The notes beneath the pieces were generated by a model that had not been told where the DNA came from, did not search any database, and worked only from the letters and a program-made list of their open reading frames with translations. This document shows positions 1 through 38,070 of a DNA stretch of 38,070 nt, one piece after another (within the stretch, counting starts at the first letter, position 1; each line of letters begins with the position of its first letter). The DNA is from Clostridiales bacterium (GTDB lineage Bacteria > Bacillota > Clostridia > Lutisporales > Lutisporaceae): the NCBI GenBank assembly GCA_012521375.1, contig JAAYMO010000234.1, positions 1 to 38,070 on the forward strand, written 5' to 3'. The translations under genes and the position numbers were made by a program.

Positions 1-805
1 AATGTGGTACTAACCATTTCTTATCTGTAGAATATCTAGAAAAACCGAAACCTAAATGATCGTATATTCCACCTCTATACATTGATTCAAGGGTCTTAAT
101 AGTCATTTTTAATGCTTTTTCTTCCTTGGTCATCCTATAATATCTCAGTAAAAACATTATGTTATGAGGCATAGGAAACTTAGGAGCGGCTCCTACCCCA
201 CCATATTTTTCGTCAAAATTGTTACTTAGTGATTTATAAGCCTTCTCAATAGTATCTTCATTCATAGTGCTTTTATTTTCCTTGTTTTCTGTTCTAGACA
301 GGACTTCTATTATACTATCTGCTGAGCTTAGTAGTTTATCTCTTTGTTTTTGCCAAATATCATTGATTTTTTCAAGCAACTCTTTTAGTCCTATATGACC
401 ATAACTTGATTTTTTGGGGAAATATGTGCCTACAAAAAAAGGTTCTTTATCTGGTGTCATTATTATGGTTAGAGGCCATCCACCGCTTCCCGTAAGTAGT
501 TGACAAACTTCCATGTATATATGGTCGATATCTGGCCTTTCATCTCTGTCTACCTTTATGGAGACATAGTGCTTATTTAATATTTCAGCAACTTCTTCGT
601 CCTCAAAAGACTCTCTCTCCATTACATGGCACCAGTGACAAGTAGAGTAGCCAATGGATAAAAAAATTGGTTTATCTTCTTTTTTTGCTTTGTCAAAAGC
701 TTCTTTTCTCCAGGGATACCAATCCACTGGATTATAAGCATGTTGGAGTAAATATGGTGACTTCTCATATATCAACCTATTGGATACATTATTCAAGTTA
801 GTCAT
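1..805 (-). CDS. DUF255 thioredoxin-domain protein (YyaL/SSP411 family), partial
   Basis: The frame runs off the left edge, so only the N-terminal 268 residues of a family usually 600-700 residues long are visible. It opens with the family signature ([17 protein letters not shown] near residues 16-32), followed by a thioredoxin-like fold with CHWC at residues 56-59 and the HVMERESF stretch. After this comes [16 protein letters not shown] and GTYFP, all typical of DUF255. The missing part should be the six-hairpin (alpha/alpha)6 glycosidase-like domain. The start is the first ATG of the frame, with AAGGAAGT a few bases upstream. The cellular role of the family is unsettled (redox or sugar-related). 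It is transcribed in the same direction as the radical SAM gene but separated from it by a terminator hairpin. Family assignment is sure; function is not. Confidence 0.9.
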
Positions 806-885
806 TTTATCAACTTCCTTCTTAAGTATGATTATTTAGTATGCCCAAAAAATAAAAGGATACTGCTTTAAGATAGTTTAAATAA

Positions 886-924
886 TGAAAAAGTAGAGTG
901 TTAGTCAAATCGGCACTCTACTTT
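886..924 (-). terminator. Rho-independent terminator after the radical SAM gene
   Basis: On the minus strand an 11-bp perfect stem (AAAGTAGAGTG with CACTCTACTTT) encloses a 13-base loop and ends in a run of five T. It lies 14 bases beyond the stop codon of the radical SAM gene and before the DUF255 gene. Confidence 0.85.
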
Positions 925-938
925 AATCGTTAATATTT

Positions 939-1856
939 CTATTCCGCAAGCCTCAATCCCAAACTTTTTGCAAATAAATATGCTTCTTTAAATTCTCTCG
1001 TGCTTAGAGCCTTTGAAATTTCTTCGCATTCAAAGGCTTTATGAGCTGGATGATATTGATCCAACAAATTTACCAGGCAATCGGGTGATAATTCCTCCTT
1101 TATAAACGTCAATATATCTTTTGTATCCTGTATACCTCCAGGTATCACAAGATGTCTAATAATCAAGCCTCGATAGGCTATGCCGTTTTCATCGGTCTTT
1201 AATCCACCCACTTGCCTATCCATTTCCTTTAAAGCTAACTTAACTTTTTCAGGGTAATCCTTTACTTTTGAATACTTCTTCCCGCGCATAGCATTGTAGT
1301 ATTTAAAATCAGGCATATAAATATCTATTACACCATCTAACAACTGTAGAGTTTGCATTTTTTCATAACCGCCACAATTATAGACTAGGGGTAATTTTAA
1401 GCCCTTATGTGCTGCTATATACAGAGCTTCCAAAATATTTGGAACAAAATGAGTAGGAGTAACAAGATTTATATTATGACAATTGTAGCTATTTTGAATT
1501 AAAAGCATGATATTTGCTAGTTCTTCATTGGTAATTACCTTTCCTTCACCGTAAAAGCTTAGTTCCCAATTCTGACAAAAAACACATCTCATGTTACAAT
1601 AACCAAAAAATATAGTTCCAGAACCCCTATTGCCTACCAGAACAGTTTCTTCACCAAAATGGGGTCCATAACTTGAAACCACAATTTTATCACTTGCGCC
1701 ACAAAAACCCAACTTTTCCTTTCTGTTTATGTTGCAAGCACGAGGACATAAATTGCACCCTGCAAGATGTTTCTTGGCTTCCTTTACAATATCTTTCAAT
1801 CTGCCGTTTTCTAAGAGATTTAAATAATTAGGATTTTCGCTTAACTTTACCCTCAT
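939..1856 (-). CDS. Radical SAM protein, PflA/PflX-like (COG1313 type)
   Basis: Predicted radical S-adenosylmethionine iron-sulfur enzyme related to pyruvate-formate-lyase activases. The cluster-binding CxxxCxxC motif is in GYCNMRCVFCQNW, with a second N-terminal cysteine set (CNLCPRAC and GFCG) typical of the COG1313 group. The motifs GPHFGEE, GSGTIFF, NLVTPTHF and YNCGGYE also fit the group. The frame extends upstream to a GTG at 1910, giving 323 residues, but no ribosome binding site precedes that GTG. The ATG at 1856 has AAGGGTG nine bases upstream and leaves about 33 residues before the first cysteines, as in relatives, so I chose it (305 residues). No glycyl-radical enzyme lies next to it, so the substrate is unknown. 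The gene looks monocistronic, with terminators on both sides. Confidence 0.85.
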   Translation of the reverse strand: MRVKLSENPNYLNLLENGRLKDIVKEAKKHLAGCNLCPRACNINRKEKLGFCGASDKIVVSSYGPHFGEETVLVGNRGSGTIFFGYCNMRCVFCQNWELSFYGEGKVITNEELANIMLLIQNSYNCHNINLVTPTHFVPNILEALYIAAHKGLKLPLVYNCGGYEKMQTLQLLDGVIDIYMPDFKYYNAMRGKKYSKVKDYPEKVKLALKEMDRQVGGLKTDENGIAYRGLIIRHLVIPGGIQDTKDILTFIKEELSPDCLVNLLDQYHPAHKAFECEEISKALSTREFKEAYLFAKSLGLRLAE

Positions 1857-2064
1857 CTCAAAAAACACCCTTACCCACCGAACTTCAAATAAAATCCCTG
1901 GCAATCGCACTTAATAAATTCCCAGCAACTTCTATTCTCTATTATGAATATACTCTATAGAACATTATACAATGAAATGTTTAGTGCTACAAAGATGTTT
2001 AATCAATGCTCCTTTCATTAAAAAAAGAGAATCATTATTATACCAAAAAGAAGGAATGAGGGGA

Positions 2065-2129
2065 AAAAGAAAAAAGGAGAAAATTAAAAGTGAAGCTCAT
2101 TATCAAGCTAGTTCCTTTAATTTTTCTCC
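2065..2129 (-). terminator. Rho-independent terminator after the M20 amidohydrolase gene
   Basis: On the minus strand a long hairpin pairs GGAGAAAAATTAAA (2129-2116) with TTTTAATTTTCTCC (2089-2076), with one bulge and further pairing inside. It is followed by a T-rich tract (CTTTTTTCTTTTTC). It sits about 75 bases past the M20 stop and ends the abgT-amidohydrolase transcript. The rest of the 1857-2203 gap holds no gene I can support. Confidence 0.75.
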
Positions 2130-2203
2130 AGCAAAAATGATGTTCTTAATCAATAATTAATCCTATTTTATTCTGGCTTTTATATAAGTTATCAGCACTA
2201 ACT

Positions 2204-3397
2204 TCATTTATCATCATTATTTAAGTAATCTAATGCAGCAGCACACATAGTTTTTATTCCTATGGGTATAGCCCTTTCATCCACTAGAAAATTTGGATTA
2301 TGGATGATACAATTGTCTTTATTGATTTCAGATCTTATGCCTAACCAATAAAATACAGAAGGTACACGTTTAGCAAACTCAGAAAAATCCTCTCCCCCAG
2401 ATGCAGGCCTTTGTGCTATTATTATATTTTCCTTACCCAACACCTTTATGAAGCTGTTTTTTACTTTTTCTGTCATAGCATTATCATTGATAGTGAGAGA
2501 GTAACCGTTAATGTATTGGCATTCGTGTTCGCAGCCAAAAGCATTGCATACATTTGCTACTATATCTTTAATCATATCAGGTATAATAGAAGCCACTTTT
2601 TCATCGAAAAGCCTTACTGTTCCTTCCATGCTCACTGCATCTGCTATTACATTATATCTGTTGCCACCATTTATTTTCCCTATAGATACTACAGCACTAT
2701 CCATAGGATCAATTTTTCTACTTACTATAGTCTGCAATGCTGTTATTACATGAGCCGCAGCAACTATAGCGTCTATGCCTTCATGAGGTTGAGCTCCATG
2801 AGAACTTTTGCCTTTTATGTTGATAAAAATTCTATCGGATTGAGCCATTATTGGTCCAGATTTCAATGCTACCTGCCCTAAGGGCAGATCCCATACATGG
2901 AGCGCAAGTGCCGCATCTACTTTTGGATTCTCCAATACTCCATCTTCTATCATATATCTTGCTCCACCAGTTGGATTGCATTCTTCTGCAGGCTGAAATA
3001 CAAACTTTATATTCCCTTTTATCTCGTCCCTAAGTTCAGACATAACCATTGCTGTACCCAATAATATTGATGTATGAACATCATGGCCACAGGCATGCAT
3101 TTTTCCAGGAACCTTTGATTTAAATTCCAAATCTGTATGTTCATCCAAAGGAAGAGCATCCATGTCTGCTCTGAGGATTATGGTTTTTCCAGGTGTATCA
3201 CCTTTTACAAGTCCTACAACACCTGTACCTCCTATATTTCTTTGAGTTTCAATACCCAGCTTCTCCAATTCTTCTGCAACCTTTGCAGAAGTTCTGAACT
3301 CTTCCATTCCTAATTCTGGGTTTTCATGTATGTCTCTTCTAATAGCTATTACTTTATCAATATTCTTTTCTATTAAAGCATCCAATTTATCAATCAT
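2204..3397 (-). CDS. M20 family amidohydrolase (hippurate hydrolase / N-acyl-amino-acid deacylase type)
   Basis: Zinc-dependent hydrolase that splits N-acyl or N-aminoacyl bonds of small conjugates in the cytoplasm. It has 397 residues, the normal M20D length. Metal-ligand positions are visible: C103 and H105 in MHACGHD, E138/E139 in QPAEE, H167 in ALHVWD, and a late His in CIIHNPNF. The RADMDALP motif before the active site and the dimerisation 'lid' segment (GKSSHGAQPHEG) are also present. The ATG has AGAGGAAGG upstream. It starts 23 bases after the stop of the AbgT-type transporter gene, so the two are almost certainly co-transcribed. This suggests that the transporter imports a conjugate which this enzyme cleaves. 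It is closer to HipO/deacylase types than to AbgB. The exact substrate cannot be read from sequence. Confidence 0.9.
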   Translation of the reverse strand: MIDKLDALIEKNIDKVIAIRRDIHENPELGMEEFRTSAKVAEELEKLGIETQRNIGGTGVVGLVKGDTPGKTIILRADMDALPLDEHTDLEFKSKVPGKMHACGHDVHTSILLGTAMVMSELRDEIKGNIKFVFQPAEECNPTGGARYMIEDGVLENPKVDAALALHVWDLPLGQVALKSGPIMAQSDRIFINIKGKSSHGAQPHEGIDAIVAAAHVITALQTIVSRKIDPMDSAVVSIGKINGGNRYNVIADAVSMEGTVRLFDEKVASIIPDMIKDIVANVCNAFGCEHECQYINGYSLTINDNAMTEKVKNSFIKVLGKENIIIAQRPASGGEDFSEFAKRVPSVFYWLGIRSEINKDNCIIHNPNFLVDERAIPIGIKTMCAAALDYLNNDDK

Positions 3398-3420
3398 AAT
3401 AACCTTCCTCTATCATATAT

Positions 3421-4947
3421 TTATAAGAGCAATCCTCCACCAGGTCCCAAAGGCAATCCTGCAATATACCATATGACTCCATAAACTGTCCATGCTATCA
3501 ACATTATCATGCTGTATGGAATCATAAGTGATAAAAGTGTTCCTACGCCTGCTTTTTCATCATAATCATTTAAAAATCCTAGAATTATTGGGAAATAAGG
3601 GAATAGAGGAGAGATAATATTAGTTGCTGAATCCCCTATTCTATATAACATCTGCGTCAAAGCAGGATGATAACCAAGAAGATAAAACATGGGAACAAAT
3701 ATAGGTGCAAGTAATGCCCATTTAGCAGAACCACTTCCAATGAAAAGATTTATAAATGTAGTAAATATTATAAAAGAAACAAATAGAGGTATTCCTGTGA
3801 ATCCGGCTGCTTTCAGGGTATCTGCTCCTTTCACAGCCAGAATAAGTCCAAGGTTGCTCCAATTGAAGTACGATATAAACTGACCTATGATAAATGCCAA
3901 CACTATAAAGGGAGCCATATCCTTAATAGCTAAACTCATATATTTTGGTATATCTCCACTTGTTTTTATTTTTCCCATTGCCTTACCATAAGGAATAGCT
4001 GCTACAAGGAACAATATAAGCAATATAGGTATAATGCCTGACATCAATGTTGAACCACTAATAAGTGAACCAGTGTTTGGATTCCTTAGAAAACTATTTT
4101 TTGGTGCTGCAAGAATTACTAAAATTGCAAGATAGATTAATACAGCTATTCCGGACTTCTTCAATGCTTTATTTTCTTCTGGTGTTAGCTGTTGTTCTCC
4201 TATTTGTTTTTTACCTGTATACTTGCCTAACCTTGGTTCAATCATTTTTTCTGTTATCCACGTAATAATAATGGCTAGTATAATAGTGGAGGAGGCCATA
4301 AAGTACCAGTTAGCAGTTACAGGAATTTCAATGCCATTTACAATTTTTGATGCCTCATTTGTTATTCCTGCAAGCAAACCATCCGTACCTGCTATTAAAA
4401 GGTTGGCACTAAATCCTGCAGTAGTTGCTGCATAACCTAAGGCTATACCTGCTAAAGGGTTTCTCCCTAAAGACAGGAATATCATAGCTGCAATAGCTGG
4501 AACTATAATTATAGCAGCATCTGAGGCTAGATTTCCGCATATACCTATTACAGCTATTATGAATGTAACTATTTTAGGTGGTGCTCCTAATATTGTCTTT
4601 TTCATAAAGGCTGACATAAATCCTATTCTTTCAGCAAGCCCTATGCCTAAGGCCATTGTCAAAACTAATCCTAAAGGCGCAAACCCAGTGAAGTTTTTTA
4701 TAACATTGGTCAATGCAAAGGTAATTCCTTCTGCTGACAGCAGATTTTTTGCAACAACTTCATCTCCAGTGGAAGGATTGATTGCTTTTACTCCGGTCAT
4801 TGAGCATATAAGCGATATGATCCAGAGAATAACAATTAGCCAGAGAAATAAAATAAATGGATGAGGTATTTTATTTCCTACCCTTTCGACCCAACCTAAG
4901 AAGCCACCAGTTTTTTGTTTTGGTTCAAGATTTGTGTTAGTTTGCAT
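3421..4947 (-). CDS. abgT: AbgT family transporter (p-aminobenzoyl-glutamate type)
   Basis: Integral membrane protein of 508 residues, the usual AbgT length, with about 11-12 hydrophobic segments. Hallmarks include the N-terminal GWVERVGNKIPHPFILF, GICGNLASDAAIIIVPAIAA, ATTAGFSANLLIAGTDGLL and the late FIGSGSAKWALLAPIFVPM and GDSATNIISPLFPYFP segments. Known members import p-aminobenzoyl-glutamate (E. coli AbgT) or export antifolates (YdaH/MtrF). With one amidohydrolase directly downstream and an AbgA-like hydrolase divergently upstream, an import role for amino-acid conjugates is the better inference. GGAGG precedes the ATG by eight bases. The symbol denotes the family rather than proven substrate identity. 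Confidence 0.92.
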   Translation of the reverse strand: MQTNTNLEPKQKTGGFLGWVERVGNKIPHPFILFLWLIVILWIISLICSMTGVKAINPSTGDEVVAKNLLSAEGITFALTNVIKNFTGFAPLGLVLTMALGIGLAERIGFMSAFMKKTILGAPPKIVTFIIAVIGICGNLASDAAIIIVPAIAAMIFLSLGRNPLAGIALGYAATTAGFSANLLIAGTDGLLAGITNEASKIVNGIEIPVTANWYFMASSTIILAIIITWITEKMIEPRLGKYTGKKQIGEQQLTPEENKALKKSGIAVLIYLAILVILAAPKNSFLRNPNTGSLISGSTLMSGIIPILLILFLVAAIPYGKAMGKIKTSGDIPKYMSLAIKDMAPFIVLAFIIGQFISYFNWSNLGLILAVKGADTLKAAGFTGIPLFVSFIIFTTFINLFIGSGSAKWALLAPIFVPMFYLLGYHPALTQMLYRIGDSATNIISPLFPYFPIILGFLNDYDEKAGVGTLLSLMIPYSMIMLIAWTVYGVIWYIAGLPLGPGGGLLL

Positions 4948-5200
4948 TATTATATCCTCCTTTATTATATTTTGAGTATATTAATATGTCATAACCTTAA
5001 TGAGAATGCTAAACGAAATCCCAAGGCAGGATATACAAAATATTATTTTCTATTTATTTCTACATTTCTATATTCTATAAAAGTTGTTTTTTCCCTTCTT
5101 ATTTTTCATAATTATATGTTTTTTCAATATATTTTGTATATCTTATATATTTAATAATTTTTTTAAATTCAGTATATAATGGTGTTTTTTATGTTAGCTA

Positions 5201-5209
5201 TGTTATAAT
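5201..5209 (+). promoter_or_regulatory. Extended -10 promoter for the AbgA-like gene
   Basis: The element TGTTATAAT matches the extended -10 form TGnTATAAT exactly and lies 54 bases before the ATG at 5264. No clear -35 box is present, which is usual for extended -10 promoters. It is the only strong element I see for this gene in the AT-rich divergent gap 4948-5263, which otherwise holds no gene. Confidence 0.5.
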
Positions 5210-5263
5210 TATGTATATGCATTATTTTTTAATTTAGATTAAAATTATATATGGAGGTTATAA

Positions 5264-6520
5264 ATGGTTAATACTGATCAAAAGCTTATCAATTTAAGAA
5301 GAGAGTTTCATAGATGTGCTGAAACAGGATGGCTTGAATTCGAAACTACAATAAAAATAATCAAATATTTAAAGTCCTTTGGCTATAAAGTAAAATATGG
5401 TAAGGAAATCCATGGTGATCGAATGGGACTTCCTGACAGTGATGCCATCAAGAAGCATAAGGAAACTATATCAATAGATACAGATTTTGATGTATCTGAG
5501 ATATTGGATGGCTATACAGGAGCAGTTGGCATTTTGGATACACATAAAGATGGACCTGTCATAGCTCTACGGTTTGATATTGATGCAAATGGCATTGAAG
5601 AAAGCAATGATAAAGAACACAGGCCGACTATGGAAGGCTTCGCATCAAAAAAACCAAATGCTATGCATGCATGCGGTCATGATGGTCATATAGCTATAGG
5701 ACTTACTGTTGCTGAGCAACTAGCCATGGATAAACACCATCTGTCGGGAAAATACATACTAATTTTTCAGCCTGCGGAGGAAGGTGTAAGAGGCGCAAAA
5801 AGCATAGTCGAATCAGGAATATTAAAAGATGTAGATTATTTAATCTCTGGACATATAGGATTAGGTGCTGAGGAAAATGAAATCGTATGTGGTACTATAG
5901 GATTTTTAGCTACTTCCAAGTTGGACATATATTTTGAAGGAAAACCTGCTCATGCAGGAGCCAATCCAGAAATGGGCAAAAATGCGCTACTTGCAGCTTC
6001 CAACTGTGCCTTGAATCTCCATACCCTAACTCAATTTGGAAGAGGAATGAGTAGACTTAATGTGGGAATACTCAAAGCAGGAACAGCAAGAAATATAGTT
6101 CCACATAAAGCATTTATGGAAATAGAAACAAGAGGAGAAAATGGAGATGTCAATAGTCTCCTTCTCCAAAAGGTGTATCAGGTCATAGAAGGCAGTGCCA
6201 GGTCCTTTGATGTGAAGTACAGAATTGTTGAAGCAGGGGGAGCGCCGGCTTATAATAATCTTGATAAAAGTTTTATAGATGGATTGGTAGAAGTTTTAAA
6301 GAAAAAAAACATGAAGATTACAACAGGAAAATCATTGGGTGCCTCTGAAGATATTACTTATATGATGAATGAAGTAGAAAGAAACGGGGGCAAATCTGTA
6401 TACCTCATGTTCGGTACCAAATTGACTGCCCCCCATCATAATAATAGATTTGACTTTGATGAGAGTGTGCTAAACCTAGCATATGAGGCTTATTTAGAAA
6501 TCATAAGGAGTCTTCTGTAG
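5264..6520 (+). CDS. abgA: M20 peptidase, AbgA-like (p-aminobenzoyl-glutamate hydrolase subunit A type)
   Basis: Cytoplasmic zinc hydrolase of 418 residues, close to the length of E. coli AbgA. Beyond the M20 core (C137 and H139 in MHACGHDGH, E172/E173 in QPAEEG), it carries AbgA-specific stretches. These are RREFHRCAETGWLEF at the N-terminus, the insertion DRMGLPD before GYTGAVGILDT, HRPTMEGFAS, and FGTKLTAPHHNNRFDFDE at the C-terminus. GGAGG precedes the ATG. It is transcribed away from abgT and the second amidohydrolase. E. coli AbgA works with AbgB, but no AbgB-like partner of normal length is here. The enzyme may act alone or with the 397-residue M20 protein. The AbgA family call is strong; the natural substrate is inferred. 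Confidence 0.9.
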   Translation: MVNTDQKLINLRREFHRCAETGWLEFETTIKIIKYLKSFGYKVKYGKEIHGDRMGLPDSDAIKKHKETISIDTDFDVSEILDGYTGAVGILDTHKDGPVIALRFDIDANGIEESNDKEHRPTMEGFASKKPNAMHACGHDGHIAIGLTVAEQLAMDKHHLSGKYILIFQPAEEGVRGAKSIVESGILKDVDYLISGHIGLGAEENEIVCGTIGFLATSKLDIYFEGKPAHAGANPEMGKNALLAASNCALNLHTLTQFGRGMSRLNVGILKAGTARNIVPHKAFMEIETRGENGDVNSLLLQKVYQVIEGSARSFDVKYRIVEAGGAPAYNNLDKSFIDGLVEVLKKKNMKITTGKSLGASEDITYMMNEVERNGGKSVYLMFGTKLTAPHHNNRFDFDESVLNLAYEAYLEIIRSLL

Positions 6521-6567
6521 TCAATTAATGATATATTGCTCATTAGTTATGTGAATAATCTTGACCT

Positions 6568-7941
6568 TTATTTCACTGGTCTTAATTTTGCAGTAAAATG
6601 TCTTAATACCTTTGGTTCATATTCTATTTCAACACCTTTTATCTCAGAAGCTTTATCCAATAGTGCTATCAGTGAATCGGCAATATAATCCATATGGCTG
6701 TTGGTGTATACTCTTCTTGGTATAGTAAGCCTCATAAGCTCCATATCTGCTTCCCTCTGCTCTCCTGTTTCAGGATCTCTTCCTAACAAGAAGGAACCTA
6801 TTTCTACAGCTCTGATTCCGCTTTCTATATATAAAGCGTTTGCCAGTGCCTGAGCTGGGAACTGATAATATGGAATATGAGGTAAAAATTTCTTAGCATC
6901 AACGAATATGGCATGGCCTCCAGGAGGTGTCTGTATAGGTACGCCTCCTTCTATAAGCCTATTACCCAGATATTCTATCTGAGCTATTCTGTATTCTAAG
7001 TATGCTTCATCTATCCCTTCATATAATCCTACTGCTAAAGCTTCAATATCTCTACCTGCCAAACCTCCATAGGTTGGAAATCCTTCATAGGGAACAACTA
7101 TTGATCTTGTGCTTTGATAAAGTTCTTCATCATCCTTTATTCCTACAAGTCCACCCATATTTACTATAGCATCTTTCTTAGCGCTCATAGTAAAACCTTC
7201 TGCATAAGAGAACATTTCTCTCACTATCTCTTTTATAGATTTGTCCTTATAGCCTTCTTCCCTTGTCTTTATGAAATAAGCATTTTCTGCAAATCTAGCA
7301 GCATCTATGAATACTCTTATACCATATTTTTTGCATATCTCACTGACTGCTCTCATGTTAGCCATGGATACAGGCTGACCTCCAGCACTGTTACATGTAA
7401 TAGTCATGATGAGGAAGGCAATATTTTCTACTCCTCTGGTTTTGATGTAGTCTTCCAATTTTTCTAAGTCAAAATCACCTTTAAAAGGATGTGGTGTAGT
7501 TGTATCGAATGCCCTCTCGTGTACCAGATTCACTGCATGGCCTCCAGCCAGTTCTATATGTGCCATAGTGGTATCAAAATGCATGTTGCCTAATACATCC
7601 TGTCCTTTTTTTATCATTTGAGGAAATAATATTTGCTCTGCACCCCTCCCTTGATGAGCAGGTATTATATATTTGTAACCGAATATGTCCTGGGCCGCTG
7701 CTTCTAATTTGTAAAAGCTTCTGCTGCCTGCATAGGATTCATCCCCCATCATCATTCCAGCCCATTGTCTATCACTCATGGCTCCAGTGCCGCTGTCAGT
7801 CAACAAATCTATAAAAATATCGTCGGATCTTAATGAAAATGGGTTATAACCTGCCCTCTCTAATGCCTTAATTCTTTCTTCCCTTGGAATAAGCCTTATA
7901 GGTTCTACCATCTTAATTTTAAAAGGTTCCGGTTTTCTCAT
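6568..7941 (-). CDS. tnaA: Tryptophanase (L-tryptophan indole-lyase)
   Basis: PLP-dependent beta-eliminating lyase that splits tryptophan into indole, pyruvate and ammonia. Length is 457 residues. Family motifs include [23 protein letters not shown] and MSAKKDAIV with the PLP lysine (255/256). The sister enzyme tyrosine phenol-lyase differs at a few positions, and here they read as tryptophanase. Asp123 stands in HFDTT, where tyrosine phenol-lyase has Thr. [13 protein letters not shown] replaces the MERG segment carrying the phenol-lyase arginine, and the C-terminus is [12 protein letters not shown]. The frame extends to an ATG at 7968, but AGAAGGAGGT lies inside that extension, seven bases before the ATG at 7941, so I start there. 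No tnaB-like permease or recognisable tnaC leader is adjacent. Confidence 0.9.
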
Positions 7942-7970
7942 TTTCTTACCTCCTTCTAAAATACTCATTT

Positions 7971-7976
7971 ATTATA
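7971..7976 (-). promoter_or_regulatory. Candidate -10 box for tryptophanase
   Basis: TATAAT on the minus strand lies about 30 bases before the start at 7941, leaving room for the ribosome binding site. The -35 region is poor, so an activator may be needed, or the true promoter lies further up toward 8070. Only the -10 is well matched. Confidence 0.3.
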
Positions 7977-8119
7977 CATGCAAAGAGTATGCCAGAATAT
8001 AAGAACTTTCTATAGGCTGAAAAGAGTTAAATCAATAAGTCCAAGATAGATCTGAAAGTCAATTTCTATAAAATGTTTAAAAAATTGTAACATTATAATA
8101 CATATAAAATTTTGTTGTG

Positions 8120-8168
8120 TAATAAAATGACACATGATATCTAAAATTTTCCTAATCATGTGTCATTT
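8120..8168 (-). terminator. Rho-independent terminator after the chemotaxis receptor gene
   Basis: A perfect 13-bp stem (AAATGACACATGA with TCATGTGTCATTT) closes an 18-base AT-rich loop and is followed by a short T run on the minus strand. It begins 13 bases past the receptor stop codon and isolates the gene from tryptophanase downstream. Confidence 0.85.
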
Positions 8169-8180
8169 ATAAACAACTAC

Positions 8181-9887
8181 CTATATTTTAAATCTACTTA
8201 TTAATTCTTTAAGCTTCAAAGCCATTTCTTGCTGTTCTTTTGCAGATTTTACTAGTTGTTCTACTGCTTCAACACTCTCACTTACAGTGCTATATATTTC
8301 CTCAGTACTTGCTGCTGATTCCTGAGCAATAGCCGATACATTTTGTATAGAACCACTAACTTGTTCAATAGATTCATTCATAGTTTTAACAGCAGATAGT
8401 ATCTCATCAGCCATTTTATTTATGAATTCGGCATCTTTACTGTATTGTTCTCCTGTACTCATCAAAAGTTGGTAGCTTGGTTGCATTTCATTGGATATGA
8501 AACCAAGAACTTCATTTGCACCCATTGATAGATTTTCGAAAGCCTTTTCAACTTTGTCTACCACATTATGTATATTATTTACAGCTTCACTTGATTGTTC
8601 AGCAAGTTTTCTTACTTCATCAGCAACTACAGCAAAGCCTTTACCTGATTCTCCTACCCTTGCAGCTTCTATAGCTGCATTTAAAGCCAGCAAATTAGTC
8701 TGAGATGCAATATTACCTATAGAATCAGCCATAACTTTAACTTCATCAACTACCTGTCCTTGTTCCATAGCTTTTCTTATGATTTCATATTTTTCTTTAT
8801 AAATTGTATTGCCTCTTTCTATAGCCTTAGTTGATTGATTTTTGATTGCAATTGCCCTTTCATGAATTTCTTTTGAAGAGTTTTTAGCCTCTTCCGCCTT
8901 AGTCTCAAGTTGAATTGCAGCACTTGAGATTTCTTCTGTAAAAGCATTAACTTCTTCAGTGGTTGCGCTTAATTCTTCTGCACCACCTGTTATTTCTTCC
9001 ACTGATTGGTTTATGCCCTTCATCCTCATAGATACTTCATCAATAGTAACTTCGACTTTTTTTGTTTCCTTTGAAACTAATTCTGTGGTATCATTAACTT
9101 CTGAAATTAGACTTCTGAGATTGGAAATCATTTTATTAAAGGCAATACCAATTTTTCCTACTTCATCTTTGCTCTTTATCTGCAATTGTGAAGTCAAATC
9201 ACCTTCGTTATTGGAAAGCTCTGTCATCTTGTTTGATATTTCAGTAAGTCGGGAGATTTTTTTGTGTAGAATGATAAAAGTGAAAAGTACGAATACCACG
9301 AGTAGTGATGCAGTTATTACAATTATCTTAAATAGAAAGTCGGTTTGAATCATTATCTCTGAAGTGTAGGCTTTAGCTTCTTCTTTTATTTTCTCTTCAA
9401 ATAACTCTAGATATTCCATCATTTTACTCTTACTTGCTTCATAACCTGAATTGGTTATCAGAAATTCAGCCTCATCCATATCTTTATTTTCATATGCCTC
9501 AAGAGCTTTCATTTCAGCCTTAGTAAGGTTTTTAGAAACAGAAATGGCATTTTCTAAATAATTCATGCTTTCTTTGGAGACATTTAATTCTCTGATCCTG
9601 TTTAATATTCTTTCTTCAGTTTTAGTTTCGTTTACCTCTTTTATATAGTTTTGATAGCTTACTTCCAAGCCAAACTGAACATAGGCTTTAACTTGCTCTG
9701 TCTTATATTCTGTAACTGCTATCAGTTCAGAGGCCAAATCTCTCATTTCTTCTTGCCTGCTTACAGCATTCCTTTCTTCCTCAATGCCTGTATTAAAATA
9801 GTAAATGCTGGTGCCCGTTAATAAAGCTAAAATAACATATATTAATCCTGTTACCTTTAATAATCTTGAGATATTCAGAATAAGCAC
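8181..9887 (-). CDS. Methyl-accepting chemotaxis protein
   Basis: Membrane chemoreceptor that signals to CheA/CheW. The order is: short N-terminus, TM1 (about residues 11-31), extracellular four-helix-bundle sensor rich in charged helices, TM2 (about 185-210), HAMP linker ([21 protein letters not shown]), then the cytoplasmic coiled coil. The coil's hairpin tip is [19 protein letters not shown], followed by [18 protein letters not shown]. The start is unusual. The longest frame begins at a GTG (9885-9887), but that GTG is part of the Shine-Dalgarno sequence AGGAGGTG itself. The next in-frame ATG lies after TM1. Initiation is therefore more likely at the ATT (9881) or CTG (9878), which sit 5 and 8 bases past AGGAGG. 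No flagellar genes are in the window. The ligand cannot be predicted. Confidence 0.93.
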
Positions 9888-10029
9888 CTCCTACACGGCA
9901 ATTATTATTACATATTTTATCATATAAATACATAATACGCCATGTATGGATAAATAATATTCAAATTTCAAAATATTTACTTGTCTGGAATTACATTATG
10001 TTTTGCTTCTCCATTTTTATATATTAGGC

Positions 10030-10092
10030 TGCTCCTGCACCTGCTTGTTGAGAAAATACTTTTCCCCTTTATGTAATGATTCTGCAGGAGCA
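10030..10092 (-). other. Unexplained nested hairpin
   Basis: A perfect 10-bp inverted repeat (TGCTCCTGCA at 10030-10039, TGCAGGAGCA at 10083-10092) encloses a second stem (10050-10056 with 10060-10066). In a minus-strand transcript the inner stem pairs fully, with one G-U. In a plus-strand transcript that pair becomes A-C. This suggests it is transcribed as minus-strand RNA, either the 3' end of the decayed TRIC transcript or the leader of the chemoreceptor gene. No T run follows, so it is not a classic terminator. The rest of 9888-10182 shows only a weaker hairpin at 10104-10124. Confidence 0.4.
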
Positions 10093-10182
10093 CCATATAA
10101 ATCAGACTTAATTATTTAAAGTCTTTCAAAACCTTCTTTAAATGGATATTCTCCTTTATACAGAACAACCTTATTAGCACTG

Positions 10183-10680
10183 TTATAACAAAGCATACAT
10201 ATACTGTTTCTTCCTTTCCCACAATTTATAAATTACAATAAATAGTATTGCACCAATAATAGAGGCCACTGCATAAATTTCTTTATAAAAAACATAGGGA
10301 ATTTCATTAGCAAATACATCTCTAAGTATACCTCCACCAGCTCCAGTGAGTACAGCTAGAGCCATAATAACAAAGGGTTGTTTTAAACTATTATTAATAG
10401 CTACTTTCGCACCGATTGCAGTAAAAGCTCCAAGCCCTATAGCATCAAAAATCAGGAGAACTTTACTTAGATGAATAATTTTATTATAAAAAAACTATAA
10501 CTATTACTGCAGAAAAAATACTAATAATTATATATACTGGATTGATAAGTGCAGAAGGCAAACCTTTATTAATTAAATTATCTCTAATAATTCCTCCTCC
10601 TACAGATGTAATTAGTGCAAAAATATAATTCCATACTACTCACGCTATGCATAATGCAATTGCACTATAAACATAGCTCC
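10183..10680 (-). pseudogene. Decayed TRIC / UPF0126 (YicG-like) membrane protein gene
   Basis: Pieces of a trimeric-intracellular-cation-channel-like protein of the UPF0126/YicG group (usually about 200 residues) are spread over two frames. The first repeat reads ALITSVGGGIIRDNLINKG and continues to SAVIVFL. A run of seven T at 10486-10492 (minus strand) then breaks the frame; one T fewer would restore it. The other frame goes on with FYNKIIHLSKVLLIFDAIGLG to the second repeat, AVLTGAGGGILRDVFANEIP. Upstream of the first repeat an in-frame TGA (near 10637) cuts off the N-terminus, which begins near SYVYSAIALCIA. The C-terminus stops early at MYALL, missing the last helix. Three lesions argue for true decay rather than one sequencing error. 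The gene lies behind a glycine riboswitch, a known pairing for this family. Confidence 0.75.
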
Positions 10681-10703
10681 TCCCTTCTTTCTTATTTTTT
10701 CAT

Positions 10704-10740
10704 AAAAAAAGAACGCAAGCTAATAAATGCCTCACGTTCT
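10704..10740 (-). terminator. Terminator hairpin of the glycine riboswitch
   Basis: The minus strand carries GAACGTGAG, an 11-base loop and CTTGCGTTC, a 9-bp stem with two G-U pairs, then seven T. Its 5' arm overlaps the last P1 strand of the second aptamer (ACAGAGAAC). This is the arrangement expected if ligand binding pulls that strand into the aptamer and lets transcription continue. Confidence 0.8.
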
Positions 10741-10940
10741 CTGTTCCCCTACCTAAAAGCACTGCCATATTTAAAAAAAATTAACCCTACTGTGCTTTAT
10801 TACTGGAATTCCCAGAGTTCCATCTTGCAATGATTTATTTGCCTGAAAGTTTCTATAAAGTTTTGGCGTCCTTTATATTGCCCCTTCGGCTATTCTTATA
10901 AATCCACCTAAATTGTGAATTTATTGAATATCTCTCACTA
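10735..10940 (-). ncRNA. Glycine riboswitch, tandem, second aptamer degenerate
   Basis: The first aptamer has the conserved glycine-riboswitch blocks in order on the minus strand. These are GTGAGAGA, then GCCGAAGGGGCAA (about 10878-10890), CTTTCAGGCAAA (about 10837-10848) and GGAACTCTGG. The layout matches the first aptamer of the gcvT-type tandem switch. The second aptamer is recognisable by its 3' end (TTTTAGGTAGGGGAACAGAGAAC). Its core reads CACAGTAGGGTTAA where CACCGAAGGGGTAA would be expected, and CTTTCAGG has become CTTTTAGG, so ligand binding there is doubtful. A terminator hairpin and the broken TRIC/UPF0126 gene follow. The 5' boundary is approximate. Confidence 0.85.
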
Positions 10941-10995
10941 CAATCATCTGGAATAATATTCAATTTTATAGATGCTATTAAAACTATTCGAAAAA

Positions 10996-11024
10996 ATAGT
11001 ATTATAAATAGTATAATAGGTCAA
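10996..11024 (-). promoter_or_regulatory. Promoter of the glycine riboswitch transcript
   Basis: TTGACC (11019-11024) and TACTAT (10996-11001) are spaced exactly 17 bases on the minus strand. The predicted start is about 50 bases before the first aptamer. The gap between this promoter and the stop of the sigma-partner gene at 11118 holds nothing else I recognise. Confidence 0.6.
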
Positions 11025-11117
11025 TTGGATTATACTCCTGCTGAATCAAATTAGGCAATTTGCTATGTGTTTATCAAAACATCATAAAAGCTAATAAAAC
11101 AATACTGTTTAAGTCAG

Positions 11118-12137
11118 TTATTTTTCTTTTTCAGTTTCATCTCCATCTATAACATTGATAAATATTCTCTTCGATATTCCACCATTTACAGGCTTTATAT
11201 ATATATATTCATTACCTGAATTTCCTGCATAAAGATGCTTTATATCATTATTTAATCTAACTAGACTACTTTCCCTATCCCAACTTAATAAAAGCTTAGA
11301 ATCTGATATTTCAATAGGCACACTCTCATCTCCAATAATGGCAATATGTTCTCCTTTATTCATATTAAGTTTTTCTAAAGGTAATGTAATATTTCCCCAT
11401 TTATCAGATTGATAAGGTATATAATAAGTAACAATTTTACTCATATCTTGATCATCATTTTTTTCAACATAGTTATTAGGAACAAGGCGTGTTTCTTTTA
11501 TAGCTCCGTCGACTACTTCAATCTTTCCGCCTGCTACATAGTTTTGTTCAAAGTAAGTTAAAAATCTATTATCTTTGTAGCTTATTATTCTATAATGGAT
11601 ATATTTCCCCTCATCATTTTTCGATGAAATTATTATTATTGAAGATCTATTTTCAGGGAAGCCAATAATATGGACAGGAAGTGGTCTGCTACTGTTTTCA
11701 AACATGCTGCTATATACCATCTCAAAATCACCATTATTTATCGGACTCCATATTACTGCTAATAAATTGTTATCTTTTTGATAGGGCTTATTAATTTTGA
11801 AAAAATGAAGCCATTGATATATATTTTCTTCCTCAAACTTTAACATTTGTTGTGATACAGGCTCACCCATGGATACCATTTTATCTCTCACAAAACTATT
11901 TTTATTGTATTTATAAATAGCACCAATTAAAAACAACAAGAAGCATATACCTAATACAGAATATTTTAAACATAATTTATAATTGAGAGATTTAATAGGT
12001 ATTGGTTTTCTTCCCTTTTCCAAATTATAATGTACATCCTTGTTGAAATTTGCATAAGGGAAGCTAGAAAAAAATTTATTAGCATCTTTTTTGGCTCGTA
12101 AAAGGAGTTTTTCCATATCATCTTTATCTTTTCTCAT
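11118..12137 (-). CDS. Membrane partner (putative anti-sigma factor) of the ECF sigma factor
   Basis: A 339-residue single-pass protein: a basic cytoplasmic N-terminus of about 55 residues, one hydrophobic helix (LCLKYSVLGICFLLFLIGAI, about 55-74), then a large extracytoplasmic domain of about 260 residues. Its ATG overlaps the stop of the sigma gene by four bases (ATGA), so the two are translationally coupled. This position and topology are those of an anti-sigma factor. However, I see no zinc-binding HxxxCxxC of the common ZAS domain and no RsgI-type sequence that I recognise. Function is therefore inferred from context. The external part (with LPVHIIGFPENRSS and KRIFINVIDGD) resembles no domain I can name. 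It is the last gene of the operon starting at 15773. Confidence 0.7.
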   Translation of the reverse strand: MRKDKDDMEKLLLRAKKDANKFFSSFPYANFNKDVHYNLEKGRKPIPIKSLNYKLCLKYSVLGICFLLFLIGAIYKYNKNSFVRDKMVSMGEPVSQQMLKFEEENIYQWLHFFKINKPYQKDNNLLAVIWSPINNGDFEMVYSSMFENSSRPLPVHIIGFPENRSSIIIISSKNDEGKYIHYRIISYKDNRFLTYFEQNYVAGGKIEVVDGAIKETRLVPNNYVEKNDDQDMSKIVTYYIPYQSDKWGNITLPLEKLNMNKGEHIAIIGDESVPIEISDSKLLLSWDRESSLVRLNNDIKHLYAGNSGNEYIYIKPVNGGISKRIFINVIDGDETEKEK

Positions 12138-12676
12138 ATATTCTCCTCCTTAGATATAAGCTTTCTCAGCTTTTCTCTCCCCCTATGCAAACGAACTTTT
12201 ACATTGCTTTCACTAATTCTTAAAATATCTGCTATTTCTGCAACAGTAAAATCCTCAAAATAATAAAGGCTTATAGGAAGCCTGTATTTTCTTGGAAGAT
12301 CCATCACAAACCTGAATATCTGGCTTCCTTCTACCTCTTCCAACATTCTACTGGCTTCCCTTAAAGATTTATTATAATCATTCACAACACCGACTGTAAT
12401 AAACTTTCTAAAAGCTGCGGACTTAAGATAATCTTTGCATAAATTAGAAGTTATTCTGCATATCCATGTATAGTAACTGCATTCTCCTCTAAACTTATCT
12501 AAATTATAATATACTCTAATGAATACTTCTTGATAAATATCTTCCGCTTGATGTATATCTCTTAAATAGTAATAAGCAATCTTCATTACCTGGCTTCCAA
12601 ATCTTCGCATTAAATACTCCAGCTGTTCCTTCTTATTGTCGTAACTATTCCATTGCTTTTCAGCATATTCTTTCAT
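12134..12676 (-). CDS. ECF-type RNA polymerase sigma factor (sigma-70 family)
   Basis: A 180-residue sigma factor with only regions 2 and 4. Region 2 includes DIYQEVFIRVYYNLDKF and FRGECSYYTWICRITSN, binding core polymerase and the -10. Region 4 includes LPRKYRLPISLYYFEDFTVA followed by EIADILRISESNVKVRLHR, the helix-turn-helix for the -35. An ATG at 12682 would begin directly on the GGAGAG ribosome binding site. The ATG at 12676 is spaced six bases from it and is chosen. The gene follows the ABC permease by 37 bases and overlaps the putative anti-sigma gene by four. It probably directs transcription of its own operon or envelope genes, but I could not identify a repeated promoter motif that proves this. 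Confidence 0.92.
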   Translation of the reverse strand: MKEYAEKQWNSYDNKKEQLEYLMRRFGSQVMKIAYYYLRDIHQAEDIYQEVFIRVYYNLDKFRGECSYYTWICRITSNLCKDYLKSAAFRKFITVGVVNDYNKSLREASRMLEEVEGSQIFRFVMDLPRKYRLPISLYYFEDFTVAEIADILRISESNVKVRLHRGREKLRKLISKEENI

Positions 12677-12713
12677 ATTCATCTCTCCAGTATATCCACA
12701 TGTCTAGCTTATT

Positions 12714-13661
12714 TTATGCCCTTATCTCTTGTCGCATAAAATATATATAAGAAATTGTAAAACAGATCATGTTTATTGCAATTAAGCTTATAAAGTGAGG
12801 CCAAATAATCATTAAGCTTTGTGAAAAAGGCAATGCACTCGGTATGGCTCCTATTAGCTGCTCCTGAGAAATAAAGCCTAATGATCTAACCCCTGGGTTT
12901 AGAAGTGTTAGTGTTGCTTCATTATAAAGAGTTGCAGGTGATATTCTATTTAAATACAATTTCATTTTACTGTTTTTTAAAACAATATCAAGTGTAGATG
13001 AATTGCTTAGAGGATATAGAAAATCTGCCAAAACATTTATCAAAAGTCCTAGAAATATTGATAAAAACAACCATACAGCTACAACTGCAAGGGCAGAAGT
13101 TGCGGTCTGTTTAAACAGGATTGAAAACAATTGTGATAAAGCAAGCCAAAATGACATATAAAATATGGTCAATAACAAATATGTGAATATCCTAAATAGT
13201 TCATCGAAAGTAGGAGGTACTCCTGTCATGATAATACCTAAAGCTCCTATGGCAATCCCTAAAACAAAAACCATTAGAGCTATTATCGTAACCCCTGCTA
13301 GGAATTTCCCATTGATTATTGAATCCCTGGCTATTGGCTGTGCCATTAGCCTGCTTAAAGAACCTCTGTTCCTCTCCCCATTTATTGAATCAAAACCAAG
13401 AGCTAATCCAACAAAGGGTCCCAAAAACGACATAAATGATATAAATGACGGAACAGAACCACTGGAAGTGGTAAAAAGTCTCAAAAATATGAATGTATCG
13501 CTTTCTTGTTTTCCTATAGCTTCTACTATTCCTTTTCCAGCGGCAAAAATACTCGAAAGTCCTGTAATTGCAATAATAAATAACACTATCAAGAATCTTT
13601 TGCTATGAAGATGATCTGCTAGTTCTTTTTTATACAAAATCCATAAGCCGCTTTTGTTCAT
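12714..13661 (-). CDS. ABC-2 type transporter permease
   Basis: An inner-membrane permease of 315 residues with about six hydrophobic segments. It has the N-terminal YKKELADHLHSKRFLIVLF signature of ABC-2 permeases and the INGERNRGSLSRLMAQPIAR coupling segment that follows the first extracytoplasmic loop. It pairs with the ATPase encoded just upstream: the ATPase stop and this ATG are four bases apart. A longer frame reaches an ATG at 13703 inside the ATPase gene. The ATG at 13661 is preceded at six bases by AAAGGAGT and is clearly the start. With the NEW3-domain protein two genes up, this forms an envelope ABC exporter common in Firmicutes. The transported substrate is unknown. Confidence 0.9.
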   Translation of the reverse strand: MNKSGLWILYKKELADHLHSKRFLIVLFIIAITGLSSIFAAGKGIVEAIGKQESDTFIFLRLFTTSSGSVPSFISFMSFLGPFVGLALGFDSINGERNRGSLSRLMAQPIARDSIINGKFLAGVTIIALMVFVLGIAIGALGIIMTGVPPTFDELFRIFTYLLLTIFYMSFWLALSQLFSILFKQTATSALAVVAVWLFLSIFLGLLINVLADFLYPLSNSSTLDIVLKNSKMKLYLNRISPATLYNEATLTLLNPGVRSLGFISQEQLIGAIPSALPFSQSLMIIWPHFISLIAINMICFTISYIYFMRQEIRA

Positions 13662-13665
13662 TTTT

Positions 13666-14607
13666 TCACTCCTTTCCGGCAAAATACCTGCTGTAAATAT
13701 CATCTAGTTCTCTTCCCCTTTGTTTTAAATATCGAATTTCATAATCATTTTGACTTAGAACCTTAACAAGATCCTTTCGAACCTCTTCATGAGATTGAAT
13801 AATAATCTTTCCTTCAATTATTTTTATATCAGTTATCCCATTTATTGAATTTAACAACTTCTTCACTCTATCATCTAAAGGTAGAATCTCTATTTCCAGT
13901 GTAAGAGGCTCATCTGAAAAAACCTTTTCTCCTAAAGTTTCTATAGGCCCTTTTGCTAATAAATTACCTTTTACAAATATACCTACCCGATCACATATTT
14001 TTTGAATTTGATGCAAGAGATGAGAAGATATAAGTATAGTTCTATTATCTTTTTTGGAAAGTTCCATGATCAAATCAAGCATTTCTTTAACACCTTCGGG
14101 GTCAAGCCCTAGTGTCGGTTCGTCCAATATGATTATCTTTGGTTCTTTCATGAGGATATCTGCTATCCCAAGCCTTTGTTTCATTCCCCTGGAATAAGCT
14201 CCAACCTTTTTGTCTCCTACATCTAATAATTTTACTCTCTCTAACAATCTTTCAATTCTCTCTTCAATGGTATAATGATCCAGACCATTTAATTGTCCAA
14301 TAAATCTAAGATTTTCCCTTCCAGTCATATCTTCATAAAAACCGACATGATCTGGCAAATAGCCTACAATTCTTTTAACTTGAAGTGTTTCTTTGGTTGC
14401 ATCGTAACCATTCACTTCAGCGACACCTTTAGTGGGTTCCGTCAATCCAAGAAGCATGAGAAGGGTTGTTGTTTTACCCGCTCCATTAGGCCCTAAAAGC
14501 CCAAAAACTTCTCCTTCGTATATTTCTAAATTCAAATTGTTAACTGCAGTAAAATCACCGTATTTTTTTGTAAGCTCTCTGATTTTTATTATTATATTAT
14601 CCTTCAT
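13666..14607 (-). CDS. ABC transporter ATP-binding protein
   Basis: Cytoplasmic ATPase of 313 residues. The Walker A motif is GPNGAGKTT (residues 39-47). The signature is YSRGMKQRLG, Walker B plus D-loop is IIILDEPTLGLDPEG, and the switch histidine is in ISSHLLHQ. The C-terminal 90 residues form the extra domain usual in ABC-2 exporters of the CcmA/NatA class. The start lies two bases after the stop of the NEW3 protein gene and the stop four bases before the permease start, so the three are made as a unit. It powers the adjoining permease; the cargo is unknown. Confidence 0.93.
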   Translation of the reverse strand: MKDNIIIKIRELTKKYGDFTAVNNLNLEIYEGEVFGLLGPNGAGKTTTLLMLLGLTEPTKGVAEVNGYDATKETLQVKRIVGYLPDHVGFYEDMTGRENLRFIGQLNGLDHYTIEERIERLLERVKLLDVGDKKVGAYSRGMKQRLGIADILMKEPKIIILDEPTLGLDPEGVKEMLDLIMELSKKDNRTILISSHLLHQIQKICDRVGIFVKGNLLAKGPIETLGEKVFSDEPLTLEIEILPLDDRVKKLLNSINGITDIKIIEGKIIIQSHEEVRKDLVKVLSQNDYEIRYLKQRGRELDDIYSRYFAGKE

Positions 14608-14609
14608 AG

Positions 14610-15773
14610 TTACCGTCTCCCATAGGTTTTAAATATCTTATATAATCCAAAAGCCAATAAAGCAATAACGCCTATTGCTACTAACCCCCATAAAGTTGAT
14701 GTCTTAACCATCACTCTTATTTCGGCAGAACTAGTAACCTCTGGGGTTTTAGCAGATATCTCTACCACATAATCTCCTACAAGAGCTTTTTCATCTGGTA
14801 TTATGGTAGTTTTAATAGTTTCACTTTCTCCTGCAGCAATAACATCAATATTCTCTTTGTCAAATTCAACCTCCCACCCGCTAGGTTGCCATGATGATAA
14901 TTTTATATTTCTCAATTCTGTACTTCCAGTATTTTCTATAACAATATCTATGGTTTCTTTTCTTCCAGCAGTTGTCTCTGCGTTTAACCTACCTGTTACC
15001 GTAGTTACCTTCATTCCATAGGTACCTGTTATAATTACCTTAACATCTGTTCTTAGTATTTCGCCACTGGAGACTGCAGCAATAGGGATTGTATACTCAC
15101 CAGCAGTTATAGTGGCAGGCGGTTTTATTTCTACTTCCAAATTTGCTGTTCCATTGGCTTCTATGGGAATACTAGCAATCTCTTTGCTGTCATATTTTTC
15201 AGTAAATTTTACCTGCCATCCTCTATCCACTTCAGCTCCTAAACTATAGGTTTGCGAATCATTTTTATTGTTCTTTATCTTCAACTCATATTTAAAGCTT
15301 GTATTACTTGATCCTTTTAATTCTTTATAGTTTGTTTCTATATCTCCCTTGTTTTCAATATCTGACTTTATAGTATATCTCATATTCAATCTATCACTAT
15401 AGCCACCGGAAGAAGCCTCCAAAACTACAGTATAATCGCCTTCTTCAGCTTCCTTTGGAACTTTAACATTCAAATATATAATGGCATTATCTTTAGTTAC
15501 ATGAACTCTGTCAATTATTCTTCCTCCACCTTCTAAGTATGCCTCCCAGTTTTCAGGCATGGATAGTATTTTCATTTCTATTTCTCTTCCGATACCGGTA
15601 GTATTTGATACAGTAATCGCTGTTTCAATATTTTCCCCTGGTTTTACCACTATACTGGGGTATGTAGTATAGATAGATATCCCCCCTGCTGCCGATACCT
15701 CCACAGCTAAAAATAAAAACATGATCATTAATGCTAATGAAAGATGTTTTCTGTTAATACGTTTCTTATTCAT
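14610..15773 (-). CDS. NEW3-domain secreted membrane-anchored protein
   Basis: A 387-residue exported protein with a signal peptide (basic MNKKRINRKH, hydrophobic core, cleavage near VSAAG). Three or so repeated beta-sandwich domains of the NEW3 (alpha-galactosidase-associated) kind follow. They are recognisable by repeats such as VSNTTGIGREIEMKILSMP, MPENWEAYLEGG, EIKPPATITAGEYTIPI and PSGWEVEFDKENIDVIAAGE. A C-terminal transmembrane helix (LWGLVAIGVIALLAFGLYKI) and a short basic tail end the protein. The domains should face outside. It heads the operon with the ABC ATPase and permease, in an order widespread in Clostridia, and is a likely substrate-binding or structural partner of that exporter. 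A frame start at 15794 precedes the ribosome binding site GAGGAGG. The ATG at 15773 keeps a proper signal peptide, although its spacing (12) is rather long. Confidence 0.85.
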   Translation of the reverse strand: MNKKRINRKHLSLALMIMFLFLAVEVSAAGGISIYTTYPSIVVKPGENIETAITVSNTTGIGREIEMKILSMPENWEAYLEGGGRIIDRVHVTKDNAIIYLNVKVPKEAEEGDYTVVLEASSGGYSDRLNMRYTIKSDIENKGDIETNYKELKGSSNTSFKYELKIKNNKNDSQTYSLGAEVDRGWQVKFTEKYDSKEIASIPIEANGTANLEVEIKPPATITAGEYTIPIAAVSSGEILRTDVKVIITGTYGMKVTTVTGRLNAETTAGRKETIDIVIENTGSTELRNIKLSSWQPSGWEVEFDKENIDVIAAGESETIKTTIIPDEKALVGDYVVEISAKTPEVTSSAEIRVMVKTSTLWGLVAIGVIALLAFGLYKIFKTYGRR

Positions 15774-15939
15774 AACTATTTCCATCCTCCTCATTTTTGT
15801 CTTCTATAAAATTGACGACACTCAAAAACATAAGGTTACAAATGGATATAAATTTTTTTATTATATTACGTCTCTATTGCATAAATAGGAATATTAATGT
15901 TATCCTGAACATGATAAATATAATGTAAAGGAGTAAGCC

Positions 15940-17127
15940 ATGAACATAGATAAAGCAAAGGAATTGGTATTAAAAGCTGGCATCAAGCTTATGAAAAGCG
16001 GACTTATTGTAGGCACATGGGGAAATGTAAGCTGTAGGATAGATGATAAGTACTTTGCAGTAACACCAAGTGGAAGGAGTTATGATACCCTTACCTCAGA
16101 TGATATTGTAGTTGTTAATATATGGAATGGAAGTTATAGTGGTAATATAAAGCCCTCCTCTGAAAAAAACATACATGCTGAAGTATATAAGTTATTTCCT
16201 GAAGTAAATTTTGTGATTCACACTCATCAAGAATATGCTTCCATAATAAGCTCTTCTTCATTAGATAAAATTAGATTAGAAAAGCATTATCCCTATATTG
16301 GTAATGAAATACCCTTTGCAGATTATGCATTGCCAGGCACAGATGCTCTGAAAAATAACGTCATTAAAACATTAAGAGAATCAAAGGCTAAAACAGTCAT
16401 ATTGAAAAATCATGGGGTCCTTTGTTTGGGAACTGATTTTGAAGAAGCATTCTCAATAGCTTTTGAACTAGAAAAAGCATGCAATGATATCATAATAAGC
16501 CGATATCTAAAACTGAGTGGAAAAAATGAATTTAATGCTGAAGAGATGATAAAGTTTTCTCTTTCTTTCAAGGGTAAGGTTATTAAAGACATTGATTCCA
16601 AAACAGAAATCTTATATACAAATTGTAAAAGAACTGAAAATAGCATTATTGCCTATGGTAATAATACTGGCATTAAGGTAGTAGATGAATTAGAAGCAGA
16701 AATGTCCGGTGAAATAAAAGTTTATTATAGTATTTTAAAAAAGTATAATGATGTAAATAATATACTATTAATAAATACGCCAGCAATAGAAACCCTATGT
16801 CACTATGATATAGAATTGAAACCCCTTTTGGACGACTTTGCACAAATTGCATGTACTGGTGCAAAAATTATCCCTTTTGATCCAGATTATATAGTTAATG
16901 CACTCACAGAATCACTGGTAGTGCTTTTACAAAATATAGGGGCCTTGTGTTGTGGCAGAAATGAAATAGAAGCAAACACAGTAGCTATGATCACTCAAAA
17001 AAATTGCAAAGCTTTTATAGGCGCATCATTGTTTGGTGAATTAGACTTTATCAATCCAACGGAATGCATAACCATGTATAATAATTATTTAAACAACTAT
17101 TCGAAATTGGATGAAGTAAACAAATAA
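15940..17127 (+). CDS. Two-domain class II aldolase/adducin family protein
   Basis: Residues 1-195 are a class II aldolase fold with its zinc site visible: E75 in PSSEKNIHAE, H94 and H96 in VIHTHQEY, and H158 in LKNHGVLC. The PSG motif (TPSGRSYD) is also present. The family splits phosphorylated sugars such as fuculose- or ribulose-phosphate, or epimerises them. Residues 205-395 look like a second, worn copy of the same fold. ETLCHYDIELKPLLDDFAQI, then IIPFDPDYIVNALTESLVVL and QNIGALCCG align with the first copy, but HTH has become NTP and NHG has become NIG, so it cannot bind zinc. AAAGGAG precedes the ATG. The gene stands alone, and its stop is five bases from the convergent S41-like gene. 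The substrate is unknown. Confidence 0.87.
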   Translation: MNIDKAKELVLKAGIKLMKSGLIVGTWGNVSCRIDDKYFAVTPSGRSYDTLTSDDIVVVNIWNGSYSGNIKPSSEKNIHAEVYKLFPEVNFVIHTHQEYASIISSSSLDKIRLEKHYPYIGNEIPFADYALPGTDALKNNVIKTLRESKAKTVILKNHGVLCLGTDFEEAFSIAFELEKACNDIIISRYLKLSGKNEFNAEEMIKFSLSFKGKVIKDIDSKTEILYTNCKRTENSIIAYGNNTGIKVVDELEAEMSGEIKVYYSILKKYNDVNNILLINTPAIETLCHYDIELKPLLDDFAQIACTGAKIIPFDPDYIVNALTESLVVLLQNIGALCCGRNEIEANTVAMITQKNCKAFIGASLFGELDFINPTECITMYNNYLNNYSKLDEVNK

Positions 17128-17132
17128 TATGA

Positions 17133-18074
17133 TCATTTCAGCTTTTCTGCTATTGATAAATAATCTTCAATATTTTTTAGGTTTTCATCTTTATACCTTG
17201 ATAGATACTTAATCAATGCTTCTGAATTCTTCCCTTTCACATCCCATTTAAATGAAGCAATATTAAGATCTATTTTATTATAGTAAGCTTTAAAAATATG
17301 TCCTATATTAGCCCCTCTGGTTTCTTTTCCAATAAGTTCTACTTTATCCTTTAAGTTTTCTTTTAGTGTAAGTGCCAACATTTCAGAGCCAAAACCACTT
17401 CCTTCATCAAGAAAAATAAATATCTTTTGAAAATCAAAATAAAAGTCATCTGATTTAAATTCATGTCTCGAATTTGAGAATTCTATAGAAGCAATTAGCA
17501 TTCCTCCTGGCAGTAAATCATCAGCAATGCTTATCACTTCAGCATAGTTACCCATATAATTGCCTCTCAAATCCAATATCAGATAATCTAATCCTTTAGT
17601 CTTATCTAGAGTTTTAAAAAATTTGTTTTCAGCATTTTCACCAAAACTGCTGAGTCTTATATAACATGTATTATTGTCTATTCTCTTTTTTGTGAATTTC
17701 ATCTTCCTATATAAAGTATATCTAAGTTTCCCTTGCATTAAATCTGCATAGCTGAAATCCGTCACTTCATCTCCTGTAAACTTTTTTGAATAATCGATAA
17801 GTCTTTTAATCTCTGCTTTGGTTGTAAATATCTTGTTCAATATGTTTTTCTTTAAATTTATATATTCGCTATTTGACAGCGCATTACTATAAAGATAATT
17901 TTTTTCGAAATCCCTTATGATACTTTTGGCATCTGAAGCAACAACAATTCCGAAATAGCTAAATAATGAAAATCTATATACTATAAATAGTATTAAGACT
18001 GTAAATATAAATAACATGGGTCTTTTTTTCTTAATAACTATGGTTTTGTCATCAATTGCTGTTTTATCCCTCAC
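17133..18074 (-). CDS. S41 (C-terminal processing peptidase-like) membrane protein, catalytic residues missing
   Basis: A 313-residue protein with an N-terminal transmembrane anchor (PMLFIFTVLILFIVYRFSLF), a helical linker and an S41-type core. The core is recognisable from CYIRLSSFGENAENKFFKTL, DYLILDLRGNYMGNYAEVIS and IADDLLPGG, then IFIFLDEGSGFGSEMLALTL. In active CTP proteases the last segment reads GSASASE, with Ser three residues before Glu, and the base lysine follows in FGKG. Here those positions are Phe228 and Ala255, so peptidase activity is unlikely. No PDZ domain is evident. The longest frame starts at a GTG (18083) that overlaps the ribosome binding site GGAAGGTGG. The GTG at 18074 is eight bases past it and chosen. 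It follows the GH18 gene by 84 bases, with a possible terminator between. Confidence 0.75.
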   Translation of the reverse strand: MRDKTAIDDKTIVIKKKRPMLFIFTVLILFIVYRFSLFSYFGIVVASDAKSIIRDFEKNYLYSNALSNSEYINLKKNILNKIFTTKAEIKRLIDYSKKFTGDEVTDFSYADLMQGKLRYTLYRKMKFTKKRIDNNTCYIRLSSFGENAENKFFKTLDKTKGLDYLILDLRGNYMGNYAEVISIADDLLPGGMLIASIEFSNSRHEFKSDDFYFDFQKIFIFLDEGSGFGSEMLALTLKENLKDKVELIGKETRGANIGHIFKAYYNKIDLNIASFKWDVKGKNSEALIKYLSRYKDENLKNIEDYLSIAEKLK

Positions 18075-18142
18075 AGATTCCACCTTCCGCTAATAAAAGT
18101 ATACATTTTAATTATTTGCCTATTTGCCATTTATTAATCAAA

Positions 18143-18171
18143 ATTTTAATGCAGCATTTTATAATGCTGCA
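18143..18171 (-). terminator. Hairpin overlapping the stop of the GH18 gene
   Basis: The minus strand pairs TGCAGCATT with AATGCTGCA around a four-base loop, then runs into ATTAAAATTTT. The stem contains the last codons and the TAA of the GH18 gene. The T tract is imperfect, so termination may be partial, letting some transcripts reach the S41-like gene. Confidence 0.55.
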
Positions 18172-20204
18172 CTAAGTACTAAACTTATAACATTCCAGAC
18201 CGCAGGTTTCTCAAAGCCTTTTCTCCAGGAGGCTACTCCTGCAATGTCATATTTATTTGCTAATTGGACTTTCAACTTTATTGAGTTCTCGTCCTCCAAC
18301 CATATTCTATACAGAGAACCATCTTTCTTATATTCAGCATAATACTGGCCGCTTTCTTCATCCCATACCTTAATTGCATTATTGTCACGAATAGCTCTTT
18401 CTCCGGCCTCCATGGAAATTGCGCTTGATGTTACTACAGTCTTTCCATTTACATAGGTTTCCTTCCATAACCTTGTATAAAATGGTACTGCCAATATAAG
18501 CTTGTCCCTTGGAACTTCTTCAAGAATTTTTTCCAAACTATCCTCTACCCAGCTTAATTGCGCTACTGAACCGCTTATGGGACTTCCTTCCCAGTGTTGA
18601 TCATATCCCATCATTATTATATAATCTGCGTACTTGGATAGTTCTTTTCTGTTATAACACATAGACCAACTGGAATACTTATTTATGGGAGTTACATCAA
18701 CGGATACTGTAAGCCCCTTGGTTTTTGCTTTCACTGATAGCTCCTTGATAAGCAATGTATACTCATCACTGTCTTCTGTTCTCATATTCTCAAAATCCAT
18801 GTTTATTCCGTCAACGTTGTATTTTAAACAAAGATCAATTATTTTATCCACCAGATTTTTTCTTTTAACTGGATCTGCTAACACCTTAGCTGTCATTTCT
18901 TTATTGAATTCATTGCCAAAAAGAGGCCATACTTCATAACCCTGTTCATGAGCCCAATTGGTATACTTTATATCTCCTTTATCCATAATGTTTATAGATT
19001 CATCCAGCAGCACAAACCAAGTGGGAGATATCACATTTAAGCCCTCAATCTTTTGTGCATCTGTCATGTCAGGAGTTTTTCTGTATATATAATCCCAGGT
19101 AAGATTTACTTTCTCACCTGTCCCCTCACTTCTGACTATACTATAGTCGCATGATGATTCATATACTGACAAATGTCCATTTCTATAAGTCATAAATAGT
19201 ATCTTTCTTATATTATATAGACTCTTTCTTAAAACTCCCCTTTCTACAGCTAGTTCATAGCTGACCTCTGCTACAGCTTTATACAAAGAATTCTGTATAA
19301 TGTGGACTCGAACTTCTCCCATATTTCTGTTTAAGTTTGAACTTTTTAATTCTAATATAACATTTTTCCGCTCGCCATTTAAAAGTCTTTCTTTACCAAT
19401 ACTATTTTCTATTACACCTTTTAAAGACTGATTTTTTTCATTTGCTGCTTTTATAATATTGGTCTCATATTCCTTTGCAAAATTGATTATATGAGACTTA
19501 TCAATATCAGATTTAATATTTATAAATCTATAGAACATGGCAGCAGCTTCTGCCCTTGAGGATGTGCCCTTTGAAGAAAAGCTTCCATCAGGCATTCCAT
19601 TGATTATCCCTGCTGATGAAACTTTATCTATGCTTTTTTTGTTTATATATCCTTCTTTTATATCATTAAAATATACAGGCTTGTCCACTATAAAGCTTTC
19701 AGGTAAAGCTTTGGATAATATAATGGCCATTTCCTCACGGGTGATTATCTTGTTGGGATAAAAATCTTTATCACTAAAATAATCCAACAATCCATAAGCT
19801 TTACCCCTATTGATGTAGGAATAAGCCCAATGGTTTGTGGGAATATCCGCATAGTTAATATACCTTTTAGAATCTTCTTTTAGATTCATAACCCTAACTA
19901 ACATAGTTATGAATTCGGATCTAGTGATAACCTTATCAGGCTTCATTGTTTTATCAACGAATCCATTAAGTATTTCCATATTGCTTAATTCCACCATATA
20001 CTTCTCTGCCCAATGTCCTTTTAAATCCTTGTAAACTTGATGATTTACTCCTGGTTGGAGCATCTCGGTTCTAAGTATTTCCGGATTGTCAACCATATAC
20101 GTATTATCCTCAGCCTTTGCAGTAGATAGTAGTGGTGAAGCTGCCAGTGTAAATACTAGAATAGTAATTATAATATATTTATACGGGTTCTTTTGAAAAC
20201 TCAT
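18159..20204 (-). CDS. SLH-anchored glycoside hydrolase family 18 protein (YaaH/YdhD-like)
   Basis: An exported cell-surface protein of 681 residues. The order is: signal peptide (cleavage near TAKAED), three SLH repeats (about 55-230, each with a D-x-x-GHWA- or TRxE-type motif), a linker, then a GH18 barrel (about 370-675). The SLH repeats are KGHWAEKYMVELSNMEILNG, NHWAYSYINRGKAYGLLDYF, and a third ending in TSSRAEAAAMFYRF. The catalytic GH18 motif DGxxxDxE is intact as DGINMDFE (D465, D470, E472). GYDQHWEGSP and AVPFYTRLW are typical of the spore/cell-wall YaaH group rather than true chitinases. The likely role is peptidoglycan or other wall amino-sugar polymer hydrolysis. A longer frame reaches an ATG at 20237, but GAAGGAGGAG lies just before the ATG at 20204. 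Confidence 0.92.
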   Translation of the reverse strand: MSFQKNPYKYIIITILVFTLAASPLLSTAKAEDNTYMVDNPEILRTEMLQPGVNHQVYKDLKGHWAEKYMVELSNMEILNGFVDKTMKPDKVITRSEFITMLVRVMNLKEDSKRYINYADIPTNHWAYSYINRGKAYGLLDYFSDKDFYPNKIITREEMAIILSKALPESFIVDKPVYFNDIKEGYINKKSIDKVSSAGIINGMPDGSFSSKGTSSRAEAAAMFYRFINIKSDIDKSHIINFAKEYETNIIKAANEKNQSLKGVIENSIGKERLLNGERKNVILELKSSNLNRNMGEVRVHIIQNSLYKAVAEVSYELAVERGVLRKSLYNIRKILFMTYRNGHLSVYESSCDYSIVRSEGTGEKVNLTWDYIYRKTPDMTDAQKIEGLNVISPTWFVLLDESINIMDKGDIKYTNWAHEQGYEVWPLFGNEFNKEMTAKVLADPVKRKNLVDKIIDLCLKYNVDGINMDFENMRTEDSDEYTLLIKELSVKAKTKGLTVSVDVTPINKYSSWSMCYNRKELSKYADYIIMMGYDQHWEGSPISGSVAQLSWVEDSLEKILEEVPRDKLILAVPFYTRLWKETYVNGKTVVTSSAISMEAGERAIRDNNAIKVWDEESGQYYAEYKKDGSLYRIWLEDENSIKLKVQLANKYDIAGVASWRKGFEKPAVWNVISLVLSAAL

Positions 20205-20273
20205 TTTGTCTCCTCCTTCAGATATATTATATATCATTATGTAAACTAACTTTAAGCGGAATATACTGGCATA

Positions 20274-20927
20274 TTATGATATATTGCTATCTTCCAATCT
20301 TTCATTCATAGACTTAATCTTTGTACTGTTGTAGTAATCTATATAATCTAAACCGGCTATACCCAGCTGAATAGCTACTTCTTCTATGAGGTAAATACAT
20401 AATATATCTAAAATCTGATTGTTTAAAACCCTTTCCTCAATTTCTGTCAAATAATATGAGTTTTGCTTTTTTATATATAAGCCCATATCAAATTTTTTGC
20501 TATAAGAGAGACCAATTCTATAATAAAGGAGTGGATCTAATTCTACGTTGCATAACCACAAGCTAAAAAAATCCATAAGTACTTTATATAACTCAATAAA
20601 AAGTTGCTCTTTTTTATCTTTATCCAGGCTTTTTAGTTTATAATTTTTAGTCAATTTCCTTAGTGGTGGTATAAACAATGCGCAAATTATCACTGGATAA
20701 AAATCTTTCGCTTCTCCCAAAAGCCTTTTATACTCTTTAGGGTTAATTATTTTCTTTTCATTTATATAACTCATAAGAGCTTCTATATTCTCAGATACAT
20801 AATAACTGATAAATATGCTTTTAAAGGTGCACAAAACGCCGCGCAGGATTATGCTGTGAATCTCAGAAGCACTCATTTCATCGGAAGCTATTCTCAGATT
20901 CCTGCTGTCTTTTTCTTTTTTTGTCAT
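20274..20927 (-). CDS. Unrecognised 217-residue protein
   Basis: I do not recognise this protein. It is mostly helical, with a charged N-terminus (MTKKEKDSRNLRIASDEMSA), no signal peptide and no long transmembrane helix, although PVIICALFIPPLRKL and LYKVLMDFFSLWLC are hydrophobic. It is rich in Lys, Leu, Ile and Tyr. AGGAGG lies seven bases before the ATG, which argues that it is a real gene. It lies 69 bases upstream of the GH18 gene on the same strand, so the two may be co-transcribed, and diverges from the YcdB/SLH gene. It has four scattered cysteines but no CxxC pair, so no metal-binding motif stands out. Confidence 0.7.
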   Translation of the reverse strand: MTKKEKDSRNLRIASDEMSASEIHSIILRGVLCTFKSIFISYYVSENIEALMSYINEKKIINPKEYKRLLGEAKDFYPVIICALFIPPLRKLTKNYKLKSLDKDKKEQLFIELYKVLMDFFSLWLCNVELDPLLYYRIGLSYSKKFDMGLYIKKQNSYYLTEIEERVLNNQILDILCIYLIEEVAIQLGIAGLDYIDYYNSTKIKSMNERLEDSNIS

Positions 20928-21113
20928 TACAATACCTCCTAAAAGCTCTCATATTAATTATTACCATCATTTGGCTTATTATGCAGCAATTTCACATAAT
21001 AGGATTAAAAGATTTTGGTATGTTATAGTTGATAAGTTAATATATAAATTATGAAACTTTTATAACCAAAATTAGTCTAATAAGACAAAGAAATTATTTG
21101 AAAGGTGATGGAC

Positions 21114-23267
21114 ATGAAAAAAACTGTATCATTAATTCTGGCTATTGCATTGCTTTTTACCAGCACAACTGCTATTTTTGCTGATAAAAAAGCAAATGAA
21201 GCAAAAATCAGCTTAGAAAAAGCTATTGAAATCGCTAGAAAAAGCTTCGACTTTAATACAAAAGACTATGATTTCAATCAGAGCTATTATGAAAATATAG
21301 AAGGAACAAGGCAATGGCAACTGAATTGGAACGCAAAAAACAATAATCACAGCATAAGTATAAATGTGGATGGAGATAGCGGAGATATTCTCTATATGTA
21401 TCAGTGGAAAGACGAATACTCCAATCCGCCAAAGCTAGCTAAATACAGCAAAGAAGAAGCTCAAAAAGTTGCAGAAAACCTATTGAAAAAGCTTCAACCC
21501 ACTAGATATAATGAAATGTCCCTTAAATATGAAAACGAGAATAAATATGGACTTAGATATTACTATGATAGTCCAACATATAATTTTTACTTCATAAGAA
21601 AAGTAGATGGCATTGAGTTTCAAGGGGATGGAGTAAACATTGCCATCGATAAGAATACATTAGAAGTAAACAATTATACTTTCAATTGGAGTAAATTAGC
21701 TATGCCTGATTCAGCAAAAGCTATCAGTCTGGAAAAAGCAAAAGAAATATTCAATAAAGAAAATGGCATAGAATTAGCTTATATAATAAAATATGACCAA
21801 AAAACAAAAAAGAATACTGCAAAACTGGTTTACACACTAAAGAACGGTAATAGACCTATCGATGCCATTACCGGTGAAATAATAGAATATGGTTATTACT
21901 ACCCTGCTTATGATATGGTTGGTGCTGGTGAAGTGGCAATAAAATCATCACAGGAATTAACTCCTGAAGAAAAGAGAGAAATAGAAGAAAATAAGAAGTA
22001 CTTAACTCGTGAACAGGCTTTGGAGATAGCGTTGAAATATATCAAGATCGATGAAAAACTTAAATTGGAATATGCATCCTTATATCCTGATTATAACAAT
22101 ACAGGTGCCAGTTGGAATTTTTCTTGGAGCTATAGTGATAATAATAAGAACGAATATTCCTATGCAAATATCTCATTAAATGCTGAAAGCGGAGAAGTAA
22201 AGAGTTTGTATAGCTATGATAGCGTCAGAGACAATGCAGCTAAAGCAGGAACTCCTAAATATGATATGGAAAAATCGAAAGAGTTGGCAGAAAACTTCTT
22301 AAATGCTGTAGTATCTGAAAAGTTTGCACAGACAGAGTATAGGGCTGATATTAGTCAGAGCAACCAGGTTGATAAGCCAATAAACTATAATTTTAACTTC
22401 GTAAGAATGGTAAATGGAATACCTTGCCCAGGAAATAATCTCAATGTGGCAGTAAACGCCTATACAGGTGAAATAACAAACTTCTACAGTAATTGGATGA
22501 ATATTGATTTTCCAATGCTGGATAATATAATGCCTTTAGATAAGGCTTATGAATCACTATACACGAATATAAACTTCGATATAAAATATATATATCATTA
22601 TGATTATACGATTAGGCATACAGATAACCAAGTAGTAAAACTTGTTTACTCTTTCGATGACTTTTCAGGAATGCTGGATCCTGCTACCGGTAAACCCCTA
22701 GATTACAATGCAGAAATTATAAAGGAAAAAGAAGACATTGCCTTTGATGATATAAAAGGCCACTGGGCAGAAAATGATATCTTAACATTATTGGAAGCAA
22801 GAATAATTGAAGCTGACAGCAATAAATTTCTACCGGATGAAAATATTAAACAAAAAGACTTTATAAAAATATTGATAAAATCACTTGAGCCTAGCTATGT
22901 GCTAATCCCTTATGCTTCTGATTCTGCCGATGAAGAATATAATGATTATTATAAACAAGCCACATCAAGAAAAATAATCAATGAAAAAGAAAAGAACATG
23001 AACTCAGAGGTTACAAGAGAAGATGCTGCAAAAATGATTGTTAGAGCTATGAATCTTGGTTTTATAGCAAATAAATCAGATATCTTCTTTTTAAACTATA
23101 CTGACAAAGATGCCATATCTAATGAGTTAAAAGGTTATATAGCTGTTGTAACAGGACTTGATATAATGTCCGGTAAAGAAGGCGAGGCCTTTGCACCTAA
23201 GGATAAACTTACTAGAGCAGAAGCAGCAGCTACAATAGTAAAATTCTTAAAAGTTGATAAAGAGTAA
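21114..23267 (+). CDS. YcdB/YcdC-repeat protein with C-terminal SLH domains
   Basis: A 717-residue secreted surface protein. The signal peptide (MKKTVSLILAIALLFTSTTA, cleavage after IFA) is followed by two long YcdB/YcdC-type units (PepSY-like). Repeats start at ISLEKAIEIARKSFDF and YLTREQALEIALKYIKIDEK and share VDGIEFQGDGVNIAID-like and NGIPCPGNNLNVAVN-like motifs. Three SLH repeats follow from about residue 540 (DIKGHWAENDILTLLEARII to DKLTRAEAAATIVKFLKV) and would bind the wall polymer. The SLH end is C-terminal, the reverse of the GH18 protein. A GTG (21105) and ATG (21108) lie in frame upstream, but AAAGGTG is spaced six bases from the ATG at 21114, so I start there. It may inhibit or modulate surface enzymes, as PepSY domains are thought to; that is inference. 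A perfect hairpin follows it. Confidence 0.88.
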   Translation: MKKTVSLILAIALLFTSTTAIFADKKANEAKISLEKAIEIARKSFDFNTKDYDFNQSYYENIEGTRQWQLNWNAKNNNHSISINVDGDSGDILYMYQWKDEYSNPPKLAKYSKEEAQKVAENLLKKLQPTRYNEMSLKYENENKYGLRYYYDSPTYNFYFIRKVDGIEFQGDGVNIAIDKNTLEVNNYTFNWSKLAMPDSAKAISLEKAKEIFNKENGIELAYIIKYDQKTKKNTAKLVYTLKNGNRPIDAITGEIIEYGYYYPAYDMVGAGEVAIKSSQELTPEEKREIEENKKYLTREQALEIALKYIKIDEKLKLEYASLYPDYNNTGASWNFSWSYSDNNKNEYSYANISLNAESGEVKSLYSYDSVRDNAAKAGTPKYDMEKSKELAENFLNAVVSEKFAQTEYRADISQSNQVDKPINYNFNFVRMVNGIPCPGNNLNVAVNAYTGEITNFYSNWMNIDFPMLDNIMPLDKAYESLYTNINFDIKYIYHYDYTIRHTDNQVVKLVYSFDDFSGMLDPATGKPLDYNAEIIKEKEDIAFDDIKGHWAENDILTLLEARIIEADSNKFLPDENIKQKDFIKILIKSLEPSYVLIPYASDSADEEYNDYYKQATSRKIINEKEKNMNSEVTREDAAKMIVRAMNLGFIANKSDIFFLNYTDKDAISNELKGYIAVVTGLDIMSGKEGEAFAPKDKLTRAEAAATIVKFLKVDKE

Positions 23268-23281
23268 AATAGCTTAAACAT

Positions 23282-23312
23282 GTGAGGCTGTTGCATTATG
23301 CAACAGCCTCAC
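23282..23312. terminator. Perfect hairpin between the YcdB/SLH gene and rnpB
   Basis: GTGAGGCTGTTGCA and its complement TGCAACAGCCTCAC are separated by only three bases, making a 14-bp perfect stem. It stands between two convergent transcription units, 14 bases past the YcdB/SLH stop and 8 bases past the 3' end of rnpB. Neither side has a long T run, but the stem is strong enough to serve as a bidirectional terminator or RNA 3' end block. Confidence 0.7.
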
Positions 23313-23320
23313 TAATATTA

Positions 23321-23659
23321 AAATGAGTAAATCTGTAAGCCGGGTTCTGTCTTAGATGGTCATCTATCTCGATCTGCTGTTGCCAGCAGACTCTAGCGAT
23401 CTTACCCGGAAGCTAGGCGGGCCACCTAATTAGCTTCCCTATTTGATCTTGCTCCAGATGGGGTTTACATAGCCGATTAGTCGCCTAATCGCTGGTGAGC
23501 TCTTACCTCACCTTTCCACCCTTACCATAAAAATGGCGGTATATTTCTGTTGCACTTTCCTTGAAGTCGCCTTCACCGGGTGTTACCCGGCATCCTGCCC
23601 TATGGAGCCCGGACTTTCCTCATGCACATATATGCATGCGACCATCCGATTTACTCATT
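23321..23659 (-). ncRNA. rnpB: RNase P RNA (type A)
   Basis: The catalytic RNA that trims tRNA 5' ends. On the minus strand it begins with P1 (AAATGAGTAAATC), which pairs perfectly with GATTTACTCATTT at the 3' end. Conserved blocks follow in order: GAGGAAAGTCCGGGCTCC, ATAGGGCAGGATGCCGGGTA, GGAAAGTGCAACAGAAA, GTAAGGGTGGAAAGGTG and, near the 3' end, AGACAGAACCCGGCTTA. The TGGAGCAAGATCAAATAGGG segment and the long P-helix content favour the ancestral type A rather than the Bacillus type B. The RNA is about 339 bases. It is preceded by its own near-perfect promoter and sits at the end of the housekeeping block, beside the zinc-ribbon gene. Confidence 0.97.
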
Positions 23660-23690
23660 TATCTTCTTTTTATTTTCTTTGTAGAAATTA

Positions 23691-23719
23691 ATTATATTAT
23701 GAATCCTGTTTCATGTCAA
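23691..23719 (-). promoter_or_regulatory. Consensus promoter of rnpB
   Basis: TTGACA (23714-23719) and TATAAT (23691-23696) with exactly 17 bases between them are a perfect sigma-A promoter on the minus strand. The predicted start is about 25 bases before the P1 helix, so a short leader is probably trimmed. It lies just past the stop of the zinc-ribbon gene. Confidence 0.9.
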
Positions 23720-23730
23720 AGTTATTTTTT

Positions 23731-24444
23731 TCAATTATTATTCTTTATGTACACTAATATTCTTCCACAGCTTTGACATTTCATATAATCACCTAGCTTC
23801 ACAGCTTCATAATGCATTGCAGGAACTTCCACGCCACAGCCACCACATTTTCTATTTTTTATCTCTGCAATGGGATTAGATATTTTCCCTTTCATTTTCA
23901 TATAATTATTAAATAAATCAGCATCTATTCTGACCTTTAGTTCTTGCAAAAATTGTTCTGTACCAGTTTTTTCATTCAGTAAAAAGTTCATCCTTTGCTC
24001 ATTATCCTCTTTAGTTTTATTATATTTTTTCTTAATAAATGCATATTTTTTCTTGATTTTTTTTATTTCTTCTTCTACATTTTTTAAGTTCTTTTCTAAA
24101 TCTTCAATATCAGTTCTCTCCAGCATAATATTTTTTTCAACATCTTCAATCTGTTTCATAAGTGTTTCTAGTTTTTTTACATTATTAATTTCAGGTGTAT
24201 ACAACAGTTTTTCATAATTATTTTTGCTTTCTTGCAGCCTTTTACAATTAGTATTTTTACTAAGTATTTTCTTTTCAATATCCGTTTTTTTGGAATATAG
24301 TATGCTGTATTCGCTTTTCAATCTTGAGTATTCGTCCTTAAGCCTTCTCGTTATGTCATCATTTTTTATTTGATTTATTTGTTGTATCAATTTACTATAG
24401 TAGTTTTCCTGTTGCTGGTATTCATATAAAAATTGTAGTTTCAC
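23731..24444 (-). CDS. Coiled-coil C4 zinc-ribbon protein (COG1579 type)
   Basis: A 237-residue cytoplasmic protein. Residues 5-170 form a long charged coiled coil (e.g. ETLMKQIEDVEKNIMLERTD). A C-terminal zinc ribbon follows, with two CxxC pairs in RKCGGCGVEVPAMHY and YMKCQSCGRILVY. This architecture matches the COG1579/CT398-type family, which is often next to nif3 and rnpB in Clostridia. Its function is not firmly known; a nucleic-acid or sigma-54/flagellar role has been suggested for distant members. The start is a GTG with GAAGGGA upstream. It is separated from the nif3 stop by about 60 bases and a short hairpin. Confidence 0.85.
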   Translation of the reverse strand: MKLQFLYEYQQQENYYSKLIQQINQIKNDDITRRLKDEYSRLKSEYSILYSKKTDIEKKILSKNTNCKRLQESKNNYEKLLYTPEINNVKKLETLMKQIEDVEKNIMLERTDIEDLEKNLKNVEEEIKKIKKKYAFIKKKYNKTKEDNEQRMNFLLNEKTGTEQFLQELKVRIDADLFNNYMKMKGKISNPIAEIKNRKCGGCGVEVPAMHYEAVKLGDYMKCQSCGRILVYIKNNN

Positions 24445-24483
24445 ATTCTATCATCCCTTCTATCTTGTAAATTAAACAAATAA

Positions 24484-24508
24484 AGGAATAGCAAAAATAC
24501 TATTCCTA
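24484..24508 (-). terminator. Short hairpin at the nif3 stop
   Basis: AGGAATAG and CTATTCCT pair around an eight-base loop on the minus strand and are followed by TTATTTGTTT. The stem includes the stop codon of nif3. The T tract is weak, so it may attenuate rather than stop transcription into the zinc-ribbon gene. Confidence 0.4.
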
Positions 24509-25627
24509 AACGTTCATTATTATATCTATATTAGATTTTGATTCAATGACTTCTGCATTATACCCATTTTTTTCTAGAGTATCTCTTAGACAGTCTGAAA
24601 GTGCTTTTATCATTATCTTTTCTGTCCCAAAATGCCCTGCATCAATGGCATAAATACCCTCTTCTAAAGCATCTAATACTTGATGATACTGCAAATCTCC
24701 TGTTATTATCACATCAGCTCCTGCATACCTTGCAGCACTAATAAAGTTGTTTCCTGAGCCATTTAACATAGCGACAGTTTTGATTGCTGCATTTGGAGGC
24801 CCTGAAAACCTAATATTATCTAAATCTAATGCTTTTTTGATGAAGGATGCATAAGATGATAGCGTAACTTCATTGTCCAAATAGCCAATCCTTCCTAAAC
24901 CTAAAGATTGACCTTTATTTTTCAATTCATAAATATCGTAAGCGACTTCTTCATATGGATGGGCATTCAACATGGCTTTTATAACTTGATTCAATTTTGA
25001 TTCTGATACTATGGTTTCTAATCTATACTCATTAACTTTCTCCAATCTATTTATCTGCCCAATATAAGGATTAGTTCCTTCCATAGGTTGGAAAGTCCCC
25101 GTACCTTTTACTCTAAAGCTACAGTTGCTATAGTTCCCTATAAACCCTGCTCCGACTTTAGACATTTCTTCTAATATTTTGTCTTCAAAACCTTCAGGTA
25201 TATAAACTACAATTTTAAAGAGTTTTTCTTGGGCAGTTGTCCTGATGATTTCAGTTTTTTCAAAGCCTAATTGCTTAGCAAAAATATCATTTAGCCCTCC
25301 CTGAACAATATCATAATTTGTATGAGATGCATAAACAGCAATATTATTCTTAATCAGCTTAATAATCTTTTTACCTAACGCAGTATCATTATTTATTTTC
25401 TTAATGGGATTAAATATTATAGGGTGGTGAGTGATGATCATATCTACATTGTTCTCTATAGCCTCATCTACTACCCATATTGGCAAATCCAAAGAAATCA
25501 TAATTTTATTTACAATACTACTGCTATCGCCTATTATAAGTCCTACGTTATCCCATTCTTCCGCTAGTTTTCTAGGCGCAATACTATCCATAATGCTCAC
25601 TACTGTTCCACATTTAAGCTGTGCCAT
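24506..25627 (-). CDS. Nif3-like dinuclear metal-centre protein (YqfO type)
   Basis: A 373-residue Nif3/YqfO-family protein, the long form in which a PII/CutA-like domain (about residues 130-230, e.g. LFKIVVYIPEGFEDKILEEM) is inserted between the two halves. Metal-binding motifs are visible: ITHHPIIF, ASHTNYD, and DAGHFGTE near the C-terminus. Relatives form hexameric rings with two metals per subunit, and some act as GTP cyclohydrolase I type or nucleotide-related enzymes; the role in Clostridia is not settled. GGGAGG precedes the ATG. The start overlaps the end of trmK by 28 bases, a conserved arrangement that implies coupled translation. Confidence 0.93.
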   Translation of the reverse strand: MAQLKCGTVVSIMDSIAPRKLAEEWDNVGLIIGDSSSIVNKIMISLDLPIWVVDEAIENNVDMIITHHPIIFNPIKKINNDTALGKKIIKLIKNNIAVYASHTNYDIVQGGLNDIFAKQLGFEKTEIIRTTAQEKLFKIVVYIPEGFEDKILEEMSKVGAGFIGNYSNCSFRVKGTGTFQPMEGTNPYIGQINRLEKVNEYRLETIVSESKLNQVIKAMLNAHPYEEVAYDIYELKNKGQSLGLGRIGYLDNEVTLSSYASFIKKALDLDNIRFSGPPNAAIKTVAMLNGSGNNFISAARYAGADVIITGDLQYHQVLDALEEGIYAIDAGHFGTEKIMIKALSDCLRDTLEKNGYNAEVIESKSNIDIIMNV

Positions 25628-26313
25628 TGTTTTGCCTCCCTATAACCATTTAATTCTTCAATACATTCTTTTAGTCTAATCTGGTTATCATCTTCATTTG
25701 TTGCTTTTATTTGACTTATAATCTTCTTATACTCATTTATCTTTTTATCTATGTATTCATGCAATGTATTGTTATTCTTGTAATAATAAACTTCGTTATT
25801 AGCAACACTGCTTTGAAAAGTATACCCTTCCCTAAACTGCGTCCATATTATCTCATAGAATTTATTGTCTTCCTTTACAACCTCTCCCCTGAGTATTTCA
25901 AAAGAATTTTCTATTAACCATTTTATCAAAATTCTACTGTCTCTCATAGGTTGCAATATAATTTGTCTTGCATTTTTTGCTATTTCAATACCCGCTTCCA
26001 AGATATCTTTAATCAGTATTCCCCCCATGCCAGCTATAACAATTACATCTGCTTCATCTTTATCTATCACACTCAAACCATTTCCTATTCTAACATTGAT
26101 TAATTCATCTAATCCAAATTTTTTGATCCTTCTCATTGCAATTTCTGCAGGACCTTCATTAACATCAGTAGCAATAGCCGTTTGGGCTTTGCCTGTTCTA
26201 ATAAGATAAATTGGAAGATAGGCATGGTCGGAACCTATATCTACAACAGTATTGCATCTTTTTATACTTTGTGCTATGGTTTTAAGTCTTGGAGTTAAAT
26301 CCAAATCAATCAT
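25600..26313 (-). CDS. trmK: tRNA (adenine(22)-N1)-methyltransferase
   Basis: A 237-residue SAM-dependent enzyme that methylates N1 of A22 in tRNA. It has the Rossmann start VVDIGSDHAYLPIYLIRTGK, acidic ATDVNEGP, VIVIAGMGGILI and ILQPMRDS, all typical of TrmK (COG2384). A charged C-terminal helical extension follows. It lies between the tRNA genes and nif3 and overlaps nif3 by 28 bases. AAAGG stands directly against the ATG at 26313. A TTG three codons later (26304) has better spacing, so the true N-terminus could be three residues shorter. Confidence 0.92.
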   Translation of the reverse strand: MIDLDLTPRLKTIAQSIKRCNTVVDIGSDHAYLPIYLIRTGKAQTAIATDVNEGPAEIAMRRIKKFGLDELINVRIGNGLSVIDKDEADVIVIAGMGGILIKDILEAGIEIAKNARQIILQPMRDSRILIKWLIENSFEILRGEVVKEDNKFYEIIWTQFREGYTFQSSVANNEVYYYKNNNTLHEYIDKKINEYKKIISQIKATNEDDNQIRLKECIEELNGYREAKQWHSLNVEQ

Positions 26314-26428
26314 CCTTTATAGTCCGTAACTTACATATTTATTATACTATACTTATCCAATTTTCATAAGTATATATGAAGTTTATTTTTGTTTCTTTTT
26401 TCAAAAGCATACTGTACCCTATATATAG

Positions 26429-26459
26429 CAAAAACTCCAAAGTTTAAAACTTTGGAGTT
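26429..26459 (-). terminator. Terminator of the tRNA transcript
   Basis: On the minus strand AACTCCAAAG pairs with CTTTGGAGTT around a short AT loop, followed by five T. It lies about 18 bases past the CCA end of tRNA-Ile(CAU) and separates the tRNAs from trmK. Confidence 0.9.
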
Positions 26460-26476
26460 ATCTTCATAAAATAATA

Positions 26477-26553
26477 TGGTGGGCCTTCAGGGACTCGAAC
26501 CCCGGACCAACCGGTTATGAGCCGGTTGCTCTAACCAACTGAGCTAAAGGCCC
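26477..26553 (-). tRNA. tRNA-Ile (CAU anticodon, lysidine type)
   Basis: A 77-base cloverleaf including an encoded CCA end: acceptor GGGCCTT/AAGGCCC, D-arm AGCTCAGTTGGTTAGAGC, anticodon loop CTCATAA with CAT at 26517-26519, and T-arm GGTTCGAGTCC. A CAU anticodon can mean Met or Ile2. The acceptor pairs C4-G69 and C5-G68 are those needed by TilS in E. coli tRNA-Ile2, and elongator Met tRNAs usually lack them. I therefore favour Ile with the C34 converted to lysidine, reading AUA codons, which are common here. Met cannot be fully excluded. Confidence 0.85.
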
Positions 26554-26557
26554 TAGA

Positions 26558-26633
26558 TGGCTCCTCAAGTTGGACTCGAACCAACGACCCTGCGGTTAAC
26601 AGCCGCATGCTCTACCGACTGAGCTATTGAGGA
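26558..26633 (-). tRNA. tRNA-Asn (GUU anticodon)
   Basis: A 76-base cloverleaf with encoded CCA: acceptor TCCTCAA/TTGAGGA, D-arm AGCTCAGTCGGTAGAGC, anticodon loop CTGTTAA with GTT at 26598-26600, and T-arm GGTTCGAGTCC. It is four bases upstream of tRNA-Ile(CAU), and both share the promoter at 26653-26681. Confidence 0.97.
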
Positions 26634-26652
26634 AAGTGAACTGACAAATATA

Positions 26653-26681
26653 ATTCTACTAACTTTATATGAAATTGTCAA
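26653..26681 (-). promoter_or_regulatory. Promoter of the two tRNA genes
   Basis: TTGACA (26676-26681) and TAGAAT (26653-26658) are spaced 17 bases on the minus strand. The predicted start is about 13 bases before tRNA-Asn. It lies in the 66-base gap after the rpoD stop, so the tRNAs can be made without read-through from rpoD. Confidence 0.85.
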
Positions 26682-26699
26682 GGGTATATTTATAAAATT

Positions 26700-27788
26700 T
26701 TATTCCAGGTAATCCTTTAGTTTCTTGCTTCTACTTGGATGTCGAAGCTTTCTTAGAGCTTTAGCTTCTATTTGTCTGATTCTTTCTCTGGTAACATTGA
26801 ATTCTTTACCAACTTCTTCCAAAGTTCTTGCTCTACCATCGTCTAATCCAAACCTCAACCTTAACACTTTTTCTTCCCTTGGCGTCAATGTGTCTAATAC
26901 TTCTATTAACTGCTCTTTTAGAAGAGTAAAGGCTGCAGCCTCTGCAGGTGCTGGTACATCATCATCTGGAATAAAATCACCTAAATGGCTATCTTCTTCT
27001 TCCCCAATGGGAGTTTCCAAGGAAACAGGTTCTTGGGCAATTCTCTGAATTTCCCTAACTTTCTCTTCAGATAAACCCATTTCTTCTGCAATTTCTTCTG
27101 GGAGAGGATCTCTACCTAGCTCTTGAAGCAATTGCCTTGATACCCTTATCAGCTTATTTATTGTTTCAACCATATGAACAGGTATTCTTATTGTTCTGGC
27201 TTGATCTGCAATGGCTCTAGTAATTGCTTGCCTAATCCACCATGTAGCGTAGGTACTGAATTTAAAACCTTTTTCATAATCGAATTTCTCTACAGCTTTT
27301 ATAAGGCCAAGATTGCCTTCTTGTATTAAATCCAAAAACAGCATTCCTCTTCCTACATATCTCTTAGCAATACTTACTACAAGTCTTAAGTTAGCTTCGG
27401 TCAATTTTTTCTTTGCCTCTAAATCTCCTTCCTTCATCCTTTTTGCCAGTTCGACTTCTTCTTCAGGGCTTAGAAGAGGGACCTTTCCTATTTCTTTTAG
27501 ATACATTCTTACAGGATCATCTATACTGACACCTTCCGGAACAGATAGATCTAATTCAACAGACTCATCTTCATCATCCATAGGAGGCAAATCAATATCA
27601 GCATCAGCACTTCCAACAACATCTATTCCTTTAGCCTCTAAATATTCATAAACCTTATCAATTTGATCAGGTTCCATTTCTACTTCTTCTAATGCATCCA
27701 TTATCTCTTTGTATGTTAGCATGCCATTCTTAGTACCTTTTTGAATCAACTCTTTTATATTATTCATCTTTAATTCATTGTTCTTCAT
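26700..27788 (-). CDS. rpoD: Primary RNA polymerase sigma factor RpoD/SigA
   Basis: The housekeeping sigma factor, 362 residues, the short Firmicute form. Region 1.1 occupies about residues 1-80 and ends in an acidic stretch. Region 1.2 includes [20 protein letters not shown], and region 2 includes [20 protein letters not shown]. Region 3 includes [12 protein letters not shown], and region 4 includes [20 protein letters not shown] with the -35-binding helix-turn-helix. GGGAGGGG precedes the ATG. It follows dnaG by 23 bases in the dgt-yqxD-dnaG-rpoD operon, the clostridial version of the macromolecular synthesis operon. The strong TTGACA/TATAAT boxes seen at rnpB and the tRNAs fit its specificity. 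Confidence 0.98.
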
Positions 27789-27811
27789 GCAATCCCCTCC
27801 CTTCCAGGAAA

Positions 27812-29587
27812 CTATTTCTTCTTCTTTTGTAACTCCATAATTTCTTTAAATAGTTCATTGGATTTATCCTTATCCCCAATCTCATAAAATTCATTCATTT
27901 TTTTCGTCAATTCTTCAATCCTTTTTCGGATATGAGCTTGACAAAGTTTATCTATATATGAATCAACTAATTTCAAATCATTATCTGTTATGTCTATGCT
28001 AAAAATTTCCGCAGCTTTTTTTGTATCTTCTTCATTTTCTAAATGGATTATTATTTCTCCAGCCGATATCATTTTTCCTTCTTTTATTTTTAAATTTATT
28101 ATTTCAGCAATTTTCTTATTAATTGGACTATTAAAGTAATCAGGCTTTATCTGATTAAATATATTTTCTGCTCTATTCTTATCTTGAATACAAATATTCA
28201 AAAGCTTTTTTTCTGCAATCAGTTCTCCACTTATAACTTTTTTTCTATTATTAGTGATGTTATTCCTGTCTACTATATTATGCCTGTTATTTCCACTAGT
28301 ATGCTTCTTTTTTATCTTATTTAATTCATCATAAATAGCCCTTTCGTTTATTTGCATTTCTTTAGAGTACTTTTTTATATATGCGTCTATTTCGGCAGGA
28401 CTGTCTAATACAATTAGAATGCTTGCCAGCTGTTTTATAAATTTTACTCTTCCTTCAATAGTTGCTATATCTGTATTCTGTTTCAAATTATATATTTTAT
28501 AATCTATCAAAGACATGCAGTTTTCAATTAATTCATTAAAAGAATCAAGACCTTCCTGCCTAATATATTCATCAGGATCTTTCCCTTTCGGAAGCCTGAT
28601 TACCTTCACATTGCACCCTTCCTTTTCCAATATAGCCAACCCTTTTAGTGTTGCCGCCTGACCAGCAGCATCAGAATCGTAAGCTATTATTATCTCATTG
28701 GCATATCTTTTTAGAAGCCTTGCTTGATTTTCTGTAAAAGCTGTTCCCAATGAGGCAACTACATTATTGATACCATATTGATGCAAAGATATTGCATCAA
28801 TATATCCTTCTACAACAATTATATTCTTTAGGTTTCTAATTTTTTTGACGAGGTTTAACCCGTAGATATTATTGCCTTTGCTATAAATTTCAGTTTCAGG
28901 AGAATTTAGATACTTAGGTATACTATCATCCATTACTCTGCCACCAAAAGCAATGACATTGCCTTTTAAGTCTATGATAGGAAACATTATTCTATTTCTG
29001 AATCTATCATAATAATCGTCATTATTGGTTTTTTTAGCTAAAAGTCCTGCAGAATATGCCAGTTCTGGAGATATACCATTTGCGTCCATATATTTTTTTA
29101 TTGAATCCCAAGAGTCTAGCGAATAACCAAGGCCAAATTTTTTTATTATATCTATGCTTAAACCTCTATCTCTCAAGTATTTCATAGCACTAGATTGATT
29201 GTTTAAATTATCATAGAAAAATCTAGCCGCCATTTTATTGATTTTATATAATAAATTTCTCCTTCTTATCCTTTCTTTTTCTTTTTTGTTGGATGTACCC
29301 TTAACCTCGATACCTACCCTTTCTGCCAGAAAGTTTAGAGACTCAGGATAGTTCATCTTTTCTATCTTCTGTATAAATGTGCTTACATTACCTCCCACAC
29401 CACATCCAAAACAATAAAAAAGCTGCTTATCAGGAGAAACATTAAAAGAAGGAGTTTTTTCTGAATGAAAAGGACACAAGCCTACATAATTATTTCCTCT
29501 TCTCCTTAGATTCATGTATTGAGATATAACATCTACAATATCGTTTTTTTCAATTATCTCAGAAATAAGCTCTTCTGAGAAATACAT
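27812..29587 (-). CDS. dnaG: DNA primase
   Basis: Makes RNA primers for lagging-strand synthesis and works with the DnaB/DnaC helicase. It has 591 residues, the normal length. The CHC2 zinc-binding domain has C38, H41, C59 and C62 (CPFH and CFGC). The primase core has the AFGGRVMDD and LNSPET motifs. TOPRIM motifs are [17 protein letters not shown] and [11 protein letters not shown]. The C-terminal 150 residues are the helicase-binding domain. AAAGGTGG precedes the ATG. It lies 14 bases after yqxD and 23 before rpoD. Confidence 0.97.
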
Positions 29588-29601
29588 ATGCTATACCACC
29601 T

Positions 29602-30054
29602 TTAATATTTCATGTTAGCCTTTATCAATCTTTCCAAAGATGCAAAAAATAAATCGTCATCCTTCTTACTTCGCTTTTTAGGTCCTTTATTTCTACCGCC
29701 GCTACGCAACAACCTTAGTTTGTGATGTCTTATATTTAATAAATCATCAATTTGCTTATCATCATATATTCTTCCATTAAAAGATAATGCATAAGCTCCC
29801 TTTGATAATGCCATAGCAGCAAGTCCAAAATCATCGGTTATTACAATATCGCCATCTATAGCTCTATTGATTATTGCCAAATCTGCTGATTGAAATACAT
29901 TATCTACATAAATAGTCTCTATATTGTGTATTTCACAGTAATTTGAATAATGGTTTAAACTACATATAAATATAGTTTCTATATCATATTTTTTTGCAAT
30001 TTCTATAATAATCTCTTTAACAGGACAAGCATCGGAATCAACTAATATTTTCAT
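29602..30054 (-). CDS. yqxD: YaiI/YqxD family protein (UPF0178)
   Basis: A 150-residue small cytoplasmic protein of the UPF0178 family, with a PIN/NYN-like fold. The signature begins MKILVDSDACPVKEII, with the conserved acidic residues D6 and D8. It goes on with GDIVITDDFGLAAMALSKGA and the C-terminal LLRSGGRNKGPKKRSKKDD. Acidic residues suggest a metal-dependent nuclease-like site, but no activity is established. AGGAGG precedes the ATG. Its place between dgt and dnaG is conserved in Firmicutes (as with B. subtilis yqxD-dnaG). Confidence 0.93.
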   Translation of the reverse strand: MKILVDSDACPVKEIIIEIAKKYDIETIFICSLNHYSNYCEIHNIETIYVDNVFQSADLAIINRAIDGDIVITDDFGLAAMALSKGAYALSFNGRIYDDKQIDDLLNIRHHKLRLLRSGGRNKGPKKRSKKDDDLFFASLERLIKANMKY

Positions 30055-30121
30055 AATCCTCCTATTGAAAACACTGAATTAATATTAATTCGATATAAAA
30101 TACAAATATCCTTCAATTATT

Positions 30122-31120
30122 TTAAATCTTCCATCCAATCGGTAAAAATAATGATTTATATTTAATTAAAGCATATCTATCTGTCATTCCTGCAATATAA
30201 TCGCATGTTATACGTTGAATATCAGTATCTTCCATTTTATTTCTTATATCATCTGGTATCTCATAAGGCTTATTGACAAAATATTCATATAGTTGTTTTA
30301 CTATATACTTAACTTTCTCTTCCTCATCCTTAGCTTTTGAACCAATATAGACATTATCAAACATAAATTTTCTTAACTTATTTGTTGCATCATATACATC
30401 TTTGCTCATTTTAACATATGGCTTATCCAAACTTTCATATATTATATCTGTAATCATTGTATTTATCCTGCTTTTATGATCCTTCCCCAGGATTTCAATA
30501 CAATCATTAGGCAAATCATCAACGCTCAATATTCCTGCTCTCATTGCATCATCAATATCATGATTTATATATGCTATTCTATCAGAAAATTTTACTACCA
30601 TTCCTTCCAGCGTATTAGGAGTATTATCCCCTGTATGATTTACTATTCCATCTCTAACTTCCCAAGTGAGATTCAAGCCTTTGTTGCTTTCCAAAACATC
30701 CACTACCCTTAAACTTTGTTCATTATGCTTAAACCCTCCTGGATGAATATCATTTAATACTGCTTCACCAGCATGGCCAAAAGGAGTGTGGCCTAAATCA
30801 TGGCCAAGGGCTATGGCCTCAGTTAAATCTTCATTTAGTCTCAGGGCTCTAGCAATAGTTCTGGCTATCTGTGCTACCTCAAGAGTATGAGTCAGCCTTG
30901 TTCTATAGTGGTCCTTTTCAGGGGATATGAAAACCTGAGTTTTGTGTTTAAGTCTTCTAAATGCTTTGGAATGGATTACTCTATCTCTATCTCTCTGAAA
31001 TTCAGTTCTTATGTCACATTTAACCTCTTCCTTTTTCCTACCTTTACTTTCTGCACTATATACAGCATAAGGGGATAAAAAACGCCTTTCCAATTCTTCA
31101 GTTCTTTGCCTAATATTCAT
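30122..31120 (-). CDS. dgt: dGTP triphosphohydrolase-like HD-domain protein
   Basis: A 332-residue HD-superfamily phosphohydrolase of the Dgt group, which removes triphosphate from dGTP or other dNTPs. Metal ligands are visible: H78 in [13 protein letters not shown]107 and D108 in [16 protein letters not shown], and a later Asp in [38 protein letters not shown] is typical of the family's N-terminus. It is shorter than E. coli Dgt (about 500 residues) but is normal for the Firmicute type. AGGAG precedes the ATG. It heads the dnaG-rpoD operon, a recurring clostridial gene order. Confidence 0.94.
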
Positions 31121-31267
31121 AATAACAACTCCTAAACAATTTCATACTGAAATATATACTACAAAACTATGCATTTTCCTTTAAAATAATAATCAAACTG
31201 TAAATATATATAAGCTTCCATTGAAATTTGCTATTTGAGTAAGATTGAATAAAACAAGGTACCACAC

Positions 31268-31281
31268 TTATTGATCAATAA
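31268..31281. other. Perfect 14-bp palindrome upstream of dgt
   Basis: TTATTGATCAATAA reads the same on both strands and lies in the 244-base gap between the AviRa-like gene and dgt, about 150 bases before the dgt ATG. It could be a repressor site or chance in AT-rich DNA. The gap 31121-31364 holds no other structure I can support. Confidence 0.25.
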
Positions 31282-31364
31282 ATTTAAGTGCAATACCCTA
31301 AATATATATTCTTCATTTTGTTAAAATCCACAAATTTTAATATTAACATTTTTTATTATAATAT

Positions 31365-32087
31365 CTAAAGTGGTTCAAAAAATCCTATCTGTCGCTTGCC
31401 CAATTTGAAGTATTGAACACGTTCAAAAGACTTGTGTTTTAACTTTGACTTTTTATCAGCTACTATAACTAATACAGACCTTTTTTTATCAAGTGCTTTG
31501 TAGCAATTCTCAAATAGATTTTCTAGTGGATTATTATTTCTTCCTTCCCAACTAACAATATTTCCATAGGGAATATCTGTAATAATAATATTCACATCTT
31601 TAATAGGAAAGTCTCTTATATCTGTAATATCTCTTTTCATACATCTTATCTCAATCTTCTTTGCTCCTATCAAGGTTTCCAAATAATCTATGCTTTTCAA
31701 TGCCTCCATATGAGATTCTTTTCCAAATTTTTTTATGTATTCTTCGATTTCTTTTTTTCTTTTATTAAGTCCTTCTTTTGAAAGCAAGGAAAGATTTTTC
31801 CTTGCGGTTTCTAGCACATAATCATCATAATCAGTTGCTATAAGTTCTAAAATTTTATCATAATGCAAAAACCCGATAGTTGTAAGCAAAAAACCTCCTC
31901 CGCAGCATGGATCATAAATTTTGTATGGACTATAAACTCCCTTTTTTTCAAGAATATCAAAACATCGCTGAGCTATCTCGCTTGCCAACCTGACAGGAAA
32001 AGCCGTTGTATTTGCAGCATTATATAACACTCGCCCGCTTGAAAAATCACTGAAATCTCTTTTATCCGTTTCAAATTTATACTTCAT
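31365..32087 (-). CDS. AviRa-like 23S rRNA methyltransferase
   Basis: A 240-residue SAM-dependent methyltransferase resembling AviRa, the 23S rRNA guanine methylase that protects the avilamycin producer. Matching features in order are FSSGRVLYNAANTTAFPVRL, ASEIAQRCFDIL, the SAM loop YDPCCGGGFLLTTIGFLH, acidic ATDYD, the helix ARKNLSLLSKEGL, and the catalytic ITDIPYGNIVSWEGR. The NPPY-type site appears as DIPYG. Whether it confers orthosomycin resistance or is a housekeeping modifier in Firmicutes is not known. No strong ribosome binding site precedes the ATG at 32087. It appears to stand alone, upstream of the dgt operon. Confidence 0.78.
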   Translation of the reverse strand: MKYKFETDKRDFSDFSSGRVLYNAANTTAFPVRLASEIAQRCFDILEKKGVYSPYKIYDPCCGGGFLLTTIGFLHYDKILELIATDYDDYVLETARKNLSLLSKEGLNKRKKEIEEYIKKFGKESHMEALKSIDYLETLIGAKKIEIRCMKRDITDIRDFPIKDVNIIITDIPYGNIVSWEGRNNNPLENLFENCYKALDKKRSVLVIVADKKSKLKHKSFERVQYFKLGKRQIGFFEPL

Positions 32088-32285
32088 TCCGGTAAAGTCA
32101 CCACTTTTTCTATAAAATAATTATAACTCTTACTTTGCCTCTTATTCAGCTTAAAATCATATACCTGTTTTTCCATTAAAAATACTCAAATACTCTTCGA
32201 GTTTCCAATTCTATCTTTTCTTTCGTATTTGGAACAGAGATCAAAGAAGAATAACCTATAAATTCTAATCAATCACGTATAAGTC

Positions 32286-32936
32286 TTAAGGCTCATTATT
32301 TTCAGCAACCTTATTCTTCCTCAATATATCTATTCCATTAAATAAAAGATAGAAGGCAACTATAATGCAACCTAAAGCATCAATATACTGGGTAACGGGA
32401 TGATTTGGTGCAATTGATACTGAAGTAAGTGCTGATACAACACATATATCAACAGAAGCCTTTGCTCGATACAGTTTCTCCTGACCTGCAATTACGGAAT
32501 TATATTTCTCCCGTATCATATTTCTATAGCGCCACCAAAACCATAAGTTTGTTATTACACCTAAGATTGCTATAATTAATCCCAAAACTACATTCCCATT
32601 AGCTTTATATATAAAGAAACGAAATACTCCGACAATAAACATTGCTATTCCTGAACACATCATGGCACCGAAAACAGTTAGATTAGCTATACGCTCCATG
32701 TGATTGCGATAGGTATCATCAGACTTCACACTATGCTTAAGTTTTCGATAAATCCACCAAGATACAAACAAAGCAACCAATTCCGAGGTACGTCGCAAAA
32801 AATCAGCTATTTGTGTTGCAGAATGACTTAATACCGCAGGAATGCCAGTTACAATTGGTCCAGGTGCGCTTAACACAAGAGACATCAGCATCACTTTTTC
32901 ACGATTAGAGGATTCATATTCATTTAAAGCTTTCAT
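32286..32936 (-). CDS. Cation-diffusion-facilitator-like membrane protein
   Basis: A 216-residue protein with about six hydrophobic helices and the layout of a CDF cation-efflux transmembrane domain: SATQIADFLRRTSELVALFV (TM2), HMERIANLTVFGAMMCSGIA (TM3), ASVDICVVSALTSVSIAP (TM5) and YIDALGCIIVAFYLLFNGID (TM6). The cytoplasmic C-terminal metal-sensing domain is absent. Of the four zinc ligands of site A (D-xxx-D in TM2, H-xxx-D in TM5), the first and last Asp remain. The other two positions read Arg49 and Lys by eye, so normal zinc transport is doubtful. It starts one base after the stop of the kinase-like gene, so they form an operon. Confidence 0.7.
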   Translation of the reverse strand: MKALNEYESSNREKVMLMSLVLSAPGPIVTGIPAVLSHSATQIADFLRRTSELVALFVSWWIYRKLKHSVKSDDTYRNHMERIANLTVFGAMMCSGIAMFIVGVFRFFIYKANGNVVLGLIIAILGVITNLWFWWRYRNMIREKYNSVIAGQEKLYRAKASVDICVVSALTSVSIAPNHPVTQYIDALGCIIVAFYLLFNGIDILRKNKVAENNEP

Positions 32937-32937
32937 A

Positions 32938-33663
32938 CTATACCCCCATTAAAGAAAATAATATCATAAGTGAAAATATGGGAAATGCTGTTGCTAAGGG
33001 TACAGTAATTGTATCCATTCCGTTACGGGATACTAGTTCAACTATTGCACATATTGGTGCAACAAGGAAGGCTCCTGATAAGCATAAATACCAAGGCATT
33101 GAGGTATAAATCATAAGGCAGATAAGTATTGCAATAGCAGATACGAAATACATAGCAATTGTTCCTTCCCTAGTTTTAGTTCCTTCTACCCATCGATGAT
33201 TAATAGGATGGCGGCCAAAGGCTTTTCCAACCAGAGCCGCTGCTGCATCTCCAAAACCCCAGGCCATAACTGAAACAATAACAATAAACTTCCATTGCTC
33301 TCCCATCAATCCCCAAAATATAGCAATAAGCACTGCCATCATAAAGAAAACAATTAATAAACTTAATTTTATCTCGCCTTTTTTACGTTGAATCAGTATC
33401 TCCATTACCTTAGGAAATCTTTCAGTATAAGCTATTACCGGATACAAAACTAAGGCAAACACTATGACCGTATACATTGCTAGATACCATGTATCGAAGG
33501 CATATAGAAGCACCAACACCGATGAAACACACGTCATATGGAGAAGTTTTCTAAATAGCTCTTTTGGAGGCTTTAAATATGCTCTAATTATTAAAAGCAG
33601 TAAAACGGCAATTATATAATATCCAATAAAAAGCCCAAATCCAGACATAAACTCACTTAGCAT
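32938..33663 (-). CDS. Polyprenol/phytol kinase-like integral membrane protein (DGK1/SEC59/VTE5 family)
   Basis: A 241-residue protein with about seven hydrophobic helices. The family motifs are RKLLHM (residues about 38-43), the CTP-binding-type stretch GFGDAAAALVGKAFGRHPIN, then EGTKTREGTIAMY and the C-terminal ELVSRNGMDTITVPLATAFP. These are hallmarks of CTP-dependent lipid-alcohol kinases (dolichol, phytol or farnesol kinases) and related cytidylyltransferases. It probably phosphorylates a prenol or diacylglycerol in the membrane; the substrate is open. GGAGGAG precedes the ATG. The CDF-like gene follows after one base, suggesting a shared function. Confidence 0.8.
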   Translation of the reverse strand: MLSEFMSGFGLFIGYYIIAVLLLLIIRAYLKPPKELFRKLLHMTCVSSVLVLLYAFDTWYLAMYTVIVFALVLYPVIAYTERFPKVMEILIQRKKGEIKLSLLIVFFMMAVLIAIFWGLMGEQWKFIVIVSVMAWGFGDAAAALVGKAFGRHPINHRWVEGTKTREGTIAMYFVSAIAILICLMIYTSMPWYLCLSGAFLVAPICAIVELVSRNGMDTITVPLATAFPIFSLMILFSLMGV

Positions 33664-33820
33664 TTATTATTTCTCCTCCTTTAAGATTCAGAAAGCCAAT
33701 ACTATATGAAATTTATTTTTGGCAACATAGCATTTAAAAACATTCAGGATAAAATTATTACATGCATCATAATATTGCAGAATTAGACGAATATCACCAA
33801 GCTTTTGTAATTTTAATTAA

Positions 33821-35899
33821 TCAATTTGCAGACATTTCAGTAATGCTCAATACGTAACCATCCTTTGTTTCTATTCTAAAGGGCACTTTAGCAGCATTAT
33901 CTGAATAAATGTTTAGATATCTAATAAATTCGTCTTTATCTTTAGTGCTGTAGAATCTGACTTCATCCATTCCAACAGAGTTATTTCCCCAATCAATGAA
34001 GTTATATTCTGTCTTCTCATTTACCAAGAAAGCAAGGTTATCCTCTCTAGGATTATAAATGTAGTATCCGTTAGGCATATCATAAGCTTTAATATCTAAC
34101 TCTTCTATCCTTTTAGTATCCTCCAAAGTTATCCATTCAATTGGGTCAAAGTGGAATAAATCAGGATGGGACACAGCAAAATTGGATATAAATCCAATAT
34201 ATGTACTAATTGGTGTTTGCAAAAAATCATCCACCGATACATTATAAATCAATTCAATCATTTCATCACTGGGCTGGCCTAGCGTTCCATGAATAAAATC
34301 GAGAGCAACATCCAATGGTTCCAAAAGCCATGGATGATGACCATTATCGCACTGTTTCTGTAATTCAGTGTAATAGTCAGCTAATGAGTTATCAACCTGT
34401 GGGTCATTATAATACACTGTTCCGTTACCATCCATCCATCTTTCCACACACCATATGCCCCGGCTACCTTTAGTTGCAGGCTGTGATAATAGAGCTTGAG
34501 CCGTTTCACCTGTAGAAAGCTTAAACTTTGCAATTACATGTTGTCCAGTAAAAAATTCCTGCGGAAGATACCCAGATAACTCCAAAAATTGCCTCAGTGC
34601 AATTTCCTGGCTCGATAACAAATCACCCATCTCACCGTTCCAAATTATACCTAAAAATTCTGGTTTTCCATCCTTATAGGAAAAAACCATAACAGGTTTG
34701 CCCATGCTGCTATCTTCAGTAATCCAGCCATCTACTTCATTCATTCCCCCTGCTAGCACAACGTTTTGGATGTTATCAGGCTTTAATCTGTATTCAATTG
34801 ACCATAACTCAATAGGATAGTTCATTAAATCATAAAACATAGCTAATTTATTAAGTGATGTTATCTTATACTCAACAACTTTAAAATTTTGATACTCAGC
34901 CTTTTCATAATTCTCAATAACCTGTTCTACATACCTATTTGCATAATCTTCTATTGTAAGTATTTCATTCTTTGGATTGGAAAGGAGGCCAAAAGAAAGA
35001 ACTGCAATGCCAATCACCGCTATAATTATAACCCAGAACACAGGCTTTTTGTAATTCATTACATTTTTGATACGGTTTTTGGTGTCGCCTTCACCAAAAG
35101 CAAGCGGATTTGCTTTTAAAGTTCTTCTTCCTGTGGTAAGTGACAAAAGAGATGATGAATATTCTTTTTTTACACCAACGCCCAGTTTTCTTATAACTGC
35201 CTCATCGCATGACATTTCCATATCCTTGCCACTTTCAAAATAGGCTATCCATACCAGAGGATTAAACCAATGGATACATAAAGCCAAATAACCAATTATT
35301 CTGAATACATGGTCAAATCTTCTAATATGTATTTGCTCATGAAGTAATATATATCCTTTTTCTGATTCCGATAATAACATTGGTAGATAAATCTTGGGGC
35401 GGATAATTCCAAGTACAAAGGGTGTATCTACCCCATTTAGAAGATATATATTATCCCTGTCGTATACTGCATTTTTAAGTTTTCTTTTCAACCTCAAGAG
35501 GTCTACTAGACTATATATTAAGAGCACCAAAACCCCAATCATCCACAGTGTCTCACCTATATTAATCCATATTTTCATTGGGTTTACACTTTCGTATATA
35601 GTCACCGCCGGAAGAGATGAATTAGTAAAATAATCAACATTTATTATTCCTGTATTAACTTGGGAAGCACGGGTATACAGAATATCATAAGATATAGGCT
35701 CCGGATTAACAGGAATAAAGCTTAGCATGCTTTCAAAAGAAATCGGAAGTAAGAGTCTGAATAATGCCACAGCCCATAGGCAATAAGAAAAGATTGTTGG
35801 AGCTTTCTTCAAAAAAAGCCTTGCTGCCAGCACAAACAGTATGACTACACTTCCAATGTAACTCATATTGAGAATCTGTAAAAAGAGCCTTTCCAACAT
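33821..35899 (-). CDS. M56 family metallopeptidase sensor, BlaR1/MecR1-like
   Basis: A 692-residue membrane sensor-protease. The N-terminal 300 residues carry four transmembrane helices and the M56 zinc protease motif HEQIH (187-191), then CDEAVIRKLGV with the third ligand region. The helix PVFWVIIIAVIGIAVLSFGL (about 283-302) leads to an extracytoplasmic part of about 390 residues. In classic BlaR1 that part is a penicillin-binding transpeptidase domain with SxxK. I see no such motif here, so the signal is probably not a beta-lactam. Its start is two bases from the stop of the BlaI-like repressor. By analogy, sensing activates the protease and removes the repressor from DNA. Induction is autoregulated through the operators at 36291-36332. 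Confidence 0.88.
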   Translation of the reverse strand: MLERLFLQILNMSYIGSVVILFVLAARLFLKKAPTIFSYCLWAVALFRLLLPISFESMLSFIPVNPEPISYDILYTRASQVNTGIINVDYFTNSSLPAVTIYESVNPMKIWINIGETLWMIGVLVLLIYSLVDLLRLKRKLKNAVYDRDNIYLLNGVDTPFVLGIIRPKIYLPMLLSESEKGYILLHEQIHIRRFDHVFRIIGYLALCIHWFNPLVWIAYFESGKDMEMSCDEAVIRKLGVGVKKEYSSSLLSLTTGRRTLKANPLAFGEGDTKNRIKNVMNYKKPVFWVIIIAVIGIAVLSFGLLSNPKNEILTIEDYANRYVEQVIENYEKAEYQNFKVVEYKITSLNKLAMFYDLMNYPIELWSIEYRLKPDNIQNVVLAGGMNEVDGWITEDSSMGKPVMVFSYKDGKPEFLGIIWNGEMGDLLSSQEIALRQFLELSGYLPQEFFTGQHVIAKFKLSTGETAQALLSQPATKGSRGIWCVERWMDGNGTVYYNDPQVDNSLADYYTELQKQCDNGHHPWLLEPLDVALDFIHGTLGQPSDEMIELIYNVSVDDFLQTPISTYIGFISNFAVSHPDLFHFDPIEWITLEDTKRIEELDIKAYDMPNGYYIYNPREDNLAFLVNEKTEYNFIDWGNNSVGMDEVRFYSTKDKDEFIRYLNIYSDNAAKVPFRIETKDGYVLSITEMSAN

Positions 35900-35901
35900 A
35901 T

Positions 35902-36264
35902 CTAATCCTCCCTATATCCATCAATTAATTTTTGTATCTCCTGGACTTCCTTATCACTTAGCTTTTTATGGCGTGTAAAAGCTGCTATAAACCTTGGCAA
36001 TGAACCTTCAAAGGATTCCTCAAGAAACATCTCTCCTTGTAACGTCAAAAATTCATCTCTTGACATCAAAGAAATGACCGTTCCATTCTTATTCTTAAAT
36101 AAACCCCTATCGCAAAGCCGTCTAAGCATTGTATAAGTTGTTGTCCGTTTCCAATTAAACTCCTGAGCACACAGTTCAGTAAGCTCCCGGGATGTCACTG
36201 GTTCATGCTCCCAGATTAAATCAGCAAACTTTTGTTCCATTTCACCTAATTTATATTTTTTCAT
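35902..36264 (-). CDS. BlaI/MecI/CopY family transcriptional repressor
   Basis: A 120-residue dimeric winged-helix repressor. The N-terminus KLGEMEQKFADLIWEHEPVT and the recognition region TSRELTELC to TTTYTMLRRLCDRGL are typical. The C-terminal half (SLPRFIAAFTRHKKLSDKEV) is the dimerisation domain that relatives lose when cleaved. The frame extends to a GTG-like position at 36291, but AGGAGG lies nine bases before the ATG at 36264, which I use. It is followed after two bases by the M56 sensor gene. Two inverted repeats covering both promoter boxes upstream indicate self-repression. Confidence 0.92.
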   Translation of the reverse strand: MKKYKLGEMEQKFADLIWEHEPVTSRELTELCAQEFNWKRTTTYTMLRRLCDRGLFKNKNGTVISLMSRDEFLTLQGEMFLEESFEGSLPRFIAAFTRHKKLSDKEVQEIQKLIDGYRED

Positions 36265-36290
36265 AATTATGTACCTCCTGTCTACTGCCA

Positions 36291-36309
36291 TTAGACAACA
36301 ATAGTCTAA
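36291..36309. promoter_or_regulatory. BlaI-type operator 1
   Basis: TTAGAC and GTCTAA form a perfect inverted repeat around seven bases (TTAGACAACAATAGTCTAA). It covers the -10 box and the predicted transcription start of the repressor-sensor operon. It has the general GACA/TGTC-like half-site shape of BlaI/MecI/CopY operators. Confidence 0.7.
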
Positions 36310-36331
36310 CTCTATTAGACAAGCATGTCAA
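36303..36331 (-). promoter_or_regulatory. Promoter of the BlaI-BlaR1-like operon
   Basis: TTGACA (36326-36331) and TAGACT (36303-36308) are 17 bases apart on the minus strand, with the predicted start about 30 bases before the repressor ATG. Both boxes are embedded in the operator repeats, as expected for direct repression. Confidence 0.75.
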
Positions 36332-36332
36332 G
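36315..36332. promoter_or_regulatory. BlaI-type operator 2
   Basis: TTAGAC and GTCAAG are arranged as an inverted repeat around six bases, sharing the TTAGAC half-site with operator 1. It covers the -35 box. Its centre is about 23 bases from that of operator 1, a little over two helical turns, which would place both dimers on one face of the DNA. Confidence 0.6.
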
Positions 36333-36341
36333 CAATCTGAA

Positions 36342-36379
36342 TAAAAAATACTGCCTTTAATCTCAATCAATGGCAGTAT
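36342..36379 (-). terminator. Terminator after the small membrane protein gene
   Basis: On the minus strand ATACTGCC pairs with GGCAGTAT around a 16-base loop, followed by six T. It ends the transcript of the 89-residue gene and shields the regulator promoter just downstream. The stretch 36380-36506 shows nothing else. Confidence 0.8.
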
Positions 36380-36506
36380 CTTTATAAAAACTATCAAAAT
36401 AGGCTAGTCGCTATTTATGCATTATGAAACAATTATTCTAATTATAAATATTAGAGCTGTTCTGGCTAACTTCACAAATAAGAATGATGTGTCAATCAGT
36501 TTATTA

Positions 36507-36776
36507 TCAATTTTTATTCTTATACTCCTTGTACTCCCTATAAGACTGTTTTAAATATGGTATAAACATTATAAATAATACTAATATAGTCATCATGTCT
36601 AAGACTGATTTTAAAGGTTCTTGAAGAGTTCGATACACATTTAAACTTCCTGAATAAAATGCAGTACACCAAGATAAAGCTGCAAATATTAAATATATAT
36701 TCTGTTTTGACTTGCTAAAAGAATAAAAGCAGTATACAGCTATAGGTACAAAAATCAATACCCGACCAATATCCAT
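36507..36776 (-). CDS. Small membrane protein, 89 residues
   Basis: I do not recognise a family. The protein has three hydrophobic stretches: VLIFVPIAVYCFYSF near the N-terminus, IYLIFAALSWCTAFYSGSL, and SVLDMMTILVLFIMFIPYL. A charged tail (REYKEYKNKN) follows, so it should be a small integral membrane protein. AAGGAGA is spaced six bases from the ATG and a terminator follows the stop, both of which favour a real gene. It lies between leucine dehydrogenase and the BlaI-like operon on the same strand, with no evident link to either. Confidence 0.7.
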   Translation of the reverse strand: MDIGRVLIFVPIAVYCFYSFSKSKQNIYLIFAALSWCTAFYSGSLNVYRTLQEPLKSVLDMMTILVLFIMFIPYLKQSYREYKEYKNKN

Positions 36777-36914
36777 ATCAATTCTCCTTCCTAGTAAAAG
36801 GTGAAATATAGGATCATAACTTATTTTTTATTGGTCATAAATCTACTTATGCTCATTGTTTAACATTTGTCCATAGATTTCCTGATGAGTAGAAATGTGT
36901 TTTATGTCGGAAGA

Positions 36915-37982
36915 CTATTTTCTATTATAAATTGTTTTAATTTTGCTTACTGATGCGATTCTATCTTCAGCCATTTTATCAGCGGCCTTATATGTTGGAA
37001 TGCCTTCCTTTTTGGCCAGCTCAAACACTTTCTTGCAGGCGTCATAAATTTTTGCAGTGTTTTTCATGGCATTTTCTTTGCTATATTCACGTCCTGATAT
37101 ATCATCAATTATATTGATAACACCGCCGCTGTTTATTATATAATCCGGTACATAAAGTATTCCTTTTTTATGAAGAATATCACCATGTCTAGGCTCGGCT
37201 AATTGGTTGTTAGCTGAACCAGCAATAATTTTGCATTTTAATTGTTCTATTGTTTTGTCATTTATTATGGCACCTATGGCGCAGGGCGAAAACACATCAC
37301 ATTCTACTCCGTATATTTCATCCAGCCCTACAGCAATTGCACCTAATTCTGCTACGGCTTTATCAATTTTTGTTTTATCCCTTGATGTTACTATTAATTT
37401 GGCTCCAGTTTCATACAATAAATCTGCCAGGAGTCTCCCTACAGCTCCTAATCCTTGAATTGCCACGGTTTTCCCTTTCAAATCATCGCTGCCATAAACT
37501 TCATTAACAGCTGCTTGCATTCCTTTAAAAACTCCATAAGCTGTCATCGGTGAAGGATTGCCACTTCCTGTCTCCAAACCCACTATATAATTCGTTTCAC
37601 AACTAATATATTCGGCATCCTGCTGTGTCATATTCATATCTTCACCAGTTATGTATCTGCCGTTTAGTCCTTCAACAAATCTTCCGAAAGCTCTAAACAA
37701 TGCTTCGCTTTTTATCTTTTTTGGATCACCTATAATAACTGCTTTCCCACCGCCAAGATTTAATCCTACAGCCGCATTTTTATATGTCATACCTCTGGCC
37801 AATCTTAAGGCATCTATAACCGCTTCTTCTTCAGACTCATAATCGTAGATTCTTGTCCCGCCTAACGCCGGTCCTAAAGTAGTATCATGAATAGCGATAA
37901 TTGCTTTTAACCCGGAACTTTTATCCTGACAAAACACTAGTTGCTCATAATCATATTCTTCCATTTTACTAAATATATCCAT
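36915..37982 (-). CDS. Leucine dehydrogenase (Glu/Leu/Phe/Val dehydrogenase family)
   Basis: NAD-dependent oxidative deamination of leucine and other branched amino acids to 2-oxo acids and ammonia. The protein has 355 residues, the usual leucine dehydrogenase length. The catalytic lysines K68 (MTYKNA) and K80 ([11 protein letters not shown]) are in place, as are [17 protein letters not shown], the NAD fold [15 protein letters not shown] and SANNQL with [13 protein letters not shown]. The short N-terminus and missing glutamate-specific residues separate it from glutamate dehydrogenase. Valine or phenylalanine preference cannot be excluded. AGGAGGT precedes the ATG, and a strong promoter lies just upstream. 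It is the last gene in the window and fits amino-acid fermentation. Confidence 0.92.
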
Positions 37983-38022
37983 ATATTGTACCTCCTTTTA
38001 TAAATGTATTCTTATGGTTTAT

Positions 38023-38051
38023 ATTATATTAATTAGCTTGTAATTGGTCAA
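38023..38051 (-). promoter_or_regulatory. Promoter of leucine dehydrogenase
   Basis: TTGACC (38046-38051) and TATAAT (38023-38028) are exactly 17 bases apart on the minus strand. The predicted start leaves a leader of about 34 bases with the AGGAGGT ribosome binding site, so this is the likely main promoter. Confidence 0.85.
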
Positions 38052-38070
38052 ACGTTAGGCCGCTTGGAAT

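Follow-up and report, generated by a model that had tools for sequence, protein, structure and literature searches.

An undescribed three-module outer part and self-directed operators in a clostridial BlaI/M56 gene pair

What does a BlaI/M56 gene pair sense, and what does it control, when no penicillin-binding domain is recognized in the outer part of its protease? Such pairs tend to be taken as regulators of beta-lactam resistance, and the question is raised here by a pair from a Clostridiales bacterium (assembly GCA_012521375.1, contig JAAYMO010000234.1), of which a stretch of 38,070 nucleotides, hereafter the window, was analyzed (Table 1). Our reading, to which we assign a probability of roughly 0.7, is that of a switch of BlaR1 mechanism which senses something other than beta-lactams and mainly controls itself. 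New are its undescribed three-module sensor and the strongly self-directed distribution of its operators.

Table 1. Features of the blaI–M56 locus (positions in the window)
Feature	Position	Strand	Basis or remark
blaI–M56 system with two operators	33821-36332	-	
M56 membrane protease gene, 692 aa	33821-35899	-	PF05569, 1.1e-55
M56 part, residues about 1-280	35063-35899	-	PF05569; HEQIH 187-191, D196, E228xxxD232, Y247
Last membrane helix, residues about 283-310	34970-35053	-	hydropathy; start points of L009/L010
Module A, residues about 305-423, NTF2-like by fold	34631-34987	-	structure model; weak fold matches
Module B, residues about 424-544, with GIWCVERWMDGNG	34268-34630	-	invariant columns; without known fold match
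Module C, residues about 545-692	33824-34267	-	without known fold match
blaI, BlaI/MecI-family repressor, 120 aa	35902-36264	-	PF03965, 2.8e-24
Operator 2, GTCTAATGGCAGTAGAC	36280-36296	.	between -10 and ribosome-binding site
-10 box TAGACT, 17-bp spacer	36303-36308	-	overlaps right arm of operator 1
Operator 1, GTCTAATAGAGTTAGAC, perfect 6-5-6 inverted repeat	36304-36320	.	over spacer and -10
-35 box TTGACA, blaI promoter	36326-36331	-	5 bp upstream of operator 1
241-aa membrane protein	32938-33663	-	no Pfam match above threshold

In this draft genome of 2.84 Mb (308 contigs, 97% complete), the two proteins of the locus are the only genome-wide matches to Penicillinase_R (PF03965) and Peptidase_M56 (PF05569), respectively. 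Their genes are co-directional and 2 bp apart, blaI standing first behind a promoter with two inverted repeats; the genes and coordinates of the original prediction are right, and the BlaI/BlaR1-type anatomy it proposed stands by the Pfam matches. BlaI scores 86 bits against a gathering score of 22.6 and contains an Ala-Phe pair which, in an alignment to the MecI and BlaI structures, falls on the Asn101-Phe102 cut site of S. aureus BlaI and the Asn-Phe site of MecI; x-Phe is found there in 24 of 24 relatives, as Ala-Phe in 23 and as Ser-Phe in the remaining one. The blaI open reading frame spans 35902-36291 and its first ATG (36291) falls within operator 2, but the true start is probably the ATG at 36264, with AGGAGG 9 nt upstream. 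The protease part is as standard as had been claimed: PF05569 covers residues 8-279 with 189 bits (gathering score 31), and the HExxH...ExxxD zinc site with its additional Asp and Tyr (H187-H191, D196, E228/D232, Y247) is present in all 23 relatives compared. In S. aureus BlaR1, zinc is bound or the active site shaped by His201, His205, Glu242, Asp210, Asp246 and Tyr261 (PMC9834060); H187, H191, E228, D196, D232 and Y247 match these by spacing. Ahead of the last membrane helix, a loop bears PLA-F268-GE, which is kept in most relatives, resembles the Ser-Phe autocleavage site and is probably cut likewise. By its anatomy, this pair of M56 and BlaI family members appears to work like BlaI/BlaR1.

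The BlaI/BlaR1 and MecI/MecR1 systems of S. aureus and B. licheniformis share with our locus the gene pair, the M56 catalytic residues, the repressor family, the x-Phe cut site and the repeats in their own promoter. However, where these systems have a class-D-beta-lactamase-like sensor, we find three undescribed modules, A, B and C; the operator sequence differs as well, and no beta-lactamase or PBP2a gene lies nearby. The outer part of about 390 residues (305-692) matches no Pfam or NCBIfam family at a meaningful score, and NCBIfam blaR1_generic reaches 80 bits against a cut-off of 400, matching the M56 part alone. Folded from an alignment of 27 sequences drawn from 35 related loci, the outer part yields a model with a mean pLDDT of 86 and a pTM of 0.79. 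The search for a transpeptidase fold that the original prediction had suggested as a check brought up none with this model. Neither by family nor by fold was the penicillin-binding outer domain of BlaR1/MecR1 found, and in this respect the earlier description of the sensor domain as unfamiliar is upheld. The best fold matches of module A, all weak, are NTF2-like proteins (PARC6, VirB8-like, TraM). Modules B and C, which can be modelled without A at a pLDDT of 87, gave no significant match in sequence and fold searches of the PDB or in a viral fold library, and the outer part matched no plasmid or phage record. Its conservation is strongest at the motif GIWCVERWMDGNG of module B, which may be a binding site.

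In other genomes, as detected by profile search, the modules occur separately: module A, which stands alone in L041 and L042, is present in lipoproteins and in other M56 proteins, module B has neither A nor C beside it in L036, L045 and L046, and module C either follows an M56 part (L104, L107) or stands alone in small putative lipoproteins (L100, L101, L103, L105, L106). The last five are clostridial and consist of module C only; the two of them scanned with Pfam matched no family. All three modules together, with A partial, form a single lipoprotein in L033, the sole such case. As the modules recur separately in other proteins, we regard the outer part as a mosaic of exchangeable envelope modules. 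Three undescribed domains, shared with small clostridial lipoproteins, come into view, and the ligands of modules A, B and C become a testable question. A variable outer domain behind M56, under the same paired operators, is likewise found in M56-DUF4825 proteins, both beside BlaI (L064) and without it (L144); DUF4825, however, is a named Pfam domain, whereas Pfam has no entry for A, B or C.

What is under the control of this switch? Inverted repeats in the own promoter are a trait of the BlaI/MecI family, and the predicted binding sites here are both present and conserved. In relatives, the promoters read TTGACA-N5-GTCTA-N7-TARAC-T, followed by the second repeat after 7-14 bp; as every operator measures the same 17 bp, but the distance from one repeat to the next ranges from 24 to 31 bp, the unit must be GTCTAA-N5-TTAGAC, which in our locus comes in two copies 24 bp apart, the one in operator 2 with one mismatch. 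The parse TTAGAC-N6/7-GTCTAA given earlier therefore describes the gap between two operators. Both promoter boxes had been thought to be covered; this holds for the -10, whereas the -35 is left free, and operator 2 lies over the likely transcript start. Nearly every relative in which the pair is clear shows the same TTGACA box at the same 5-bp distance from operator 1. The pair as such is found in 18 of 27 homologous upstream regions versus none of 54,000 base-shuffled copies, so that operators do occur in relatives, as the original prediction had asked to be checked, and self-regulation, which it called clear, is likely from the paired operators in the own promoter.

The operator type is already known. 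Using DAP-seq and EMSA, Hebdon and colleagues found that BlaI_0696 of C. thermocellum binds GTCTAT inverted repeats five bases apart, with two repeats per target, and that besides its own operon it has few targets (PMC8457756); two GTCTAN-N5-NTAGAC repeats of this type stand upstream of our blaI. The likeness to BlaI_0696 and BlaI_1845, drawn on operators and regulon, comprises the paired GTCTAT-N5-ATAGAC type operators, autoregulation and a very small regulon made up of sensor genes and one hypothetical protein; unlike there, we find a single target in this genome. This provides a clear operator rule by which further systems of the kind can be found. In a scan which demands both inverted repeats nearly exactly, and so misses weaker or single sites, the exact pair occurs once in the 2.84-Mb genome, at this operon, with none in the reversed control. 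The 15 genomes reached via related loci contain 14 pairs in 10 genomes, those at L002 and L004 included, and all of them front blaI. Among 392 genomes drawn from the class, there are 29 strict pairs in 24 genomes (none in the reversed control), 27 of which, with that of this window among them, lie ahead of a blaI-containing operon. The remaining two belong to one genome, which also has blaI-M56, and front an M56-DUF4825 gene without blaI (L144) and the gene of a 305-aa single-TM protein (L123). Counting once the two sites common to both genome sets, the total with this locus is 41 pairs; a blaI operon follows 39 of them, and the other two are those of L144 and L123, the single-TM protein of the latter having no protease. 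Other sites of this genome were not counted as operators, since they lie within the grpE and dnaG coding sequences (single sites, one mismatch) or within a long ORF (two mismatches). In genome G213 (L147, 1426-1692, minus strand), the pair is followed by an 88-aa putative lipoprotein, an 81-aa ORF and then blaI-M56; the small lipoprotein and ORF are possibly an output of that operon.

The output genes, previously given as unknown, can thus be narrowed down: here the pair stands only at this operon, and relatives add the M56 gene of L144 and the L123-type protein. As part of the switch model, and with the probability given for it as a whole, the direct regulon would be this operon, the only additions seen in relatives being other genes of the sensor family. 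We picture the switch as follows. BlaI dimers would occupy the two operators over the -10 and the start, shutting off their own promoter; an envelope signal on the A-B-C outer part would activate the inward-facing M56 zinc protease, which would then cut BlaI at Ala-Phe and end repression. The main product after derepression would be more BlaI and more of the M56/A-B-C protein.

Could this product itself be the purpose of induction? There is some slight chance that the outer A-B-C part is both sensor and induced effector: as a surface domain, it would bind or neutralise some compound that acts on the envelope. If so, the switch raises its own receptor, in some genomes the same domain freed from the protease, and we would be looking at a self-contained resistance system whose sensor is the antidote. 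The cases behind this idea are L010 (a membrane helix with A-B-C), L123 (a TM-anchored outer protein) and the A-B-C lipoprotein L033. L010 is collinear with L006 save for the missing blaI and protease part: promoter, ribosome-binding site and the two operator positions, of which the second carries one mismatch, directly precede the last membrane helix, with which the detached outer proteins of L009 and L010 begin, and A-B-C; the reading frame starts from TTG, and the outer-part dN/dS against L006 is 0.16. A free, operator-controlled outer domain therefore exists, and it could be either an effector or a step in decay. L123 has only its membrane helix in common with an M56 protein of its genome, so its outer part is not A-B-C. 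L009, L031 and L034 contain protease remnants and look like decay; together with L007 they were dropped as evidence for free effectors on account of decayed M56 remnants, L010 and L033 being retained.

Somewhat less probable still is a diverged sensor of beta-lactams or cell-wall damage, the outer part of which would recognise beta-lactams, PBPs or fragments of peptidoglycan in a BlaR1-like manner. It would share transducer, repressor and envelope location with BlaR1, a beta-lactam or a piece of cell wall may still bind non-covalently to the predicted new fold, and the C. thermocellum BlaI regulons, composed of sensors and one hypothetical protein, were taken by their authors as a beta-lactam response (PMC8457756). 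Weak full-length fold matches to PBP2a are also found, but at a probability of about 0.05, and no transpeptidase family matches. The original prediction had seen no SxxK-type site, which does not hold for strings: the outer part does contain them, and 23 of 27 relatives keep the SMGK of residues 398-401. In the predicted model, however, SMGK sits in a loop joining two strands of module A, and the position reads SMGR or SMGS in other module-A proteins; on the structure model and the poor conservation beyond this group, it was dismissed as an active-site serine motif. Moreover, none of the tested window ORFs is a beta-lactamase or transpeptidase gene, in agreement with the original prediction; the exact-pair search of the genome, which misses weaker sites, brought up no other pair; and no beta-lactamase or PBP gene is the first gene behind any examined paired operator. 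Since the sensor differs and paired operators are found only at sensor-family genes, the default beta-lactam reading is doubtful for this group, and the system is very probably not a beta-lactam sensor. A different envelope signal had been proposed, and the switch model likewise assumes an envelope signal.

We see an equally small chance that the output consists of the 241-aa membrane protein and a CDF-like transporter, co-transcribed with blaI-M56. The 241-aa gene follows on the same strand after a 157-bp gap in which no terminator was detected, so that read-through is possible, and envelope-related functions are plausible; we take the protein to resemble the dolichol/phytol kinase (SEC59/DGK1/VTE5) group. 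Yet the 241-aa, CDF and dgt genes also form one group in the congeners G019 and G021, in which no M56 outer part was found, and this makes the 241-aa and CDF genes an improbable output; the closest relative, L002 (outer part 81% identical), has other genes behind M56 and relatives share no conserved follower. The downstream genes were therefore set aside as main output on synteny, and the self-directed switch looks inserted beside a stable cluster. That the system is a decaying relic without present function, as truncated or frameshifted copies in L003, L009, L024, L029, L031 and L034 might suggest, is highly improbable for this locus, where neither the two genes nor the promoter and operators show damage, no catalytic residue has been lost and the outer part evolves at a dN/dS of 0.11 (against L002) and 0.10 (against L004).

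Two further loci of the window deserve mention. A homologue of the 23S rRNA methyltransferase AviRa (31365-32087, minus strand; PF11599, 8e-90) is missing from the stretch that separates the CDF gene from dgt in G019 and G021, and is a second apparent insertion into that cluster. At 12137-12682 (minus strand), an ECF-type sigma factor gene, a separate candidate for responding to envelope signals, has as neighbours an ABC transporter and a 339-aa gene that matches nothing in Pfam.
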